The notes beneath the pieces were generated by a model, which was given only the letters and a program-made list of their open reading frames with translations, had not been told where the DNA came from and did no database searches. The translations under genes were made by a program, and so were the position numbers. From Tepidanaerobacter sp. DTU063 (GTDB lineage Bacteria; Bacillota; Thermosediminibacteria; Thermosediminibacterales; Tepidanaerobacteraceae), in NCBI GenBank assembly GCA_001512695.1, contig LFSJ01000064.1, positions 1-64,000 of the forward strand: 64,000 bases of DNA. Reading direction: 5' to 3'. Below, piece by piece: positions 1-64,000 of this stretch; positions within the stretch are counted from its first letter, which is position 1; each line of letters starts with the position of its first letter.

Positions 1-50
1 ATTTTAGGGTGGACCAGTTTTCAATTGAAATGATGGCCTACTTTTAAATT
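1..50. repeat. Possible IS21-type terminal repeats at window edge
   Basis: Two imperfect repeats of about 21 bases (roughly 12-32 and 34-54) share the pattern TGG-(A/C)-C-x-A-x-TTTT-x-A-A-TT. Multiple short terminal repeats of this GTGGACCA-TTTT-AATTGA kind are typical of IS21-family ends. Only the edge is inside the window, so the element itself cannot be seen. They overlap the end of a transposase N-terminal fragment, which suggests one element inserted into another. Confidence 0.35.
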
Positions 51-122
51 AACATAAGCATCTAGCTCTTTTTCAAAACTGCTACTGATTTTTTGTGTGA
101 TTTCATGTATAATTAGTTCCAT
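21..122 (-). pseudogene. Transposase N-terminal fragment
   Basis: This is a 33-residue frame starting at an ATG at 122 behind a good SD (AAAGGAG) and stopping at 21. The peptide begins MELIIHEITQKISSSFEKEL, like the N-termini of ISLre2-type transposases as I remember them. The rest of the gene is missing, apparently replaced by the IS21-like end at the window border. I regard it as a dead remnant, and the family assignment is tentative. Confidence 0.4.
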
Positions 123-195
123 AAGGGTATCTCCTTTTCTGTGATTTTTGTGGTTCTTGCAGATTACATCATATCACAGAGGAGATACTCTTATC
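122..195. repeat. Imperfect inverted repeat upstream of transposase fragment
   Basis: The stretch 122-144 (AAGGGTATCTCCTTTTCTGTGAT) is nearly the reverse complement of 174-193, leaving a loop of about 28 bases. It contains the SD of the transposase fragment, so it may be a regulatory hairpin or an insertion-sequence terminal repeat. Confidence 0.45.
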
Positions 196-423
196 TTTTA
201 TTTTTTGGTTTTTACCCAAAGTAATTTTACACTAACATATCTAAAGTTATTGTCAAGTTGGATTTGCTAGCTTTTTCTATGACTTTCATAATACATAAAA
301 ATGTGTGCGATTATTCCATGTGCCAAGATGTAAATGTATTGAAATGCATGAACAACCAGAGTGCTTTTTTTATTATTAGCATACTATATTTTTTATTCTT
401 ACATACCCAAATAAACTGAAATT

Positions 424-432
424 TGGTATAAT
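424..432 (+). promoter_or_regulatory. Extended -10 promoter of NSS transporter
   Basis: TG at 424-425, one base, then TATAAT at 427-432 forms an extended -10 element. No good -35 is visible 17 bases upstream, which is usual for extended -10 promoters. It lies about 58 bases before the transporter start. The rest of 196-489 shows no gene. Confidence 0.5.
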
Positions 433-489
433 GGTGGAGAAAGTTTTAAAATCCAACAAAAGTAATTTTACAAAAGGAGATGATATGTC

Positions 490-1848
490 TTGAGTCAAAA
501 GCAGGAAATGTTAAAGGAGCGAGAAGGTTTCGCAAGTCGTATCGGTTTTATTTTTGCTGCTGCTGGTTCTGCTATTGGTCTAGGTAATATTTGGAGATTC
601 CCGTGGCTCGTAGGAGCTTATGGAGGCGCTGCTTTTTTAGCAATGTATTTAATAATTGTCGCGTTGGTAGGTATCACAATGTTCATGGGCGAAGTTGCTC
701 TCGGTCGCTACGCACAAAGGTCCAATGTAGGTGCCTTTAAAAAAGTCAATAAATCTTTTAGTTGGTTGGGAAGCATAGGCCTTATTGCGGGCTTTATGAT
801 TTTGTCATTTTATAGTGTGGTTGGCGGATGGGTTATCTACTATTGCTTTCGCGCCGTTATTGGATTTAACATGACAGATCCTACCCTAACTGAACAACTT
901 TTTGTTGGTTTTATTTCTAATCCTCTTTCCCCTTTGTTTTTCCACGCTCTGTTTATGGCCTTAACAATTTGGATTTGTTATAACGGCGTAAAAGACGGTA
1001 TTGAAAAGTATTCAAATATAATGATGCCAGCACTATTCGTTATTATACTAATTTTAGCAGTTCGCTCTTTAATGCTACCAAACGCAATAGAAGGTATTAA
1101 GTTTTATCTTGTGCCTGACATCTCGAAGTTTTCTGCAGAAGCAGCATTGGCGGCACTGGGGCAAGTTTTTTTCTCTTTGAGTTTAGGAATGGGCTCAATC
1201 TTAACGTATGGCAGCTATTTGAGCAAAAAAGAAAACATACCTAATGTATCATTGATTGTTCCCTTGATGGATACAACTATAGCTTTTATAGCCGGTATAG
1301 TCATATTCCCCGCTGTTTTTTCATATGGCTTTGAACCCTCTTCGGGTGCAGGTTTAACTTTCGTCACTCTGCCGGCAGTATTTAGTGAGATGCCTCTAGG
1401 CCAGCTTTTTGGAGCAGCATTTTTCTTCCTATTGTTCCTTGCAGCTCTAACTTCTGCTATTTCACTATTAGAACCCCTTATCGCCTATATGATAGAGGAA
1501 CATGGATGGTCTCGAGAAAAAGCAGCACTTATTATTGGTGGAATAATATTTATTGTGGGTTGTTTTGCTTCGTTATCCATGGGTCCTTTAAGCGGATTTA
1601 AAATTGGCGGCTTGGTGTTCTTTGATCAGCTTGACTGGGTATCTAACAACCTCCTTTTGCCTATCGGGGGCATGTTGACAGCACTATTTATATCATGGAT
1701 ATGGGGCACCAAAAATGTTTTAAATGAAGTAACTAACGAGGGAATCCTTGATTTTGGATTGGGCAAATTTTGGGCCAATGTCATGTTAAAATTTATTGCT
1801 CCAGCTTTGGTTTTTATTGTGTTTCTAACAGGATTAAATATATTTTAG
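490..1848 (+). CDS. Sodium-dependent transporter, NSS/SLC6 (LeuT) family
   Basis: This is a 452-residue polytopic membrane protein with about 11-12 hydrophobic segments. The first segment contains AIGLGNIWRFPW, the signature of NSS transporters that lines the sodium and substrate sites in LeuT. Bacterial members import amino acids with sodium, but the substrate cannot be read from sequence. The start is a TTG at 490 after the SD AAAGGAG (473-479); an earlier ATG at 485 reads straight into a stop. It is the only large + strand gene in the first 12 kb, stands alone behind its own promoter and ends at a shared bidirectional terminator. An aminotransferase gene converges on it. Confidence 0.93.
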   Translation: MSQKQEMLKEREGFASRIGFIFAAAGSAIGLGNIWRFPWLVGAYGGAAFLAMYLIIVALVGITMFMGEVALGRYAQRSNVGAFKKVNKSFSWLGSIGLIAGFMILSFYSVVGGWVIYYCFRAVIGFNMTDPTLTEQLFVGFISNPLSPLFFHALFMALTIWICYNGVKDGIEKYSNIMMPALFVIILILAVRSLMLPNAIEGIKFYLVPDISKFSAEAALAALGQVFFSLSLGMGSILTYGSYLSKKENIPNVSLIVPLMDTTIAFIAGIVIFPAVFSYGFEPSSGAGLTFVTLPAVFSEMPLGQLFGAAFFFLLFLAALTSAISLLEPLIAYMIEEHGWSREKAALIIGGIIFIVGCFASLSMGPLSGFKIGGLVFFDQLDWVSNNLLLPIGGMLTALFISWIWGTKNVLNEVTNEGILDFGLGKFWANVMLKFIAPALVFIVFLTGLNIF

Positions 1849-1855
1849 TGCATAC

Positions 1856-1888
1856 AAAAAAACAGCGCCTGAAAAGGTGCTGTTTTTT
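1856..1888. terminator. Bidirectional terminator between convergent genes
   Basis: AACAGCGCCT (1861-1870), loop GAAA, then AGGTGCTGTT (1875-1884) with one G-T pair, flanked by A-run and T-run. It serves both the transporter and the convergent aminotransferase gene. Confidence 0.85.
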
Positions 1889-1894
1889 AATGCC

Positions 1895-3094
1895 TTATTT
1901 TAAACTCAGAGTAAATTGGTCAATACGGTCTAAACCTCTTTTAATATTCTCCATAGATGTGGCATAGGATAGTCTTACATAATTATCTGCGCCGAATGCT
2001 ACTCCCGGCACTACTGCTACGTGATAGTTTTCTAGCAGCAACTGTGCGAAATCGGTTGAATTAATAATTGTACTACCATTACATTGCTTACCGAAAGTCT
2101 CTGATATGTCTATAAAAACATAAAATGCGCCCAAGGGTACAGTACTTGAAAGATATTTCATACTATTTATTCTGTCTACCATATACTTTCGCCGCTTTGA
2201 AAACTCATCGACCATTGCTTTTATAACTCCATCGCCCTTCTGTGTGAGAACATTTAAGGCTTCCGCACTGGCACTTTGAGCAATTGAGTTGGGATTGGAT
2301 GTAGTATGGCTTTGTAGATTTTCCATAGCTTTAATAAGCTCTTTTGGCCCTGCCGCAAACCCAATCCTCCACCCTGTCATAGCAAAAGACTTGGAAACTC
2401 CATTTACAACCAATGACCGTTCAAACATATTGTCGAAGGAAGCAATGCTAACGTGCTCTGCGTCATCATAAATCAATTCTCCGTAAATCTCATCTGAAAT
2501 AACAAAAAGATTTTTTTCTACAGCCAATTCAGCTATATGTTGTAAATCCTCCTTTGAATATACACAACCGCAAGGATTGTTTGGACTATTGATAATTAGT
2601 ACCTTGGTCTGTTTGTCAATAATTTTTTCTATAGTTTCCGCTTTTAACATAAAACCTTCTTCAATTGTCGGGACAAATACCGGTATTCCCCCACAGAGCT
2701 TAACCATTTCTGGATAACTTACCCAATAAGGACTAGGAATTAAAACCTTATCACCATCATCTATTAGGCAATATAATGCATTAAAGATGCACTGCTTTGC
2801 ACCATTGGATACCGTTATTTCATCGTGTTCATATGATATTCCGATTTGTTTTTTAAAGTAATCGGATACAGCATTTTTTATCTCTTTGGTTCCTCCTACC
2901 GGTGTATATTTGGTAAAACCACGATCTATAGCAGATAAAGCTGCTGATTTAATATAATCAGGCGTATCAAAATCCGGCTCACCAGCGCCAAAGCTTATTA
3001 CATCGTATCCTTCTCTTTTCATCCGTTTTGCCTTGGCATCAACAGCTAAAGTTGGAGATGGACTGATGACTCGAGCTTTTTCTGAAAGAAACAT
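1895..3094 (-). CDS. PLP-dependent class I aminotransferase (aspartate aminotransferase type Ib)
   Basis: This 399-residue protein has the full length and motif order of fold-type-I aminotransferases: the N-terminal SFGAGEPDFDTP, the NSPNNPCG loop, SDEIYGEL with the aspartate that contacts the PLP ring nitrogen, and SKSFAMTGWRIGF with the Schiff-base lysine near residue 237. These features place it with subgroup-1b aspartate/prephenate-type aminotransferases, which move the amino group of aspartate or related acids to 2-oxoglutarate. The start ATG at 3094 has a strong SD (AGGAGG). It is monocistronic, with a terminator beyond its stop. Exact substrate preference is inferred from the family only. 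Confidence 0.9.
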   Translation of the reverse strand: MFLSEKARVISPSPTLAVDAKAKRMKREGYDVISFGAGEPDFDTPDYIKSAALSAIDRGFTKYTPVGGTKEIKNAVSDYFKKQIGISYEHDEITVSNGAKQCIFNALYCLIDDGDKVLIPSPYWVSYPEMVKLCGGIPVFVPTIEEGFMLKAETIEKIIDKQTKVLIINSPNNPCGCVYSKEDLQHIAELAVEKNLFVISDEIYGELIYDDAEHVSIASFDNMFERSLVVNGVSKSFAMTGWRIGFAAGPKELIKAMENLQSHTTSNPNSIAQSASAEALNVLTQKGDGVIKAMVDEFSKRRKYMVDRINSMKYLSSTVPLGAFYVFIDISETFGKQCNGSTIINSTDFAQLLLENYHVAVVPGVAFGADNYVRLSYATSMENIKRGLDRIDQFTLSLK

Positions 3095-3189
3095 TTCAAG
3101 ACCTCCTACTCAATAATGTTTTTCTTTATATTCTCCAAAAAATTTAAATTTCCTGCAAAGGGTAAAATAAAAATCTTTTTTTGGGAAAA

Positions 3190-3214
3190 AGAAAAAGGGG
3201 CAGAATACACCCCT
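3190..3214 (-). terminator. Possible intrinsic terminator
   Basis: On the minus strand GGGG, a nine-base loop, CCCC and a run of T follow the stop of the tandem P-loop gene. The stem is short. Confidence 0.45.
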
Positions 3215-3239
3215 CCCACAAAATCTAAATAGGCAATAT

Positions 3240-4337
3240 TTAAATATATGATAGGATCTTGGCAAGTATCTGTTCCCCAACTTTCTCAGCAACTTGAAAG
3301 TTCATATTTGATGAGTATATTCCTTCAAGCTCATCACGGGTTTGCTTAACCTGGATTAAAGTCTTCACAGCTTTATCAAATAAGCTCCATGCAAGCAAAC
3401 TATCTTGACTGATATCTTCCTCTATATCTTTTAGTCTGGAACAATCCAAAACCGAATTCATATCTATAAATACATCATTTTCTCTCGTGTTTAATATCAT
3501 GTGAGGTCTTACTGAAGTAATAAATCCAATATCAAGATCTTTTATGAGCAAATGCTCAATTTTCTGGGGATTCATCGGGCAATAGAAAATATCCATATCC
3601 AACCCTTTACTGGTCCCCAGTTCTTCAATTTTTTTCAATACAGCAGATTTGCCGGTGCCCGGATTGCCAACGAGGATAAAGCGCTTACTCACTTTATCAA
3701 ATAGTTCGTCTAAAAAATGAATGGAACCTTCGGGAGTTATACCGCTTGCAAACATACGCCTTTGAAGAGAGATTTTATCCCTTCGCTTTACTCCTTTAAA
3801 TACATCCTCTATAATTTCTTCAGTTTTAGCCTCAATTAATCGGCGGTTAGCTAAGGTGCTATACGCCTGTTCAAGATTATTAAATATGATTTTGGCTGCC
3901 TTTAAATAGTTATATACCCTTGCATATAGATGTTTTACTTTTTCTTGCAAAAGAAAGATTCGTTCTTTTTGCTTATAAAGCTCAGCTTCGTTCCAATAAT
4001 CTCCAAGATTTACTATTTCATCAACGCATCCGGGAAATTTAGGATCGATCATATGCGGCGCCGTTCCATCAACAACAGCTATACTATAATCTTTGATTAT
4101 TAAACCGTCTAAAGAATTGCTATCGGCAGTGCAGTGAAGCAGTTCTATATTTAAACCGCGGTCGACTAATTCTTTGGTGATTTTTCTAATCATCGTAGAT
4201 TTACCAACACCCGGACCGCCTTTAATTATTATTATTCTCTGGGCCCGTTTCCAAGGCAAAATAGATTCGAAATAAGAAAAATATCCATCAGGCGTGTTAT
4301 TACCTGGAAAATACCTTATTATGCTACCTTTTTTCAT
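3240..4337 (-). CDS. Tandem P-loop ATPase-like protein (PRK06851-like)
   Basis: A soluble protein of 365 residues that contains two nucleotide-binding loops: GGPGVGKST near residue 40 and VGNPGTGKSAV in the second half, each followed by similar text (IKDYSIAVVDGTAPHMI versus IKDLDIGFITSVRPHMI). It therefore looks like an internal duplication of one P-loop domain. Such proteins are known in spore-forming Firmicutes only as conserved uncharacterised ATPases. The ATG at 4337 is chosen because GGAGG sits nine bases upstream; the longer frame to 4370 has no SD. It is followed by a weak terminator and preceded by a small YpmA-like gene and surE, which suggests one transcript. Confidence 0.75.
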   Translation of the reverse strand: MKKGSIIRYFPGNNTPDGYFSYFESILPWKRAQRIIIIKGGPGVGKSTMIRKITKELVDRGLNIELLHCTADSNSLDGLIIKDYSIAVVDGTAPHMIDPKFPGCVDEIVNLGDYWNEAELYKQKERIFLLQEKVKHLYARVYNYLKAAKIIFNNLEQAYSTLANRRLIEAKTEEIIEDVFKGVKRRDKISLQRRMFASGITPEGSIHFLDELFDKVSKRFILVGNPGTGKSAVLKKIEELGTSKGLDMDIFYCPMNPQKIEHLLIKDLDIGFITSVRPHMILNTRENDVFIDMNSVLDCSRLKDIEEDISQDSLLAWSLFDKAVKTLIQVKQTRDELEGIYSSNMNFQVAEKVGEQILAKILSYI

Positions 4338-4407
4338 TATGCGTTCCCTCCAATAAAATTGAAATATCATTATAGTATACGTGGAGGGAACTGCATTGGT
4401 GCAAATT

Positions 4408-4572
4408 TTACGTCTCGTATACTGAAATTATGGCTTTATCTTTGTTTTTAGAAATACCCAATATAATATTTTTGTTTTTTAAATTTTTATTTAAAAAATC
4501 AATAAGCTTGTACAGCTCATCATTATAAGCTATTTCTTTTTTTGCTATTAGTTCGAGTTTGCCTTCTTCCAT
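4408..4572 (-). CDS. YpmA-like small protein (DUF4264 family)
   Basis: A 54-residue protein starting at an ATG at 4572 behind AGGAAGG. It contains the pattern YNDELYKLIDFLNKNLKNKN and ends in ISVYET. This resembles the short B. subtilis YpmA protein, where a similar tyrosine-leucine-lysine helix is followed by a short beta strand. The function is unknown. It lies between surE and the tandem P-loop gene on the same strand, close enough to be co-transcribed. The assignment rests on remembered family similarity and the good SD. Confidence 0.65.
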   Translation of the reverse strand: MEEGKLELIAKKEIAYNDELYKLIDFLNKNLKNKNIILGISKNKDKAIISVYET

Positions 4573-4600
4573 TTTTTAATACCTTCCTAATTTCTTTATT

Positions 4601-5362
4601 TTATAGTTTCAAATTCCAATCTCTTATAGTATCTATAATATCATATTTTGTCAAATCTATAAGAATTGGTGTTATAGAGATAAAATTGTTTTTAATCGCC
4701 CAAACATCGGAACCCTTATCATTAGTATCTTCAATTGCCTCACCGGCTAACCAATAGTAAACTTTACCTCGTGGATCAGTGCGTCGCTCAAAACTGTCTT
4801 TATATCTTATGGTTCCCAAATGGGTTATAGCAATACCTGCTATTCTCTCGGGCTTAATGTTTGGTATGTTTACATTTAGCAAAGTGTCTTTTGGGAAAAT
4901 TTTTCTGGAAACTTGTTGGCACAGCTTTTTTGCAAAATCTGCAGCATGGTTAAACTCAACATTTTCACGACTTGTCACTGACAATGCAATACCGGGGACA
5001 CCTAAAAGAGCAGCTTCAAAGGCCGCTGAAACAGTTCCTGAATATATAACGTCTGTTCCTAGGTTTGCTCCACGGTTAATCCCGGACAATACGAGATCGG
5101 GTGCATTATTTAGCAAAGCTTCCAATGCAAGTTTAACACAATCTGAAGGAGTTCCATTTACCTTATAGCCTAAAGCATCGCAACCTGGTATTTCGATTTC
5201 TTCTACTCTCAGGGGCTTATGCATAGTTATTGCGTGAGCTGTTGCACTCCGCTCCCTATCTGGAGCGACAACAGTCACGTTGGCAATTTCCGATATAGTC
5301 TGAACCAGTGCGATTAACCCGGCAGAATTAATTCCATCATCATTTGTTATAAGGATATTCAA
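4601..5362 (-). CDS. surE: 5'/3'-nucleotidase SurE
   Basis: The protein (253 residues) begins MNILITNDDG, the metal-binding NDDG motif of SurE. APDRERSA follows near residue 34 and SGINRGANLG near residue 95, all of which form the active site. SurE is a cytosolic metal-dependent phosphatase that removes 5' or 3' phosphates from nucleoside monophosphates and is linked to survival in stationary phase. Its length is typical. A TPR protein lies 11 bases upstream in the same direction, so the two are probably one operon. No residue is missing. Confidence 0.95.
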   Translation of the reverse strand: MNILITNDDGINSAGLIALVQTISEIANVTVVAPDRERSATAHAITMHKPLRVEEIEIPGCDALGYKVNGTPSDCVKLALEALLNNAPDLVLSGINRGANLGTDVIYSGTVSAAFEAALLGVPGIALSVTSRENVEFNHAADFAKKLCQQVSRKIFPKDTLLNVNIPNIKPERIAGIAITHLGTIRYKDSFERRTDPRGKVYYWLAGEAIEDTNDKGSDVWAIKNNFISITPILIDLTKYDIIDTIRDWNLKL

Positions 5363-5373
5363 ATGCTACACTC

Positions 5374-6540
5374 CTATCTAGCCATATTTAAAGATTTGTT
5401 GTAATTCTCCACAGCTGCTTCATGATTCCCTAGATGTTCAAAGCAGATTCCTTTCAGCGTGAAATAATCAAAGTTCTTTATCCGTTCATCTTTGATTTTC
5501 AAAAGATAGATAAGCGCTTCGCTATACATACCTTTTTTTACTAAGCAATATGCCTTGTTTAACATCAAATCATCCGAATTATTACTCTTTAATAAACTGT
5601 CAAAAAGCTTTAAGGCATCATCATATTTTTCAAGGGCCATTAAGCACAAAGCTTTATTATTAGTTAATATTATATCATCTTTTAATATTTTTTCAGCTTC
5701 ATTTAGACACTCTAGGGAATTATTATATCGACCTAGCTTGTACAGACAATAACCTTTATTTATTAGCAAATCGGGATTGCCCGGATCTATTTTTAAGCCT
5801 TTATTACAGTAATTTAAAGCCTCATTGTAATCATGACAGGCCGCCAAACATGATGCAAAGTTATTTATAACTATGAGGTTATGGGGCATTTTTTTAATTA
5901 TATTTTTATAAACAACGGCTGCTTCTTTATATTTTTTTGATTTCCCCAAAGCTAATGCCAGATTTAATTGTACCGAATAATCCGTTGGCACAAACCTTAC
6001 ACATTCTTCAAAGCATCTTATTGCTTCTTCAATTTTATTTAGTTCCATTAAACATAAGCCCTTTTTATTTAGTATTTTAGGGATGTATTCAAGCTTGGCA
6101 TAAGACAAAGCCTTATTAAAAAATCCCAAGGCCTCAACATGATGGTTCGTTTTTAACAAACAGTTGCCAATTCCATATAAGCCAAAAGTCTTATAATCAC
6201 TATTCCCTAATAAAGCCCTATACCGTATCTGGGCTTTTTTTATATGAGCAGATTCAAAGTAAATCTCTGCCAATAAATACTTTATTTCAAGCTTTTTTGG
6301 ATTGGCTCTTTCAGCCTTTTCCAAATTATCAATGGCATAATTGTGGTCATTTGAGAAATAATATAGTATTCCTCTCCAACAATAAACATCTAGAACAGCA
6401 CAGTTTTCATCATATACTGTATTTATGTAATCCAAAGCCCTCGCATATTTTCCTGCCCAGAACCAAATACTTGTCCAAATAAAGGGCAAATTTACTTTAC
6501 ATAGTTTACTTAAAACTCCGTAAGCTTCTTTCTTATTCAT
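5374..6540 (-). CDS. Tetratricopeptide repeat protein
   Basis: This soluble protein (388 residues) is made almost entirely of about ten 34-residue helix-turn-helix repeats, with recurring patterns such as A-x-x-x-Y-x-x-A-x-x-x-F/Y and N-K-G-x-C-L. There is no signal peptide and no catalytic domain. TPR arrays bind partner proteins; the partner is unknown. An unusual touch is the repeated alanine/cysteine in the LN(N/K)KALCLM type segments. It is translated from an ATG at 6540 and runs into surE with an 11-base gap. Confidence 0.85.
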   Translation of the reverse strand: MNKKEAYGVLSKLCKVNLPFIWTSIWFWAGKYARALDYINTVYDENCAVLDVYCWRGILYYFSNDHNYAIDNLEKAERANPKKLEIKYLLAEIYFESAHIKKAQIRYRALLGNSDYKTFGLYGIGNCLLKTNHHVEALGFFNKALSYAKLEYIPKILNKKGLCLMELNKIEEAIRCFEECVRFVPTDYSVQLNLALALGKSKKYKEAAVVYKNIIKKMPHNLIVINNFASCLAACHDYNEALNYCNKGLKIDPGNPDLLINKGYCLYKLGRYNNSLECLNEAEKILKDDIILTNNKALCLMALEKYDDALKLFDSLLKSNNSDDLMLNKAYCLVKKGMYSEALIYLLKIKDERIKNFDYFTLKGICFEHLGNHEAAVENYNKSLNMAR

Positions 6541-6659
6541 ATTTATATCCCCCCATTTATTTCTAACATATTATTCTATTTTATCCTGTTTTTTCCTTCC
6601 CATTTTGGAAAATTAAGTTGCTTAAAATTCATGAAAGGACGGAACTTAACCTTACCATC

Positions 6660-6995
6660 TTACCCTTTATGTTTATTTTCCAACTTGTTTTGTTCAAAAA
6701 GCGCACAATTTGAATGGCAAAACTCTGCCGGTAAATCCATAACCAAATTTAACAATTTACAGGAAAACCATGTTTGACTTGAACCGCGAATTGAAAAGAT
6801 CTTATGCGGCACTAAGTATTTGCAAGGTTTATTGGCCATAATCGATGGAACAATACATCCTTTACAAGCCCAGTTCTTTTTGATATCATTTACAGTCAAA
6901 AGAGCGTCTGCAAGGACACATCTATATATAAACCCAACGGAATCCAGTAATTTATAGCTTTTAAATACTTTTAAATACCGGCAGCTTTTATACAT
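6660..6995 (-). CDS. Cysteine-rich hypothetical protein
   Basis: A 111-residue protein with eight cysteines, including a CKGC pair and two isolated cysteines near the C-terminus (FCHSNC), a pattern that could bind zinc or an iron-sulfur cluster. I do not recognise the family. The ATG at 6995 is chosen because AAGGAGG lies eight bases upstream; the longer frame places this SD inside the coding sequence. It stands alone between the TPR gene and the tRNA cluster. The gap to the TPR gene (6541-6659) shows nothing clear. Confidence 0.6.
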   Translation of the reverse strand: MYKSCRYLKVFKSYKLLDSVGFIYRCVLADALLTVNDIKKNWACKGCIVPSIMANKPCKYLVPHKIFSIRGSSQTWFSCKLLNLVMDLPAEFCHSNCALFEQNKLENKHKG

Positions 6996-7103
6996 GCTGA
7001 TAGCCTCCTTCATAAAAGCCTTTGTTCATAAATTATGAGGGGCATATGTATAAGGTGCAAAATACACTTTATGACTTCAATAAAAAAATATAATTAAATG
7101 GGC

Positions 7104-7132
7104 TTGACGAAAAAAAAAATCTATTGTATACT
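7104..7132 (+). promoter_or_regulatory. Promoter of tRNA operon
   Basis: TTGACG (7104-7109), a 17-base spacer that is almost all A, and TATACT (7127-7132) form a near-consensus sigma-A promoter 13 bases before the first tRNA. Confidence 0.85.
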
Positions 7133-7145
7133 ATTAATTGCGTTC

Positions 7146-7222
7146 GGGCCCATAGCTCAGTCGGTTAGAGCAGCCGGCTCATAACCGGCCGGTCCTAGGT
7201 TCGAGTCCTAGTGGGCCCACCA
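7146..7222 (+). tRNA. tRNA with CAT anticodon (Met or Ile2)
   Basis: A 77-base cloverleaf with acceptor GGGCCCA paired to TGGGCCC, encoded CCA, TTCGAGT T-loop and anticodon loop CTCATAA. CAT can be elongator methionine or, after lysidine modification by TilS, isoleucine (ATA). The CGGCTCATAACCG stem-loop and T-arm resemble Ile2 tRNAs, so both remain open. Confidence 0.9.
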
Positions 7223-7227
7223 TACTT

Positions 7228-7303
7228 GCCGACGTAGCTCAGCTGGTAGAGCAGCTGATTTGTAATCAGCAGGTCGCGGGTTCGAGTCCCATCGTCGGCT
7301 CCA
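7228..7303 (+). tRNA. tRNA-Thr (TGT)
   Basis: A 76-base cloverleaf beginning GCCGACG and ending CGTCGGC-T-CCA; the anticodon stem CTGAT/ATCAG carries a TTTGTAA loop with anticodon TGT. CCA is encoded. Confidence 0.95.
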
Positions 7304-7312
7304 TAATTACAA

Positions 7313-7398
7313 GGAGAGGTTCCCGAGTTGGCCAAAGGGGGCAGACTGTAAATCTGCTGGCACAGCCTTCGGTGGTTCGAATCCACCCCTCTCCACCA
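7313..7398 (+). tRNA. tRNA-Tyr (GTA)
   Basis: An 86-base class II tRNA with a long variable arm; acceptor GGAGAGG pairs with CCTCTCC, the anticodon loop is CTGTAAA (GTA), and CCA is encoded. Confidence 0.95.
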
Positions 7399-7407
7399 TC
7401 TGAATAC

Positions 7408-7483
7408 GGGCCATTAGCTCAGTTGGTAGAGCACCTGACTCTTAATCAGGGTGTCCTGGGTTCGAGTCCCCGATGGCCCACCA
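7408..7483 (+). tRNA. tRNA-Lys (CTT)
   Basis: A 76-base cloverleaf beginning GGGCCAT; the anticodon stem CCTGA/TCAGG holds loop CTCTTAA with anticodon CTT for AAG codons. CCA is encoded. Last gene of the tRNA operon. Confidence 0.95.
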
Positions 7484-7495
7484 TTGAAAGTCTTG

Positions 7496-7518
7496 ACCCT
7501 CCTACTTTAGAGGGTTTT
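7496..7518 (+). terminator. Terminator of tRNA operon
   Basis: ACCCTC (7496-7501), eight-base loop, GAGGGT (7510-7515), followed by TTT and an AT-rich run. Confidence 0.8.
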
Positions 7519-7596
7519 AAATTATTTTTAGCAACGTCCGATAAGCTTTTTGGTTACCATTTGGTTACCAAGAATATTAAACATTATAAAAATATA

Positions 7597-7911
7597 TTAA
7601 AAAATAGGCTTTTGTTTTAAGCCTGTTTCAGACTGTAGACAAAACAGCTTCCAGAAAAAACTTTGGAAGCTGTTTTTTATGGCAAACAACAAATTTGACC
7701 CAAAAAAGGTAGCAGCAGCTACCACTGGCTGTGGTGCAGGTGGCATTGTCTGTTGCCTCCTTTTCCACATCGCCAACTTCTTTAAATCCATGCATGCGAA
7801 AAGAAGCGTGATGTGATGCTGCACTTTCCTCAAGCCTCGATATTGTGTATAACGCATACCATGTTTTTCTTTAGCGTCTGCAAATACCCTTTCTATTGTC
7901 TCTCCACACAT
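7597..7911 (-). pseudogene. Transposase remnant, IS1182-like DDE C-terminus
   Basis: The frame encodes ETIERVFADAKEKHGMRYTQ followed by YRGLRKVQHHI and LLFACMDLKKLA. This is the well-conserved C-terminal block of IS1182-type transposases, with the catalytic glutamate region and its downstream helix. The catalytic N-terminal two thirds are absent and a stop codon precedes the block in frame, so the gene is inactive. It lies directly behind the tRNA operon, a common landing zone for mobile DNA. No SD supports the ATG at 7911. Confidence 0.75.
7641..7678. terminator. Hairpin with T-run inside transposase remnant
   Basis: AAACAGCTTCC (7642-7652) and GGAAGCTGTTT (7665-7675), followed by T residues on the + strand; probably the transcription-blocking end of the old insertion element. 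Confidence 0.6.
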
Positions 7912-8150
7912 TTTGTATAGGGCTTTTCCTCATATGGTTGCTGGTTGTCTTTATCCAGACCCATTCATAGCTACCATCTTTTCTTTTTACTTTTACTTTC
8001 TTTTCCCCGTAATACGTCGGTTTCGTCTGCCGCTCTGCGATTGATGCTGCTGATAATACTGCTGAATCTAAAGCATCTCTTACTTTTATCCTCGACAGAG
8101 AGTAGTGTGCTCCTTATATTTCTCACAGCATCTTCCCTCCCTATCTAATA
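7912..8150. other. Degenerate region without an intact gene
   Basis: Minus-strand frames here are broken by stops and frameshifts. Fragments such as DALDSAVLSAASIAERQTKP and GEKKVKVKRKDGSYEWVWIK look like former protein text, but I do not recognise them. They could be the upstream part of the decayed element at 7597-7911 or a second one. Confidence 0.4.
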
Positions 8151-8178
8151 AAAATAAAACCGGCCAAAAATAGCCGGT
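8150..8178 (-). terminator. Terminator of exported-protein operon
   Basis: On the minus strand ACCGGC, eight-base loop, GCCGGT, then TTTTATTTTTA. It lies about 78 bases past the stop of the CARDB-like gene. Confidence 0.85.
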
Positions 8179-8255
8179 ATATGTTAACATTTTTCGCTTA
8201 TGCTATAGGGCAAAAACAGGGTGATTATTTTTTGTTTAGCTCTATTATGGAGACT

Positions 8256-9890
8256 TCACGGAACTAGGTATGGAGGGCTTTCGCCGGCGTCAGGATAGTC
8301 GTCTACACCAAGGCAGAACACAGACACGCTGTCTTTGTTGTTCGACCACGTAATTTCATTGGCCGGTTTGTTCCTTGATGGGTTTACTTCTACTTCCAGC
8401 TTTACGGTTGTGTATTCTTTTACTTTCGGCATGGTGATGTTTGCCTTGTCTATTATATCGCCTTTAGCCGGTATCGTTACTGTTGCCCTTTTTGCCTGCA
8501 CGCCTCCTATTCTCCACACCACTTCGGTTGTTACTGCCTTTTCTGCAGAGTTGGTTAATAGCGCTTCACATGTATATGTCTCTCCTACAAACATAGCATC
8601 AGAGTAATCTGCTATCATTGCTGCAAGGTCTATTCTTTCCTGCTCCATCTTCACTACTGCCTGTTTTGTGTTGTTATCATATGTCTTTTCTGCAAGCCTT
8701 TGATCTCCTAATTTTTCTGGGTTGACTTCTGCAACGATCAGGATATCCTTGCTTTTGTCCTGTCCTGCCTCCCATGTAAACTGTATCTCTTTCGTTTCCC
8801 CTGGAGATAGTGTCACTGGTATGTCTACAGGTCCGTCTATCTTTCCATTTGCTACGGTCAAATATAAGATTGTATCCGCAGGCCCTGAATACTCTTTCTC
8901 AGCTGCACGCCTTACCCTAACCTTGCCGTTGTGTTTTGCCCCAGGCTTTGCTTCTGATGTTCCTGGATCTATTCGTTCTACTATCAGATCAGGCAGCTCT
9001 TCTTCAGGGATTATTTCACTGCCCTCTGCCCACAGATTTATTAGCTGCATCCTGGTTTCTTTATCACTGCGAAGGCTTTCGTAGCGTGGTGGAACATTAA
9101 AGTATGATACCAGCCTTTTCCTCGCTGGACTATACATAATTTTTGAGTGTGTGGCATCTAGGGCAGGGCCCTCGCTTCCATCTGCTTGTGCTTGATAGTA
9201 TTCTATTTCGCCTGCCATTAGAAGATATTTGGCTTGGTCCAGCAGATATTCTCTGCCCTCAAGGCCAAGTTCTTTTATAAGCCGATCCCTGGATATTGTC
9301 ATCGAAGTTACATACGGTTTGTCCCAGCCACTGTTTCCAAAACGGGTTGCAATCAAATTCCACATATTTTGCCGCTCTGTTCTTCTAATCTCGTCCATGT
9401 TGAAATATTTAGTATCTATTAACCCGCGTATGTTGTACTCAATGCCAAGGCCGAGGTCCTCTACGTTTCCTAAAAGGAAAGCTATAAATGCCGGAGTGTC
9501 TATTGCTATGTCATCATCTAGAGGAACACCTAAAGGGTTTGTGGGAATTAACCCTCCTTCTGTTGCTGCAAGCGGCAGTTTATTTTCGTCAAGAAGGGCT
9601 ATGCGATAACCCACTGTGCGGTAGTAAAAGCGCCCAGGCTCAGGTTTGCCGTAGGTGGATTGATTGTAAATCGTAATTGCATCTAACCGTTCCTTGTTGT
9701 CTACGCCACCGCTTCTGATAGGTTGGGCTCTGTCCTTTACAGGGTCCATTTCACCTGGCCGATGATACATCACAGTTACACCATCTTTGTTATACAAAAC
9801 ATCTGGATCCTCTAATGCAAACGCAAAGGAGTTAGCGATACTTAACACGAATAAAATACACAACACTAAAGATATGATTTTTTTGCTCAC
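8256..9890 (-). CDS. Exported protein with CARDB-like adhesion domains
   Basis: The 544-residue product starts with a classical signal peptide (MSKKIISLVLCILFVLSIAN followed by SFAFA). Residues about 30-300 form a unique acidic and aromatic region that I do not recognise. Residues about 305-400 (PDLIVERIDPG onward) and 425-525 (IDLAAMIADYSDAMFVGETY onward) look like two CARDB-type beta-sandwich domains, which occur in cell-surface proteins. There is no membrane anchor or sortase motif. It follows the SLH gene by 16 bases, so the pair is probably one operon, with the SLH protein possibly anchoring this product at the wall. Confidence 0.7.
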   Translation of the reverse strand: MSKKIISLVLCILFVLSIANSFAFALEDPDVLYNKDGVTVMYHRPGEMDPVKDRAQPIRSGGVDNKERLDAITIYNQSTYGKPEPGRFYYRTVGYRIALLDENKLPLAATEGGLIPTNPLGVPLDDDIAIDTPAFIAFLLGNVEDLGLGIEYNIRGLIDTKYFNMDEIRRTERQNMWNLIATRFGNSGWDKPYVTSMTISRDRLIKELGLEGREYLLDQAKYLLMAGEIEYYQAQADGSEGPALDATHSKIMYSPARKRLVSYFNVPPRYESLRSDKETRMQLINLWAEGSEIIPEEELPDLIVERIDPGTSEAKPGAKHNGKVRVRRAAEKEYSGPADTILYLTVANGKIDGPVDIPVTLSPGETKEIQFTWEAGQDKSKDILIVAEVNPEKLGDQRLAEKTYDNNTKQAVVKMEQERIDLAAMIADYSDAMFVGETYTCEALLTNSAEKAVTTEVVWRIGGVQAKRATVTIPAKGDIIDKANITMPKVKEYTTVKLEVEVNPSRNKPANEITWSNNKDSVSVFCLGVDDYPDAGESPPYLVP

Positions 9891-9906
9891 CGCTTTTACT
9901 CATTTC

Positions 9907-11004
9907 TTAGTTGCTGAATATATCTTCGACCCTTACGCCAGCATCATGTACCCGATACTCGTTTCCTAATTTCCCTACAGATACAATCCATGACTGTCTG
10001 CCGTTTACAATGACTATAAATATCTTAGTTTTTGTCCAATCTTTGGTTTCATAGAATAAATCTTTAGAGATGACTATAGGCACATTCCCTACTTTTGCTA
10101 CGTTCTTTAAATCATATAATATCGCTTGTTTATAACCCTCAAAATCTTTATCGCTAAGCGTAGTCCAATCATCTCTCACAAATCCTACAGCCTTTTCACG
10201 CAGTATATCTAATATCTCTGGGGTAATCTGCTCTTCTGAAGTTATTCCCCCGCTCTTTGCAAGTTTTTCCCATTCCTGCTGCGCTCTTGGTGGATTTTCT
10301 ATGCCTTTTTCCTTGGCAAGTTCATCAAACATTTCATCAGTTATTTCCACTTCTTCTACGGGTAAATCTACTATTCCTACTATTTCATCTGAGTCTGCAT
10401 TGCCTTTTGGTGAAGGCTTGCCTAAAAAGGTGGTATGGCCTTTGTTGTTCAAAAGCTTTATAAATTGGGTTATCTGGTCTCTTTGTAAAGGCAAATCTAC
10501 CCTGTAACTTTCAAACGTCATCCGTCCCGGTACCATACCTGCCGACAGGTCGTTTTCATACATGTAATACACTGCCTGTCTTTCATCGAGGTTAAAACCG
10601 TTCTTTGCGGCAATTACCCTTGCTACATCGCCCCGGAATATAGCAGCATCTTTGCCAAAATCACTATCGTATCCATGCAAAGGCAGCTCCCACTGACGAA
10701 GCTCATCGTAGATTGACTGTGCCCAGTGTTCACCTGGACGCCTTTCAGCGATTTTTTGTTTGTCCGTATTCGTGACATACCTTGCCAATATTGCCGCAAA
10801 TTCTGCCTCCGTGACATACTTTTCAGGCTTAAACGTTCCATCAGGATAGCCTTCCACAATCCCCTTCTCCGCAGCCCAGTAAATTGCCTCTGTCGCCCAG
10901 TAGTCTCCCACGTCACTAAATTTTGCCGATGCAAAAGCTACTCCAGCTACAAATAACATCAAAAAAACACCAACCAATAATAAACGCATTGATTTATGGA
11001 TCAA
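9907..11004 (-). CDS. S-layer homology (SLH) domain protein
   Basis: This 365-residue secreted protein has an N-terminal signal peptide ending near AFASA. It is followed by SLH modules: the first at about 27-70 contains FSDVGDYWATEAI and the stretch GIVEGYPDGTFKP, and a second and a degenerate third reach to about residue 200. SLH modules bind pyruvylated secondary wall polysaccharides and hold proteins on the cell surface. The C-terminal 160 residues are an acidic domain with no match I can name. SD and ATG at 11004 are good. It sits upstream of the CARDB-like exported protein in the same operon. Confidence 0.8.
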   Translation of the reverse strand: MIHKSMRLLLVGVFLMLFVAGVAFASAKFSDVGDYWATEAIYWAAEKGIVEGYPDGTFKPEKYVTEAEFAAILARYVTNTDKQKIAERRPGEHWAQSIYDELRQWELPLHGYDSDFGKDAAIFRGDVARVIAAKNGFNLDERQAVYYMYENDLSAGMVPGRMTFESYRVDLPLQRDQITQFIKLLNNKGHTTFLGKPSPKGNADSDEIVGIVDLPVEEVEITDEMFDELAKEKGIENPPRAQQEWEKLAKSGGITSEEQITPEILDILREKAVGFVRDDWTTLSDKDFEGYKQAILYDLKNVAKVGNVPIVISKDLFYETKDWTKTKIFIVIVNGRQSWIVSVGKLGNEYRVHDAGVRVEDIFSN

Positions 11005-11032
11005 AATATCGTCCTCCTTACTCCTTATATAC

Positions 11033-11218
11033 AGTGACCTCCCCCACCTCTAAAGAAGATGGGCTTCCTCTTTCATAGAGAGAAACTTATACGTACATAG
11101 GGATTGCTCCCCAGTATCCGTACAGCGGTATCTCTCTCCGGAGGCTTTACTTCGGACCAGTCCAGCCCTACTTGTTTAGCTCTAGCCTCTCATCCCACCC
11201 TTAAAGGGGTGGGCTTTC
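11033..11218 (-). mobile_element. TnpB-less IS200/IS605-type element with omega-RNA-like sequence
   Basis: Read on the minus strand, this 186-base block starts with a hairpin (CCCACCCCTT/AAGGGTGGG, 11195-11215). It continues through AAGCCTCCGGAGAGAGATACC and GGGAGCAATCCC, then ends with a second hairpin (CCCATCT/AGAGGTGGG, 11045-11065) and GGAGGTCAC. This resembles the 3' end of IS605-family tnpB genes as I recall it, which is the omega-RNA guide scaffold. No tnpA or tnpB is present, so it is a non-autonomous element of the PATE/MITE kind or a scar. It lies upstream of the SLH gene and forms the 3' end of the next gene. Confidence 0.55.
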
Positions 11219-11536
11219 CCGACGAGCGATCGTAAAGTATTCTCTCGCTGTTGGGCCCTCTAACTTTGGCCTCCAAACAACTTCTACTTTTCCATTTTCC
11301 TCAATCTTATGAGGGTATAGCCTTTTTACCCCTTGCAGCAAAAATCCGTTATTATATAATGTTCCGTCTATTAAATATTTAGTATTGTTATCACTCGTTG
11401 CTTCGAAAAACACATAGCCTGTTTTGTTTTTTTCTTGTACTGCTTTTCGAACTGATTTTTTTAATTCATCTATTGTTAATTTACTTGCCTCAAATTCTCG
11501 CTTGCCGTATTTTGAAAATGTTATACTCAAATTCAA
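11201..11536 (-). CDS. Hypothetical protein, 3' end in IS605-type element
   Basis: A protein of 111 residues with a central KNKTGYVFFEATSDNNTKYL block that is shared with a degenerate neighbour at 11681-11902. I do not recognise the family. The last residues (ARRESPPL) and the stop codon are provided by the left-end hairpin of the IS605-type element, so the native C-terminus was probably replaced by the insertion. The ATG at 11536 follows an SD-like GAAGGGAG. The protein may still be made. Confidence 0.55.
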   Translation of the reverse strand: MNLSITFSKYGKREFEASKLTIDELKKSVRKAVQEKNKTGYVFFEATSDNNTKYLIDGTLYNNGFLLQGVKRLYPHKIEENGKVEVVWRPKLEGPTAREYFTIARRESPPL

Positions 11537-11680
11537 TTAATTAACTCCCTTCTTTTGTTATTTTCCAAAAGAAGTATTATGAGGGCTTCTTTCGGAACCG
11601 ACCCTCTAATTTTTTAGTTTTCATGTTTATTTTACCTTTTTTATTCAGGCAGCTCAACCTCCTTACTGCCATCCTTATCC

Positions 11681-11902
11681 TTACAGCAGTTCGGCCAACT
11701 TAACGGATCGCATGACTGTTTTTCTGTGATCCCCTTGTTCCAAAAGCAAATTAATTGCCGTTGCCTGCCAATGTTTGGATACGATTGTTCCATCTATGAG
11801 AAACTTTTCGTCATTGTCATGACTTGTTACTTCACATGCAACATAGCCAGATTCGTTTTTTTGTAGTATGTCTTGAATTGGCCTGAAAGGAGCGTTCCCT
11901 TT
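11681..11902 (-). pseudogene. Degenerate paralogue of the 11201-11536 gene
   Basis: A frame without a usable start codon, closed upstream by a stop near 11903, encodes DILQKNESGYVACEVTSHDN and EKFLIDGTIVSKHW. It ends at a TAA at 11681. It aligns with KNKTGYVFFEATSDNNTKYL and IDGTLYNNGF of the neighbouring gene. The pair looks like a tandem duplication of which this copy lost its 5' end. The family is unknown. No other gene is visible between 11537 and 12040. Confidence 0.6.
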
Positions 11903-12040
11903 TTATACATTTCTCAAAGCAGACATTTGCTTTTTATTGTGCTTTATTTTATATTAATTATAACAATTTGGGCTTTATATTTTTCCAATGTTCACTTAAG
12001 GTCCAATTTATAGTTAATTTTATAAAAGGGCGGTGTAGGT

Positions 12041-13606
12041 ATGAGCGAAAACAATAAATTTAAGGAATCACTTCTTGACAAGAATACAATGTCGATTACA
12101 TGGGAACTGGTTCCTGGAAGAGGTGCTCACGAAAAAGAACAAAGGGACGTTATACTAAATGCTGAAAAAGCTTCAAAAGGAGGAAAAATTCATGCACTAA
12201 CTCTAACTGACAATCCGGGTGGGAACCCTGCAATTTCACCAGAAATACTCGCCGCTGAAATAGTACAAATGGGAATTGAGCCTTTGGTGCACTTTACTTG
12301 CAAAGATAAAAACAGCAATCAGATAGAGAGCTTGCTTTATGCTCTAGATCGGGTGGGAGTTCGGAATCTTCTTGTCATGACCGGCGATTATATGTATTCC
12401 GGTTTTTTTGCCAAGGCTAAACCTGTATTTGACCTTGAACCTATGCATGTCTTGACAATGATATCTGCCATGAATGAAGGTTTGGAATATAAGGTGCACA
12501 AGGGAACTAAAAAACATAAGCCTAGCGATTTTTATGCCGGTGTTGTTTGTTCCCCCTTCAAAAAAACCGAAGCAGAATTGATGTGTCAGTATTACAAACT
12601 GAAAATGAAAGTTGCTTCTGGCGCTAAATTTATTGTCAGTCAGATTGGTTTTGATGCTAGAAAAATTCATGAATTGATTCAATTTGTCAGGCTCAACAAT
12701 TGGGATATTCCCGTAATTGGAAACATTTACGTCCTTTCATATGGAACAGGCAGATTAATGAATCAAAATAAAATTCCAGGGTGTGTTGTAACGAATAAAT
12801 TGCTGGCTGAGCTTGAAGAAGAAAGCAAAGCTCCTGATAAAGGAAAAGGAGCAAGGCTGCTTAGGGCGGCTAAAATGTATACAATAATGAAAGGCATGGG
12901 GTATGATGGAGTCCATATTGGTGGCCATGGAACAAAGTATGAAGATATAGAGTATATAATTGACAAGGGCGAGGAACTCGCCAAGGACTGGATAAGTTTA
13001 ATTCCTGAATTCGACTATTCTTTTCCTGATGGCTTTTACTATTTTGAAAAAGATGAAAAAAGCGGCCTAAATACTGATAAAATTGCTAATAGAAAAGGAA
13101 GGACCCTGGATGCTAAAGTAGGTTTTGTGTATCACATGTCAAATCTCATCCACGCCCTTATGCTAGAACCTGGCACTCCTTTATGGAAGCCCATGAGAGC
13201 CATAGCTAATATGATAGATGACACAGCACTGGAAAGGCCTTATCATTTTATTGAGCGGATGACTAAGACTATGCTTTACGATTGTAAGGATTGTGGCGAC
13301 TGTGCACTGCCGGACATAGCCTATTTATGCCCAATGTCACAATGCCCCAAAAACATCAGAAATGGCGCATGTGGCGGAAGTTATGATGGATGGTGCGAAG
13401 TTTACCCTGGCAAGAAAAAATGCATTTTTGTTAGAGCTTATGCAAGGCTTAAGTCATCCGGCAAAGAAGACCATCTGGACCACGAAGTAATACCACCATG
13501 GAATGTCGATTTAAATCAGACGTCTGCTTGGATAAATCTCTATTTAGGAAGAGATCACAATGCCAAAAAGTATGGAGTTAAAAAAGTTGATTCTAAAAAA
13601 CAGTAA
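12041..13606 (+). CDS. metF: Methylenetetrahydrofolate reductase with MetV-type C-terminal domain
   Basis: The 521-residue protein combines a MetF-like TIM barrel (about 1-330, with the LTLTDNPGGN loop and LLVMTGDY) and a C-terminal cysteine-rich domain of about 170 residues. The latter holds CKDCGDC, CPMSQCPKNIRNGACGG and a later WCEVYPGKKKC. MetF reduces 5,10-methylene-THF to 5-methyl-THF. The cysteine-rich domain is that of MetV/MTHFR C-terminal proteins, which are separate polypeptides in acetogens, so this is a MetF-MetV fusion. It suggests an electron donor other than plain NADH. The gene is + strand, stands alone and has GGGCGG as a weak SD before ATG 12041. Confidence 0.8.
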   Translation: MSENNKFKESLLDKNTMSITWELVPGRGAHEKEQRDVILNAEKASKGGKIHALTLTDNPGGNPAISPEILAAEIVQMGIEPLVHFTCKDKNSNQIESLLYALDRVGVRNLLVMTGDYMYSGFFAKAKPVFDLEPMHVLTMISAMNEGLEYKVHKGTKKHKPSDFYAGVVCSPFKKTEAELMCQYYKLKMKVASGAKFIVSQIGFDARKIHELIQFVRLNNWDIPVIGNIYVLSYGTGRLMNQNKIPGCVVTNKLLAELEEESKAPDKGKGARLLRAAKMYTIMKGMGYDGVHIGGHGTKYEDIEYIIDKGEELAKDWISLIPEFDYSFPDGFYYFEKDEKSGLNTDKIANRKGRTLDAKVGFVYHMSNLIHALMLEPGTPLWKPMRAIANMIDDTALERPYHFIERMTKTMLYDCKDCGDCALPDIAYLCPMSQCPKNIRNGACGGSYDGWCEVYPGKKKCIFVRAYARLKSSGKEDHLDHEVIPPWNVDLNQTSAWINLYLGRDHNAKKYGVKKVDSKKQ

Positions 13607-13631
13607 AAAAGCGCCACTTTTTGACGCTGCT

Positions 13632-13783
13632 TGTAAGCTATGGGTAAAAACTATATAAAAATGTTAATATGTTTATCGAATTTTGCTATGTCCCGGGAAA
13701 TTATATTTATAATCTTCATGAATATACTATTTAAAGGTAATGTTAAATGCCAAAAATAAATATAAATACACCCATAGCTTACA
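13632..13783. repeat. 14-bp perfect inverted repeat flanking 124 bp
   Basis: TGTAAGCTATGGGT (13632-13645) is exactly reversed and complemented at 13770-13783. The 124 bases between them are AT-rich and hold no gene. The pair lies between the convergent metF and cheR ends. A weak hairpin at about 13609-13626 (AGCG/CGCT) may terminate metF. Confidence 0.75.
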
Positions 13784-13791
13784 CTTATTTT

Positions 13792-14565
13792 TTATTCTAA
13801 AATTTTTTGATAAAAAAAGTTTTTGAGATTTGAAAAACCGTATTTGTAGGGCATTATTATCTGTTCGGTGCTTCCAACAAAAAATACACCTCTATCTGAC
13901 AGAGCATCGTAAAACTTCTTATAAAGTTTCTCCTTCGTATCTTCGGTAAAATATATCATCACATTTCTGCACAATATTAAATCACAACCAGTTGGATAAT
14001 TATCTTCTAGTAAATTTAAGATTTTAAAATTAACCATATTCTTAATATGATCCTTGATGATATACTTATCGTCTTCCTGCTCGAAATAAGTCTTTACCAT
14101 AGCTGAAGGAATATTGGTTATTCCCTTTGCTGTGTAAACCCCTTGTTGTGCTTTTTCAATAGCCACTCGATCTATATCGCTAGCTATAATTTCAACCCTG
14201 CTTTTAATCATCATTTTATCAAAAATCATGGCCAAAGAGTAAGGCTCCTCTCCCGTTGAACATGCAGAACTCCATACCCTTAATCTTTTTTTGTATTTTA
14301 ATAGATCTGGTATGATTTCTCGTTCCAACACCTGCCATTGGGCAGGATTGCGGAAGAATTCCGAAACATTTATTGTTATATAATCTAAAAACTCTTTTAG
14401 ATGATGTTTGCTCCTTTTTAAAAGCTCTAAATAACTGTCATAACTTTCGTGGCCGTTTCGCCTTATAAGGGATTCTATTCTCCGCTTCATTTGCTTTTCC
14501 TTGTAATTTGATAAATCTATGTTACACATTTTTTTTATTTCTTCAGTGAAACCCTTATAATCCAA
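13792..14565 (-). CDS. cheR: Chemotaxis protein methyltransferase CheR
   Basis: About 257 residues from a TTG at 14565 behind AGGGGG, seven bases away; the longer frame from 14619 would swallow this SD. It has an N-terminal helical CheR domain (1-80, basic MKRRIESLIRR). A Rossmann methyltransferase domain follows with VWSSACSTGEEPYSLA (SAM loop), ASDID and LILCRNVMIYF. CheR methylates glutamates on chemoreceptors using SAM. No cheB or receptor is nearby, so it may act in another signalling route. A palindromic hairpin (14627-14655) lies just upstream. Confidence 0.9.
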   Translation of the reverse strand: MDYKGFTEEIKKMCNIDLSNYKEKQMKRRIESLIRRNGHESYDSYLELLKRSKHHLKEFLDYITINVSEFFRNPAQWQVLEREIIPDLLKYKKRLRVWSSACSTGEEPYSLAMIFDKMMIKSRVEIIASDIDRVAIEKAQQGVYTAKGITNIPSAMVKTYFEQEDDKYIIKDHIKNMVNFKILNLLEDNYPTGCDLILCRNVMIYFTEDTKEKLYKKFYDALSDRGVFFVGSTEQIIMPYKYGFSNLKNFFYQKILE

Positions 14566-14626
14566 TTTGCAACCCCCTAATAATTTCATATTGCATATAA
14601 TTATAACCAAAGTGGACAAAAAAATC

Positions 14627-14655
14627 CATGATACATTATATTTTAATGTATCATG
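14627..14655. repeat. Palindromic hairpin upstream of cheR
   Basis: CATGATACATT (14627-14637), seven-base loop, AATGTATCATG (14645-14655): 11 perfect pairs. It lies upstream of the cheR start and could be an operator. There is no T-run, so a terminator is unlikely. Confidence 0.6.
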
Positions 14656-14728
14656 GGGGCTAAATGTAAAGGGGGTCTTCAGTATTATAATATAACCATA
14701 TTATTGATTTTTATACTATATAAAGCAG

Positions 14729-14759
14729 AAAAATGCGCGACTCTTGTTCACGCATTTTT
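14729..14759 (-). terminator. Terminator after speD
   Basis: AAAAATGCG (14729-14737) and CGCATTTTT (14751-14759), a perfect nine-pair stem with a T-run in both directions. It lies 58 bases past the speD stop. Confidence 0.85.
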
Positions 14760-14816
14760 CCCGCTAGACATAATCAAAATCATAAAACTTCTTACTACTC
14801 AAAATATCTCCTGCCT

Positions 14817-15191
14817 TTATAAATTTATCACCTTTACGGGCTCATCAAACAGACCTCTTTTGACTTCAGTTGCGTCCATATGCTTTGAGCCGAGCCCGTC
14901 TGAAATGTAATTACAGGCATCCCATGGGTTAACCCTGTCGCCGCAGGTGAAAACGTCAACAGCGGCATATCCCAGTTCAGGCCAGGTATGGATGGCGAGG
15001 TGCGATTCAGATATAACTACTACTCCGCTTACTCCTTGAGGACTAAATTTGTGAAACGCAACCTCTCTTACCTCAGCTCCTGCTTCCAAAGCTGCTTTGA
15101 CCAAGATTTCTTCGATTAACTCCCTGTCATTTAAGATGTTTGGATCGCAATCGTAGACTTCAGCCAGTATGTGGCGGCCCAAATTTTTCAT
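14817..15191 (-). CDS. speD: S-adenosylmethionine decarboxylase proenzyme (SpeH/SpeD type)
   Basis: This 124-residue pyruvoyl enzyme is of the short bacterial class. [11 protein letters not shown] holds the self-cleavage site before Ser63, whose residue becomes the pyruvoyl group. His68 and Cys83 (FTCGD) are the known processing and catalytic residues at the same positions as in B. subtilis SpeH. It makes decarboxylated SAM, the aminopropyl donor for spermidine. SpeE and SpeB are encoded 8-9 kb away. It is monocistronic, with a terminator beyond the stop. The stretch 15192-15315 shows no gene. Confidence 0.93.
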
Positions 15192-15315
15192 TTGTCCATC
15201 AATACCCCCTTACTATATTTTTTCAATCAAATAAAATTGTAGCAGATTATCGCAGTTTGTCAATAGAACACTTAAAAATCTTTGCTTAACCCTAAAAATA
15301 TCAGATTATCTCAAG

Positions 15316-16359
15316 CTAAATTGAAATTCCTCTATATTTCATCCAATGGTATGTTTTCCCTTTTATAATCACAGGTCGCTTTCTTAGTTCTGCAAGGTTA
15401 CTCGCTCCGGTCATTGCCATAACATACTTTATCTCTTTTTCTATTTGCAATATATGTTTTTCAAGCCCTGAAGGTCCTTTGTTATACAAAATATGCAAAA
15501 TGCTTCCTGCATAAGCCACTGCTTTTGCTCCAAGAGCAATTGATTTTGCAGCATCTAAACCGTCTTTTAGACCACCAGATGCGATAACGTCCGCTTTACT
15601 GCCAACCGTCGTTAAAACTTCAATCAAACTTATTGGTGTTGGTATGCCCCAGTCTTCAAATTTTTTTAGTGGATTAGACCCTCTTCTTAATCTTTCTATA
15701 GCTATAAAGTTACTGCCTCCTGTTCCGCCCACATCAATAATTTTTACTCCCTTTTCTAAAAGCTCTACCGCCTCCTCTCGGGCTATTCCAAATCCGACTT
15801 CTTTAACAATAACTGGAACCCTTACATTTCGAACAATTTCAGCTATATTATCAACCGTACCTCTAAAGTCTCGGCGCCCTTCCTTCATTATCACTTCTTG
15901 AGGAACATTAAGATGTAGTTGAAGTGCATCTGCTTTTATCATTTCTATAGCCATATTGGCTTCTTCCACCGTGGCATCAGCACCTAAATTTGCAAAAATT
16001 ATACCATCAGGATTTAATTTTCTTACTATTTCAAAGCTCCTTGCGCTTTTCGGATTGTCCAGTGCTATCTTTTGTGAGCCCACTGCCATGGCTATATTTA
16101 ATTTCTTTGCGATTCTGGAAAGCTGACTGTTGATCTTCTCACCTTCTTCCATGCCTCCTGTCATGGCATTTATGATTATTGGGCTTGCAAGCTTTATATC
16201 TTGTAAATTCGTTGAAATATCTATTTCTTTTAAATTTACTTCGGATAAACAGTTGTGTAAAATTGTTATATCCTCAAACTCATTTCTTTTTAATCTTTCT
16301 TCTAATAACAAACTGTATTTTATATGCTCTTTTTTCCTCAACTTTCTGCTTTCTTTCAT
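15316..16359 (-). CDS. fni: Type 2 isopentenyl-diphosphate delta-isomerase
   Basis: The gene codes for 347 residues from ATG 16359, which has GGGAGG upstream; the longer frame has no SD. The FMN-binding TIM-barrel features are present: NAMTGG near the start, AVGSQK, VKEVGFG, the IDVGGTGGSN loop and the ASGGLKDG phosphate loop. This cytosolic FMN/NADPH enzyme interconverts IPP and DMAPP. It is not needed when IspH makes both products, but is often kept next to ispH, as here (ispH-rpsA ends 62 bases upstream). It belongs with the MEP-pathway genes ispA and ispH of the window. Confidence 0.93.
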   Translation of the reverse strand: MKESRKLRKKEHIKYSLLLEERLKRNEFEDITILHNCLSEVNLKEIDISTNLQDIKLASPIIINAMTGGMEEGEKINSQLSRIAKKLNIAMAVGSQKIALDNPKSARSFEIVRKLNPDGIIFANLGADATVEEANMAIEMIKADALQLHLNVPQEVIMKEGRRDFRGTVDNIAEIVRNVRVPVIVKEVGFGIAREEAVELLEKGVKIIDVGGTGGSNFIAIERLRRGSNPLKKFEDWGIPTPISLIEVLTTVGSKADVIASGGLKDGLDAAKSIALGAKAVAYAGSILHILYNKGPSGLEKHILQIEKEIKYVMAMTGASNLAELRKRPVIIKGKTYHWMKYRGISI

Positions 16360-16385
16360 AATATGCCTCCCAGTAAACAAAATAT

Positions 16386-16401
16386 GGGGCGAATTCGCCC
16401 C
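16386..16401 (-). terminator. Palindromic hairpin after ispH
   Basis: GGGGCGAATTCGCCCC, a perfect 16-base palindrome, lies between the ispH stop and the SD of fni. The T-run is weak, so it may be a partial terminator or a processing hairpin. Confidence 0.55.
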
Positions 16402-16420
16402 AAATGCAAAAATTATTAGA

Positions 16421-18430
16421 TTATTTTTTTTCAAACAAATCTCCAACCATTTCACCGATGGTCACACCATTGTTTTCGTTTGTCTTTTCATATACCTGCC
16501 TATTGTCATTTTCATCCTGAGCTTCTCTTATGCTAAGGCTCATTCTCTTTTCTTTGGCATTGATATCCATAATCTTTACTTTTACATTTTCCCCTGTTTT
16601 TAAAACGTCTTCAGGATTTGACACATGGTCTTTTGATATTTGTGAAATATGAACAAGACCCTCTACACCGGGTTCAACTTCAACAAAAGCGCCAAAACTT
16701 ACTAGTTTAACAATTTTACCATCGATAACGGAGCCTATTTTATATTTTTTGTCAACTTCATCCCATGGGTTCGGCATGACTTGTTTTAAGCCCAGAGATA
16801 TGCGCCCCCGCTCTTTGTCCACCTTTAATACTTGAACTTCTACTTCTTGTTCCTCAGTTACAATTTCTGAAGGATGGTCAATCTTGTGCCATGCTAAATC
16901 AGAAATGTGAATGAGCCCGTCAACACCGCCTATATCCACAAATGCCCCAAAATCTGTTAGTCTTTTTACAACACCTTTGATGACTTGACCTTCTTCAATT
17001 GATGCCCAGGTTTTTTCCTTTAGTCTCTCCCTTTCTTTTTCAAGGACATTTTTGTGAGACAAAACTACGCGATTCTTTTTCCTATCTAGTTCTATTATCT
17101 CCAATTTTAAGTTTTGGCCTACAAATACACTTAAGTCAGGAACATATTTTAAATCGAGGTGAGATGCAGGAATAAAACCTTTAATGCCATCAATCTTGGC
17201 TAAAACACCACCTTTGACAACCTCTGTTACTACTCCTTCTATTTCATTTTGATTATTGTAAGCTTGTTCAACAAAATCCCATGCATTAATTGTATCAGCT
17301 TTCTTTTTTGACAAGATTACATTGCCTTCAGCATCTTCTAATTTCATAATATAAACTTGTACCTTGTCTCCAACCTGGATAATGTCCTCAGGGGATTCAA
17401 AAGCCGCATTTGAAAGTTCATTAATCGGTATAATACCATCGGATTTATATCCGATATTTACCAGAACTTCATTGTCGTCGACCTTTACTACAGTCCCTTC
17501 CACGATAGTATCTTCTTTTAAATCGGCAAAGGTATCTTCGTAAATTGTTTCACCTTCTTCCTCGTTAGCTGCTATTTCCTGGCTCATGTTTTTGTTAAGT
17601 TCTTCCATCTTAGAAATAACCTCCTTTATAATCCAGTCAGGTGTAGAAGCTCCGGCGGTAATACCAACTTTATCTGTAAACGTAAACCAATCTTTATCAA
17701 GTTCTGCTGCTGTTTCTATGTGGTAGACTTTTGCCCCTACATTCTGACAAACTTGAGCTAATTTTTGTGTATTGGAGCTGTTTCTCCCTCCTATTACTAG
17801 CATTACATCAACATTTGCTGCTAGGTTTGCCGCTGCAGTTTGCCTTTCCAAAGTGGCATTACATCTTGTATTATGAAAAACAACAATGTCAAGTTTTGAT
17901 TGCAATATTTTTAAAATATTATTTACATTTTCTTCGGTCTGAGTGGTTTGGACTACTATGCCAACCTTTTTATTTGTATAAAAGTTTCTAGCTTCCTCTT
18001 CGTTTTCTATTACTTTTGCATCTCCACTGCACCAGCTCTTTATACCTTCAACTTCCGGATGATTATGATCACCTATGATAATAGTGAGGTATCCCTCACC
18101 GGAAATATCTGCGGCTAGTTTTTGAACCCTTTTTACAAGGGGACATGTACAATCAACAATCTTTAAGCCACGCGATTGTAAATGTTCTATTATATCCGGG
18201 CCAACACCGTGGGTCCTGATTACCACATTGCCATCTCTAATATCACAAAAGTCCGCAACTGTTATCCCTAGATTCTTAAGTCTCTCCACTTCTTGAGGGT
18301 TGTGAATTATCGGGCCAAGAGTGTAAGCCTTTTGTTTTTTCTCAACTAAATCCTCGATTGTCTTCATGGCTCTCTTTACGCCAAAACAAAATCCCGAATG
18401 ATCGGCAATTATTAACTCCAAAAGATTCAC
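16421..18430 (-). CDS. ispH: Bifunctional IspH reductase / S1-domain protein
   Basis: The protein (669 residues) joins two known parts. The first 285 residues are 4-hydroxy-3-methylbut-2-enyl diphosphate reductase, with cluster cysteines in SGFCFGVKRA (Cys15), CTCPLV and TRCNAT, plus conserved DHNHPEVEG. After an acidic linker (about 288-308) come four S1 RNA-binding domains, each with the G-x-V-x-x-x-x-x-F-G-A-F-V pattern. IspH is an iron-sulfur enzyme that forms IPP and DMAPP at the end of the MEP pathway. The fusion with ribosomal-protein-S1-like domains is common in Clostridia. The ATG start is unambiguous. Confidence 0.95.
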   Translation of the reverse strand: MNLLELIIADHSGFCFGVKRAMKTIEDLVEKKQKAYTLGPIIHNPQEVERLKNLGITVADFCDIRDGNVVIRTHGVGPDIIEHLQSRGLKIVDCTCPLVKRVQKLAADISGEGYLTIIIGDHNHPEVEGIKSWCSGDAKVIENEEEARNFYTNKKVGIVVQTTQTEENVNNILKILQSKLDIVVFHNTRCNATLERQTAAANLAANVDVMLVIGGRNSSNTQKLAQVCQNVGAKVYHIETAAELDKDWFTFTDKVGITAGASTPDWIIKEVISKMEELNKNMSQEIAANEEEGETIYEDTFADLKEDTIVEGTVVKVDDNEVLVNIGYKSDGIIPINELSNAAFESPEDIIQVGDKVQVYIMKLEDAEGNVILSKKKADTINAWDFVEQAYNNQNEIEGVVTEVVKGGVLAKIDGIKGFIPASHLDLKYVPDLSVFVGQNLKLEIIELDRKKNRVVLSHKNVLEKERERLKEKTWASIEEGQVIKGVVKRLTDFGAFVDIGGVDGLIHISDLAWHKIDHPSEIVTEEQEVEVQVLKVDKERGRISLGLKQVMPNPWDEVDKKYKIGSVIDGKIVKLVSFGAFVEVEPGVEGLVHISQISKDHVSNPEDVLKTGENVKVKIMDINAKEKRMSLSIREAQDENDNRQVYEKTNENNGVTIGEMVGDLFEKK

Positions 18431-18537
18431 ATCCTACTAAAATTATTATTCGCATATAAAAACAATTGATTCTTGCAGAGTCCACTAACTTTAAATTGAT
18501 TCTATAAAGATATCGATAATTCCTGCTTTTTATCAAA

Positions 18538-19125
18538 TTATGATTCCATTAATTTTGCTACTTCAGTAAAAAGGTCAGCACTTATCTCCTTTAATTGGCT
18601 GGAACTCATCTTTTCACCTTGACGGTATTTGTCGAAGCTTATGGATTTGCCAAATCTCACTTCAATCCTTGAAAATAATTTGTAGTTCCCAATTATTGCT
18701 GCAGGAACCAGCACAGCATCTTTACTCTTAGCAGCGATAAGTGCCACTCCCGGTTCCGGTGCCTGCAAGTTGCCATCTTTACTCCTGGTACCCTCTGGAA
18801 ATATTCCCAAAACTTGCCTGTCATCTAATACTTGCAGGGCTTTTCTAATAGCTTTCCTGTCAGGCGTTCCCCTTTTAACGGGAAAAGCATTTAATTTGCT
18901 AATGATATATCCAAACAGAGGATTATAAAACAGCTCTTCCTTTGCCATAAAATGGATTGGCCTTTTTAAGAGACAACCGATAATTACAGGATCCCACATG
19001 CTTTTATGATTTAAGTAAACAATGACTGCATGATTTTTGGGGAAATTATCTAGGCCATATGTCTTGATTCTAAAGAGGAGATGTATAACTACATTACATA
19101 TAAATCGAATTGTATTATAAAACAA
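18538..19125 (-). CDS. plsC: 1-acyl-sn-glycerol-3-phosphate acyltransferase
   Basis: A 195-residue membrane-associated enzyme from a TTG at 19125, preceded by AAGGGGGGAAGG; this gives the typical family N-terminus MFYNTIRF. The longer frame to 19164 has no better SD. Catalytic NHKSMWD (the H-x4-D motif) lies near residue 45 and FPEGTRS near 115. It acylates lysophosphatidic acid in phospholipid synthesis. The start overlaps the end of cmk by 11 bases, indicating translational coupling, an arrangement seen in many Firmicutes (cmk-plsC-ispH). Confidence 0.9.
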   Translation of the reverse strand: MFYNTIRFICNVVIHLLFRIKTYGLDNFPKNHAVIVYLNHKSMWDPVIIGCLLKRPIHFMAKEELFYNPLFGYIISKLNAFPVKRGTPDRKAIRKALQVLDDRQVLGIFPEGTRSKDGNLQAPEPGVALIAAKSKDAVLVPAAIIGNYKLFSRIEVRFGKSISFDKYRQGEKMSSSQLKEISADLFTEVAKLMES

Positions 19126-19774
19126 TGCCTTCCCCCCTTTTGACAATATTAATAATATCTTCAACTACCTGCTGCACGGTTTTGTCAGTAGTATCAATTA
19201 TTATAGAGTCTTCTGCCGCCTTTAAAGGAGATAAATCACGATTTGTATCCTGATGGTCCCTCCGTATTATTTCTTTTTCAATGTCTTCTAATGTAACCTT
19301 TTCACCTTTTGCAAGCATCTCCCTATGTCTTCGTAATGCTCTCTCTTTAACGTTTGCAGTTAAATAGAACTTGTACTTTGCATCAGGCAAAACAGTAGTT
19401 CCGATATCTCTTCCATCCATCACAACACCTTTGTTTTTAGCCATTTCTCGTTGCAGTTGTACCATAGCAAGCCTAATTTCAGGTATTCTTGCTATTTTTG
19501 AAACTTCACTATTTACATCAACACTTCTGATAGCGTCCGATACATCTTCATCGTTTATATAAATACTGCCTTTCGACAGTTTTATTTGCGCTTGATTAGC
19601 CAGTTCAATTATATCTTTCACATCACGTTTATTGTGACGGATTGCAAGTAATGTTATTGCCCTGTACATAGCTCCTGTATCAATATAAGTCATGTTTAAC
19701 TTTTCAGCAATGATTCTGGCAACGGTGCTTTTGCCAGCACCTGCAGGTCCATCAATAGCAATATTAAAATCCAA
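19115..19774 (-). CDS. cmk: Cytidylate kinase
   Basis: The protein has 219 residues. Walker A GPAGAGKST stands at residues 9-17, YIDTGAMYRAIT is the CMP-binding segment, and VMDGRDIGTTVLPDA follows near residue 100. Cmk phosphorylates CMP and dCMP using ATP in the cytosol. It overlaps plsC at its 3' end and lies 16 bases after the flavoprotein gene, so 21023-16421 looks like a long operon that includes ispH. Confidence 0.95.
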   Translation of the reverse strand: MDFNIAIDGPAGAGKSTVARIIAEKLNMTYIDTGAMYRAITLLAIRHNKRDVKDIIELANQAQIKLSKGSIYINDEDVSDAIRSVDVNSEVSKIARIPEIRLAMVQLQREMAKNKGVVMDGRDIGTTVLPDAKYKFYLTANVKERALRRHREMLAKGEKVTLEDIEKEIIRRDHQDTNRDLSPLKAAEDSIIIDTTDKTVQQVVEDIINIVKRGEGIVL

Positions 19775-19790
19775 TAGAATCTCCCCTTAT

Positions 19791-21023
19791 TCATTTTAAG
19801 GCAAAGCTCTGCCCTGCAACAAATCCGGTAGAAAAGGCAGCTTGTAGGTTATAACCTCCAGTTACTCCATCTATGTCAATAACTTCACCGGCAAAGTATA
19901 AGCCGCTTATTATCTTTGATTCCATTGTCTTAGGATTGATCTCTTTGATTGAAACTCCTCCACGGGTAACTATGGCTTCTCTTTCTCTACATCCGACGAT
20001 AGTCACACGAAAATATCGTAAAGAATCCAGTATCTTCTTTCTCTCATTGCGGGTAATTTGGTTTACCTTTTTTTCCGGATTAATTCCCGTATATTTAATA
20101 AAAACCGGAATCATCTTTTTAGGCAATAAATCGTTTAATGCATTTTTAAACATTTTATTTTTATATAGACTAAAATCTCTCATCAGCCTTTGCTCAAGTT
20201 CCTCTGTTGTTAAAGCCGGCTTTAGATTTATGGAAACTACGGGCTTGTGTTCCAGATAATCAACCACATATCTGCTTAAGGTCAGTATAATGGGCCCGGA
20301 AATTCCATAATGGGTAAATAACATTTCGCCAAATTCGGAGGCTATCTTTATTTGTTTTAAATATACCGTTGCTTCAACATTTTTCAACGTAAGACCTTGC
20401 AGGTCTTTTACCCAATCTTCTTGGGAAATTAAAGGGACCAGTGATGGCTTAGGAGCTATTACGGTGTGACCTGCTTGCTGAGCTAGTTTGTACCCATCTC
20501 CAGTAGAACCTGTAGCGGGATAAGAAAGTCCTCCAGTTGCAATAATAACCTTGTCACAATCAAACTCTTCAAGACTTTCGCCGAATACAAGGCCTTTTAT
20601 TCGCTTTTGTTCAATGATTAGATGCCTTACTCGACTTTTGTACATTATGTTTACACCTGAATTAATTAGAGCCTTTCCAAGTGCTCTTACCACATCCAGG
20701 GAGCTATCGGACTCGGGAAATACCCTGCCACCCCGTTCTACTTTTGTTCTAACCCCAAGTTTTTCAAAAAAGGCTATTAAATCCTTGTTCGAAAATGTCA
20801 AAATGGAACTATAGAGAAACTTGCCATTTCCCGGATAATGGACAATGAAATCATCTATATCTTTTATGTTCGTTAAATTACATCGGCCTTTTCCGGAAAT
20901 CAGTATCTTTCTGCCCAAATTTGGATTCCTCTCAAAAAGATATACTTTTGCACCATTTAGAGCGGCTTGGTAAGATGCCATAAGACCGGCAGCACCACCG
21001 CCGACAACTGCAACTTTAGTCAT
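19791..21023 (-). CDS. HI0933/YhiN-type flavoprotein (NAD(P)/FAD-dependent oxidoreductase)
   Basis: This 410-residue protein begins with the dinucleotide-binding GGGAAGLMAS motif. GRKILISGKGRCNLTN and FAGEVIDIDGVTGGYNLQ are both typical of the HI0933 family, where the substrate domain is inserted in the middle. The biochemical role is not established; some members are annotated as aminoacetone oxidases. It is cytosolic and part of the operon with cmk. Confidence 0.85.
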   Translation of the reverse strand: MTKVAVVGGGAAGLMASYQAALNGAKVYLFERNPNLGRKILISGKGRCNLTNIKDIDDFIVHYPGNGKFLYSSILTFSNKDLIAFFEKLGVRTKVERGGRVFPESDSSLDVVRALGKALINSGVNIMYKSRVRHLIIEQKRIKGLVFGESLEEFDCDKVIIATGGLSYPATGSTGDGYKLAQQAGHTVIAPKPSLVPLISQEDWVKDLQGLTLKNVEATVYLKQIKIASEFGEMLFTHYGISGPIILTLSRYVVDYLEHKPVVSINLKPALTTEELEQRLMRDFSLYKNKMFKNALNDLLPKKMIPVFIKYTGINPEKKVNQITRNERKKILDSLRYFRVTIVGCREREAIVTRGGVSIKEINPKTMESKIISGLYFAGEVIDIDGVTGGYNLQAAFSTGFVAGQSFALK

Positions 21024-21035
21024 CCAATCATCCCA

Positions 21036-21497
21036 TTACCGTTTTATTTTTCGCAAGAAAAACAAAAGCTGATTTTTAAATTCTTCGTTCATTTTAAATA
21101 ATATTCTCTCTAAGTCGGTACTCGTTAAAAGCATTTGGGGAGGCTCCAGTATTTCTAGCTTTCGAAATTCTTCCCTCATGGTGAAACGAACCATATCTTC
21201 TATCGAATCTGCATTCAGTGTTATCTCGCAAGGAGCATATGCCACTTTTTCTCCAGAATCCTCATCATAAACCACATAGGGCTCCAGTGAGATATCATAG
21301 TCTATAAAAGAAATACCCTGAACGGGTATATTTTTTAGCAAGGCTAATTGTTCTTCCCGTGTCTCTTCAGCAACTTGTTCAATGGGCTTCCCACCAAATA
21401 AAAACCTTCCTGGCCTATGTTCACCCTTAAAATCAAATCTTACCTTAAACCTGATTTTACTTTGGACTACATCATCACCAAGTTTCACCTTTACCAT
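21036..21497 (-). CDS. Conserved hypothetical protein
   Basis: A 153-residue hydrophilic protein with no motif I recognise. The middle contains LEPYVVYDEDSGEKVAYAPC and the C-terminus is rich in basic and phenylalanine residues (LLFFLRKIKR). The ATG at 21497 is chosen because GGAGG lies eight bases upstream; the longer frame begins with a TTG inside this SD. It lies between the ABC ATPase and the flavoprotein, with gaps of about 20 bases, so it is probably co-transcribed. Confidence 0.65.
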   Translation of the reverse strand: MVKVKLGDDVVQSKIRFKVRFDFKGEHRPGRFLFGGKPIEQVAEETREEQLALLKNIPVQGISFIDYDISLEPYVVYDEDSGEKVAYAPCEITLNADSIEDMVRFTMREEFRKLEILEPPQMLLTSTDLERILFKMNEEFKNQLLFFLRKIKR

Positions 21498-21514
21498 TTG
21501 TTGGCCCTCCAATA

Positions 21515-22762
21515 CTAAATTATCTTTTTTAAGTCTTCCAAAGAAGCAAGAACCGTTGCTCTTTTCTTGATTTCATTGTATATTTGCGCAGCTTTTCCGT
21601 TAGTGTAGTCTCTCTCTTCAATATCTCTTTCTTCCAGTATAAAAATCTTTTTTTGAGCAAGCACTTGCTTTATACAGGAAAGATTTACTAAATTCCCGGA
21701 GCCAAAGGGAATGTTAGCCAGGATAACTGCATCGGATTGATTAATCTGATGAATGTTTTCTGTTATCTTCTCCTCAGATATGGGCGAAAAGGGAGCTTCC
21801 TCAACAATGGTAAAACCCAAAAGCCTTGCTATTTTCCAATCGGTATCCCCTTTGTTTAAAACTCCAGTGGTAACCTTATAACCTCTTTGGCTCAAATAAT
21901 ATAACAGTTTTTCTCCTTCTCCACCGCCACATATTACGTGAAGTCTTTCAAAGGGCCTTCCGTGAAAATCTTCAGTTGCCGGATTCAGGAAGATAATGAC
22001 GGGCTGCTTTCTGCCCTCAGGATATTCTATCCGGACATTCATGTTGAAAACTTCTTTAATATTTTGCTCAGTTATCACTTCATTTAAGGTGCCCGTTTTA
22101 AATATTCTATGTTCTTTTAAGAGAATCACTTTGTTGCAGAACATAGATGCTAAATTAATGTCGTGAAGCACAACCAATATCGTCAAGGATTTTTTTGTGC
22201 ACAAATTCTTAAGTAGCTCCAAAAGCTCCCATTGATAATTTATATCTAAATGTGAAGTGGGTTCATCTAATAAAAGTAGAGTTGGTTCCTGTGCAAGGGC
22301 TCTTGCAATTAGAACCCTTTGCCTTTCCCCGCCGCTTAACTGATTGATGAGCTTGTCGCGCAGGTGCAACACATCCATAGTTTTCATTGCATCTTCGACT
22401 ACGCATATATCTCGCCTGCGTTCTCGTTCAAAACTTCCCAGATGAGGATTTCTACCCATTGAAACTACCTGTTCTACCCTAAAACTCACATCTAAAGATG
22501 TGTCCTGAGGAACCGTCGCTACGCGCTTAGCCAAATCCTTGACGCTTAGCTGAAATATATTTGAACCATCTATATAAACAGTTCCTTGATCTGGTTTAAG
22601 CCAGCGATTAATGTTTTTTAACAAGGTGGTCTTGCCGCAACCGTTAGGCCCCAATATGCCTACAAAATCGCCAACTTCTAGCGTAAAGCTGATATCATTT
22701 AAAACGTTTTTTCTGTCATATTTAAAACTGATCTTTTCAACTTTTAAAATTTTATCGGGCAT
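21515..22762 (-). CDS. ABC transporter ATP-binding protein with C-terminal domain (FecE/BtuD-like)
   Basis: The 415-residue protein has an intact ATPase domain (about 1-255): Walker A GPNGCGKTT, signature LSGGERQRV, Walker B LLLLDEPTS and an H-loop histidine in VVLHD. It is closest to the iron-siderophore/cobalamin importers (BtuD, FecE). Residues about 265-415 form an extra domain (HVICGGGEGEKLLYYLSQRG onward) not found in plain BtuD. No permease or binding protein is nearby, so it must pair with a distant transporter or act in another way. It belongs to the same direction and cluster as speB. Confidence 0.8.
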   Translation of the reverse strand: MPDKILKVEKISFKYDRKNVLNDISFTLEVGDFVGILGPNGCGKTTLLKNINRWLKPDQGTVYIDGSNIFQLSVKDLAKRVATVPQDTSLDVSFRVEQVVSMGRNPHLGSFERERRRDICVVEDAMKTMDVLHLRDKLINQLSGGERQRVLIARALAQEPTLLLLDEPTSHLDINYQWELLELLKNLCTKKSLTILVVLHDINLASMFCNKVILLKEHRIFKTGTLNEVITEQNIKEVFNMNVRIEYPEGRKQPVIIFLNPATEDFHGRPFERLHVICGGGEGEKLLYYLSQRGYKVTTGVLNKGDTDWKIARLLGFTIVEEAPFSPISEEKITENIHQINQSDAVILANIPFGSGNLVNLSCIKQVLAQKKIFILEERDIEERDYTNGKAAQIYNEIKKRATVLASLEDLKKII

Positions 22763-22773
22763 TTTATCACCTT

Positions 22774-23637
22774 TTACCCTAAGGCAATTATTAGTTCCCG
22801 AAGTATTTTTGCTGCCAAGAGGGAAGTCCTTTCAGATAAGTCATTGGCTGGAGAAACTTCTACTAAGTCAAAGCCAACAATGTTTAATCCTTCAAAATAC
22901 CTTGTTATTTCTACTATCTCCTGGGAACTGCACCCACCCGGTTCAGGAGTTCCTGTACCAGGTGCAAAAGCTGGATCTACAACATCAATATCAAGGGTAA
23001 TGTATATAGGTTTATCCCTAATATCATGTAATACACTTAAAAAAGGAGCTTTTACTTCTATTGGAAACATATGGGTGCGTTTTTCTGCATAGACAAACTC
23101 CTCTTTTACTCCTGAACGTATTCCAAATTGATAAATATGTTTATCTTTAACATGTTCAGATATTCTGCGCATGACCGTAGCGTGGGAAAGCTTTTCTCCA
23201 AAAAAACTGTCTCTTAAATCAGCGTGGGCGTCAAAATGCAAAACAGTAAGATCAGGGTATTTTTCAGCTACCTGTTTAACAATAGGATAGCTAATGAGGT
23301 GTTCCCCTCCCAAAAACAAGGGAATTTTGCCGTCCTTTAAGCACTGCTTTGTGACATCTTTTATAATTTCAAGGCTTTTTTCAACATTGCCAAAAGGTAT
23401 GTCCAAATCTCCTGCATCAAAAAAACTCTTGTTTTCAAGGGAATCGTCAGCGTACACGCTGTAACTTTCAAGACCGTAGGATACTTCCCTTATTTTCTTA
23501 GGGCCGAATCTAGTTCCGGGTCTGAAACTTACTGTAAAGTCCATGGGAACTCCGATAATTACTATTTTGGAGCTATTGTAATTGTCTTTTGCATCCATAA
23601 ATCGGTCCTGATTGTGTAAGTGTTCAAAAATATTCAA
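22774..23637 (-). CDS. speB: Agmatinase (arginase/ureohydrolase family)
   Basis: The 287-residue ureohydrolase carries the metal-binding motifs GGEHLISYP, HFDAHADL and LDIDVVDPAFAPGTG. Agmatinase makes putrescine and urea from agmatine. It is directly downstream of speE, with a gap of two bases, so these are co-transcribed for spermidine synthesis. Arginase or formiminoglutamase activity cannot be fully excluded, but the pairing with speE favours agmatinase. Confidence 0.9.
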   Translation of the reverse strand: MNIFEHLHNQDRFMDAKDNYNSSKIVIIGVPMDFTVSFRPGTRFGPKKIREVSYGLESYSVYADDSLENKSFFDAGDLDIPFGNVEKSLEIIKDVTKQCLKDGKIPLFLGGEHLISYPIVKQVAEKYPDLTVLHFDAHADLRDSFFGEKLSHATVMRRISEHVKDKHIYQFGIRSGVKEEFVYAEKRTHMFPIEVKAPFLSVLHDIRDKPIYITLDIDVVDPAFAPGTGTPEPGGCSSQEIVEITRYFEGLNIVGFDLVEVSPANDLSERTSLLAAKILRELIIALG

Positions 23638-23639
23638 GT

Positions 23640-24482
23640 CTACACACCTCTATCAGAGATTAAATTACTTACGAAAGGTGGCAAAATAAAATAGCTCTTT
23701 TGAAGCTCTCTTCTATAGAATTTGGTGTCAATATGCGGCAAAGAGCTGACTTCTTTTAAAAGAGGATTTATGGTTTTTGAACCCATAGTAAAGGTCCAAA
23801 GAGCTCCCGGATAGGTGGGAATAACTGCTGAATACATATTGGTATAAGGAAACACGGAAGACATATCCTTATATATTTTTTTAACTAAATTGTCAAACAA
23901 AATAGGTGATTCTGTTTGAGCCACCAAAATTCCATCTTCATTCAATGCTTCAAAGACGTTTTTATAAAACTCTGCAGAAAACAGGCCTACAGCTGGACCT
24001 ATGGGATCAGTAGAATCTACTATTACCACATCATAGCCTGTATTCTTTTTTACGAATTCAATTCCGTCTTCAAAGTAAATCTTTACTCTTGGATCCGATA
24101 AGCCACAACTGATTGTTGGGAAATATTTTTTCGAAGTCTCTATGACTTCCTTATCTATTTCAACTAAGTGGATTTCCTTTACTGGATGTTTCAATAGCTC
24201 TCTTACCGTACCCCCATCTCCACCGCCGATAACCAAAACCCTCGATGCATCGCCATGTGTCAGCATGGGCACATGTGAAATCATCTCATGATAAATGTAC
24301 TCGTCCTTAGTTGTAAGCATTATAGTATCGTCTAGGGTCAAAATCCTGCCAAAGTCTTCGGTCTCGTAAACAGCTATTTTTTGGTACGAGCTTTGCTTTG
24401 TATAAAGGACTTCTTTTATTCTGAAAGATAACTTTACATTTTTTGTCTGATATTCTGAAAACCAGAGCTCCAAGCGCTTCAC
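23640..24482 (-). CDS. speE: Spermidine synthase
   Basis: The 280-residue putrescine aminopropyltransferase has LVIGGGDGGTVRELL for the decarboxylated-SAM site, ILTLDDTIMLT and the catalytic VDSTDPIGPA segment. It transfers the aminopropyl group from decarboxylated SAM (made by SpeD) to putrescine (made by SpeB). It is the first gene of the pair. The length is typical. Confidence 0.95.
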   Translation of the reverse strand: MKRLELWFSEYQTKNVKLSFRIKEVLYTKQSSYQKIAVYETEDFGRILTLDDTIMLTTKDEYIYHEMISHVPMLTHGDASRVLVIGGGDGGTVRELLKHPVKEIHLVEIDKEVIETSKKYFPTISCGLSDPRVKIYFEDGIEFVKKNTGYDVVIVDSTDPIGPAVGLFSAEFYKNVFEALNEDGILVAQTESPILFDNLVKKIYKDMSSVFPYTNMYSAVIPTYPGALWTFTMGSKTINPLLKEVSSLPHIDTKFYRRELQKSYFILPPFVSNLISDRGV

Positions 24483-24568
24483 CCCTAATTTTAATATATT
24501 TTTCCGGGAAAATTATATCAGATAAAAACTAAATTCTCAATCAGATAATTAAGCGTCATATACCATAG

Positions 24569-25024
24569 TTAATGGCAGTGGCGACTGTTAAAGTATTCAT
24601 CTATATCCAATTCCATTATGTATGAATAATCGTCAGAATTCGTATTATAGGCCCCTACTATTTTAATGTCACATTGGTCAGATGAGATATATTTAAAACC
24701 GAATCGCTTAAAATAATCTATTTCACGGTCACTGAATATATATATCCTTTTAACAGCTCTGCGGTCAGCATAATTTATAAGTGCCCTGACTAATCCATCT
24801 CCTAATCCCTGATTGCGATAGTTATGCGCAATATATACGCATCTTATAATAGCAAGTTCATCGGCAATATCCAAAGATCCGTAACCTACCAGGGTATCTT
24901 CAAGTTCCACGACCATAGTATGTTCCGGAAGACAATCGAGGCAAAATTGCCTTACATCTGCATTGTTATTAAGTTTCTGTATTGTAAGTTTGTCATCTGC
25001 AATTGCCTTTCTTATTGTAATCAA
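24569..25024 (-). CDS. GNAT-family N-acetyltransferase
   Basis: The 151-residue protein has the acetyl-CoA loop R-N-Q-G-L-G-D-G-L near residue 75 and the usual GNAT order of strands. The FKRFGF segment before the last strand is close to ArgA-type acetyltransferases. The substrate is unknown. The gene overlaps rluB by four bases, so they are coupled. Confidence 0.8.
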   Translation of the reverse strand: MITIRKAIADDKLTIQKLNNNADVRQFCLDCLPEHTMVVELEDTLVGYGSLDIADELAIIRCVYIAHNYRNQGLGDGLVRALINYADRRAVKRIYIFSDREIDYFKRFGFKYISSDQCDIKIVGAYNTNSDDYSYIMELDIDEYFNSRHCH

Positions 25025-25752
25025 TCGCTTCCCTCTCCTTTAAGTCTCTTTATATAATTCATTTCTTCCTGATTTAAATACCTCCACTGGCCTACTTTTA
25101 ACCCTTTTAACGATAGTCTTCCTATTTGCGTTCTCTTTAAACTGATAATAGGGTGTCCAATGGCATCACACATTCGCCTGACCTGTCGCTTTCTTCCTTC
25201 ATGTATCTTTAGTTCAATTACAGTGGATTTGTCGAACTTCTTTATTATTCTCACTTTTGCAGGTGAAGTTAAGCCATCTTCAAGCATGATTCCCTTTTCT
25301 AATGCTTTGATATCTTTTTCATCAATAGTGCCTTCAACGCGAGCAATATATGTTTTAACGACTTCAAATCTAGGATGAGTAATCTTATATGTAAGGTCAC
25401 CATCATTAGTCAATAGCAAGAGACCCTCTGTATCTTTATCCAGGCGGCCAACGGGGACAACTTTTTCCTTTATTCCCTTTAATAAGTCAATTACAGTAGG
25501 CCTTTTGAAGGGATCCTTTACACTGGTGAGTATTCCCTTCGGTTTGTATAAGAGTATATATATATAATCATCCTTTATATTGCAAATTTTGCCGTCTACC
25601 TCAATTATATCAGATTCCGGATTCACTTTTGTTCCCAATTCTTTAACTGTGATTCCGTTTACTGTTACTCGCCCATCTAATATAAGTGTTTCACTGGCCC
25701 TCCGCGAAGCAATCCCCGCTTGAGATAAGAATTTTTGCAATCGTATTTGCAA
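25021..25752 (-). CDS. rRNA pseudouridine synthase RluB/RsuA family
   Basis: The protein (243 residues) has an S4 RNA-binding domain (1-60, LSQAGIASRRAS), then the catalytic motif VGRLDKDTEGLLLLTNDG whose aspartate forms the nucleophile. The C-terminus (RRMCDAIGHPIISLKRTQIG) is characteristic. It modifies large or small subunit rRNA; RluB (scpB-linked in many Firmicutes) is most likely, although scpAB is far away here. It is followed by the GNAT gene. Confidence 0.9.
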   Translation of the reverse strand: MQIRLQKFLSQAGIASRRASETLILDGRVTVNGITVKELGTKVNPESDIIEVDGKICNIKDDYIYILLYKPKGILTSVKDPFKRPTVIDLLKGIKEKVVPVGRLDKDTEGLLLLTNDGDLTYKITHPRFEVVKTYIARVEGTIDEKDIKALEKGIMLEDGLTSPAKVRIIKKFDKSTVIELKIHEGRKRQVRRMCDAIGHPIISLKRTQIGRLSLKGLKVGQWRYLNQEEMNYIKRLKGEGSD

Positions 25753-25843
25753 CTATAACTCCCCTTTTATCTCTAATATTAAACATATATAATGCTTTTT
25801 CCTGCTTTGATTGCTTTTATTGTGATTACAAAACCAAGTTGAA

Positions 25844-25873
25844 AAAAACTGATTCAAGATTGAATCAGTTTTT
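25844..25873 (-). terminator. Terminator ending the aminomutase operon
   Basis: AAAAACTGATTCA (25844-25856), loop of four, TGAATCAGTTTTT: 13 perfect pairs with T-runs. It overlaps the stop of the NAD(P)-binding gene and isolates the operon from rluB. Confidence 0.9.
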
Positions 25874-26550
25874 CACTGTTGATTTATTTTCTGTATCAAT
25901 TTCTGTACAAAAGGTCCTCCCTCGCCCAAAGCAAATGCACTCATGGTACCACATGCCACATTTCTAATGGCAAAACTAATATATTCGGGAGGGATGTTGA
26001 TTTCTTCAAGTCTTTTCATTATGTTCAGGGCCGCTCTAATTGCTTCTTCACTGGCAATATTGTTTATATTTTTAACTAATATTTCATCGCCAAAACATAC
26101 AGTACCCAGCAGAGAAAATATCTTAGCTACTCTATTTCGTATGGTAATATCTTCACTGTCGATAACAATTAAAGGTAGTTCACCGGTTGAGGCCATGTGC
26201 TGTGCATGCCCGATAATTTTAGCGGCAGCTATCTTGCTTAATTTTTTTAAGGGGTCAAGAGCTATCTTCTCCGTATTAGTAGAAACATTGATTACTACCT
26301 GCTGCTGCTGCAATACGGATTTTAGCTCAGATATAGCCTGATGAATTGCATCGGCAGGCAATGCCAAAATAACATAATCTGATAGAGCGAGAAGAGAATA
26401 ACTATCCGTTGCTATGGCTGATATTTCCTTTGCCAATAGGCCACATTTTCTCAAATCTTTATCGATTAAAATAATGTTATACTGAGAATTTAATTTACGG
26501 GCAATAAAGCTGCCCATGCGACCGGCACCTATAATGGCAACTGTTTCCAT
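25873..26550 (-). CDS. NAD(P)-binding reductase-like protein
   Basis: This 225-residue protein starts with a Rossmann motif (VAIIGAGRMGSF). A helical C-terminal half follows with conserved NVACGTMSAFALGEGG. The fold suggests pyrroline-5-carboxylate reductase or F420-dependent NADP reductase-type enzymes, but the diagnostic C-terminal residues of either are not clear. It is the last gene of the operon running from the regulator (30556), directly after the P-loop gene by 11 bases. By context it may reduce an intermediate of the aminomutase pathway. Confidence 0.6.
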   Translation of the reverse strand: METVAIIGAGRMGSFIARKLNSQYNIILIDKDLRKCGLLAKEISAIATDSYSLLALSDYVILALPADAIHQAISELKSVLQQQQVVINVSTNTEKIALDPLKKLSKIAAAKIIGHAQHMASTGELPLIVIDSEDITIRNRVAKIFSLLGTVCFGDEILVKNINNIASEEAIRAALNIMKRLEEINIPPEYISFAIRNVACGTMSAFALGEGGPFVQKLIQKINQQ

Positions 26551-26560
26551 ATTCAGCCCC

Positions 26561-27652
26561 CTAACTCTGTTTTTCTAAACAAGCTAATAGGGTATTTAAC
26601 AAAGTGGTAGCACCTTCGTGTTTTATATCGATTACCGGTACTTTTACTGCCTTTCGCATTTTCTCCAATAATTCGTGCTTGTCAATGTAGCCTGGCTCGT
26701 ACATATCCTTCTCAAAACGATACTTTGGATAGAAAGGATTTACCGTAATTGCCAATAAGGGAAGCTTTCGCAAAGTCTTTACATTGCCGCCGTTTTCTTT
26801 TATTCTATTGATTTCATTTAATAGATTTTCCGGTTCCCCACCGGTGAGTAATTTTATGGAGTCTTTGATCACTAAAGTTCTGTTTGCCCATAGTTTGCCC
26901 ATACCATCGTTGAGCTGTTTTAGGGCACTTTCTGCTATCAATGCAGGAATGAAGATGATTCGCGTATCTTCAATCCTGTCGATGATTTCCTTTACCGTTG
27001 AATCATCGATAAGAGAACCATAATTTAACAGTTTTTTTTCTTCATTCAAATTTTCTGGGAAAAGTATTATTTTGTCTGCTTGAACAGAATGAAGAAATTC
27101 ATCATTTGATATATCAGCCAAATTGAGTAAGTCATATAAAGCCTTTGTTTCCTTTACTAAAATATCAATATTCACGTTGCGGGCAGCACCAGTTGCTATA
27201 ATAATCCCATCCGTTTCAATCATGGGTGCTATACGATTTAATGCTCCATCAACTAAAACAATTTTGCATCCAAAATCATCAATCATTCTATTTTCTACAT
27301 ATCTCAATTGACTGCCCTTATTTGGTCCTGCCACCACTGCCAAGCCTTCTTTAACAACTCTTACTATGTTTATATTGCCCAGGGGCGTTTTGATATCTGT
27401 TGTTTCCAATATTTCATACTTTGCATTTCCGCCGCAGAGACATTTCTGAGCAGTTGCCAAAATGGTGTTCTCTCTTACAAATAAACGAGGTTTTGGTAAT
27501 CTGGTTATATTGTCAATTTCTTCTCCATCATAGCCGATACTTGTTAAGCCAATGGAAATATTTATCTTGTACAATTCATTTAAAATAGCAGAAGTGGTGG
27601 TAGTTTTCCCCGTATTCTTTGCAGTTCCTGCTATGCCTACTATTAAGCTCAT
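26561..27652 (-). CDS. P-loop protein, possible aminomutase reactivase (KamB/Or-2-like)
   Basis: About 363 residues from the second of two adjacent ATGs (27652), spaced six bases from GGGGG. Residues near the N-terminus read VGIAGTAKNTGKTTTTSAIL, a Walker A loop. The arrangement N-T-G-K-T and the later VLVDGALNRIAPM Walker B-like segment resemble the P-loop proteins coded with lysine 5,6-aminomutase and ornithine aminomutase, which help reactivate these B12 enzymes. It follows the mutase gene by about 47 bases. The role is inferred from fold and position; identity with KamB has not been tested. Confidence 0.55.
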   Translation of the reverse strand: MSLIVGIAGTAKNTGKTTTTSAILNELYKINISIGLTSIGYDGEEIDNITRLPKPRLFVRENTILATAQKCLCGGNAKYEILETTDIKTPLGNINIVRVVKEGLAVVAGPNKGSQLRYVENRMIDDFGCKIVLVDGALNRIAPMIETDGIIIATGAARNVNIDILVKETKALYDLLNLADISNDEFLHSVQADKIILFPENLNEEKKLLNYGSLIDDSTVKEIIDRIEDTRIIFIPALIAESALKQLNDGMGKLWANRTLVIKDSIKLLTGGEPENLLNEINRIKENGGNVKTLRKLPLLAITVNPFYPKYRFEKDMYEPGYIDKHELLEKMRKAVKVPVIDIKHEGATTLLNTLLACLEKQS

Positions 27653-27699
27653 CATTAACCCCCTATTAGGCGAAATCAAAACACCGCATGGTGAAATTT

Positions 27700-29514
27700 T
27701 TACGCCTTGGTCAACACCGAATTCCTGCCAGCTCTTCCCGGATATGCTCCATCTTCACGACTTCCAAGTAAACCCTGGTATAAAGCATCTATGAAACTGC
27801 CGTTTTTCACCACGGACTCTAATACTTTCTCAATCCCTTCTTCCATTTCCTCGGCCCATTTTTTAGCATTTTCCGTTGGCTCCATGTTAGCGTGACCAAA
27901 GAACCTAAATGATGCCTGGGTTGCTCTCAGTGTATCAATTCTGGAAGCTGCGGTTATTGGACCTTTAGAAAAGGCTTCATCAGATGATGCTATTGAAATG
28001 CCGTCTACTCCTAATGAAGATGCAAGGGACGCGTGAAGTGCTGTCATCAGTGATGACTGAACTCTATCTTCAGTTTGGGTTAAGAATCCAATCGGTGCGC
28101 CACACCATATTGGTGCATTGACAATATTTCTTAGGCAATAAATTTTTGCTGCATTGAAATCCACGTAGTTATCTTCCATTTGACCATTAATCATGACTTC
28201 CGGTGAGTAGCAAAATAGTGGCTGGAGTATTGGTTTACCACCGAGTCTCAAGCCGAGTTTTGAAACTATTAGCATGCCTGCAAATGCTTTATATGCTGGA
28301 ACGCCGGAAAGCTCTTCATTTGTAACTACATCAAAGGGCATGCTAAATTCAGCTGCATACTTTATGGCAGCCACAGCATCTACGGTGAGCCGCTCGGGAT
28401 CAGTTCCACCACTTAATGATCCGTAAGCAATGTTTATTTTTGTCAAATCTGCCCCAATTTTACCAGCTATTACCACGGTTTCAGGGGTATTCAATCCTCT
28501 GTGTGCTCTGACCTGCCAGAGGGTATACGGCGCCAGGGATTCTTTAATACTTTTTAGGTTTTCATAAGTTATTATAGACCCGTCTTCCTCGTGTGTTATG
28601 TAACCTTCTAAAAATCCTTCGGTTCTTGCTCCCCAAGATGGATCAAAGTGTATGACGCCATCTGCTCCCCAAGCTTCACAAGATTTTATATGCGCAATGT
28701 CCATAAACGGGCAGCCTGTTCCGTATTGTATGAATACTACAGGGTTTTTATCCGTATGCTGGAGCTTCATTGGCCTCATTCGAGAATTAACATCACCAAC
28801 GTATTTACTCAGTGCACTTACTTCATCACTCGAGAGTGGTCGGGTTTTTTCACGATACTTACCGGCTTCATAAAAGGATTTCACTACATCGTCGCATAAT
28901 TTAGCATATTCCCTGCGAAATTTATCTTTTTCTGATTCACTGGTGCTCTCTATTATCTGCCGGCGAAGCTCAGCCCTCATAATTGCCGTAGTAGTTTTAT
29001 CACTTACATAGTCAAGAATTCCATCGACTATAGTATCGAGTAGTTTTTCTATTCTTTTATTGTTGAAATCGTACTTGTAATCTGCTGTAATATCCTTCTT
29101 TTCCTGCTTAACCCCGGTTTCTGCAGGTATATATTCTCTATCTTCAACAAAAGCTACAGCTTCCTCCACAGTTGTTCCCGGACCAAAGCCTGCATCAAAA
29201 CCCAGCTCTGCAGCAAGTTCCGGTCGTATTGCCATTCCACCTATGCCTATTTTTACCCTATCTCTTAAGCCAGCAGCTTCAGCCAGGTCGATAAATTTGC
29301 CCAAGATTTCTGCTACACCGTAACCTAAAGTACGGCTGATTAAAACAACATCTGCCTTGTTGTCAATTATAGCTTTAATAATCTCCTCCTGCGTATGGTC
29401 TGGAGGCATGAGTATAGTATCATGGCCATTTTGTTCCAGGCCCCGCTTTATCATTTTTAGCCCAATATCGTGAACTGGGTCCAAGGGTGCTAATAAAACT
29501 TTCTTTCTGCTCAT
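27700..29514 (-). CDS. Cobalamin aminomutase-like enzyme (lysine 5,6-/ornithine 4,5-aminomutase superfamily)
   Basis: The 604-residue protein carries a B12-binding domain at the N-terminus. The D-x-x-H-x-x-G motif is D12-H15-G18 (DPVHDIG), followed by VVLISRTLG and GIGGMAI. Residues about 160-604 form a barrel that resembles the lysine 5,6-aminomutase alpha subunit (KamD): both share GADG/V-I, A(R/T)TEGF, GLLG/FGG and a terminal GxxSK-like tail. In OraE the B12 domain is C-terminal and in KamDE it is a separate subunit, so this order is unusual. Aminomutases shift an amino group by one carbon using PLP and adenosylcobalamin; the substrate is unknown here. The ATG at 29514 is preceded by GGGAGG. 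Confidence 0.7.
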   Translation of the reverse strand: MSRKKVLLAPLDPVHDIGLKMIKRGLEQNGHDTILMPPDHTQEEIIKAIIDNKADVVLISRTLGYGVAEILGKFIDLAEAAGLRDRVKIGIGGMAIRPELAAELGFDAGFGPGTTVEEAVAFVEDREYIPAETGVKQEKKDITADYKYDFNNKRIEKLLDTIVDGILDYVSDKTTTAIMRAELRRQIIESTSESEKDKFRREYAKLCDDVVKSFYEAGKYREKTRPLSSDEVSALSKYVGDVNSRMRPMKLQHTDKNPVVFIQYGTGCPFMDIAHIKSCEAWGADGVIHFDPSWGARTEGFLEGYITHEEDGSIITYENLKSIKESLAPYTLWQVRAHRGLNTPETVVIAGKIGADLTKINIAYGSLSGGTDPERLTVDAVAAIKYAAEFSMPFDVVTNEELSGVPAYKAFAGMLIVSKLGLRLGGKPILQPLFCYSPEVMINGQMEDNYVDFNAAKIYCLRNIVNAPIWCGAPIGFLTQTEDRVQSSLMTALHASLASSLGVDGISIASSDEAFSKGPITAASRIDTLRATQASFRFFGHANMEPTENAKKWAEEMEEGIEKVLESVVKNGSFIDALYQGLLGSREDGAYPGRAGRNSVLTKA

Positions 29515-29527
29515 GACATACTCCTCC

Positions 29528-29761
29528 CTAATTGCTTTGATCAAAGAGCCAGCTATATCTATCGCCGGGCTTATAGATGTATCCTCTGGCCCGAATTCTC
29601 GCGCCAGGACCTTGATGCTGGATGAAGACTATAGTTGTATCTTTAAAGCCTAGTTTTTCCATTAATTCCAATGTAAATTTCTCTGCTTCCTCTTCGTCTT
29701 TGCAAACCAAATATGTCTCCAGGTCAACGGCGTCCATTACTTTTTCCAAGATGTCCGACAT
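29528..29761 (-). CDS. Small protein upstream of aminomutase, possible small subunit
   Basis: A 77-residue protein starting at ATG 29761 with GGAGGAGAT immediately upstream; the longer frame from 29803 has no SD. It begins MSDILEKVMDAVDLETYL and ends with a basic/aromatic segment (RARGYIYKPGDRYSWLF). I do not recognise it. It sits 13 bases before the aminomutase, like OraS (about 121 residues) sits before OraE. It may therefore be a reduced small subunit, which is inference from position only. Confidence 0.6.
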   Translation of the reverse strand: MSDILEKVMDAVDLETYLVCKDEEEAEKFTLELMEKLGFKDTTIVFIQHQGPGARIRARGYIYKPGDRYSWLFDQSN

Positions 29762-29803
29762 GCTATCTCCTCCTATACTCAAATAGTCCAGAATATCATA
29801 CAC

Positions 29804-30556
29804 TTAATCATTATCTGAACTGCTGTCATCTACCCCATTGACTATTTCCCAGTATCTCTTAACATCTCTTTCTAGCTTCTCTATATGATCGATCATTGCT
29901 TTTTCTGCCAATTCGGGATTTCTTGAAGCGATAGCTTCAAAAATCTTTTTGTGGTCTAAAAGGACCGTACTTTTGACTTCTTTTCTTATAAACTCAAGCA
30001 TTGGTGACAGTTGACCGTGCTGTCTGATTAAATCCATTGCTGCATCCAATACTCTATTTCGGGCGGCTTTGGAAATTATCTTGTGAAACTCCACATCATC
30101 ATCAGCTATGGAAATACCTTCTTTGACATGCATCTGCTGTCTTTTAACAATGTTTTGCATTTCGCTGATTTCTTCATCAGTTATATACATTGCTGCCAAC
30201 TTTGCCAATTGGCTCTCAATGGCTTTTCTCGCTATTAATAAATCAAGCAATTCTTGTTTGCCGGTTACCTTTATAACATTGAGCAATTCCTTGCCGTAAT
30301 GATTGATTGTATTCTCACGTTCCAGTTCCCTTAGCTTTTTTTTGCCCGCTGGAGTCAACTTTCTACCCTTAAAACCAATTTTTTCCGTATAACCCTTTAT
30401 ATCTAACTGCCTCAATATTCTACCAACAGTGGCTTCACTAATATTTATACCCTGCATTTGTAAAATGTTGCGTACGTAACCTGAGCCCACAGGAACTTCA
30501 GAATTATCTATGGATTTTAAAATTAAAAATAACATCCGCATTTTATCATGTTGCAT
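29804..30556 (-). CDS. Transcriptional regulator: winged-helix plus FCD domain
   Basis: This 250-residue protein has an N-terminal winged helix (about 1-75). It includes SEATVGRILRQLDIKGY and resembles the NrpR/ribonuclease-R-type wHTH rather than the usual GntR head. Residues about 85-235 make an all-helical FCD ligand domain with the metal histidines expected in DVEFHKII, HKKIFEAI and DHIEKLE. FCD regulators sense organic acids or amino acids. It opens the aminomutase operon, so it probably controls this and the flavoprotein operon. The start is ATG 30556 after GGGGG. Confidence 0.75.
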   Translation of the reverse strand: MQHDKMRMLFLILKSIDNSEVPVGSGYVRNILQMQGINISEATVGRILRQLDIKGYTEKIGFKGRKLTPAGKKKLRELERENTINHYGKELLNVIKVTGKQELLDLLIARKAIESQLAKLAAMYITDEEISEMQNIVKRQQMHVKEGISIADDDVEFHKIISKAARNRVLDAAMDLIRQHGQLSPMLEFIRKEVKSTVLLDHKKIFEAIASRNPELAEKAMIDHIEKLERDVKRYWEIVNGVDDSSSDND

Positions 30557-30675
30557 GTCAAACCCCCATTTTAATACTTACATAATTAACTATACATAAA
30601 TTTTCTAGTACAGCACCGGTTAAAACTATAAATTTAATATTATGGCATATCATTAAACTTTTAACAAAATGATTG

Positions 30676-30711
30676 AAAATAAAAGGAGTCAGTGATGACC
30701 CCTTTTATTTT
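30676..30711 (-). terminator. Terminator of flavoprotein operon
   Basis: AAAATAAAAGG and GTCA (30677-30691), loop GTGA, TGAC and CCTTTTATTTT (30696-30711): about 15 pairs with one A-C mismatch, with T-rich ends. It separates the PLP/flavoprotein operon from the regulator operon. The other bases in 30557-30731 hold no gene. Confidence 0.9.
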
Positions 30712-30731
30712 CGCATTTGATGCATAATATG

Positions 30732-32015
30732 TTATACAACTTTCTGATTAAACACGTCAGTCATTCCTGCTTTTTCTACACGTTCCTTTATTGCATTTAC
30801 ATCGGTAGAATACAAACCTAATTCTTTCATTCTCTCAAAGTATACGGAGCCAGAAAAGGTGTATTTCTTAGATATACCTTCTTCAGTCTTCATCTGTTCC
30901 TTTACATAAGCAATAGCATCGCCTACTGCAAGTTCTGTTGGAATCTGTACAAGTTCTTTTCCAACTGCCCACCTTACGGCATTGGCTCCAGCAAGAGTAC
31001 CGGTGCAAATGGCTTCAGTATGGCCTACCAGAGGTCCTGCTTTTTCGCCAGCGCAAAATAGGTTTTCCAACCCTTCCGTCTTTAGATGATTATCTCTAGG
31101 TGAAAGAGCAAGATATCTTATGGAGTTGCCCAGGTTTCCTGCATAAGGATCTTCATACCTGGCATTCTCAAATCCGGGGATTTGTCTTAAATCTTCTAAG
31201 GGGAAGAAGGGACTCATCAATTTTGCATGTCCAGTATCAAGTAGTATTACATTGTCCACGTACTCTTTCAAAGCGTACTGTTGACAGGCTTTTTTAGTAA
31301 GGATATCTGATCCTTCTTTTGAATGCTCCGGCACGGGTATAACTGCCACACCAGTTGAATTTAACTTGTCTACAATTTCCTGTGAAAGTGATTCTTTAAA
31401 GAGTTTACAAGAGCCGCTCATAGCTCCATAACTGCCATCTGCTTTCTTAGCCATCATTTCTTTGACGCCCATCTTGGCCGCAATGCTCACTCGGGGTCCA
31501 TAGCTTGGGCACCTGTATACGCACATTGCGCATCCATTTCCGTACTTGGTACAATTGCTTTGAGGACCAGCAGTTCCGGTACACTCAACAAAAACATCGC
31601 CTTCAAATTTTCTGTCATCTTCTGTGATCACAGCTAATATCTTGTTGCCCTCGCCAACTACATCCTTCACACGGCTTTCCGTATATACTTCAACACCTGC
31701 ATCTATGAGGACTTTTTTGACTGCCGGTTCCACTAAAGCCACATCGTACAATGTTGCATGCTTGTGACCAGGAAACTCAATGTTTTTATGTCTCGCTACA
31801 CTATCGGTAACTTGGAACAATTCGCCGCCACCCATAGCTATCATTTCTTCTGTAGCAGTAAACCTTCCGTTATTTCTCATGATACCGCCAACAAGGCCTG
31901 TTCCCAATAACATGTCAGTTCTTTCTAGCAAGACTACATCTGCACCGGCTTTTTTGGCTGATAAGGCAGCTGCAGTGCCGGCCCAGCCTCCTCCTATAAC
32001 AACTACTTTGGGCAT
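30732..32015 (-). CDS. FAD-dependent oxidoreductase of unknown substrate
   Basis: This 427-residue flavoprotein starts VVVIGGGWAGTAAALSAKKA, a dinucleotide-binding fold. It ends with LFCAGEKAGPLVGHTEAICT and a GxxAGANAVRWA helix, like the GidA/TrmFO/fumarate-reductase superfamily. An unusual internal insertion, CTKYGNGCAMCVYRCPSYGP, holds four cysteines that could bind an iron-sulfur cluster. The substrate is unknown; by operon position it may oxidise an amino acid or its product after the PLP enzyme. It follows the PLP gene by 66 bases, which contain a perfect 12-pair hairpin. Confidence 0.75.
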   Translation of the reverse strand: MPKVVVIGGGWAGTAAALSAKKAGADVVLLERTDMLLGTGLVGGIMRNNGRFTATEEMIAMGGGELFQVTDSVARHKNIEFPGHKHATLYDVALVEPAVKKVLIDAGVEVYTESRVKDVVGEGNKILAVITEDDRKFEGDVFVECTGTAGPQSNCTKYGNGCAMCVYRCPSYGPRVSIAAKMGVKEMMAKKADGSYGAMSGSCKLFKESLSQEIVDKLNSTGVAVIPVPEHSKEGSDILTKKACQQYALKEYVDNVILLDTGHAKLMSPFFPLEDLRQIPGFENARYEDPYAGNLGNSIRYLALSPRDNHLKTEGLENLFCAGEKAGPLVGHTEAICTGTLAGANAVRWAVGKELVQIPTELAVGDAIAYVKEQMKTEEGISKKYTFSGSVYFERMKELGLYSTDVNAIKERVEKAGMTDVFNQKVV

Positions 32016-32042
32016 GCTAATACCTCCTTTGATTTTTCAGGC

Positions 32043-32069
32043 TGACGTCAAGGCTTTGCCTTGACGTCA
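32043..32069. repeat. Perfect 12-pair hairpin between PLP and FAD genes
   Basis: TGACGTCAAGGC (32043-32054), loop TTT, GCCTTGACGTCA (32058-32069). No T-run follows, so it is not a standard terminator. It might stabilise one side of the processed mRNA or reduce downstream expression. TGACGTCA at each end is itself a palindrome. Confidence 0.8.
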
Positions 32070-32081
32070 TACAATTTCTAA

Positions 32082-33548
32082 TTAATCAATATATCCACTG
32101 TACTTGGCAATGATCTCCATGAGCTTGACAAGGGCTTTTACTGCATATCTGAACTTACTATCAATGATCTGTCCCTCATCATCCGTAGTACCAAGGCCCG
32201 GTGAAATCAGAATGTTTCCGTCATAAGCAACTGTTGGAATGACACCCATCTGTGAGAGGCCTGTTTGCAATAACTGGCTTCCAGCATACATGTCTTCGAT
32301 GGAGAAGATTGGGAATCCTAATTCGTCGCCTTCCCAGGTCTTTTCGTAGTTAACTTCAACGGCTCTGCTGTTGTAGGATTTGGATATGAGTATGCCTTTC
32401 TTAAGTTTAGGATGAATTTGTTCAAATTCTTCTTTAACAATATCGTACATGTCGTCAACGGGTTTCTTTAAGTTTTCAGGATTATCTCTCAATTCTTTCA
32501 GCGCTGCAATCATTCCGAGCATTGCTTCTTTACCTGGATCAAATCCAACATAAGCTGCTTTTCCATAGGATGATGTGGTGCCGTAGCGGTCACCGTGCAT
32601 TCCTAGGGCTCTGCGAATTGGTACCATAAATTCTTCTTTACCTATGATTAAACCTGACGTAGGTGACCCGCTGGCCTTATCCATACTATAAATTATTACG
32701 TCTGCACCGCTCTTGGTAATATCATGACCAATGAAAGGAACTCCCCAAGCATTATCCAAAACATAGGGCACGTCAAAGTCTTTGGCAATTTCCGCCAAAC
32801 GCTTCTGCAGTACAGGTACACCATCCTCGTCTTTTACGCCATAGCCGTATCCCGGTGTGTCGTAGGCAAGGGATGTGATACCAGTGAGCATCGTAGCATG
32901 GCGTTCGGCAACTTTCTTTATTTTTTCAGCTGAAGCTTCGGGATCGACATTGGTAAGCTGGAAAGTGGGGTGGAACTTAATACCGTGTACCGAATAATCG
33001 GCTCCTACCAATGGTACTATATACATACTTAAGTTATTTTGTCTCTTGCCATAGAAACCTAGTTCGCCGGCGGTTGAACCTCTGTCTGCAAGAACGTCTT
33101 TAAATCTGCCGGGGAAGGGTCTTCCGTAACCACCGTGGTGGTGTAGGTGTTTTTCATAGGGAATTATATAACGGGCCTGATAATTGTCACCGCGCCCCTG
33201 CATTGGTGGTGAAAATAGAACGTCAAGGGCAACCCATATTCCTGCTTCACAGGTGCTAATTGGTGCAGCATCATATTCATCACCATAAACATCTTTAACT
33301 ATTGATCTGATTTCGTCTACTAACTTAGATAAAGGAATTACTTCCTGAGCACCTTTCTCGACAGCTTCTCTTATATTTCTGCTCAAGGGAGAAGGACAGC
33401 CGGAAATAGCACCGGTCAAACCAAACTTACCTCTTAAATCTTCAGGAATTCCTATCTCATCTGCGGCTTTTTTCGCTTCCGCATAGATATTTGCAATGTT
33501 TGCTTGTAAATACTGATACATTTGAAACTTTTTGTTAAACTTTGCCAT
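32082..33548 (-). CDS. Fold-type-I PLP-dependent enzyme of unknown substrate
   Basis: This 488-residue protein has a PLP-enzyme architecture near residue 290-300: YSMDKASGSPTSGLIIG with a candidate Schiff-base lysine, and VPYVLDNAWG with the aspartate for the pyridine nitrogen. It looks most like SelA/cysteine-desulfurase/DgaE-type enzymes, but the family match is not precise. Conserved text YEKHLHHHGGYGRPFPG is unusual and rich in histidines. Reactions of the type (elimination, transamination) would give reactive enamines, which fits the RidA gene next to it. SD AAGGAGG precedes ATG 33548. Confidence 0.7.
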   Translation of the reverse strand: MAKFNKKFQMYQYLQANIANIYAEAKKAADEIGIPEDLRGKFGLTGAISGCPSPLSRNIREAVEKGAQEVIPLSKLVDEIRSIVKDVYGDEYDAAPISTCEAGIWVALDVLFSPPMQGRGDNYQARYIIPYEKHLHHHGGYGRPFPGRFKDVLADRGSTAGELGFYGKRQNNLSMYIVPLVGADYSVHGIKFHPTFQLTNVDPEASAEKIKKVAERHATMLTGITSLAYDTPGYGYGVKDEDGVPVLQKRLAEIAKDFDVPYVLDNAWGVPFIGHDITKSGADVIIYSMDKASGSPTSGLIIGKEEFMVPIRRALGMHGDRYGTTSSYGKAAYVGFDPGKEAMLGMIAALKELRDNPENLKKPVDDMYDIVKEEFEQIHPKLKKGILISKSYNSRAVEVNYEKTWEGDELGFPIFSIEDMYAGSQLLQTGLSQMGVIPTVAYDGNILISPGLGTTDDEGQIIDSKFRYAVKALVKLMEIIAKYSGYID

Positions 33549-33563
33549 TGTATTTCCTCCTTG

Positions 33564-34022
33564 TTATTTTAATTTTACTATTAATTCAACTTCACAAGTG
33601 GCGTCCATAGGAAGCTGATTGACACCAACAGCCGAGCGTGCATGGGCACCTGCTTCACCAAATATCTGGCCAAGCAGCTCTGAAGCTCCATTGATAACCT
33701 GAGGCTGCTGATTAAAACCATCGGCACTGTTTACAAAGCCAACAACCTTCACTATTTTTTCAACATTATCTAAACTTCCAGCTAAAGACTTTACTATGCT
33801 GAGACAGTTTAATGCACATATCTTGGCTGCTTCATACGCGTCTTCTACGGAAACCTCATCACCGACTTTACCTTTATACTTTAATTGTCCATCCACAAAG
33901 GGAATTTGACCTGCAGTATAAATATATTTGTCTACTTTTACACCGGGAACATATGCAGCTACCGGTTTTGGTGGTTCAGGTAACGCAAGACCTAATTCTT
34001 GAAGTTTTTTCTCGTACGACAT
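33564..34022 (-). CDS. RidA/YjgF-family deaminase
   Basis: About 152 residues from ATG 34022 after AAAGGAGG (spacing about 10 bases). Core sequence AGQIPFVDG near residue 40, ALNCLSIVKSLAGSLD, and the C-terminal RSAVGVNQLPMDATCEVELI block with the arginine that binds the carboxylate of imines. RidA proteins hydrolyse reactive 2-aminoacrylate-like enamines released by PLP enzymes, or take part in specific catabolic routes. It is between the PLP gene (15 bases downstream) and the DUF gene upstream. This makes an imine or enamine intermediate in the pathway likely, but this is inference. Confidence 0.9.
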   Translation of the reverse strand: MSYEKKLQELGLALPEPPKPVAAYVPGVKVDKYIYTAGQIPFVDGQLKYKGKVGDEVSVEDAYEAAKICALNCLSIVKSLAGSLDNVEKIVKVVGFVNSADGFNQQPQVINGASELLGQIFGEAGAHARSAVGVNQLPMDATCEVELIVKLK

Positions 34023-34062
34023 ACGCACAACACCTCCTTTCAAGTAGTGAAAATAAAAACCA

Positions 34063-34485
34063 TTAACCAATTACTACCTCATCATCAAGGTCAAGATTTC
34101 TTTCATTGCCTGAAGTGCGTTCTTCACCGTATATAACGATATTGTAGTGATTTGGCATATGAGTTTCATCAAAGCCTGCAATGTTTCCAATTACTTGTCC
34201 GTTTATTTTAACTTCATCGCCTACTGTTATTACTGTGCTTTCCCTTACAACAAAAAAACCTATATAAGCAATTTTGTTTACTACATCCCCTGGCTTCTTA
34301 GCTTCATCAGTTAAAATCAGCTCATGAACTTCATCAGCAACTAGACACCTTGATGGTTGTGGGATAAGCTGCAGACCCCGCTCTTCATACTTGCCGTCTA
34401 ATACAACGACTAAGTTTCCTTTTAAAGCTTTCTTCTTAGCGTAGGGATTGGTTTTAAACATACCGGTTTTATATGGATCAGCCAT
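34063..34485 (-). CDS. Conserved hypothetical protein, first gene of flavoprotein operon
   Basis: The product (140 residues) is a small beta-rich protein: LVVVLDGKYEERGLQLIPQP at the start, GFFVVRESTVITVGDEV in the middle and an acidic C-terminus (NLDLDDEVVIG). It resembles a DUF6917-type protein as I recall it, but I cannot confirm this. Nothing suggests a catalytic motif. It begins the operon that continues with RidA, the PLP enzyme and the flavoprotein. The SD GAGGAGG overlaps one arm of a dyad CTCATCAATGATGAG (34497-34511). Confidence 0.6.
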   Translation of the reverse strand: MADPYKTGMFKTNPYAKKKALKGNLVVVLDGKYEERGLQLIPQPSRCLVADEVHELILTDEAKKPGDVVNKIAYIGFFVVRESTVITVGDEVKINGQVIGNIAGFDETHMPNHYNIVIYGEERTSGNERNLDLDDEVVIG

Positions 34486-34518
34486 AAATCAGCCTCCTCA
34501 TCAATGATGAGCTATTTT

Positions 34519-34535
34519 ATTATATTACTTCGACA
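34519..34535 (-). promoter_or_regulatory. Promoter with Spo0A-box-like site before flavoprotein operon
   Basis: On the minus strand TGTCGAA (34529-34535), the 0A-box consensus, is followed four bases later by TATAAT (34519-34524). The -35 is weak. If real, Spo0A would bind between -35 and -10 and repress. The dyad at 34497-34511 lies downstream, over the SD, and could be an operator for the FCD regulator. Confidence 0.4.
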
Positions 34536-34586
34536 AATATAACGAAAATCCTTCTCATAAATTAACTTTTTTAACAAATTTTTTTC

Positions 34587-35723
34587 TTAGATATTTGTTT
34601 CCCATTTCATCCAAAATCTAAATATTCTATTAACTAGGTCATAGTATTTTCTTAATCTGACATCACCGGCAGCGACTAAGTTAACTGATTCGACGAAACT
34701 ATTATCTATATAAATCTGCAACTGGCCTATGCTTTCCCCCTTAAAAACTGGCGCACTTATTTTTTTAGGTGCAATTAGATAATAGTTTACTTTTTCGCCC
34801 TCCTTTATCGGCAACAGGATGTTATCTTCCGCAATTAAACCTACGCTTTTAATAACACCTTTTTCAACAGTTACGCTTGTACAAATCTCATTTTTTCTAA
34901 CTATAGGTTTCAGATAATAATTTTCAAATCCATAATCTAATAATCTTTGAGAATCCTGAAAGTGGTCAGTTGAACCTAAAACAACGGATATCAAACGAAA
35001 TCCCTTTTTGTTTGCAGTAGCCACTAAGCATTTGCCCGCATTTCCCGTATAACCGGTCTTTATGCCATCAGCTCCATCAAATTGCCATAATAGCCGGTTG
35101 GTGCTGGATATTTGTCTGGCAAAATTTCCATCTTTTATTTCTTTTGTTTTAGTTTGAACAATTTCACGAAATTTATTATACTTCCATGCGTGTTTTGCAA
35201 TAACTGCTAAGTCTTTAGCAGTGGTAAAATGTTCAGGGTCATCGAGACCATGGGGATTTGTAAAGTGAGTATTTAAAGCTCCTAATTCCAGAGCTTTTTT
35301 ATTCATCATTTGCACAAATTTTTCCTCAGTCCCCCCAATATATTCTGCAATCGCCACTGCCGCATCATTGCCCGATGGCAATAAAAGTCCATACAGCATG
35401 TTTTCTAGAGTCATAGTTTCTCCGGATTTGAGATAAAAGGAAGAACCGCCCATAGAAGCAGCTTTTTGGCTCACTTTTATTCGGGAATTTAAGTCTCCCT
35501 TTTCTAAAGCTATTACTGCAGTCATGATTTTTGTGGTGCTGGCCATAGGCATTTTTTCCTGTGCATTTTTTTCCAATAATATTCTACCACTTACAGCATC
35601 CATTAAAACAAAAGCTTTCGCACTTAATGGCAATGTTTCATTTTCTGCTTTTGAACAAGCAGAGTAACCTGTTGCAAAATAACAAAAAATAAACAAGACA
35701 ACTGCCAGTTTTTTAGTCATCAT
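34587..35723 (-). CDS. D-alanyl-D-alanine carboxypeptidase (DacF-like), copy 1
   Basis: A 378-residue exported protein from ATG 35723 with GGGAGG three bases upstream. It has a signal peptide (about 1-22), then the penicillin-binding motifs SxxK (MASTTKIM), SGN (LLPSGNDAAVA) and KTG (GIKTGYTG). A C-terminal domain of about 100 residues follows. It removes the terminal D-Ala of peptidoglycan side chains in the cell wall. A second copy lies at 49298-50461 in the sigF locus. The gene is isolated and followed by no clear terminator; a T-rich stretch lies at 34561-34586. Confidence 0.9.
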   Translation of the reverse strand: MMTKKLAVVLFIFCYFATGYSACSKAENETLPLSAKAFVLMDAVSGRILLEKNAQEKMPMASTTKIMTAVIALEKGDLNSRIKVSQKAASMGGSSFYLKSGETMTLENMLYGLLLPSGNDAAVAIAEYIGGTEEKFVQMMNKKALELGALNTHFTNPHGLDDPEHFTTAKDLAVIAKHAWKYNKFREIVQTKTKEIKDGNFARQISSTNRLLWQFDGADGIKTGYTGNAGKCLVATANKKGFRLISVVLGSTDHFQDSQRLLDYGFENYYLKPIVRKNEICTSVTVEKGVIKSVGLIAEDNILLPIKEGEKVNYYLIAPKKISAPVFKGESIGQLQIYIDNSFVESVNLVAAGDVRLRKYYDLVNRIFRFWMKWETNI

Positions 35724-35843
35724 TTGCCCTCCCAATATATTCTTTTATTAATCGGCCAAGTTAATTCTTGTAAAAAATGGAGGTCTTGCCAAAAATACTA
35801 ATAGTCTTGAATAAATGATATCCCAGAATAGTATTTCACACAA

Positions 35844-35872
35844 TAAAAAAACGGCCGCATTTCATGGACCGT
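35844..35872 (-). terminator. Terminator after ytfJ
   Basis: ACGGCC (35851-35856) and GGACCGT (35866-35872) pair with one bulged A and are followed on the minus strand by a T-run. It ends the trpS-scp-ytfJ operon. Confidence 0.75.
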
Positions 35873-35879
35873 CATAAAA

Positions 35880-36278
35880 TCATTGATGTTTTTTCAGCAG
35901 CATATTTATTTGGTCAATAATTTGCGGAGCAATGTCTATCATTCTTTCTACTGTTGTGTTTTGTTTTACCGACAATAGTCTAATTTGCCCCTGACCTACT
36001 ACCATGAATGCCACCGGTTGAACCGATACTCCGGCACCGCTGCCACCTCCAAAAGGCAGCTTGGGTTTTTCGCTTTTATCATTATCTTTTGAAGCCTTAA
36101 CATCAAATTCACTGCCACCTGCCGCAAATCCAAAACAAACCCGAGAAACCGGAATGATTACGCTCCCATCCTGAGTCTCCACAGCATCTCCCACTATCGT
36201 ATTGACATCCACCATCTCTTTGATACTTTCCATAGATGTCTTAATCAAACTTTGAATAGGATGTTCGTCCATCGGCAA
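35880..36278 (-). CDS. ytfJ: GerW (YtfJ) spore germination protein
   Basis: This 132-residue protein has the family middle GSEFDVK, a glycine-rich FGGGSGAGVSVQPVAF and a hydrophobic, mainly helical C-terminus. In B. subtilis GerW is a spore protein needed for the response to L-alanine through GerA. The next gene upstream is a DUF2953 membrane protein, as in B. subtilis (ytfI-ytfJ). ATG 36278; a terminator follows the stop. Confidence 0.88.
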   Translation of the reverse strand: MPMDEHPIQSLIKTSMESIKEMVDVNTIVGDAVETQDGSVIIPVSRVCFGFAAGGSEFDVKASKDNDKSEKPKLPFGGGSGAGVSVQPVAFMVVGQGQIRLLSVKQNTTVERMIDIAPQIIDQINMLLKKHQ

Positions 36279-36303
36279 GACACTCCTTACTATGTGAATG
36301 TTC

Positions 36304-36969
36304 TCAGCTGTGTTGATGTTTTTTCGTCAGAGACCTTATCTTATATATCATCAAATACCAGGCTACTATAAAACTTGCAATTATAATATAGCCAACTCTA
36401 AGACTAAATATGCAGTCGATTTTCATTTGAAAAGATTTGTGTTTAAAAAAATCAGGTGTTACCACGACCTTCACTTTTGCACCTTCAAAATTTAACCACA
36501 CGGATAGTAAGCCTAAGCTTTGAGAAATTATGGTCCAAACAGTACCTGCCAAAACTCCTGTAAAAGCCGGATTTTCGCTGCCGAAAGCAATGTTTATATT
36601 TAGGTAAACGAGATTTACTTTTTTAAGGAGTCTAATAATTAGTATTTTAAAAGTATAAAAGTATGTAACAAAGAATTTCATGCTATCAATTATCTTCCTA
36701 AAAATGTCTCTAAGTGGTGAAATGACTATTTTCCCAGATTTAGCTTTTGCGGTACTTTTACTGCCAACTTTATACTCAAAACTAAGAATTGGAACAAAGC
36801 TTTTCACAGTTAATTTCATCTCGGGTATCTCTAAAAACACTTTTGACATGTACGAGTCCATTTCAAACTTTATATATTCATCTTGTATTTTTTTAATTAA
36901 AACAATACTAAATCTCACCTGTAAAAAAAAGAAAAGGGAAAAAGCTAGGATTAAAAGTAAATATATCAC
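36304..36969 (-). CDS. DUF2953 membrane protein (YtfI-like)
   Basis: The protein (221 residues) begins with one membrane-spanning segment (MIYLLLILAFSLFFFLQV) and ends with another (VGYIIIASFIVAWYLMIY). The middle is basic and beta-rich. It is a spore-former protein of unknown function, and its neighbour GerW suggests a role in spores. Little can be said about catalysis. Confidence 0.8.
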   Translation of the reverse strand: MIYLLLILAFSLFFFLQVRFSIVLIKKIQDEYIKFEMDSYMSKVFLEIPEMKLTVKSFVPILSFEYKVGSKSTAKAKSGKIVISPLRDIFRKIIDSMKFFVTYFYTFKILIIRLLKKVNLVYLNINIAFGSENPAFTGVLAGTVWTIISQSLGLLSVWLNFEGAKVKVVVTPDFFKHKSFQMKIDCIFSLRVGYIIIASFIVAWYLMIYKIRSLTKKHQHS

Positions 36970-37027
36970 TTTAATCTCCTTAAACCTTTTCCCTTAGTTT
37001 GTGGAAAAAACTTGTTATCGATTCATT

Positions 37028-37540
37028 TTATTCAATGGAAATCTCATCAATGCTCTTTAGACCAAAGTAATCAAGACACTCTTCAGTTGTAACATAAAGT
37101 ATAGGTCTGCCCGGCACGCTTAAGCGCCCCTTTTCGCAAATTAGATTTTTTTCTAAAAGAGTGCTTATGGCTTTTTCGCAATTCACCCCCCTGATTGATT
37201 CAATCTCGGATTTTGTTATGGGTTGTTTAAACATGATAATGGCCAGGGTTTCTAATGCAGCTTTTGAAAGCTGCGATCTAACTTTCGGTTTAAATATTCT
37301 TTCAATATATGGAAAGATTTCCGCTTTCGTCGTAAGCCTAATTCGATTTCCCACTATTGAAATCATTATTCCGTGACAAGGCTTGTTATACTCTATTTCT
37401 AATTGTTTTACACACTCTAGCACCTGTTTATTTGTAATATTTAGTGCATGTGCAATTTCATCAATGCTTAGGGGATTGCCCGATGTAAACAGTATTCCTT
37501 CTATAATACCTGTAATCCTTTCTAATTCCACTTTGCACAC
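37028..37540 (-). CDS. scpB: Segregation and condensation protein B
   Basis: The 170-residue protein carries two winged helices, with the typical IIEGILFTSGNPLSIDEIAH at the start and TLAIIMFKQPITKSEIESIR with RGV in the middle. ScpB binds ScpA and SMC for chromosome condensation. Start GTG at 37540 after GGGAGG overlaps the scpA stop, indicating translational coupling. Confidence 0.95.
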   Translation of the reverse strand: MCKVELERITGIIEGILFTSGNPLSIDEIAHALNITNKQVLECVKQLEIEYNKPCHGIMISIVGNRIRLTTKAEIFPYIERIFKPKVRSQLSKAALETLAIIMFKQPITKSEIESIRGVNCEKAISTLLEKNLICEKGRLSVPGRPILYVTTEECLDYFGLKSIDEISIE

Positions 37541-38277
37541 TAAACCTCCCTACAGGTTATGACGATTTCTCCGAATTGCTTTTCTTGGACGGCGTTGATC
37601 CGTTTCATTTTTACCAGCTCCAATACTGCTAAAAAGGTAGTTATTATTTCGATTTTAGGTGTCCGCTTGTCATATAATCTACTAAAAAATACCTTTGACT
37701 TTTGCCTCAGCATTTTGTAAATTTCAATCACTTTACGAAATAGGGGCAATGGATCTTTTGAAACCTTAGCAATTCTTTCCTCAACTTTCTCTTGGCTCAT
37801 AACACGTTTAAATGCTAATTTAATGTCTTCAAAACTTATATCAGCCAGTTCAATTTCATTTGCCCACATTGAGGATAATTCTTCGGGAGGTTTTTTAAAG
37901 AGCAACTCCTGTTCTTGCTCTTTTTTCTTTAGCACCATAGAAATCTCTTTAAACTTTTTATATTCAAGTAGTTTGTACATCAGTTCACTTCTCGGATCGG
38001 CAGTATCATCTTCTGCCGCTGCCAATTCACTGACCACTTCATGTTTTGGCTTGGGTAATAACATCTTGGATTTGATACTCAGCAGAGTTGCTGCCATTAC
38101 TAAGAATTCACTGGCAGTATCTAATCGGCTTTCCTTAATTTCTTGAATATATTTCAAGTATTGCTCGGTAAGTTCTGCAATAGGTATGTCATAAATATCA
38201 ATCTGGTTTTTCTCAATTAGATGAAATAAAAGGTCAAAAGGCCCTTCAAAAGCATCTATCTTTACATTTAAAGCCAC
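37540..38277 (-). CDS. scpA: Segregation and condensation protein A
   Basis: The kleisin subunit of the SMC complex (245 residues), with the N-terminal FEGPFDLLFHLIEKNQIDIY and the hinge region IELADISFEDI. It links the SMC head domains. The gene overlaps scpB by the TAGTG junction and follows trpS in the operon. Confidence 0.95.
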   Translation of the reverse strand: MALNVKIDAFEGPFDLLFHLIEKNQIDIYDIPIAELTEQYLKYIQEIKESRLDTASEFLVMAATLLSIKSKMLLPKPKHEVVSELAAAEDDTADPRSELMYKLLEYKKFKEISMVLKKKEQEQELLFKKPPEELSSMWANEIELADISFEDIKLAFKRVMSQEKVEERIAKVSKDPLPLFRKVIEIYKMLRQKSKVFFSRLYDKRTPKIEIITTFLAVLELVKMKRINAVQEKQFGEIVITCREV

Positions 38278-38293
38278 GGCTCTTCACCTTTAA

Positions 38294-39277
38294 TTATATT
38301 TTCATTGCCTCTCTAGCCTCTTCCAAAGTTCTCTCTGCAACTATGCGAGCGCGTTTTGCACCGATGTCAAGTATATTATCGATGATAGAAGGATTTTGTT
38401 CCAATTCATGGCGTTTTTGGTGAATTGGTTCCATCTTGTCAATTATTATTGATGCCAGCTTTTTCTTGCATTCTACGCAGCCAATTAGTCCTTTTTCGCA
38501 TATCTCCTTGAGTTCTGCTACGTTGTCTTTTTGGTCAAAAACCTTATAAAAAGCAAAGACATTGCAGATTTCCGGATGGCCGGGGTCATTTTTTCTAATC
38601 TTTGCTGGGTCGGTAATCATCATTCTTACTTTTTCCATTATCGTTTTGGGGCTGGCAGAGATTTCAATATGGTTGTCATAGCTTTTGCTCATTTTCCTGC
38701 CATCTATTCCCGGTAAAACCATGAATTCTGTATAAAGGGCTTCGGGTTCCGGAAAAACTGGTTTATAAAGATAGTTAAATCTCCTAGCAATTTCTCTGGT
38801 AAGCTCAATGTGCGGTTGCTGGTCTTTGCCCACCGGCACCCTATCTGCTTTATATATCAGTATATCCGTTGCCATTAGAACCGGATAACCCAGAAAACCG
38901 TATGTGTTGATTTCTTTGTTTTCTAATTGTTTTAACTGCTCTTTGTAAGTTGGACACCTCTCCAACCAAGACAGGGGTGTTATCATTGAAAATAAAAGAT
39001 GTAATTCAGCATGCTGTTTTACATTGGATTGTACGAAAATATTGCATTTTTCGGGGTCAAGGCCAACACTCACCCAATCGATTACCATCTGCCGAATATT
39101 CTCTTTAATTTCTTCAGTGCTGCTATATTCAGTAGTAAGCGCATGCCAATCCACTACTACGAAATAACAATCGTAATCGTCTTGCAATTTGACCCAATTT
39201 GTCAATGCTCCCATCATATTTCCCATATGCAGGCGACCCGTAGGTCTCATTCCGCTCATGATTACATGTTTTTTCAC
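38294..39277 (-). CDS. trpS: Tryptophanyl-tRNA synthetase
   Basis: About 327 residues from a GTG at 39277, six bases after GGGAGGA; the longer frame starts within the SD. Class I signatures are present: GRLHMGNMMG (HIGH-type) near residue 12 and GRKMSKSYDNH (KMSKS) near 190. It charges tRNA-Trp. It is preceded by the site-2 protease gene and followed by scpA with a 16-base gap. No T-box leader is visible upstream. Confidence 0.95.
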   Translation of the reverse strand: MKKHVIMSGMRPTGRLHMGNMMGALTNWVKLQDDYDCYFVVVDWHALTTEYSSTEEIKENIRQMVIDWVSVGLDPEKCNIFVQSNVKQHAELHLLFSMITPLSWLERCPTYKEQLKQLENKEINTYGFLGYPVLMATDILIYKADRVPVGKDQQPHIELTREIARRFNYLYKPVFPEPEALYTEFMVLPGIDGRKMSKSYDNHIEISASPKTIMEKVRMMITDPAKIRKNDPGHPEICNVFAFYKVFDQKDNVAELKEICEKGLIGCVECKKKLASIIIDKMEPIHQKRHELEQNPSIIDNILDIGAKRARIVAERTLEEAREAMKI

Positions 39278-39294
39278 AGCGATTCCTCCCATAA

Positions 39295-39918
39295 TTAAAA
39301 TCTTAATAAAGCCAAATTAGATAAAACATCAAGGCCTCTATGGATAAATATTATTAAAGGATTTAAGATTTTGCCCAATAAACCGAAGTAAACTAGCAAT
39401 ATTAGTACAAAAGGTCCATAAGCCTCAAGTTTTGAAAACTCATATGCCTGTCTTGCAGGTAATAGGCCGGCTAGAATCTTTGATCCATCTAATGGCGGGA
39501 TTGGTATCAGATTAAAAACAGCTAAGGTCAAGTTGTAAAGAAACAGTATATAAATAAAACTATCCAATACGCCTATGCGAAGAATGTCAAGCTTCAAAAT
39601 GATCATCGCAATAAACGCCAGTATCAAATTGGCCATGGGCCCGGCCAAGGAAACCAATATTGTACCTTTTTTTGGCTCTTTATAGTAACTCGGGTTTATC
39701 TCAACGGGTTTAGCCCAACCGAACCTAAATAGCCATAACATTATTAATCCAATCGGGTCTAGATGAACGAGTGGATTTAGGGAAAGTCTACCCCTCCACT
39801 TAGGTGTCGGGTCACCCAAGGAGTAAGATACTCTGGCGTGGGCATATTCATGAAAGCTAATGGCTATCAATAGAGCCGGTATTCTCAACAGCATTTCAGG
39901 ACCTATATAATGTGTCAT
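39295..39918 (-). CDS. Site-2 protease family membrane protein (M50)
   Basis: A polytopic membrane protein of 207 residues with zinc-binding HEYAHARV (HExxH type) in the first transmembrane segment and NLIPIPPLDGSKIL with the third metal ligand (aspartate). Proteins of this YwhC type cleave other membrane proteins inside the membrane. Upstream of trpS by 17 bases in the same direction. Confidence 0.9.
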   Translation of the reverse strand: MTHYIGPEMLLRIPALLIAISFHEYAHARVSYSLGDPTPKWRGRLSLNPLVHLDPIGLIMLWLFRFGWAKPVEINPSYYKEPKKGTILVSLAGPMANLILAFIAMIILKLDILRIGVLDSFIYILFLYNLTLAVFNLIPIPPLDGSKILAGLLPARQAYEFSKLEAYGPFVLILLVYFGLLGKILNPLIIFIHRGLDVLSNLALLRF

Positions 39919-39993
39919 GTAACATGACCATCCTTTCCATCATTTAGTATTATTAAGGTCTACTTATTGCATTATACCATTTAAATCAAAATG

Positions 39994-40021
39994 AAAAAAG
40001 TGCGCAAAAGCACACTTTTTT
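39994..40021 (-). terminator. Terminator of lysA
   Basis: AAAAAAGTGCGC (39994-40005), loop of four, GCACACTTTTTT (40010-40021), with one mismatch, and T-run on the minus strand. Confidence 0.88.
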
Positions 40022-40040
40022 CAGGACAACTAAAGATATT

Positions 40041-41375
40041 TTACATGCTTGCAGTATAGACTTTCTTTGCAGGGGGCAAATATACCTCATTGCTTAGTAG
40101 GTCCTCGTATGTCTGTCGACGAACAACAAGCCGGGCTGTATTGTTTTTAACAAATACCACAGCCGGTTTGGGCAGCATATTGTAATTGCTGGCCATCGAA
40201 TAATGATATGCTCCCGTGCAGAAAACTGCCAATATATCTCCCGGGTCAATTTTTGGCAGGTCGATATCCCAAATCAACATATCCCCTGACTCGCAACATT
40301 TTCCAGCAATAGACACTCTTTCTTCCTTGGGACTTGCCGCTTTATTCGCAATTAATGCAGTATATTTGGCACCATATAGTGCCGGCCTAATATTGTCGCT
40401 CATTCCTCCATCAACACTGACATATTTTCTTATACCTGGTATATTTTTTATTGCACCCACTGTATATAGGGTTGTCCCAGCTTCGCCAATTATTGCTCTT
40501 CCAGGCTCAATTGAGATCTTCGGAAGGGGAACATCATAATTCTGGCAACATTTCTTAACTGATGTAACCAATGCATGAATATACTCTTTTACCGGGAGTG
40601 GCCTGTCTGTTTCAAGATATTTAATTCCAAAACCACCACCAAAATCAATTTCTCTGGTGTTGAATCCATATTTATCATTTACCGTCTTTGCAAATTTAAC
40701 CATTATTTGAGCAGCATCTTTAAATGGCTCCTCTTCAAATATTTGAGAACCTATGTGGCAGTGGAAACCCATTAGCTTTAAACCTTTAATACTTAAAGCA
40801 CTTTCCACAGCCAACAGCGCTTGTCCGTTTTCCATTCCAAACCCAAATTTTGAATCTAGCTGCCCCGTCTTTATATAATCATGCGTATGAGCTTCAATGC
40901 CCGGGGTGAGACGTAAAAGTACTTTTATGTTCTTAGCAGGGTATTTTTTGCTTAAATCACTTATCAATTCAAGTTCATAAAAATTGTCAACTACAATTCG
41001 CCCGACACCGTATTCTATAGCCATTTTTAATTCATCGTAGGATTTATTATTACCATGAAAATATATTCTCTTTGCAGGAAACTGAGCTTTTATGGCAGTG
41101 TATAGCTCTCCACCTGAAACCACATCGAGGCAAAGGCCTTCCTCTTCGATAATTCGGCACATTTCTATAGTTAAAAAGGCTTTTCCAGCATAAATAACGT
41201 CAGTGTTTTCATGTAAACTGCGTATACTGTTCAAATATGTGCGACAGTTTTCCCGAATGAGATTTTCATCCATGACATATAAAGGTGTGCCGAATTCTTT
41301 TGCCAGCTCTACTGCATCGCATCCACCTATTTCTAAATGGTTAAGTTTGTTAACTCTGCACGTTCCTAAAAGCAT
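40041..41375 (-). CDS. lysA: Diaminopimelate decarboxylase
   Basis: The protein has 444 residues from ATG 41375, which is nine bases after GGGAGG; the longer frame would start inside the riboswitch terminator. PLP-barrel features: VIYAGKAFLT with the Schiff-base lysine, MGFHCHIGSQI, EIDFGGGFG and a C-terminal C-E-S-G-D active-site segment. It decarboxylates meso-diaminopimelate to lysine. It is monocistronic, controlled by a lysine riboswitch, with its own promoter and terminator. Confidence 0.95.
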   Translation of the reverse strand: MLLGTCRVNKLNHLEIGGCDAVELAKEFGTPLYVMDENLIRENCRTYLNSIRSLHENTDVIYAGKAFLTIEMCRIIEEEGLCLDVVSGGELYTAIKAQFPAKRIYFHGNNKSYDELKMAIEYGVGRIVVDNFYELELISDLSKKYPAKNIKVLLRLTPGIEAHTHDYIKTGQLDSKFGFGMENGQALLAVESALSIKGLKLMGFHCHIGSQIFEEEPFKDAAQIMVKFAKTVNDKYGFNTREIDFGGGFGIKYLETDRPLPVKEYIHALVTSVKKCCQNYDVPLPKISIEPGRAIIGEAGTTLYTVGAIKNIPGIRKYVSVDGGMSDNIRPALYGAKYTALIANKAASPKEERVSIAGKCCESGDMLIWDIDLPKIDPGDILAVFCTGAYHYSMASNYNMLPKPAVVFVKNNTARLVVRRQTYEDLLSNEVYLPPAKKVYTASM

Positions 41376-41393
41376 ATTGCTTCTCCTCCCATT

Positions 41394-41427
41394 AAAAACA
41401 AAAACAACCGGGATATTTGCCGGTTGT
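41394..41427 (-). terminator. Riboswitch-controlled terminator
   Basis: ACAACCGG (41404-41411), loop of eight, CCGGTTGT (41420-41427) with TTTTTGTTTTT following on the minus strand. It lies between the aptamer and the lysA SD. Confidence 0.92.
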
Positions 41428-41454
41428 ACTTCTTCAAAGGGCAAATACCTCACT

Positions 41455-41650
41455 CATCTGAAGTAGCGCTCCACCGGTGATATTACCGGTGACAGTCTTA
41501 TACCTATTCGGTATAAGCCCAGCATGGTTTTTGGGGAAAAACCATACTTCGGCGATGACCCCTTTCAATCTGCTTAATAGGCTTCCCCTGCCTCCACAAA
41601 TCTACTGATGGTCGATCGCGCCTCTACCCCAACTCTTATCGAGATGAGGT
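41455..41650 (-). promoter_or_regulatory. Lysine riboswitch (L box) upstream of lysA
   Basis: On the minus strand the leader contains the conserved L-box core: GTAGAGGCGC, ATCAGTAGA, GGAGGCAGGGGAAGCC, GAAAGGGGTCATCGCCGAAG, CTGGGCTTATACC and GACTGTCA. The paired elements (AAAAACCATG/ATGGTTTTT; CACCGGTGATATTACCGGTG; CTTATACC/GGTATAAG) are all present. Lysine binding would favour the terminator and stop lysA expression. The aptamer extends from about 41650 to 41455. Confidence 0.93.
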
Positions 41651-41671
41651 AATGCTATTGACTTTTTCAAT

Positions 41672-41700
41672 ACAATAACACATAGATTTGCTATTGTCAA
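41672..41700 (-). promoter_or_regulatory. Promoter of lysA
   Basis: On the minus strand TTGACA (41695-41700), a 17-base spacer, TATTGT (41672-41677). Transcription should start near 41665, giving a leader of about 290 bases that holds the L box. Confidence 0.85.
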
Positions 41701-41775
41701 GGTCATTCTGAAGGGATTTGGAAATTATATTCTGAAAAAAAGTCAGTAATGTTGCAACATAGAATTGAATGATGG

Positions 41776-42738
41776 CTATACAGCCAGAGTTGAAGACCAT
41801 TTACCGCACCTGTCACCCCATCTTGCCATAAGTCTCCCATCTGAAAATAGCTGTATTATTTCGCAAGCGTTAGGGCAGCCGCTGCACTCAAAGCTTTGCA
41901 CTTTGTAATTTTGGAAGGCAACATCCATACCAAAAAAATTGGTACTTTTCTGCCGTGAAATTACATGGTTAAAAGCGAGAATTGCTGCTCCTATAGCTCC
42001 CATAACGTCATGATTCTTAGGAACAAGTATTTCAGCTTGCAACTGTTCTTCAAAAGCCTTCCTGATCCCAGCGTTTGCCGCAACACCTCCCTGAAATAGA
42101 ATTAAAGGGCGGATGTCCTTACCTTTAGCCACATTTGACAGGAAATTTCTAACAAGGGCTTCACATAATCCTCTCAATATATCTTCCGTTGCATGGCCCA
42201 TTTGTTGTTTATGTATCATATCAGATTCTGCAAAAACTGCACAGCGTCCCGCTATTCTAGTGGGATTTTTGGATTTTAAAGCGATATCACCAAACTTCTC
42301 AATTGGTATACCCAATCTCTGGGCCTGCCTGTCCAAAAATGAGCCGGTCCCTGCAGCACATACAGTGTTCATCGCAAAATCCACAACTGTTTTATTTCTA
42401 ATTACTATAATCTTGGAATCTTGTCCCCCAATTTCTAAAATGGTCTGGGCTTCAGGAAAAAATTCTAGTGCTGCAGCTGCATGAGCCGTTATCTCGTTTT
42501 TTGCAATATCAGCCCCAACCAAGATAGAAGCTAATTGCCTGCCGCTGCCTGTAGTTCCCACTGCAAAAATATCTAAATTTTTAATTTCATGTTGCAGGAT
42601 CTCTAATCCTTTCTTAACGGCTTGTATTGGATTACCTGCAGTGCTCAAGTAGAGCTTTTTGACAAGCCCCTTTTTTTCATTAAGTAGGACCAAGTTTGTA
42701 CTTACAGAACCTACATCAATTCCCAGACAATACTGCAT
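41776..42738 (-). CDS. Acyl-CoA dehydratase activase-like ATPase (BadF/HgdC family)
   Basis: The protein has 320 residues. ASKHA-fold motifs: GIDVGSVSTNLVLL, GGQDSKIIVI and VCAAGTGSFLD with a cluster-ligating cysteine between the two lobes. A C-terminal extension has SGCPNACEI with extra cysteines. Activases of this type transfer an electron, driven by ATP, to 2-hydroxyacyl-CoA dehydratases. No dehydratase in the strict sense is nearby; the next two genes are the related DUF2229-type proteins, which overlap it (22 bases) in an operon. Confidence 0.82.
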   Translation of the reverse strand: MQYCLGIDVGSVSTNLVLLNEKKGLVKKLYLSTAGNPIQAVKKGLEILQHEIKNLDIFAVGTTGSGRQLASILVGADIAKNEITAHAAAALEFFPEAQTILEIGGQDSKIIVIRNKTVVDFAMNTVCAAGTGSFLDRQAQRLGIPIEKFGDIALKSKNPTRIAGRCAVFAESDMIHKQQMGHATEDILRGLCEALVRNFLSNVAKGKDIRPLILFQGGVAANAGIRKAFEEQLQAEILVPKNHDVMGAIGAAILAFNHVISRQKSTNFFGMDVAFQNYKVQSFECSGCPNACEIIQLFSDGRLMARWGDRCGKWSSTLAV

Positions 42739-43828
42739 TATTTTTCACCTCCCTGTTGTGGCATAGCATATCAACAAAAGCTTCTAAGCGAGTCCTGAAA
42801 CCGGTCTCGGCAGAGTGTTCGTCTAAGACAATCGTCATCACAGGTATATGATGTTCCTGATTTATGCGGGGTATGGCACTTTTTGCCACGATTTCTGGCA
42901 TGCATGTAAATGGCAATAAGTGAATAACACCGTCAAAGCCCATTTTAGAAAAGTTTATTATTTGTGCTACTGACTCCTGACCGTGGCCACCTACAAAGCA
43001 ATTTATATAAGGCTCTGCCAATTTAAGCATAATATTGTGGTCTTGGGACCTTATAAAGGACGGTAAAAGGTTTTCCCGAACCCAATCTGTGATGTATATA
43101 TTTCTGTACACCTCTACTCCTAATTCTCCCAACTGTTTTTCAATATTTAAATTTACAAAGGGCTCAAGAACCGTGTAGATTTCCCCTACTATTCCCACTT
43201 TTACCGGAGTTAGGTTTTTAATAACACTTATATTTGAGAAAACATCATGTATTTGAGTTTCAAGCAGTGCTAGCTCTTTTTCACATTTTGCATTTAGTAT
43301 TTCCTTGACAAGAGAATTATAAACTTTTTCAGTTTGCCCCTTGCATCTTTCTCTAGGCCTATATTTAAACAATTGCTTTTCTATTTCGTCAAGCAGCAGG
43401 GCTTTTTTCCACCCAATTCGTATGGCTTTGATAAGATCCTTTACACCGTTATTGTTTCTATTGGTGATCAATCTAATTTTATTAAGCAAATCAATAAAAT
43501 TGCCCTGGGGAGGTTCTAAAATAATCATTTCAAAATTAAAACCTAGGTCTTTTAAAATTTCCTTTTGCACCTCTCCGTAGTATCCAAATCTACATGGGCC
43601 AACACCGCCTGCCATCACAATTGTGTCTGCTCCTTTTTCAAGGGCTTCAATAAAATTGCCAATATTTATCTTCAAGGGCAGGCACGCAAACTCCGGAGAG
43701 TAGGCAACGCCTAATTCAAGGGTTTTTTTGCTGCAAGGAGGAGGAAGTATAACCTCACATCCCAAGCTTTCAAATATGGTTTTTAGCGGTATATATATAT
43801 TACCCATGTGCGGAAAGGTTATCTTCAA
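42716..43828 (-). CDS. Dehydratase-activase-related protein A (DUF2229/HgdB-like)
   Basis: The product (370 residues) has the text GCEVILPPPCSKKTLELG, PEFACLPLKINIG and VMAGGVGPCRFGYYG, with cysteines that could bind a cluster. A later section contains HLLPFTCMPEIVAKSAI and DEHSAETGFRTRLEAF. It is similar to the next protein and to the DUF2229 part of large activase proteins, whose chemistry is unknown. It overlaps the neighbours at both ends (23 and 29 bases), so they are translated in a coupled fashion. Confidence 0.75.
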   Translation of the reverse strand: MKITFPHMGNIYIPLKTIFESLGCEVILPPPCSKKTLELGVAYSPEFACLPLKINIGNFIEALEKGADTIVMAGGVGPCRFGYYGEVQKEILKDLGFNFEMIILEPPQGNFIDLLNKIRLITNRNNNGVKDLIKAIRIGWKKALLLDEIEKQLFKYRPRERCKGQTEKVYNSLVKEILNAKCEKELALLETQIHDVFSNISVIKNLTPVKVGIVGEIYTVLEPFVNLNIEKQLGELGVEVYRNIYITDWVRENLLPSFIRSQDHNIMLKLAEPYINCFVGGHGQESVAQIINFSKMGFDGVIHLLPFTCMPEIVAKSAIPRINQEHHIPVMTIVLDEHSAETGFRTRLEAFVDMLCHNREVKNNAVLSGN

Positions 43829-44804
43829 GGTATTTCCTTCCTTCCAAAACGTCTAAAAATGCCTCAATTCTTGTGTTGAAACCGGATTCCCCAGCATGTT
43901 CATCTAAATTTAAATACAAAATAGGAACCTTGTATTGTTTTTTTGTCTTTTTTTCTAATATTTCTCCTACCAGGGAATCCGGTCCACAGCCAAACGATGC
44001 CACGTGGATAACACCGTCTACTTTACTGTTTTCCAAATAATAAAAAGCTGTCCCAAGTGTCTTTTCCCCTAATGTCCAAAACATATCCTTTGATAGCTGT
44101 TTACTACCTATCGTTATATATTTTTTTTCAACCATCTCGGTCGTTATAAGATCTATTTTATTTTTGCGTAATTTCCTAATGAGACCCATACTTATATAAT
44201 CGTCATATATATTGTAATTATGCCCCAACAAAAGTACTTTTATATTGTTTGTGTGTTTTTTTAATAGTTGACTTTCTAGAATGAAATTTTGTTTTTTGTC
44301 AAAAAGCTCTTGAGGAGTTGCCAACTTTTTAATCAATAAGTCTTCAAATTTCATCTGAGCTTTTATTGCTTTGTAATAGGCTAATAATATTCGACTTCGG
44401 TTTATTTTTAAAATTTTACCTAAATTTAAAACATGATTTAACATATTGTATTTACCTTTATAAAGATTCAACTCCGTATCTAAAACCCGAGAAATGTCCG
44501 GTATGCTGTTTCTTATCATGTCGGGAAGGCCCAAAAACTTGGGACAAATATATTTCCTAGGCTCTATGCTAATAACTCTTGGCACAAAAATCATGTCAAC
44601 TTTATCCTTCAAGACAGCAATGTGGCCATGATATACTTTAATCGGCAAGCAGGCATCATCCACACAAAGCTTTGTACCTTGCTCAAGAATCTCTTTATTT
44701 GTAGGTGGAGATAGAACCACCTCAAATCTCAAAACCTCAAAAAGAGTTTTCCAAAATGGAAAATATTGATAATAAAACAAGGCTCTCGGAATACCTATGC
44801 GCAA
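43800..44804 (-). CDS. Dehydratase-activase-related protein B (DUF2229-like)
   Basis: A 334-residue protein, the first gene of the three-gene operon. It has GIPRALFYYQYFPFWKTLFE, DACLPIKVYHGH, ASFGCGPDSL and LDEHAGESGFNTRIEAFLD, and is clearly related to protein A. In the known family of large proteins, such parts are fused with the activase domain; here they are three polypeptides. The reaction is unknown. It lies 20 bases after a small membrane protein gene of the spoVA cluster. Confidence 0.75.
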   Translation of the reverse strand: MRIGIPRALFYYQYFPFWKTLFEVLRFEVVLSPPTNKEILEQGTKLCVDDACLPIKVYHGHIAVLKDKVDMIFVPRVISIEPRKYICPKFLGLPDMIRNSIPDISRVLDTELNLYKGKYNMLNHVLNLGKILKINRSRILLAYYKAIKAQMKFEDLLIKKLATPQELFDKKQNFILESQLLKKHTNNIKVLLLGHNYNIYDDYISMGLIRKLRKNKIDLITTEMVEKKYITIGSKQLSKDMFWTLGEKTLGTAFYYLENSKVDGVIHVASFGCGPDSLVGEILEKKTKKQYKVPILYLNLDEHAGESGFNTRIEAFLDVLEGRKYLEDNLSAHG

Positions 44805-44824
44805 ATTATTTCCCCCTGAACGCT

Positions 44825-45205
44825 TTAGCTTTGTCTGTTAATCAGCAAAAATATAATCAAAATGCGGCATAAGGCCGTTTTTATCATTAGAACAGGCAAA
44901 GGTCTTTTATACGTCGATATGGGATTTATCAAGTCGATCCACGGGATTTTATCTTTCTTGTGAAGGCCTAGACCCAATAACAAAAAAAACAAGGGGCCTA
45001 GCAACATAATTAGAATGTTGTCAGGGAAAATAGTTATTGTGGTAAAAATTCCCCCGGCAATAACTTCTGTAATTCGTGACTCAAGAACCATAGAAATTAA
45101 AAGGGTAAAAGTCGACTCAAAGAAACTTAATAGCAATACCACAAACCAATATCTGATGCTCACGATTATTACAGTTAGAAGAACACCTATTAAATCAACA
45201 AACAT
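44825..45205 (-). CDS. Small membrane protein downstream of spoVAE
   Basis: The 126-residue protein has three or four membrane spans (FVDLIGVLLTVIIVSIRYWF, LLGPLFFLLLGLGL and a last one near the C-terminus) and a short basic tail. I do not recognise the family. It follows spoVAE by ten bases on the same strand, so it may be produced in the forespore. SD GGGAG lies before ATG 45205. Confidence 0.6.
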   Translation of the reverse strand: MFVDLIGVLLTVIIVSIRYWFVVLLLSFFESTFTLLISMVLESRITEVIAGGIFTTITIFPDNILIMLLGPLFFLLLGLGLHKKDKIPWIDLINPISTYKRPLPVLMIKTALCRILIIFLLINRQS

Positions 45206-45215
45206 CCTTATCTCC

Positions 45216-45569
45216 CTATTTAGACTTGGGGTTGAAAAGTAATGCCATCAAAAATCCAAAAACTATTGCCGCTGTAATTCCTCCTGCAGCAGACTTCAGG
45301 GCTCCGGTAAATACTCCAAGGAGTCCATATTGATCTACTTCTTGAATAACTCCAGTTACGAGATTGTGACCGAACCCTGTAATCGGTATTGTTGCCCCGG
45401 CCTTCCCGACATCAACTAAATGTTGGTACAGGCCTAAACCGCTGAGGATGGCGCCCAATGTTACAAAGATGACAAGTATATGTGCCGGGAAAAGCTTTGT
45501 CGTATCCATCAGTATTTGACCTATTAAACATATAAATCCTCCAACAATAAATGCCATTACAAAATCCAT
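45216..45569 (-). CDS. spoVAE: Stage V sporulation protein AE
   Basis: The 117-residue SpoVAE (SpoVAEb) has three membrane spans and the typical AGATIPITGFGHNLVTGVI segment. SpoVA proteins form the channel for dipicolinic acid in the inner spore membrane. The order is spoVAC, spoVAD, spoVAE, as in Clostridia, where the AA/AB genes are absent. Confidence 0.93.
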   Translation of the reverse strand: MDFVMAFIVGGFICLIGQILMDTTKLFPAHILVIFVTLGAILSGLGLYQHLVDVGKAGATIPITGFGHNLVTGVIQEVDQYGLLGVFTGALKSAAGGITAAIVFGFLMALLFNPKSK

Positions 45570-45584
45570 TGATATCTCCCGTAC

Positions 45585-46589
45585 TCACAGATTTTCTAAA
45601 GCAATTGCATGGGCAATACAGGGTATGGTCTCTCCCTGCTGACTGCTGGTGGTGCTGAGCAAGGCACCGGTAGCGACTAACAGCACCCTGTTGTATTTTC
45701 CTCTTATCATTTCTTTATATACATAACCGCACGTGACTACAGCGGCACAGGCACAGCCGCTTGCTCCCGCATGGACATCCTGCTCTGGGTAAAATATCAA
45801 AACTCCACAATCGGTGTACTTATTTGATATGTCGTAGCCCTTTTGCCTTAAAAGTTCTTCTGCTATGTCCTTGCCTATGCTTCCTAAGTCACCTGTCAAA
45901 ATTAAATCATAATCGTCAGGTGTCTTACCTGTATCTTCAAAATGCCTCACTATAGTATCGACAGCCGCAGGTGCCATTGCAGTGCCCATATCATTCGGAT
46001 CAGCCTCGCCCATATCTATTACTTTACCGACAGTTGCCCGAGTGATCCTGGGATTATGTGCTTTTGCTGATAAAACCATTGCTCCTGCTCCTGTGACCGT
46101 CCACTGAGATGTTGGCTTTCTTTGATTCCCCAACTCTAAGGGAAATCTAAATTGTCGTTCCGCAGTGCAAAAATGACTGGATACTGCTGCCACAACATTT
46201 TCGCCGAAATCTCCGTCTATGATCATAGCGCCTATTATTGCTCCCTGAGCAATTGTGGAACAAGCGCCGTAAATGCCCAAAAAGGGCAAGCCCAGTTCAC
46301 GAGCAGCAAAGCCTGCTGAAATGATCTGGTTTAATAAATCTCCTGCTATGAAATAATCTATTTTAGCTGTAGGCACTTTGCTGTTTTTAATAGCCATTTC
46401 AACTGACTCTTTTAAGATTTTTGTCTCTGCTTTTTCCCAACTCCTTTCTTGATAGATACTGTCTTTTAAAATCAAATCGTAATAATCTTTGAAGCGGCCC
46501 TGACCTTCTTTGGGCCCGACTATAGTTGCAGTTCCTATGATAGAAGGAGCTTTTTCAAATTGTACTGTTTGTCTGCCAAGCTTTTTCAT
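45585..46589 (-). CDS. spoVAD: Stage V sporulation protein AD
   Basis: This 334-residue protein has the thiolase-like fold of SpoVAD, with text such as GIYGACSTIAQGAIIGAM (equivalent cysteine position), AVSSHFCTAERQFRFPLE and HAGASGCACAAVV. In B. subtilis SpoVAD binds dipicolinic acid directly. It is between spoVAC and spoVAE. Confidence 0.95.
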   Translation of the reverse strand: MKKLGRQTVQFEKAPSIIGTATIVGPKEGQGRFKDYYDLILKDSIYQERSWEKAETKILKESVEMAIKNSKVPTAKIDYFIAGDLLNQIISAGFAARELGLPFLGIYGACSTIAQGAIIGAMIIDGDFGENVVAAVSSHFCTAERQFRFPLELGNQRKPTSQWTVTGAGAMVLSAKAHNPRITRATVGKVIDMGEADPNDMGTAMAPAAVDTIVRHFEDTGKTPDDYDLILTGDLGSIGKDIAEELLRQKGYDISNKYTDCGVLIFYPEQDVHAGASGCACAAVVTCGYVYKEMIRGKYNRVLLVATGALLSTTSSQQGETIPCIAHAIALENL

Positions 46590-46626
46590 GCTTCGAATCT
46601 TCCTTTTAGATGCTAAAGTGCATACA

Positions 46627-47079
46627 CTATAACATGTGTAATAAATAGTATATTAAACCTATTATGGTTGCGGATGTAATACCGTACACGAGTACAGGCC
46701 CCGCTACAACAAACATTTTTGCTGCAACACCGAATACATAGCCTTCTCTCTTAAATTCCATGGCAGGAGAAACAATGGAGTTAGCAAAGCCGGTAATTGG
46801 AACTATGGAACCTGCACCGGCATATTTGCCTAATTTATCATAAACTCCAGTCCCCGTTAAAAAAGCTCCAAAAAAAATCATTATGATTGAGGTTGGTCCT
46901 GCAGCCTGACTAGGCGTAAGCCCTTTGGCAATGAAAAAACTCAAAAAAACTTGACCAATTACACAGATTGTTCCTCCCACGACAAATGCCATGGTCATGT
47001 TTTTTAACAGGGGCGGCTTTGGCCTTTTGCTTTTTGAAAACTTCTTATAATCTTGTTGCTCCTTTGTAAGAACTGGCAT
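46627..47079 (-). CDS. spoVAC: Stage V sporulation protein AC
   Basis: This 150-residue membrane protein has four spans and motif GAGSIVPITGFANSIVSPAM (family hallmark, like the one in spoVAE). SpoVAC acts as a mechanosensitive part of the dipicolinate channel. First gene of the spoVA set; no clear sigma-G promoter was found upstream. Confidence 0.94.
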   Translation of the reverse strand: MPVLTKEQQDYKKFSKSKRPKPPLLKNMTMAFVVGGTICVIGQVFLSFFIAKGLTPSQAAGPTSIIMIFFGAFLTGTGVYDKLGKYAGAGSIVPITGFANSIVSPAMEFKREGYVFGVAAKMFVVAGPVLVYGITSATIIGLIYYLLHML

Positions 47080-47106
47080 TGAATCACCCTGCTACATTAA
47101 ATTAGT

Positions 47107-47134
47107 TTAAAACGAGCACCGTCTGTGCCCGTTT
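47107..47134 (-). terminator. Terminator of dodecin gene
   Basis: AACGAGCAC (47111-47119), loop CGTCT, GTGCCCGTT (47125-47133) with one mismatch and T-run on the minus strand. Confidence 0.75.
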
Positions 47135-47136
47135 TG

Positions 47137-47343
47137 CTAGCTTGTGCCATCAACCTTGAAGGCTATCTTTACATTTGCCTTGTATTCTACGATATTTCCA
47201 TCCTTGACATTGGCTGTATTGTTTAAAACCTCAACGCCGGTTATGTTTCTTATTGTCTTGCTGGCGTCCTTTACTGCATTTTGTACTGCTTCTTGCCAAC
47301 CACTTTTCGATTCTCCCACTAATTCTATAACCTTTACCGTCAT
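47137..47343 (-). CDS. Dodecin (flavin-binding small protein)
   Basis: The product (68 residues) begins MTVKVIELVGESKSGWQEAV and continues with KTIRNITGVEVLNN, the typical dodecin pattern of one helix on a three-stranded sheet. Twelve copies make a hollow sphere that stores flavins or CoA. It is monocistronic, between spoVAC and a small membrane gene. Confidence 0.92.
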   Translation of the reverse strand: MTVKVIELVGESKSGWQEAVQNAVKDASKTIRNITGVEVLNNTANVKDGNIVEYKANVKIAFKVDGTS

Positions 47344-47385
47344 ATGATGTCCCCCTACTCCATACTTATTGTTCTATAAATTATT

Positions 47386-47541
47386 CTATCCAATAACAGA
47401 ACATTTATTCTGTTGTAGAAGCACTAGCTTTGCGCTTTTTGGTATTCTGTTATTCATAGTGTTCTTGTAGAAAAAAGCTCCTACAGCGACCATAAAAAGC
47501 AATGCAATTATTACAATCAGTTTTCTCTTGATATTAATCAC
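47386..47541 (-). CDS. Small single-span membrane protein
   Basis: A 51-residue protein starting at GTG 47541 with SD GGGAGG eight bases upstream. After a basic N-terminus (INIKRK) comes a hydrophobic helix (LIVIIALLFMVAVGAFF), then a basic and polar tail. I do not recognise it. It follows the sigF terminator and precedes dodecin, so it may be a stand-alone gene. A conserved SD and short frame favour a real gene over chance. Confidence 0.5.
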   Translation of the reverse strand: MINIKRKLIVIIALLFMVAVGAFFYKNTMNNRIPKSAKLVLLQQNKCSVIG

Positions 47542-47599
47542 CAGGATTACCTCCCAATGAATATTATTGTTATATTAGCAATCTTTTATACCTGTACAA

Positions 47600-47623
47600 A
47601 TAAAAAAAGCCTAATCTAGGCTT
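47600..47623 (-). terminator. Terminator of spoIIA operon
   Basis: AAGCCTA (47607-47613), loop ATC, TAGGCTT (47617-47623), with T-run on the minus strand; the stem overlaps the sigF stop codon. Confidence 0.85.
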
Positions 47624-48344
47624 GAGACAATAAGTCCTTCACTTTGACAAGTATCTTTCTTTCCAATCTTGATACCTGCACCTGAGTCATGTTTAAAATT
47701 TTAGCGACCTCTACTTGTGTCATGTCTTTAAAATATCTAAGGATTATAATTCTACGCTCGTTTTTATTAAGTTTTGACAGAGCTTCTTTCAACGCTATTC
47801 TGTCAAACAAAATGTTTTGCCCCTGTTCCTTTTCATCAATTTGGTCGATTAAATAAATAGGGGAACCATCATCTTGATACATCACTTCATTTAAAGAAAG
47901 TAGCGATTGAGATGCTTCCATGGCCATTATAAGTTCTTCCACAGGAACACCCATTTCAGCGGAAAGCTCTTTTATCGTAGGTTCCCTTTCCAACGTATTC
48001 GTAAGCTCTTCCTTCGTTTTTTGAATTTTATAAGCAAGCTCTTTCAAAGAACGAGCTACTCGTACGGGGGCATCATCGCGTATGTACCTTCGAATTTCAC
48101 CCATTATCATAGGGACAGCATAAGTCGAAAATTTGACATCATATGAGAAATCAAATTTTTCAATTGCCTTGAGCAAGCCGATACTGCCAACTTGAAATAA
48201 ATCCTCCAGCTCATAGCCTCTGTTATTGAATTTCTTTACTATGCTCCAAACCAAACCCAGGTTAAGGGACACCAGCTTATCTTTTGCCTCTTTGTCACCC
48301 CTTTTTGCCTTTTTTAAAAGCTCAATTGTATTTTCAAAGCCCAT
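47616..48344 (-). CDS. sigF: RNA polymerase sigma factor SigF
   Basis: The protein (242 residues) contains region 2 (GLVWSIVKKFNNRGYELEDL, FQVGSIGLLKAIEKFDFSYD) and region 4 helix-turn-helix (MTQVEVAKILNMTQVQVSRL). SigF directs early forespore transcription. It is last in the spoIIAA-spoIIAB-sigF operon and is inhibited by SpoIIAB until SpoIIAA releases it. Confidence 0.95.
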   Translation of the reverse strand: MGFENTIELLKKAKRGDKEAKDKLVSLNLGLVWSIVKKFNNRGYELEDLFQVGSIGLLKAIEKFDFSYDVKFSTYAVPMIMGEIRRYIRDDAPVRVARSLKELAYKIQKTKEELTNTLEREPTIKELSAEMGVPVEELIMAMEASQSLLSLNEVMYQDDGSPIYLIDQIDEKEQGQNILFDRIALKEALSKLNKNERRIIILRYFKDMTQVEVAKILNMTQVQVSRLERKILVKVKDLLSQA

Positions 48345-48349
48345 GAGTT

Positions 48350-48793
48350 TTACCTCGCCGTGTCCATGCCTTTATTAATGTTTTTGACCATCGTAACAAT
48401 CGTTCCCTCACCCGGAGCAGACTCAACCCTTAATTCATCCATAAAGTCTTCCATTATTGTAAAACCCATTCCGGACCTTTCTTGTTCTGGCTTTGAGGTC
48501 CACAGTGGTTGACGCGCCTTTTCTATATCTTCAATGCCTTTTCCCCAATCCTGAACTGTTATGACGATTCTATCTTCGTACAATTTTGAACTAATTCTTA
48601 TAATGCCGCTTGTATCTTCATAGCCATGAATTATAGAATTTGTTACAGCTTCAGAAACCGCTGTTTTTATATCCGCCAGTTCATCTAAAGTTAGATCAAG
48701 CTGTGATGCGAAGGCTGCTACCACAACCCTAGCAAAGGACTCATTTTCGGACTTGCTTACAAAATCCAGTTGCATCTCATTTAAAGCTGTCAC
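48350..48793 (-). CDS. spoIIAB: Anti-sigma F factor SpoIIAB
   Basis: The 147-residue GHKL-fold serine kinase has the motifs [16 protein letters not shown] (N box), [10 protein letters not shown] (G1) and [12 protein letters not shown] (G2). It binds SigF and phosphorylates SpoIIAA. It is six bases from sigF. Confidence 0.97.
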
Positions 48794-48804
48794 AATATCA
48801 CCCC

Positions 48805-49143
48805 TTATAATTTGTCTATAGCCTCTCTTTCATTGTTAAAACAACTGACAAGAGTAAAAAGACCGGACATTTGAAAAATCCTTTTTATTTTTGGAGTAAT
48901 GTTTACAACTCCAATTCTCCCTCCAATTTTTTGAAGTTTTCTATAACGACCAATAATCATACCTACGCCGGAGCTGTCCATAAAAGTAACATCTTTAAAA
49001 TTAAACAGGATTTTTATTAGCTTATGCTTTTCTATGTAATTATCTACATCTTCTTTAATCACAAGTGTTGCGTGATGATCTATTTCTCCTTTTAAATTAA
49101 CTTTTATTATATCTCGATTTAAAATCTCAATATTTACATCCAT
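48805..49143 (-). CDS. spoIIAA: Anti-sigma F factor antagonist SpoIIAA
   Basis: This 112-residue STAS protein has the conserved [15 protein letters not shown], which contains the phosphorylated serine (FMDSSG). When dephosphorylated by SpoIIE, it frees SigF from SpoIIAB. It is the first gene of the operon. The upstream sigma-H promoter sits 25-50 bases before the start. Confidence 0.97.
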
Positions 49144-49167
49144 GTTCCACCCCCCTTGTCTATTAAA

Positions 49168-49197
49168 ATAATTCGATGAACAGGAGTAATATCCTGC
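49168..49197 (-). promoter_or_regulatory. Sigma-H promoter of spoIIA operon
   Basis: On the minus strand AGGATAT (49189-49195), an 11-base spacer, then ATCGAATT (about 49170-49177). This fits the sigma-H consensus RnAGGAwWW/RnnGAATWW. It drives spoIIAA-AB-sigF at the onset of sporulation. Confidence 0.7.
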
Positions 49198-49233
49198 TAA
49201 TTAGTTCCATATTTTACATATTCTTCTTAACCT

Positions 49234-49264
49234 AAAAAAGACTTCCCAGCTAAGGAAGTCTTTT
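49234..49264 (-). terminator. Terminator after dacF
   Basis: AAGACTTCC (49238-49246), seven-base loop, GGAAGTCTT (49254-49262), T-run on the minus strand. It separates dacF from the spoIIA operon, so in this organism the two are not strictly one transcript. Confidence 0.9.
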
Positions 49265-49297
49265 ATGCCACCATGACGCCCTTTATATTGAAACTCA

Positions 49298-50461
49298 TTA
49301 AAAACTCAGCCATTTACCAAATACTCTTTTTAATAGCTCTAAAAAACCTGCTTTCATTACATCTTCAGATATAACCAAATCTATTTGTTTTACGGCCTTG
49401 CCGTTTTGTTCAACCGTAAGGGTCCCCACTGCCTGATTTTTGTTTAAAGGTGCAAACAATTTTTCCGGAACATCAATTTTGGTGCTGATATGTTCTTCCC
49501 TGCCCTTTTCAATCAAAATACTGACATCTTCAGTCACTATGACATTTACTTCATTTATATGGCCTTTTTCAACCGGTATTGTTTTTTGTACCATGCCTTT
49601 TTCTACTACTTTGATCGAATCATAATGGCCGAATCCGTAATCAAGAAGCTTTACTGTATCCTCAAATCGCTGATTACTGCTTTGTGCATTTAAAACTACT
49701 GATATCAATCTAAAGTCTCCTCTTTTGGCGGTGCCGGCAAAACAATGGCCGGCTTTACTATGATAACCGGTTTTTAAGCCATCAACACCTTCGTATTTGC
49801 CCAATAGCTTATTAGTGTTTGCCAACATCGTGGCATCCCTCTTTTTATCAGTGTGTTCGAGATAATCCATCCAAATTGTTGACCATTTGAAAAACATGGG
49901 ATATTTCACTAACTCTCTGGACATCAGTGCGATGTCGTATGCCGTGGTGTAGTGCTCTGGATCCGACAATCCGTGGGGATTTGTAAAGTTACTGTTTGTC
50001 ATCCCCAATTCTTTTGCCTTGTCATTCATAAGCTTGACAAACCCTTCAACACTGCCGCCTATATACTCTGCTACTGCCGTTGATGCATCATTTGCTGAAG
50101 CTACTACAATACACTTCAGGAGGTTTTCAAGGCTTTGTTCCTCCCCCGGACCTAGAAACACCTGGCTGCCTCCAGTTTTCCATGCCCTTTCGCTTACTCT
50201 CACGATATCAGAAAGATTGACCTTTCCCGATTCAATAGCTTCAAAAGCTATGATAAGTGTCATGATCTTTGTAATACTGGCTGGTTCCATTTTTTCATGG
50301 GGATTTTTTTCAAAGAGAATCGTTCCTGTACCTGCATCCATCAAAGTAGCAGAAGATGAACTTATATCTACCAGCGTTTGGGCTACAGCTGGTTTGATTA
50401 TAAAAATCATAAGAAGAGAAATCAGTAATATTGTAACCAGCTTTTTTTTATAACCGGTCAT
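49298..50461 (-). CDS. dacF: D-alanyl-D-alanine carboxypeptidase DacF, copy 2
   Basis: The 387-residue exported PBP has a signal peptide (1-27, ending in AVAQT), then SITK (EPASITKIMTL), SAN (VASANDAST) and KTG (GLKTGYHSK). Its place upstream of spoIIAA-spoIIAB-sigF is the classical dacF position, and in B. subtilis DacF is made in the forespore for cortex modification. It is related to copy 1 at 34587-35723, so they may differ in timing. Confidence 0.93.
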   Translation of the reverse strand: MTGYKKKLVTILLISLLMIFIIKPAVAQTLVDISSSSATLMDAGTGTILFEKNPHEKMEPASITKIMTLIIAFEAIESGKVNLSDIVRVSERAWKTGGSQVFLGPGEEQSLENLLKCIVVASANDASTAVAEYIGGSVEGFVKLMNDKAKELGMTNSNFTNPHGLSDPEHYTTAYDIALMSRELVKYPMFFKWSTIWMDYLEHTDKKRDATMLANTNKLLGKYEGVDGLKTGYHSKAGHCFAGTAKRGDFRLISVVLNAQSSNQRFEDTVKLLDYGFGHYDSIKVVEKGMVQKTIPVEKGHINEVNVIVTEDVSILIEKGREEHISTKIDVPEKLFAPLNKNQAVGTLTVEQNGKAVKQIDLVISEDVMKAGFLELLKRVFGKWLSF

Positions 50462-50517
50462 TGATTATTCCTCCCTTCTTATGATAGTTTTCCATATGCA
50501 ATGAATGTTATGCACTG

Positions 50518-51405
50518 CTAGGCTCTAGGATGGGTATTATCATATATTTCCTTTATTTTGCTCCGGGTCAGATGGGTATATATCTGCGTAGTTGATATGT
50601 CTGCGTGGCCTAACATTTCCTGTACTGCCCTTAAATCTGCCCCATGTTCCAGAAGATGGGTTGCAAAAGAATGTCTGAGAGTATGGGGTGTTATTTTTTT
50701 AGAAATACCGGCTTTTTTAGAATATTTCCGTATGATCTTCCAAACACCCTGGCGACTTATAGCTGCCCCCTGTCTATTGACAAATAAGATTTTAGACTCT
50801 TTGCCACTTAGCAACTCTTTTCTTGCCCCCGAAATGTATAGTTTCAAACAATCAAGTGTAATATCTGCCACTGGAATTATTCGTTCTTTTGAGCCTTTAC
50901 CCGTACATCGAAGAAATCCCGCTTCTAAATTTACATCATCAATATGTAAAGAAGTTAATTCAGACACCCTGATACCGGTAGCATACATTAGCTCCAGTAT
51001 GCTCCTATCTCTTATTCCCAATGGATTTGTCATATTTGGCTGCGATAACAACTTTTCCACTTCTTGAACTGTCAATACTTTGGGTAATCTATGCTTCAGT
51101 TTGGGAGTATCAATGTTTTCGGTTGGATCTTCTTCGATTATACTCTCTTTAAATAAGAACTGAAAAAAAGACTTAATGGCCGCACAGGCTCTTGAAATAC
51201 TGCTGCTGGCCTTCCCGCTTTTCTGCATCTGAAGCAGATATGATATGATCGTAGTCGTACTCACAGAATTTATATTAATCGCTTTTTTTGCCCTCAAAAA
51301 GGCAATAAAACTTATCAGGTCGCGTTTATAAGCATCGATCGTATTTTTAGCAAGACCCCTTTCCACTGACAAATACTCAAGATAATTGTTTAAAAGGTCA
51401 TCCAC
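50518..51405 (-). CDS. xerD: Tyrosine recombinase XerD
   Basis: The protein has 295 residues from GTG 51405, seven bases after GGGGGG; this is the standard length. SAM-like N-terminal domain (1-90), and the catalytic residues in ATGIRVSEL (Arg), KGSKER (Lys), HTLRHSFATHLLE (His, Arg) and IYTHL (Tyr). With XerC it resolves chromosome dimers at dif. In this neighbourhood (nudF-yqxK-spoIIM-xerD) it matches the Firmicute order. Confidence 0.94.
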   Translation of the reverse strand: MDDLLNNYLEYLSVERGLAKNTIDAYKRDLISFIAFLRAKKAININSVSTTTIISYLLQMQKSGKASSSISRACAAIKSFFQFLFKESIIEEDPTENIDTPKLKHRLPKVLTVQEVEKLLSQPNMTNPLGIRDRSILELMYATGIRVSELTSLHIDDVNLEAGFLRCTGKGSKERIIPVADITLDCLKLYISGARKELLSGKESKILFVNRQGAAISRQGVWKIIRKYSKKAGISKKITPHTLRHSFATHLLEHGADLRAVQEMLGHADISTTQIYTHLTRSKIKEIYDNTHPRA

Positions 51406-51447
51406 AAGGATTCCCCCCCTTAATAATCTCAAAGCCATAATATGCCT

Positions 51448-52080
51448 TCAAAGACTGAAATAATTTGAGAAAAGCTTAATAAATACAGGCGAAATGTATC
51501 CTTCTATTAATCCCGATATCACAAGAAAGAAACTGAAAATTAGATTCAACAACATATATCCGCTTATAACTTGGCGGTAGTCTTCCTGATATCTTTTAGT
51601 TCTATTTTTTATAACGGTACTAGCGAAGGTTAAGCCGGTTACTCCTATTGAAATCATACATGGTAAAATGATGAGATTTTGCGGAAAGATGGACAATATT
51701 GATAAAATTAAACCCTTTGCTCCCAATTCTTCGATTAAAAAAGCTACGGTAAATCCCAATATAAATCCCCTAAACAAAATAACAGCTAAGATAAATGGTA
51801 TACCTATGACTGAAAGCCCTAACAATATCAATAAAACAGCTGTTTTTAAGTTATTTGACATTGATAAAAAAAAGATGGATGAATAATCAACGGAAACATC
51901 ATTTACATTTGCTAAAAAACCACTTATATACCTTTGCAAATTTACAGACTGTATATCGGATAAAAAGTTTACCGTAATGCTCCCAGCAATGATACCACTA
52001 ATCAAAATAAGACTTAAGAAAATATATTTAATTATATTTCTCTTGAAATAATCTTTCAGTATTCTGGAAAAGTAATTCAT
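51448..52080 (-). CDS. spoIIM: Stage II sporulation protein M
   Basis: A membrane protein of 210 residues from ATG 52080 with GGAAGG upstream; it has five to six spans, with the recurring text GIPFILAVILFRGFILGFTV and ILSIFPQNLIILPC. SpoIIM acts with SpoIID and SpoIIP in septal peptidoglycan removal during engulfment. Its neighbours xerD and yqxK are conserved in Bacilli too. Confidence 0.92.
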   Translation of the reverse strand: MNYFSRILKDYFKRNIIKYIFLSLILISGIIAGSITVNFLSDIQSVNLQRYISGFLANVNDVSVDYSSIFFLSMSNNLKTAVLLILLGLSVIGIPFILAVILFRGFILGFTVAFLIEELGAKGLILSILSIFPQNLIILPCMISIGVTGLTFASTVIKNRTKRYQEDYRQVISGYMLLNLIFSFFLVISGLIEGYISPVFIKLFSNYFSL

Positions 52081-52148
52081 TAACGCAGTCCACCTTCCGT
52101 ACATATTCCATAGAAAATATTATGCCGGAGGGGACTGGATTATACATT

Positions 52149-53318
52149 TCAATCTAAAACCCTTCCGTAAATACCTCCTCCTCCTACCTCTATGTTCAGC
52201 TTTCCTTCTCTTGCAAGTACGATATTTTCAGCTACTCGTTCCCCGACAACTTCGGTAAGTTCGGTTTTTTCAACATTGTGGATAACATTCATCTCGGTTC
52301 CAAAATGTAAAATTAATTTTTCAATTGTTTTTTTGCCTATACCGGGAATAAATTCCAGCGGCACCTGATACTGATATAATGGCCTACCCGATGGATGAAT
52401 AGGTGTTTTATGGTCAGCGATGAGAGCAATCCTGTCAAATACTCCTAGTGTTACATCTTCGTTGTTACAAAAGGGACATTTTGTGATAGGTGATATATCC
52501 TTGGCAACATAGTTACATGCTGGACAAAAGGTCCTGTGGTATTTACCAAGTTTAGGGTCAAGGCCATAATTTGCCGCAATATAATTTCCATTATGCCCCT
52601 TAAGTGCTAAAACTAGATGCTCAAAGTCGGGAAATTGCAAATGCAGTTTATTGTATTCGCGTGCAATTTTTTCTAGGGAATGGGCATCTGAATTAGTTAA
52701 AAATGTTTTTTCTCTAAGTTCACTTATTGTATCGGCAAAATCCGTATCAGCGCTGAGCCCCAATTCAACTGAAATAATCTTATCCAAATCATCTTCGAAA
52801 GCATCTGCAAGTCTATCATAACAGCTTCCGTAAAAGCTTTTAAAAGGAGTAAAAACATGTGCCGGAATCAGCACTCCATCTAGATTTCGAACGATTTTAA
52901 ATAAATCTTTGGCGCTAAGCCGGGCTTTTTGTGAACTCAAATTTATGTTAGTTATATATTCTGAAATGACTGAAGAAAAATCCTTAATTTGTTCAAGAAA
53001 AGGAAAGAAGGCTATGCTGTGAGCAACTCCCCTTAGCTCTTCAGTCTCTATCTCTGCTCCAAAAATTACGGTAAGCTTATCTTTATATCTTGCACCTCCA
53101 CCGGATAATGGTACTAGCTTCTCTTCATTAAACTGTTCTCGTAGTTCTTCAAGAACAAAGGGTGAAGCACAATCAATTATTCCAACAATATCTAAACCTT
53201 TCTTGTTAATGCAATAGTCATAAATATTATCAAGAGTTAACCTTCTTGAAGCGGTAATCTTAATAGGCTGATTTTTTGCTTGGCCTATGTGCACGTGTAA
53301 ATCAGCAAAATATTCCAT
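52149..53318 (-). CDS. Endonuclease Q-like PHP-domain protein (YqxK)
   Basis: This 389-residue protein has an N-terminal PHP metal domain with ADLHVHIGQ and later SDAHSLEKIARE. A zinc-ribbon follows with CPACNYVAKDISPITKCPFC. The C-terminus is a helix-hairpin-helix (EFIPGIGKKTIEKLILHFGT). EndoQ of archaea cuts 5' of deaminated bases. Bacillus YqxK is a homologue, so a similar repair role is likely. The gene overlaps nudF by one base. Confidence 0.88.
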   Translation of the reverse strand: MEYFADLHVHIGQAKNQPIKITASRRLTLDNIYDYCINKKGLDIVGIIDCASPFVLEELREQFNEEKLVPLSGGGARYKDKLTVIFGAEIETEELRGVAHSIAFFPFLEQIKDFSSVISEYITNINLSSQKARLSAKDLFKIVRNLDGVLIPAHVFTPFKSFYGSCYDRLADAFEDDLDKIISVELGLSADTDFADTISELREKTFLTNSDAHSLEKIAREYNKLHLQFPDFEHLVLALKGHNGNYIAANYGLDPKLGKYHRTFCPACNYVAKDISPITKCPFCNNEDVTLGVFDRIALIADHKTPIHPSGRPLYQYQVPLEFIPGIGKKTIEKLILHFGTEMNVIHNVEKTELTEVVGERVAENIVLAREGKLNIEVGGGGIYGRVLD

Positions 53319-53860
53319 TATAAATCACCCTTAATTTGATCATATGCCAATAGCAATCCTGTTATTGTTTTACTATCGACAATTTCACCGGTTCGGATTT
53401 TGTTTATAGCTTCCTCAAAAGGCACTTTTTCAGCCTGTAAGTATTCATCAAAATCGGCATCTCTACTCTTTTTGATGAGATTCTTAGCAATGAACAGGTG
53501 CAGTATCTCATTGGAAAAACCAGGAGAGGTATAAAAACTTGTTAAGTACGTTAATTCATTGGGAAAATAACCCGTTTCCTCCATTAATTCACGTTCTACA
53601 CATACCTCCCTCGATTCACCTTCCTCAAGTTTGCCTGCAGGTATTTCCAGCAACTCCCTTTCTATGGCTTTTCGGTACTGTCTTACCATCAGTACTTCAT
53701 CATTCTCGGTAATGGCAACTACAGCAACGGCCCCCGGATGCTCCACAATTTCTCTTGTGGATTTCCTCCCGTTTGGCAATAACACTTCATCCACACGTAG
53801 CTTTAATAAATTCCCAGAAAACATCTGCTTAGAACTTAGGGTCGTTTCGTAAAATTCCAT
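53318..53860 (-). CDS. nudF: ADP-ribose pyrophosphatase NudF
   Basis: The protein has 180 residues from ATG 53860 (SD GGGAG; 10 bases upstream); the longer frame has no SD. The Nudix box (GKLEEGES, then VERELMEETGY) is complete and is preceded by IPAG. It hydrolyses ADP-ribose to AMP and ribose-5-phosphate. It heads the yqxK-spoIIM-xerD operon. Confidence 0.93.
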   Translation of the reverse strand: MEFYETTLSSKQMFSGNLLKLRVDEVLLPNGRKSTREIVEHPGAVAVVAITENDEVLMVRQYRKAIERELLEIPAGKLEEGESREVCVERELMEETGYFPNELTYLTSFYTSPGFSNEILHLFIAKNLIKKSRDADFDEYLQAEKVPFEEAINKIRTGEIVDSKTITGLLLAYDQIKGDL

Positions 53861-53940
53861 TATATGTTTCCACTCCCAAATAACATATTTTTTGCCCATA
53901 TACATATAATATTTTAAGACAAGTTTAAGGAGAGGTAAAG

Positions 53941-54105
53941 GTGGAATATATCATTCACAAAGATGGGCTTTATATCGTCGGTAAGCCTTCGGAAATAAAC
54001 CATTTTTTAAACAATAAAACGAAAATTTATAGAACATTAAAAGAGTTTCTTGACTTTGAAAATGAATATGAAAGGACATGGGCAAATAAAACTTTTATTC
54101 TTTAA
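53941..54105 (+). CDS. Small + strand protein of unknown function
   Basis: A 54-residue protein starting at GTG 53941 with a very good SD (AAGGAGAGG) and ending at TAA 54105. It reads VEYIIHKDGLYIVGKPSEIN and ends in TWANKTFIL. It lies between divergent nudF and convergent spo0A, and a strong terminator follows ten bases later. The three signals together (SD, frame, terminator) make a real gene likely. No family recognised. Confidence 0.6.
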   Translation: MEYIIHKDGLYIVGKPSEINHFLNNKTKIYRTLKEFLDFENEYERTWANKTFIL

Positions 54106-54114
54106 AAAAATCAA

Positions 54115-54144
54115 GTCGCAAAGTGCTCTATATAACTTTGCGAC
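54115..54144. terminator. Strong hairpin after small + strand gene
   Basis: GTCGCAAAGT (54115-54124), ten-base loop, ACTTTGCGAC (54135-54144), ten perfect pairs, without a clear T-run. It may end both the small gene and spo0A. The rest of 54145-54278 holds no gene. Confidence 0.65.
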
Positions 54145-54278
54145 ATGATATACATATCACTATTAATTAAATTTAGTCTTATCTGAATTCAGTTAAAACT
54201 ATAATGCTTTTATAATTGCCTAAAGCAACAAACCACCCGTATTTAGTCTCCAAAACCAAATCAAGTTTATAAATAAGC

Positions 54279-55061
54279 TTATCCCACCTTCAGCTCCATT
54301 CTCAGTTTATCCGAAATCAATGCAATGAACTCCGAATTTGTGGGTTTTCCTCTATCTTTTGTGGTGGTAAATCCAAAAAGGTTGTTTAAAGTTTCCACAC
54401 ACCCTCTATTCCAAGCCACTTCTATAGCATGCCTTATGGCCCTTTCCACTCTGCTAGGAGTCGTATTGTATTTTTTTGCTATGCTGGGATACAATTCTTT
54501 GGTTACTGCAGATAACAATTCTACATCATTTATCACCATAGATATGGCTTCACGGATATAAAAATAACCTTTTATGTGAGCCGGGATCCCTATTTCATGG
54601 ATAATATTTGTAATTTGAGCCTCTAGATTATCAGCTGAAAATCCTGCATTTCTTTTTTGCGTTTGCTGCACAAAAGGTGTGTTGACGTCAACCATCTGCC
54701 TTACGCGGTCAATCAAAATATTTAAGTCGAAAGGTTTAACAATGTAATAATCGGCACCTAGAGAAATTGCTTTTTGAGTAATCTTATCTTGACCTACAGC
54801 TGATAGAACAATGATTTTGGGTCTTTCCGGTTCATTAGATAACCGTTCTATTACACCTAATCCATCAAGATTAGGCATAATCAAATCGAGGATTAAAACT
54901 TCAGGTCTAAATTGGTCAACTTTTTCTAAAGCATCCAATCCATCATGGGCTACGCCAACAACTTTGATATCCTTTTGACTTTCGAAAAATTCAACCACCA
55001 AATTGCAAAACTCTTTGTTGTCGTCAGCAATTAACAATTTCACTGACTGTTCTTCCAACAT
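54279..55061 (-). CDS. spo0A: Sporulation master regulator Spo0A
   Basis: The protein (260 residues) has a receiver domain with LIADDNKEF and the phosphorylated aspartate in [12 protein letters not shown]. The Spo0A-specific effector domain has [19 protein letters not shown] and [20 protein letters not shown] at the C-terminus. When phosphorylated it binds 0A boxes (TGTCGAA) and starts sporulation. It follows spoIVB, the usual order, and has a sigma-H promoter upstream that overlaps a 0A box. Confidence 0.97.
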
Positions 55062-55099
55062 TAAAAACCCCCCTATGAATAATTTACTGATAAATGATT

Positions 55100-55125
55100 A
55101 ATTCGACAAAGACTGGAATTTTCCT
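55100..55125 (-). promoter_or_regulatory. Sigma-H promoter of spo0A with 0A box
   Basis: On the minus strand AGGAAAA (55119-55125), 11-base spacer, then GTCGAATT. TGTCGAA (55102-55108) is the Spo0A-binding box and overlaps the -10, so Spo0A would regulate its own gene. The arrangement is like that in B. subtilis. Confidence 0.75.
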
Positions 55126-55150
55126 CCTTGTATTCCATATTTTGTTTAAA

Positions 55151-56437
55151 TTATATTTTTTCACGGTTGCCTACGGTATTAATCTCATTTAACATCCATT
55201 CAACAAATATGCCGTACCCTTTTGTCGGATCATTTACGAATACATGTGTTACTGCACCAACTATATAACCATTTTGGATTATAGGACTTCCGCTCATGCC
55301 TTGTATAATACCGCCGGTTTTTGCGATAAGCTCTTCATCAGTTATTTTTATTATCATGCCTTTATCATTAGGATGAGATTGTTTTATTATCTTTTGTATC
55401 TCTATATCAAATTCCTGTATTCTTTCTCCTTCAATTACCGTCAAAATCTTTGCCTTGCCTTCTTGAACTTGATTTATGGTAGCAACGGGAAGAGAATCGT
55501 AAAATGGGTTCTCAAAGGAATAACGAGCTTCTCCGAAAATACCAAAAGGAGTATTTGCAACTATTGTGCCAATAATTTTGTCTTCATTTACAAAAACTCC
55601 TTTCTTTTCTCCAGGCTGATTTTTTTTGCCAGGTGTTATTGAAGATATTTTAGCTCGAATTATCTCTCCTTGGCCTACCTCTATAATTTTCCCCGTATCT
55701 GCGTCCGAAATAATATGACCTAAAGCACCATAAAAATTTGATTTTGGGTCGTAAAAAGTTAATGTTCCAACTCCTGCTGCTATGTCCCTTACCCACAATC
55801 CAATCTGATAATAACCTAAATTGTTTTTTACAGGACTTAATGTTACATTGAAGGTCTCCCCATTTCTTTTTACAGCAAGGTTTACGGTTTTCTGCTTGTC
55901 AATTAATCTTGTCAACTCTTCTGCCTGATTGATTTTTTGGTTGTTAACCATAACAATGGTATCGCCCACCTGTATGCCCGCATCCTGTGCAGGCTGATGT
56001 CTGCGGCCTTTTTCATCAATTACAGATGCTAATCCCACTACTATCACGCCATTTGGCCTCAGCTTCACTCCAAGTGAATGCCCCCCCGGGACAACCCTGG
56101 TTTCAGGTAATACATATACTTTCAACCTCTTTACCGGTATAAAACCTAATAATCTAAACTCTAAATTGTATGCCCCCTGACTAGATGATTTTAAGACAAG
56201 AGGCTCTTTTAAATTTATTGTAAGCTTATCTTTTATATAGTTACCATTAACAAAAAAAGGGGCTTTACAAAATAGTTGTAAGGTCATTGGAGCTTCAAGC
56301 TCAAGCCTTTGCTCTTTTCCCTCAATTAATTTTATTTCATCCGGCAAATCAACGAGAAAAATATTGATGAAAGTAGAAGCAAAAATCAGTACTAATAAAA
56401 AAAACATGGCAAATTTATTCAATTTTGTTTTTTGCAT
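55151..56437 (-). CDS. spoIVB: SpoIVB serine peptidase
   Basis: This 428-residue protein has one N-terminal membrane segment, a PDZ domain (about 125-215; DAGIQVGDTIVMVNNQKI) and an S55 peptidase domain with GALGHIISDADTGK (His) and QGMSGSPIIQNG (Ser). In the forespore it cleaves SpoIVFA so that sigma-K is activated. It is between recN and spo0A, the conserved order. Confidence 0.95.
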   Translation of the reverse strand: MQKTKLNKFAMFFLLVLIFASTFINIFLVDLPDEIKLIEGKEQRLELEAPMTLQLFCKAPFFVNGNYIKDKLTINLKEPLVLKSSSQGAYNLEFRLLGFIPVKRLKVYVLPETRVVPGGHSLGVKLRPNGVIVVGLASVIDEKGRRHQPAQDAGIQVGDTIVMVNNQKINQAEELTRLIDKQKTVNLAVKRNGETFNVTLSPVKNNLGYYQIGLWVRDIAAGVGTLTFYDPKSNFYGALGHIISDADTGKIIEVGQGEIIRAKISSITPGKKNQPGEKKGVFVNEDKIIGTIVANTPFGIFGEARYSFENPFYDSLPVATINQVQEGKAKILTVIEGERIQEFDIEIQKIIKQSHPNDKGMIIKITDEELIAKTGGIIQGMSGSPIIQNGYIVGAVTHVFVNDPTKGYGIFVEWMLNEINTVGNREKI

Positions 56438-56589
56438 TCTTTCACTCCCGACTTAAGTGCATACTTGATGATAAAAAAAACAATGTGGATTAGTGACTGA
56501 AAATAAACTTTCCTACGAGTTATAAGATAACCTTAACAAAATCTTTTTATACTGCATAATCGGGAGTCAATTTTTGCAAAATAAGAACA

Positions 56590-56617
56590 AAAAAAGCCTT
56601 GCAATTGTTGCAAGGCT
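56590..56617 (-). terminator. Terminator of recN
   Basis: AGCCTTGCAA (56595-56604), loop TTG, TTGCAAGGCT (56608-56617), T-run on the minus strand. It isolates the argR-recN part from spoIVB. Confidence 0.92.
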
Positions 56618-56635
56618 CGGCTTAAAACTCAAATA

Positions 56636-58363
56636 TTAAATTGACTCCTTTATCTTTTTTGCCATATTTAGCATCTCTTGAGCATGGGCAAGGGTATTTT
56701 TCGTTATTTTGGCGCCACCTAGCATTCGCGCAAGCTCATTTATCCTATCCTGGCCTTCGATTCGGTATACTCTCGTTGAAGTATGCTCATCAACACTTTC
56801 TTTTTTTATTAAATAATGAAAATCTCCGATGCTTGCAATTTGCGGAGAGTGCGTTACGCATAAGATTTGATGCTGCCTGGCAAGTTTTGATAGCTTTTCT
56901 CCCACTGCCTGGGCTGTTCTGCCACCAATGCCGGCATCTATTTCATCAAAGATTAAGCATGAAATTTTATCAACCTTGGCCAGAATGCTTTTTAACGCCA
57001 ACATTATCCGCGACGATTCGCCGCCTGAAATGATTTTTGCCAAAGGTTTTAACGGTTCTCCCGGGTTTGTAGATATCAAAAATTCAACTTCGTCAATGCC
57101 GTCTTCAGTTATTGATACCACTTCATCGCCTAAATCTATTCCATTCGGGTCCTTTTGTATCCTAATTTCCACTTTAAATACAACGTTTTTCATACCTAAG
57201 TCTTTCAACTCTTTTGAAATACTGTCTTCTAATTGTTGTGCTATACTCTGCCTTTGCTCATGTAACTTAATCGCGCTTTTGCTAAGCTCTGATTCGATTT
57301 TAGCAAGTTTTGTTTTTAGCTCCTCGATTTCCTCGTTTATATTAAAAGCTAAATCCAATTCGGCTGCAATTTGCGCTTTATAATCCAATAGTTCGGCAAT
57401 GCTTTTATTATATTTTGATTTAAGTCTATCTAATAGTTCCAATCTCCTATTTATCTCATCAAGCCTGCCCATGTCAAAATCTATTGAATCCCTAAGATTG
57501 CGCAGGTTGGATGAGATGTCCTCTAGTTCATACAATATATTTTTTAGGGACTCAGTAATGTTATCTACAGGTGCATAAAAAATAACAATCTTTTCAAGGC
57601 AATCTATAACCTTGCTAAGGCAGTCAGTTACGGACAGATTTTCGAGGCCATGGTATAAAATACTGTATGCGAAATCTAAAGCGCTGAAGATCTTCTCAGC
57701 GTTTTCAAGAATCTCCCTATCTTCTCGCAATGCCGTATCTTCGTCAGCTTTTAATTGTGCCTTTTCTAACTCATTAAGCTCATATCTTAACCTGTCCTGT
57801 TCCCTATGAAAATCCATATGTCTTTTTTGTAACTGGCTAATTTTGTTTTGTATCTGGCAGTATTCTTTGTAAAGATTTTTTACTTCCTTCTTGGATTTTG
57901 ATACATCTTCATAACCAAGGGAATCTAAAATTCTAATATGATTTTTGCTATCAAGAAGTGATTGATGCTCATGTTGTCCGTGTATATCTATAATTAGTTT
58001 GCCTACTCGTTTGAGTGCAGAGGCAGGAACCATTTTGCCATTCAACCTAGAAATACTTCGCCCCTGGATATTTATTTCTCTCGTTATTATTAGCGTATTA
58101 TCTTCCGGTTCAATGCCATATTCTTTTAATACCTCATCCACACCTTCATCTTCATATTCAAATGCTGCTTCAACGCTGGCATTCTGCCGTCCAGTGCGGA
58201 TAAATTCAGTATAAGCTCTTTCACCAATGATGAGATTTATAGCATCAATAATGATCGATTTGCCTGCTCCCGTTTCGCCGGTGAGAATGTTTAATCCAGG
58301 ACCAAAATCAATGGATATATTGTCAATTAGAGCATAGTTTTTAATACAGAGGTTAAGGAGCAT
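56636..58363 (-). CDS. recN: DNA repair protein RecN
   Basis: An SMC-like protein (575 residues) from ATG 58363 (SD GGAGG). Walker A GETGAGKSI near residue 33, two long coiled coils around residues 150-370, then ISGGESSRIMLALKSI (signature) and IFDEIDAGIGG (Walker B). RecN gathers DNA at double-strand breaks. It belongs to the conserved argR-recN-spoIVB order. Confidence 0.96.
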   Translation of the reverse strand: MLLNLCIKNYALIDNISIDFGPGLNILTGETGAGKSIIIDAINLIIGERAYTEFIRTGRQNASVEAAFEYEDEGVDEVLKEYGIEPEDNTLIITREINIQGRSISRLNGKMVPASALKRVGKLIIDIHGQHEHQSLLDSKNHIRILDSLGYEDVSKSKKEVKNLYKEYCQIQNKISQLQKRHMDFHREQDRLRYELNELEKAQLKADEDTALREDREILENAEKIFSALDFAYSILYHGLENLSVTDCLSKVIDCLEKIVIFYAPVDNITESLKNILYELEDISSNLRNLRDSIDFDMGRLDEINRRLELLDRLKSKYNKSIAELLDYKAQIAAELDLAFNINEEIEELKTKLAKIESELSKSAIKLHEQRQSIAQQLEDSISKELKDLGMKNVVFKVEIRIQKDPNGIDLGDEVVSITEDGIDEVEFLISTNPGEPLKPLAKIISGGESSRIMLALKSILAKVDKISCLIFDEIDAGIGGRTAQAVGEKLSKLARQHQILCVTHSPQIASIGDFHYLIKKESVDEHTSTRVYRIEGQDRINELARMLGGAKITKNTLAHAQEMLNMAKKIKESI

Positions 58364-58376
58364 CAAATTTGCCTCC

Positions 58377-58823
58377 TTATCTCAAAATTTCTTCCAATCT
58401 GTCCATAATATCCCTGACAACCTTTTTAGACTTGGCTACAACTAAAATAGTATTGTCACCGGCCACTGTGCCTAATACATCATTCCAGTCGAGGACATCT
58501 ATAGCTTCAGCAACTGCAGAAGCTGTTCCCGAAGATGTTTTAATTACAATAATGTTTTCTGATGCAGCAAAGCTAATGATGGATTCTTTAAATATCCTAA
58601 GCAATCTATCTGATGATAGAGAAGTTCTCTCAGGTTCTGCATAGCAGTAGTGTTCGTTGTTTCGTAAAACCTTAACTAATCTCAGTTCTTTTATATCTCT
58701 AGACACGGTAGCTTGAGTTACTTTAAAGCCTTCCTTCCTAAGTTCCTCTGCCAATTCTTCTTGGGTTTGTATGGGTTTTTCCCTTATGATTTCTCTTATC
58801 TTCAAGTGTCTTTTTTGCTTCAT
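58377..58823 (-). CDS. argR: Arginine repressor ArgR
   Basis: This 148-residue protein starts at ATG 58823 after GGAGAGG; the longer frame has no SD. N-terminal winged helix (MKQKRHLKIREII; VTQATVSRDIKEL) and C-terminal oligomer domain with GTVAGDNTILVV (arginine-binding GTxxGDDT-like loop). It senses arginine and represses arginine genes. It lies between nadK and recN. Confidence 0.94.
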   Translation of the reverse strand: MKQKRHLKIREIIREKPIQTQEELAEELRKEGFKVTQATVSRDIKELRLVKVLRNNEHYCYAEPERTSLSSDRLLRIFKESIISFAASENIIVIKTSSGTASAVAEAIDVLDWNDVLGTVAGDNTILVVAKSKKVVRDIMDRLEEILR

Positions 58824-58856
58824 AAAGCACCTCTCCACCCTTAATATCCCGCACAT

Positions 58857-59705
58857 TCATTCACTCAATTTTTTTCTAAGCAAATCGTAAAAACTCCTCT
58901 TTTTGATGCGTATCAAGCGAGTTGAAAAAGATGATTTGTTCACTATTACCGTATCCTTAGGCAATAATTTGTAACCCTCCTGGCCATCCACCGTCAACAT
59001 TACTTCAGGATGGTCTGCCAAAACTGTAACTTTAATCACATCATCCTGAGAAAGGATAATTGAACGACTGTGCAATGTGTGAGGACAAATCGGAGTCAAT
59101 AAGAGGAGGTTCATATCAGGTCTTATTATTGGGCCGCCGGCAGATAAGGAGTAGGCAGTGGAGCCTGTTGGCGTAGATATTATCAGCCCATCCGCCGGAT
59201 AAGTGTCCACGTAAGCTTCATTGGCATATGTCTTGAGTCTTATTAGTCTTGCGAAGGGACCTTTGGTTATAACTATATCATTGAGGGCTAAAAATTCAGT
59301 CAAGACTTTCTCGTTTCGAATAACTTTTGCCTCCAGCATCATTCGAACATCAATATCGTACTCTTTGTTGTGAAAACATTCTAGGTCAGTGAATAAATCA
59401 CCGAGTTCAACTTCGGTTAAAAATCCCACATGACCCATATTTATACCCAAAATAGGTATTTTATGTTGTGCAACAAGTCTAGCTACACCTAAAAGAGTTC
59501 CATCGCCGCCTAGCGTAACTGCCACATCTATTTTGCTGGTAAGCTCAGCAGGGTCTGCTGAAAGGTAGGACATGTCTAGCAATTCCGCAACTTCCATAGA
59601 AAGTTTTACTCGATAAGCTCTATCTTCAAACCATGTAACCAAACTTTTTGCGACTTTTATCATATTTTTTTTGCGTATATTTGGGAAGACACCTACAGTT
59701 AGCAT
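58857..59705 (-). CDS. nadK: NAD kinase
   Basis: The protein has 282 residues. GGDGTLLGVARL with the catalytic aspartate and STPTGSTAYSLSAGGPI are the NAD kinase signatures. It makes NADP from NAD and ATP or polyphosphate. It is part of the conserved tlyA-nadK-argR-recN operon; the gap to argR is 33 bases. Confidence 0.95.
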   Translation of the reverse strand: MLTVGVFPNIRKKNMIKVAKSLVTWFEDRAYRVKLSMEVAELLDMSYLSADPAELTSKIDVAVTLGGDGTLLGVARLVAQHKIPILGINMGHVGFLTEVELGDLFTDLECFHNKEYDIDVRMMLEAKVIRNEKVLTEFLALNDIVITKGPFARLIRLKTYANEAYVDTYPADGLIISTPTGSTAYSLSAGGPIIRPDMNLLLLTPICPHTLHSRSIILSQDDVIKVTVLADHPEVMLTVDGQEGYKLLPKDTVIVNKSSFSTRLIRIKKRSFYDLLRKKLSE

Positions 59706-59706
59706 T

Positions 59707-60228
59707 TTATCCTCCTCTAGTTAAAAAGCCAACAACGAAACCTACTATAAATAAGAACAATAATATAAGTAAGTGCTTAAAGTATGTGGTTTTTTCATAA
59801 TTTATTATAGAGTACTCTACGGTCCTCAATCTTTGTTTTTCCATGTCAACTAAGATTAAACCGCTTGGACGGTACACCATGAAATATTCTAGCAATTGCC
59901 GCCGCGTATCTGCGTACTTGGGAGATGTTACTTTATCACCTGTTTTTACTTCAGCAACGTAAATTTTATTGCCTTTTTTCACAATCATATCAGCTTTGAC
60001 TGTTACTTTGTGAGCTTTATTATCAATAAATAATGTATACGATGATTCTTTTTGTAAATCAAGTATCTCAAAGCCATTATTCTCCATAAACTTTATGGCT
60101 TTATGTTCACCTCTTTTGGCCTTCTTCATTCTCTTTATTAGCTGCAGCTTTCTTATGTATTTAATAATATTTATTGTCAAAAAGATACCTATTATTGCAC
60201 CAAATATTAAATAATATATAATATCCAT
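59707..60228 (-). CDS. Membrane-anchored PDDEXK-type nuclease-like protein
   Basis: The product has 173 residues from ATG 60228 (AAGGG upstream). There is a transmembrane helix at each end (N-terminal IIYYLIFGAIIGIFLTINII and C-terminal HLLILLFLFIVGFVVGF). Between them lies a domain with VTVKADMIVKKGNKIYVAEV followed by KTG: the D...E-x-K arrangement of PDDEXK nucleases. A role in DNA handling is possible but untested. It is inserted between tlyA and nadK, with a one-base gap to nadK. Confidence 0.65.
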   Translation of the reverse strand: MDIIYYLIFGAIIGIFLTINIIKYIRKLQLIKRMKKAKRGEHKAIKFMENNGFEILDLQKESSYTLFIDNKAHKVTVKADMIVKKGNKIYVAEVKTGDKVTSPKYADTRRQLLEYFMVYRPSGLILVDMEKQRLRTVEYSIINYEKTTYFKHLLILLFLFIVGFVVGFLTRGG

Positions 60229-60312
60229 TTTTAAACCCTTCAAGATCTTCAGTATCACTATGATAGCTTTTCCTCGCTATTGCTATATTTCTACAAAAAA
60301 ATAAAAATTCCT

Positions 60313-61116
60313 TTAAGTCAGTTCTAGATGCGATTTTTTTACAACTTCCTCTATTTTAACAGAGTGACCAATTAATGGGCTTTTCCTAAAATGTGATAGA
60401 TACTCAATGTTGCCCTTGGGGCCCTTTATCGGAGAAAAGGTGAGGTTATATATATGGAAATTGTTTTCCTTAGCATCATTGATGACTTTTTCAATGGCTT
60501 TTATGTGTAAATTATAGTCTCTCACAACTCCTTTTTTACCTACATCTTTTCTACCTACTTCAAATTGTGGCTTTATAAGTGTGATTAAGTCGCCATCTTC
60601 TTTCAGCAGTGTATAAAAAGGCTTGAATACTTTAGCAAGGGAAATGAATGACAAGTCAGCCGTAATAATATCCACCTTTTCGCCTATGTCTTCCAACGTC
60701 AAATACCTTACGTTTTTTCTTTCAAGTACAATTACTCTCGCATCCTCCCTCAGTTTGTACGCAAGCTGACCGTACCCCACATCCACAGCGTATATTCTTT
60801 TTGCGCCCCTTTGCAACATGCAGTCGGTAAAACCCCCGGTAGAAGCGCCTGCATCTAGTGCGATCTTATCTTTTACCTGTACATCAAATAGGTCAAGGGC
60901 TTTTTCTAGCTTCAACCCCCCTCTACTGACGTAGGGAATAGCTTTATTTTTAAGGACTATATGGCTGTCAACATCAACTGCCGTACCAGGCTTATCTATG
61001 ATTTGATTGTTAACCATGACATTGCCACACATTATTTCAGCTTTTGCTTTCTCCCGGCTTTCGATTATGCCTTTATTTACTAATAACATATCTAATCTTA
61101 TTTTGTTCTGGCTCAC
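60313..61116 (-). CDS. tlyA: rRNA 2'-O-methyltransferase TlyA
   Basis: The protein (267 residues) has an N-terminal S4 domain (RLDMLLVNKGIIESREKAKA) and an FtsJ-like methyltransferase domain with LDAGASTGGFTDCMLQRGAK (SAM loop), ITADLSFISL and KPQFE. TlyA methylates 2'-O positions in 16S and 23S rRNA. The start overlaps the OapA stop by four bases (coupling). Confidence 0.92.
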   Translation of the reverse strand: MSQNKIRLDMLLVNKGIIESREKAKAEIMCGNVMVNNQIIDKPGTAVDVDSHIVLKNKAIPYVSRGGLKLEKALDLFDVQVKDKIALDAGASTGGFTDCMLQRGAKRIYAVDVGYGQLAYKLREDARVIVLERKNVRYLTLEDIGEKVDIITADLSFISLAKVFKPFYTLLKEDGDLITLIKPQFEVGRKDVGKKGVVRDYNLHIKAIEKVINDAKENNFHIYNLTFSPIKGPKGNIEYLSHFRKSPLIGHSVKIEEVVKKSHLELT

Positions 61117-61745
61117 TGGCTTTCTCTCCTGCCGTTTCTTCTATTATTGTTGTTACTAGGTAATAGGTCAAGTTGTAAATTGTTCTTTAGTTTATACAAG
61201 AATAATCCAACACCGTAGACTACAGTTTTAGAGTTCTTTATTGCTATGCCCTTACCTAATGCTTTACCTCCGATGGTTAAGGTAGAAATAATACCGGTTA
61301 AAAGTATGCTAAAAATAATTACCTGATTTTGGCTAAAACCTGTTGCGGCAACTCTGACAACTATGGCTGCACCTGCTGCACCGCTTACAATACCACATAT
61401 GTCTCCCACAACGTCATTGCAAAAGTTTGAAACTATGTCAGCATTTCTAACGAGTCTGACTGCTTCCTTGCTTCCCGGAACCTTATCTGCCGCCATGGCG
61501 TGAAAAGGTGCTTCATTGGATGAAGTAACAGCTACTCCTATAATATCAAAGAAAACACCAATTATTATTATAAACAGCAATATGAACATCGAAATTATAA
61601 GATTAACTTGCTTTAATAAGATTTCCGAAATCGTACTAAAAAAAACGGAAAGCCCAAAAGCCAGAATAACGACCTTGTGTACCCAATTGGCTTTTGAACC
61701 TCCGTTATTTTTTTTATGCTTCCTCTTTTCTATATCAGAGTTCAA
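61113..61745 (-). CDS. oapA: OLE-associated membrane protein OapA
   Basis: The membrane protein has 210 residues from TTG 61745 (GGAGG seven bases upstream; a TTG at 61748 is the alternative). It has four spans at about 22-44, 48-74, 110-135 and 140-165, a loop with GVAVTSSNEAPFHAMAADKV, and a basic, asparagine-rich tail (NNNNRRNGRR). The arrangement resembles the CNNM/CorC transmembrane domain. It lies immediately downstream of the structured RNA, in an operon with tlyA: this is the OapA place and size known from Bacillus halodurans. OapA binds OLE RNA at the membrane. Confidence 0.85.
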   Translation of the reverse strand: MNSDIEKRKHKKNNGGSKANWVHKVVILAFGLSVFFSTISEILLKQVNLIISMFILLFIIIIGVFFDIIGVAVTSSNEAPFHAMAADKVPGSKEAVRLVRNADIVSNFCNDVVGDICGIVSGAAGAAIVVRVAATGFSQNQVIIFSILLTGIISTLTIGGKALGKGIAIKNSKTVVYGVGLFLYKLKNNLQLDLLPSNNNNRRNGRRESQ

Positions 61746-61769
61746 CAAAATACCTCCAGTTTCTTAAGG

Positions 61770-62376
61770 GAAACAGATGGTAATGGATGGGTTAATTTTG
61801 TGGCTTAGGTCTAGCAGGATTTCCCCAGCAGAAATCTATTCGTTGCCGAATAGACGGTTCCCCTTTAATTCTACTGCTGTTATGTCGCCAAAAACAGAGC
61901 TAGATTACCACTTAGTCCACACTGTAATCCCCTATCCATCTCCAATATTGGACCAGTCTAGGAGATTTCCTCACCAAAATCCTTCTCCTCCTAGCCTCTT
62001 TTGCAAAATGGATTTCAAAGGTAAAAAATTGATTTGTAATTGGCCAAATTACAAATCAACAAAAACCTTTTTCCGCCCATTTCACTCAAGGCAGGCTACA
62101 CTGCACCCAACCTTTCATCGAATGCAGGTTCACACCCTAAGCCATAGCCCTCAAGGAGTCCTATCAGGCCACGAACTTAGGTCTCCGCGGAAGTAGGGTC
62201 AACGCCTACATGCCTTTGTAGATCGCCCCATCTTCCTTACTCCCAGCACCAGCCCCCGACTGGGCGTCAGAAGCCAGCACTAGGAACTTCATCGATGTGC
62301 CCTTTGACGGATTTTTAGCCCCGCCCTCAGAGGAGGGATTTTGACTAGAATACTGTACCACCTGTTTCCCTTGCTG
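61770..62376 (-). ncRNA. ole: OLE RNA (ornate large extremophilic RNA)
   Basis: A transcript of about 600 bases should start near 62376, seven bases after a consensus -10, and run to the oapA SD. It has many paired elements: CCTCCTCTGAGG (near 62332), GGGGGCTGGTGCTGGG region, a 13-pair perfect stem (62029-62041/62047-62059) and TCTATTCG-TTGC-CGAATAGA (61835-61854). Its GC content is above that of the flanks, and it contains no good reading frame. The location (ispA upstream, oapA downstream, tlyA next) and length match OLE RNA, which forms a membrane-bound RNP in extremophilic Firmicutes. Confidence 0.85.
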
Positions 62377-62382
62377 AAAAAT

Positions 62383-62411
62383 ATTATAACACAAATACGA
62401 AACTGATTCAA
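62383..62411 (-). promoter_or_regulatory. Promoter of OLE RNA
   Basis: On the minus strand TTGAAT (62406-62411), 17-base spacer, TATAAT (62383-62388). A strong sigma-A type promoter that sits right behind the ispA stop. Confidence 0.85.
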
Positions 62412-62428
62412 CGGAAGTGGAAAGTTGG

Positions 62429-63319
62429 TCAATAGCTACGGTTTACAATAAAATCTGTTAACTGTATAAAAAAGTCGCTGTTTTTAAAATGTGATATTAA
62501 TTTCTTGGCTTCCAAAGACAATTCGTTAATTATTTTTACACAACCAATATTACCGTACATACTAACAAAGGTGTTTTTCAAATTTTTAATATCACTGCCC
62601 ACAGGTTTGCCCAAAGTGTTTTCGTCACCTTTTTCATCTAACATATCATCGACGATTTGAAAAGCCAAGCCTATCTTTTCTCCAAAAAGCTCTATTATTT
62701 CCAGGTCTTCCTTAGATGCTCCAGCAAGTCGAGCCCCCGACCAGAGTGAAATCTTTATCAAATATCCCGTCTTATGATTGCTTATGTAATATAGGGTATC
62801 CCTGTCTATATTCTTTCCGGATGTTTCGATGTCAATCACTTGTCCACCAATCATTCCATATCCTCCGGCGGCCAGAGATACTTTTTCGATTACATCCAAG
62901 ACAGCTTTAAGACTGATACCAATGATTTTGCTGTTCATTGCTATTGTAGCAAAAGCATGTGTCAGTAGGGCGTCTCCAGCAAGTAGGGCTAATGCCTCAC
63001 CGTATACTTTGTGGCACGTGGGCTTTCCCCTGCGAAAATCATCATTATCCATAACAGGCAAGTCATCGTGAATCAGCGAATATGTATGTATCATTTCGAT
63101 GCCGCAAGCAGTTGGCATTACATTTTCATAAGACATCCCGAAGAGTTCTGCAGCTTTCATCACCATGATAGGTCTCAATCTCTTGCCACCCGATAAAGTG
63201 CTATAGTGCATTGCTTCAAAAAGTTGTGGGGGAAACTCATTTTTCTTTGGGAGAAACTTGACCATTTCTTCTTCTACTATCTTTCCTAAATGAACCAATT
63301 CTCTCGTAAAATTACTCAA
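62429..63319 (-). CDS. ispA: Farnesyl/geranylgeranyl diphosphate synthase
   Basis: The product (296 residues) has the first aspartate-rich motif (SLIHDDLPVMDNDDFRRG), the second (IVDDMLDEKGDENTLGK), SGGKRLRP and QVIDIE. It condenses IPP with allylic diphosphates to make prenyl chains. It overlaps xseB by eight bases. The normal neighbour dxs is not found downstream; the OLE RNA begins there. Confidence 0.95.
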   Translation of the reverse strand: MSNFTRELVHLGKIVEEEMVKFLPKKNEFPPQLFEAMHYSTLSGGKRLRPIMVMKAAELFGMSYENVMPTACGIEMIHTYSLIHDDLPVMDNDDFRRGKPTCHKVYGEALALLAGDALLTHAFATIAMNSKIIGISLKAVLDVIEKVSLAAGGYGMIGGQVIDIETSGKNIDRDTLYYISNHKTGYLIKISLWSGARLAGASKEDLEIIELFGEKIGLAFQIVDDMLDEKGDENTLGKPVGSDIKNLKNTFVSMYGNIGCVKIINELSLEAKKLISHFKNSDFFIQLTDFIVNRSY

Positions 63320-63554
63320 TCAGTTCCGAACCTCCATCATAAGCTTTTAATATCAGATTACCTTCAAGATCTTTTGTCAAAACTTCGATTTTGCCTTCCG
63401 CTTCATCTAACATTCTAGAACATATCTTAATAAGATTTATTCCCTCTTCAAAAAAAGTGAGAGCTTCATCTAAGGTCAAATCACCTTTTTCTAATTGTTC
63501 GGTAATATGCTCCAGACGAGATATCGCCTCTTCATATTTATAAGTGGGACTCAA
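63312..63554 (-). CDS. xseB: Exodeoxyribonuclease VII small subunit
   Basis: The protein (80 residues) has the typical coiled-coil YEEAISRLEHITEQLEKGDL and TLDEALTFFEEGINL. It binds XseA to form exonuclease VII, which digests single-stranded DNA. Overlaps with xseA (four bases) and ispA (eight bases) show tight coupling. Confidence 0.95.
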   Translation of the reverse strand: MSPTYKYEEAISRLEHITEQLEKGDLTLDEALTFFEEGINLIKICSRMLDEAEGKIEVLTKDLEGNLILKAYDGGSELIE

Positions 63555-64000
63555 TTGGCATCACCCTTTCCCAGGCATTCTTTCACGTCACATATAAGAC
63601 TTCCATCTGAAAGCAAAACCCTTACATGATCGCCTTTTTTCACATCAGCGATCTCCTTTACGAGCTGATTTGTATCACCTTTGATACAAATACTATAACC
63701 TCTTTTAAGAATTGATAAGGGATTTAAGGCATCCAACCTTGAAATGTTGTGATTTAAAACAGACTTTTGCTTTGTTATATAGTAATTGGTCTCTTTTATT
63801 AGCCTTCTGAATAATTCGTCTACTACCAGTCGACAATTAATCACATATGTTCGCGGTTTTTTATATACCTGTGCCGATTTTAAATATTCGAGTTTTTGCC
63901 TTTTTTCTCCAATGTAATTATAAAATCCATTACCTAACCTTAAACTGATGTGCCTTAATTCATTTTTTAGGGTGCGCTTTTCCGGCACTACAATTTCACC
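63551..64000 (-). CDS. xseA: Exodeoxyribonuclease VII large subunit, C-terminal part
   Basis: Only the last 150 or so codons are inside the window; the reading frame stays open to the edge (GEIVVPEKRTL), so the gene starts outside. The helical region (KQKSVLNHNISRLDALNPLS) and C-terminal ILKRGYSICIKGDTNQLVKE are typical of XseA. The catalytic centre is missing because it lies outside the window. GTG 63988 is not the true start. Confidence 0.93.
   Translation of the reverse strand, partial: GEIVVPEKRTLKNELRHISLRLGNGFYNYIGEKRQKLEYLKSAQVYKKPRTYVINCRLVVDELFRRLIKETNYYITKQKSVLNHNISRLDALNPLSILKRGYSICIKGDTNQLVKEIADVKKGDHVRVLLSDGSLICDVKECLGKGDAN

Follow-up and report, generated by a model that had tools for sequence, protein, structure and literature searches.

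The question raised by this locus is how an aminomutase-like protein with its cobalamin domain at the N-terminus is related to lysine 5,6-aminomutase (KamDE) and ornithine aminomutase (OraSE), and whether such an enzyme uses PLP. The window analyzed was a stretch of 64,000 nucleotides of contig LFSJ01000064.1 from Tepidanaerobacter sp. DTU063. A first-pass annotation had placed a D-x-x-H-x-x-G motif at residues 12-18, ahead of a KamD-like barrel, and this was confirmed as DPVHDIG (D12-P-V-H15-D-I-G18) in the translation of the ORF listed at 29514-27700. The annotation gave no strand for it; the ORF is on the minus strand, and stop codons abound on the plus strand of this region. The 604-aa protein starts at the ATG at 29514, with the ribosome site GGAGGAG ahead of it, and its parts are as follows.

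27700..29514, minus strand: large subunit of the putative B12-barrel mutase, 604 aa (ORF, homologues, AlphaFold2 model, and fold match)
29134..29514, minus strand: N-terminal B12-binding Rossmann domain, residues 1-127, with D12xxH15xxG18 (Pfam PF02310, E 1.9e-17)
28780..29067, minus strand: helical segment, residues ~150-245, homologous to OraS and to the KamD N-terminus (hhalign to OraS, E 2.7e-6)
27895..28752, minus strand: KamD-like TIM barrel, residues ~255-540 (hhalign to KamD, E 5e-7; Foldseek to 1xrs_A, E 7e-17)
28495..28515, minus strand: QVRAHRG motif at the end of barrel strand 3, including R336 and R339 (alignment with KamD)
28423..28425, minus strand: Y364, equivalent to KamD Y263 (37/37)
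27976..27978, minus strand: E513, equivalent to OraE E338 (37/37)

The B12-barrel protein is a real and widely conserved bacterial family. A scan of genome contigs found 35 loci in other genomes encoding proteins of similar length, 49-91% identical and with the same unbroken architecture, from Tepidanaerobacter, Thermosediminibacter-like bacteria, heliobacteria, Halobacteroidaceae, other Firmicutes MAGs, and one Sumerlaeota MAG. A profile search of 399 genomes from the same phylum recovered full-length members (>800 bits) in about 39, some of which carry two copies, and family members occur in 22 of 27 near relatives; matches on plasmids were short and confined to the B12 domain. The concern that a frameshift or an assembly error had fused two genes can be set aside with near certainty because the identical architecture is present at 35 independent loci and in about 39/399 genomes. 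The first-pass annotation had also considered a family of identical architecture with a known function: such a family does exist, and its function was not found described in the literature, in which searches on DUF6917, a Tepidanaerobacter aminomutase, and a permuted aminomutase, covering few subscription papers, returned nothing relevant. The Sumerlaeota copy (L037:2434-4239), the large subunit of which is 49-50% identical, lies on a 9.3-kb contig on which no partner genes were recognized, and transfer or a binning error is possible.

Regarding the domains of the large subunit, the Pfam B12-binding model spans residues 11-120, and D12, P13, V14, H15, D16, and G18 are invariant in 37 homologues. 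Only the B12 part was matched by NCBIfam, with KamE (NF052385) first at 56 bits against a cut-off of 280, and KamE was also the nearest relative of this domain in profile comparisons (hhalign, E 1.6e-23). The remaining ~480 residues matched no Pfam or NCBIfam model above cut-off, such that the barrel is without a library model; the large subunit did not match the KamD model PF09043 (Lys-AminoMut_A), and its homology to KamD is seen at the level of profile-profile and fold comparisons. In the former, 409 columns of the barrel half were aligned with KamD, and residues ~150-190 contain the family consensus KTSPGxxRA, which resembles HTSPSIER of OraS. The AlphaFold2 model, which has a mean pLDDT of 89, found lysine 5,6-aminomutase alpha (1xrs_A) as its best PDB match, followed by 8t0v_A and 9q1a_C, and further Foldseek matches included OraE (2e-11) and glutamate mutase GlmE (1.5e-10). 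Whole-chain TM-scores were modest (0.53-0.64) and rmsd values were large, as expected because these relatives are distant and their domains are differently connected. The identity of the barrel to KamD, ~15% in the fold match and 22% in the profile alignment, is that of distant homology.

A further gene, located directly upstream of the large subunit, completes the set of domains.

29528..29761, minus strand: small subunit, 77 aa, homologous to the KamE/OraE dimerisation domain (hhalign to KamE, E 6e-6)

Its product aligns with the dimerisation domain at the N-terminus of KamE, and this is the weakest of the matches to the four domains (helices, barrel, dimerisation, and B12), all of which were found; against Pfam OAM_dimer it scored E 0.02, below the cut-off. 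The gene lies beside the large-subunit gene at all 38 loci with sufficient flank. The ATG at 29761, preceded by AGGAGGA, fits the relatives in giving 77 aa; a GTG start at 29803 was considered unlikely and agrees with few homologues. The dimerisation domain missing from the large subunit is thus encoded by this small gene, and the two genes together represent a permuted lysine 5,6-aminomutase: the latter has helices and barrel on one chain and the dimerisation and B12 domains on the other, whereas here the dimerisation domain stands apart and the B12 domain, helices, and barrel share one chain, a circular permutation of the gene pair. The permutation proposed in the first-pass annotation is thus supported, and extended by the OraS-like helices between the B12 domain and barrel and by the upstream gene. 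OraE follows yet another order, barrel-dimer-B12, with OraS apart.

The side of the enzyme that generates the radical appears to be intact. A DxxHxxG Rossmann B12 domain is joined to a TIM barrel, as in class I (base-off/His-on) AdoCbl mutases, and the glutamate of the OraE E338 type, which those barrels place at the adenosyl ribose, is present as E513. In OraE, E338 facilitates breakage of the Co-C bond (PMC4413051). Its equivalent is kept in all 37 family members, 32/32 KamD, and 9/9 OraE sequences; the OraE residues were mapped using the 337/338 pair, which is an identical DE in D512-E513 here, together with the column contents at family positions. These features bear on the idea that the protein carries methylcobalamin, as a methyltransferase or a regulatory corrinoid protein. 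The B12 domain does weakly match MtgC/MtaC-type corrinoid proteins; however, its nearest relative is KamE, the barrel resembles that of KamD, the glutamate in contact with the ribose never varies, a reactivase of AdoCbl enzymes adjoins, and no methyltransferase gene was recognized in the cassette, which makes this idea very improbable.

The PLP side presents a different picture. In KamDE, PLP forms an imine with K144 and is contacted by S238 at the pyridine nitrogen, Y263 by stacking, N299 at O3', and Y236, while its phosphate is held by R184, R268, S189, and the main chains of residues 187-189 (PMC3958899). R184, Q188, S189, Y236, S238, Y263, and R268 were invariant in the 32 KamD and 9 OraE sequences compared, whereas the aligned residues in the 37 family members are D, G, A, A, R, Y, and A or G, respectively, with one or few exceptions in some columns, and the N299 position is occupied by glutamate. 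Therefore, only one of the eight side chains touching PLP is retained, the stacking tyrosine Y364, in 37/37. None of the 37 family members has the phosphate motif R[ST]xGQS, which 27/32 KamD and 9/9 OraE sequences contain; exact residue equivalences to KamD in the loop after strand 2 depend on the aligner, and with both aligners the phosphate-binding residues are absent. The position of the KamE Schiff-base lysine (H+11) is Leu26 here, leucine in 36 of the members and methionine in one, in agreement with the first-pass annotation, which could not locate this lysine with certainty; OraE binds PLP through K629. The family also differs from KamE and OraE in the canonical D-x-x-H spacing of its B12 motif (D-x-H in the other two) and in a lysine at H+5 in 36/37 members. 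In the place that PLP formerly occupied, at the end of strand 3, stand the invariant R336 and R339, the latter aligned exactly with KamD S238, and a natural inference is that they bind the carboxylate of the substrate. Since E513 is retained and the PLP contacts are lost, the radical-generating side has thus been kept and the PLP side erased, and the sequences suggest that the enzyme is independent of PLP, as the first-pass annotation had allowed by analogy with glutamate mutase.

An enzyme using both PLP and AdoCbl may nevertheless be envisaged, in which PLP forms an imine with another barrel lysine, K359 (strand 4) or K409 (after strand 5), and stacks on Y364. All three residues are invariant (37/37), the retention of Y364 could reflect continued stacking of a flat ring, R336 and R339 could hold a phosphate, and a KamB-type reactivase is a feature shared with PLP enzymes. 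Against this stand the replacement of R184, Q188, S189, S238, R268, and N299 in all or nearly all members and the loss of the mobile KamE/OraE lysine that couples PLP to the motion of the B12 domain, and we regard such an aminomutase as quite unlikely. A permuted, PLP-independent AdoCbl radical mutase related to KamDE and OraSE, with a KamB-type reactivase of its own, is in our judgment the probable identity of this system, which would probably perform B12 radical chemistry without B6 on an amino-acid-like substrate.

Among known enzymes, KamDE (1xrs, 8t0v, and 9q1a) with KamB is the system in which all four domains have homologues, including the glutamate that triggers AdoCbl; the differences from it lie in the order of the domains and the gene split, the absent PLP contacts, and the operon partners. 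The barrel, dimerisation, and B12 domains of OraSE (3kow-3kp1) are likewise homologous, and the partner genes here are not ord, ortA, or ortB. Glutamate mutase (GlmES/MutSE, 1cb7) is a PLP-free AdoCbl mutase of similar fold with the canonical DxxHxxG; unlike the present system, GlmS and GlmE are separate chains and no dimerisation-domain subunit exists. Its QVR-HG at barrel strand 3 resembles QVR-AHRG by eye, a likeness without statistical support (E 0.44), and a sequence homology of the barrel to MutE/GlmE was rejected (no match to PF06368; profile E 0.19). IcmF and methylmalonyl-CoA mutase are also PLP-free AdoCbl mutases with a barrel, and the B12 domain of IcmF can be N-terminal; however, they act on CoA esters and employ a G-protein chaperone, and their sequence match to the family is limited to the B12 domain.

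The pair of subunit genes belongs to a cassette in the order DUF6917, RidA-like, SelA/SepCysS-like, GidA-like FAD protein, hairpin, FCD regulator, small subunit, B12-barrel, and KamB-like.

34063..34485, minus strand: DUF6917 protein (Pfam)
33564..34070, minus strand: RidA/YjgF-like enamine/imine deaminase (Pfam)
32082..33548, minus strand: fold-type I PLP enzyme, SelA/SepCysS/DgaE-like, catalytic lysine probably K291 (NCBIfam and model)
30732..32015, minus strand: GidA/TrmFO-like FAD oxidoreductase with invariant C155, C162, C165, and C169 (Pfam and alignment)
30675..30712, minus strand: terminator-like hairpin with a 17-bp stem, between the halves of the cassette
29804..30556, minus strand: HTH_12 + FCD (GntR-type) transcription regulator (Pfam)
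26561..27679, minus strand: KamB-type reactivase (NF052386)
25873..26550, minus strand: ProC/F420_oxidored-like NAD(P) oxidoreductase (Pfam), adjoining the cassette only in close relatives

The partner genes are nearly always on the same strand, and the 38 loci contained, in addition to the small subunit, the PLP enzyme (36), KamB-like gene (33), DUF6917 (31), regulator (31), FAD protein (24), and RidA (20). At loci L019-L022 and L096, the core comprises only the B12-barrel gene with the small subunit, the PLP enzyme, and the regulator. DUF6917 was found in 28 of 300 sampled genomes, all with a full-length B12-barrel gene and by our count the same 28, and is therefore an obligate and diagnostic partner of the latter. 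DUF6917 and RidA are fused into one 302-aa protein in Thermosediminibacter (L035:5149-6057), which links their two functions. A relationship between DUF6917 and OrtA was considered and rejected (no match; hhalign, E 0.27). The model of the PLP enzyme matches Cap15, SelA, and SepCysS, and the four invariant cysteines of the FAD protein, arranged as C-x6-C-x2-C-x3-C, hint at a possible Fe-S cluster. No Rfam model reached its gathering score in the 20-40 kb part of the window, and the frequency of promoter-like sites did not exceed that in shuffled sequences.

To our knowledge, KamB-type reactivases have so far been named only for a PLP enzyme, which is a point against PLP independence here. The KamB-like gene of this operon passes the cut-off of the equivalog "lysine 5,6-aminomutase reactivase" (243 against 210 bits), and no KamD or OraE was detected, nor any match to PF09043, in its own genome, which is 83% complete; the model therefore probably over-names this gene. 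Annotations of that name in genomes without KamDE may signal a B12-barrel system.

In the mechanism we propose for the PLP-independent mutase, AdoCbl would bind base-off at the barrel mouth with H15 on cobalt, and the substrate would be held directly in the barrel, its carboxylate gripped by R336 and R339, which fill the pocket vacated by PLP. E513, positioned at the adenosyl ribose, would promote Co-C cleavage, and the resulting 5'-deoxyadenosyl radical would take a hydrogen from the substrate. The substrate radical would then rearrange without PLP, by a carbon-skeleton shift like that of glutamate mutase or an unassisted 1,2-shift, before hydrogen is returned, and damaged cobalamin would be exchanged by the KamB-type reactivase. 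The product may pass to the SelA-like PLP enzyme, joined in many genomes by RidA, for imine or enamine hydrolysis, and the FAD oxidoreductase. The pathway is probably one of amino acids. Taking as a model the ornithine pathway, in which a mutase is followed by an oxidoreductase and then a PLP enzyme, we propose that the present mutase acts on an amino-acid-type substrate. The fuller reading, that a mutase derived from KamDE/OraSE discarded PLP for an arginine-lined substrate site and performs a new AdoCbl reaction, a carbon-skeleton or PLP-free amino rearrangement of an (amino) acid, in an undescribed pathway of which DUF6917 is the diagnostic partner, has in our view about an even chance of being correct.

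An AdoCbl eliminase, an ammonia lyase or dehydratase comparable to ethanolamine ammonia-lyase, may also be considered. Such an enzyme would abstract hydrogen from an amino acid or amine and release ammonia or water, which is chemistry that does not need PLP, and its enamine or keto product would be processed by the adjoining RidA, PLP lyase-like, and FAD enzymes. However, the relatives by sequence and fold that combine a B12 Rossmann domain with an AdoCbl barrel are all mutases, and eliminases bind B12 in a different, base-on manner; this activity appears unlikely.

The list of known AdoCbl-dependent rearrangements is short, and a mutase family distributed across numerous anaerobic genera (Tepidanaerobacter, Thermosediminibacter, Heliobacterium, Halobacteroidaceae, and others) probably extends it by a further reaction. 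Since the same scaffold exists with its PLP site intact or erased, the family also offers a natural experiment on how radical enzymes that need two vitamins and mutases that need one interconvert.

Some loci hold additional genes. A membrane transporter-like protein, which has no Pfam or NCBIfam match and may import the substrate, recurs in the cassette (L008:4787-6163, L010, L011, L023, L027, L031, L032, L033, and L036). At L010:13705-15987, and also in L011, L013, L014, L017, and L035, the FAD protein occurs a second time downstream of the cassette, accompanied by a dihydroorotate-dehydrogenase-like electron-transfer subunit (PRK05802).
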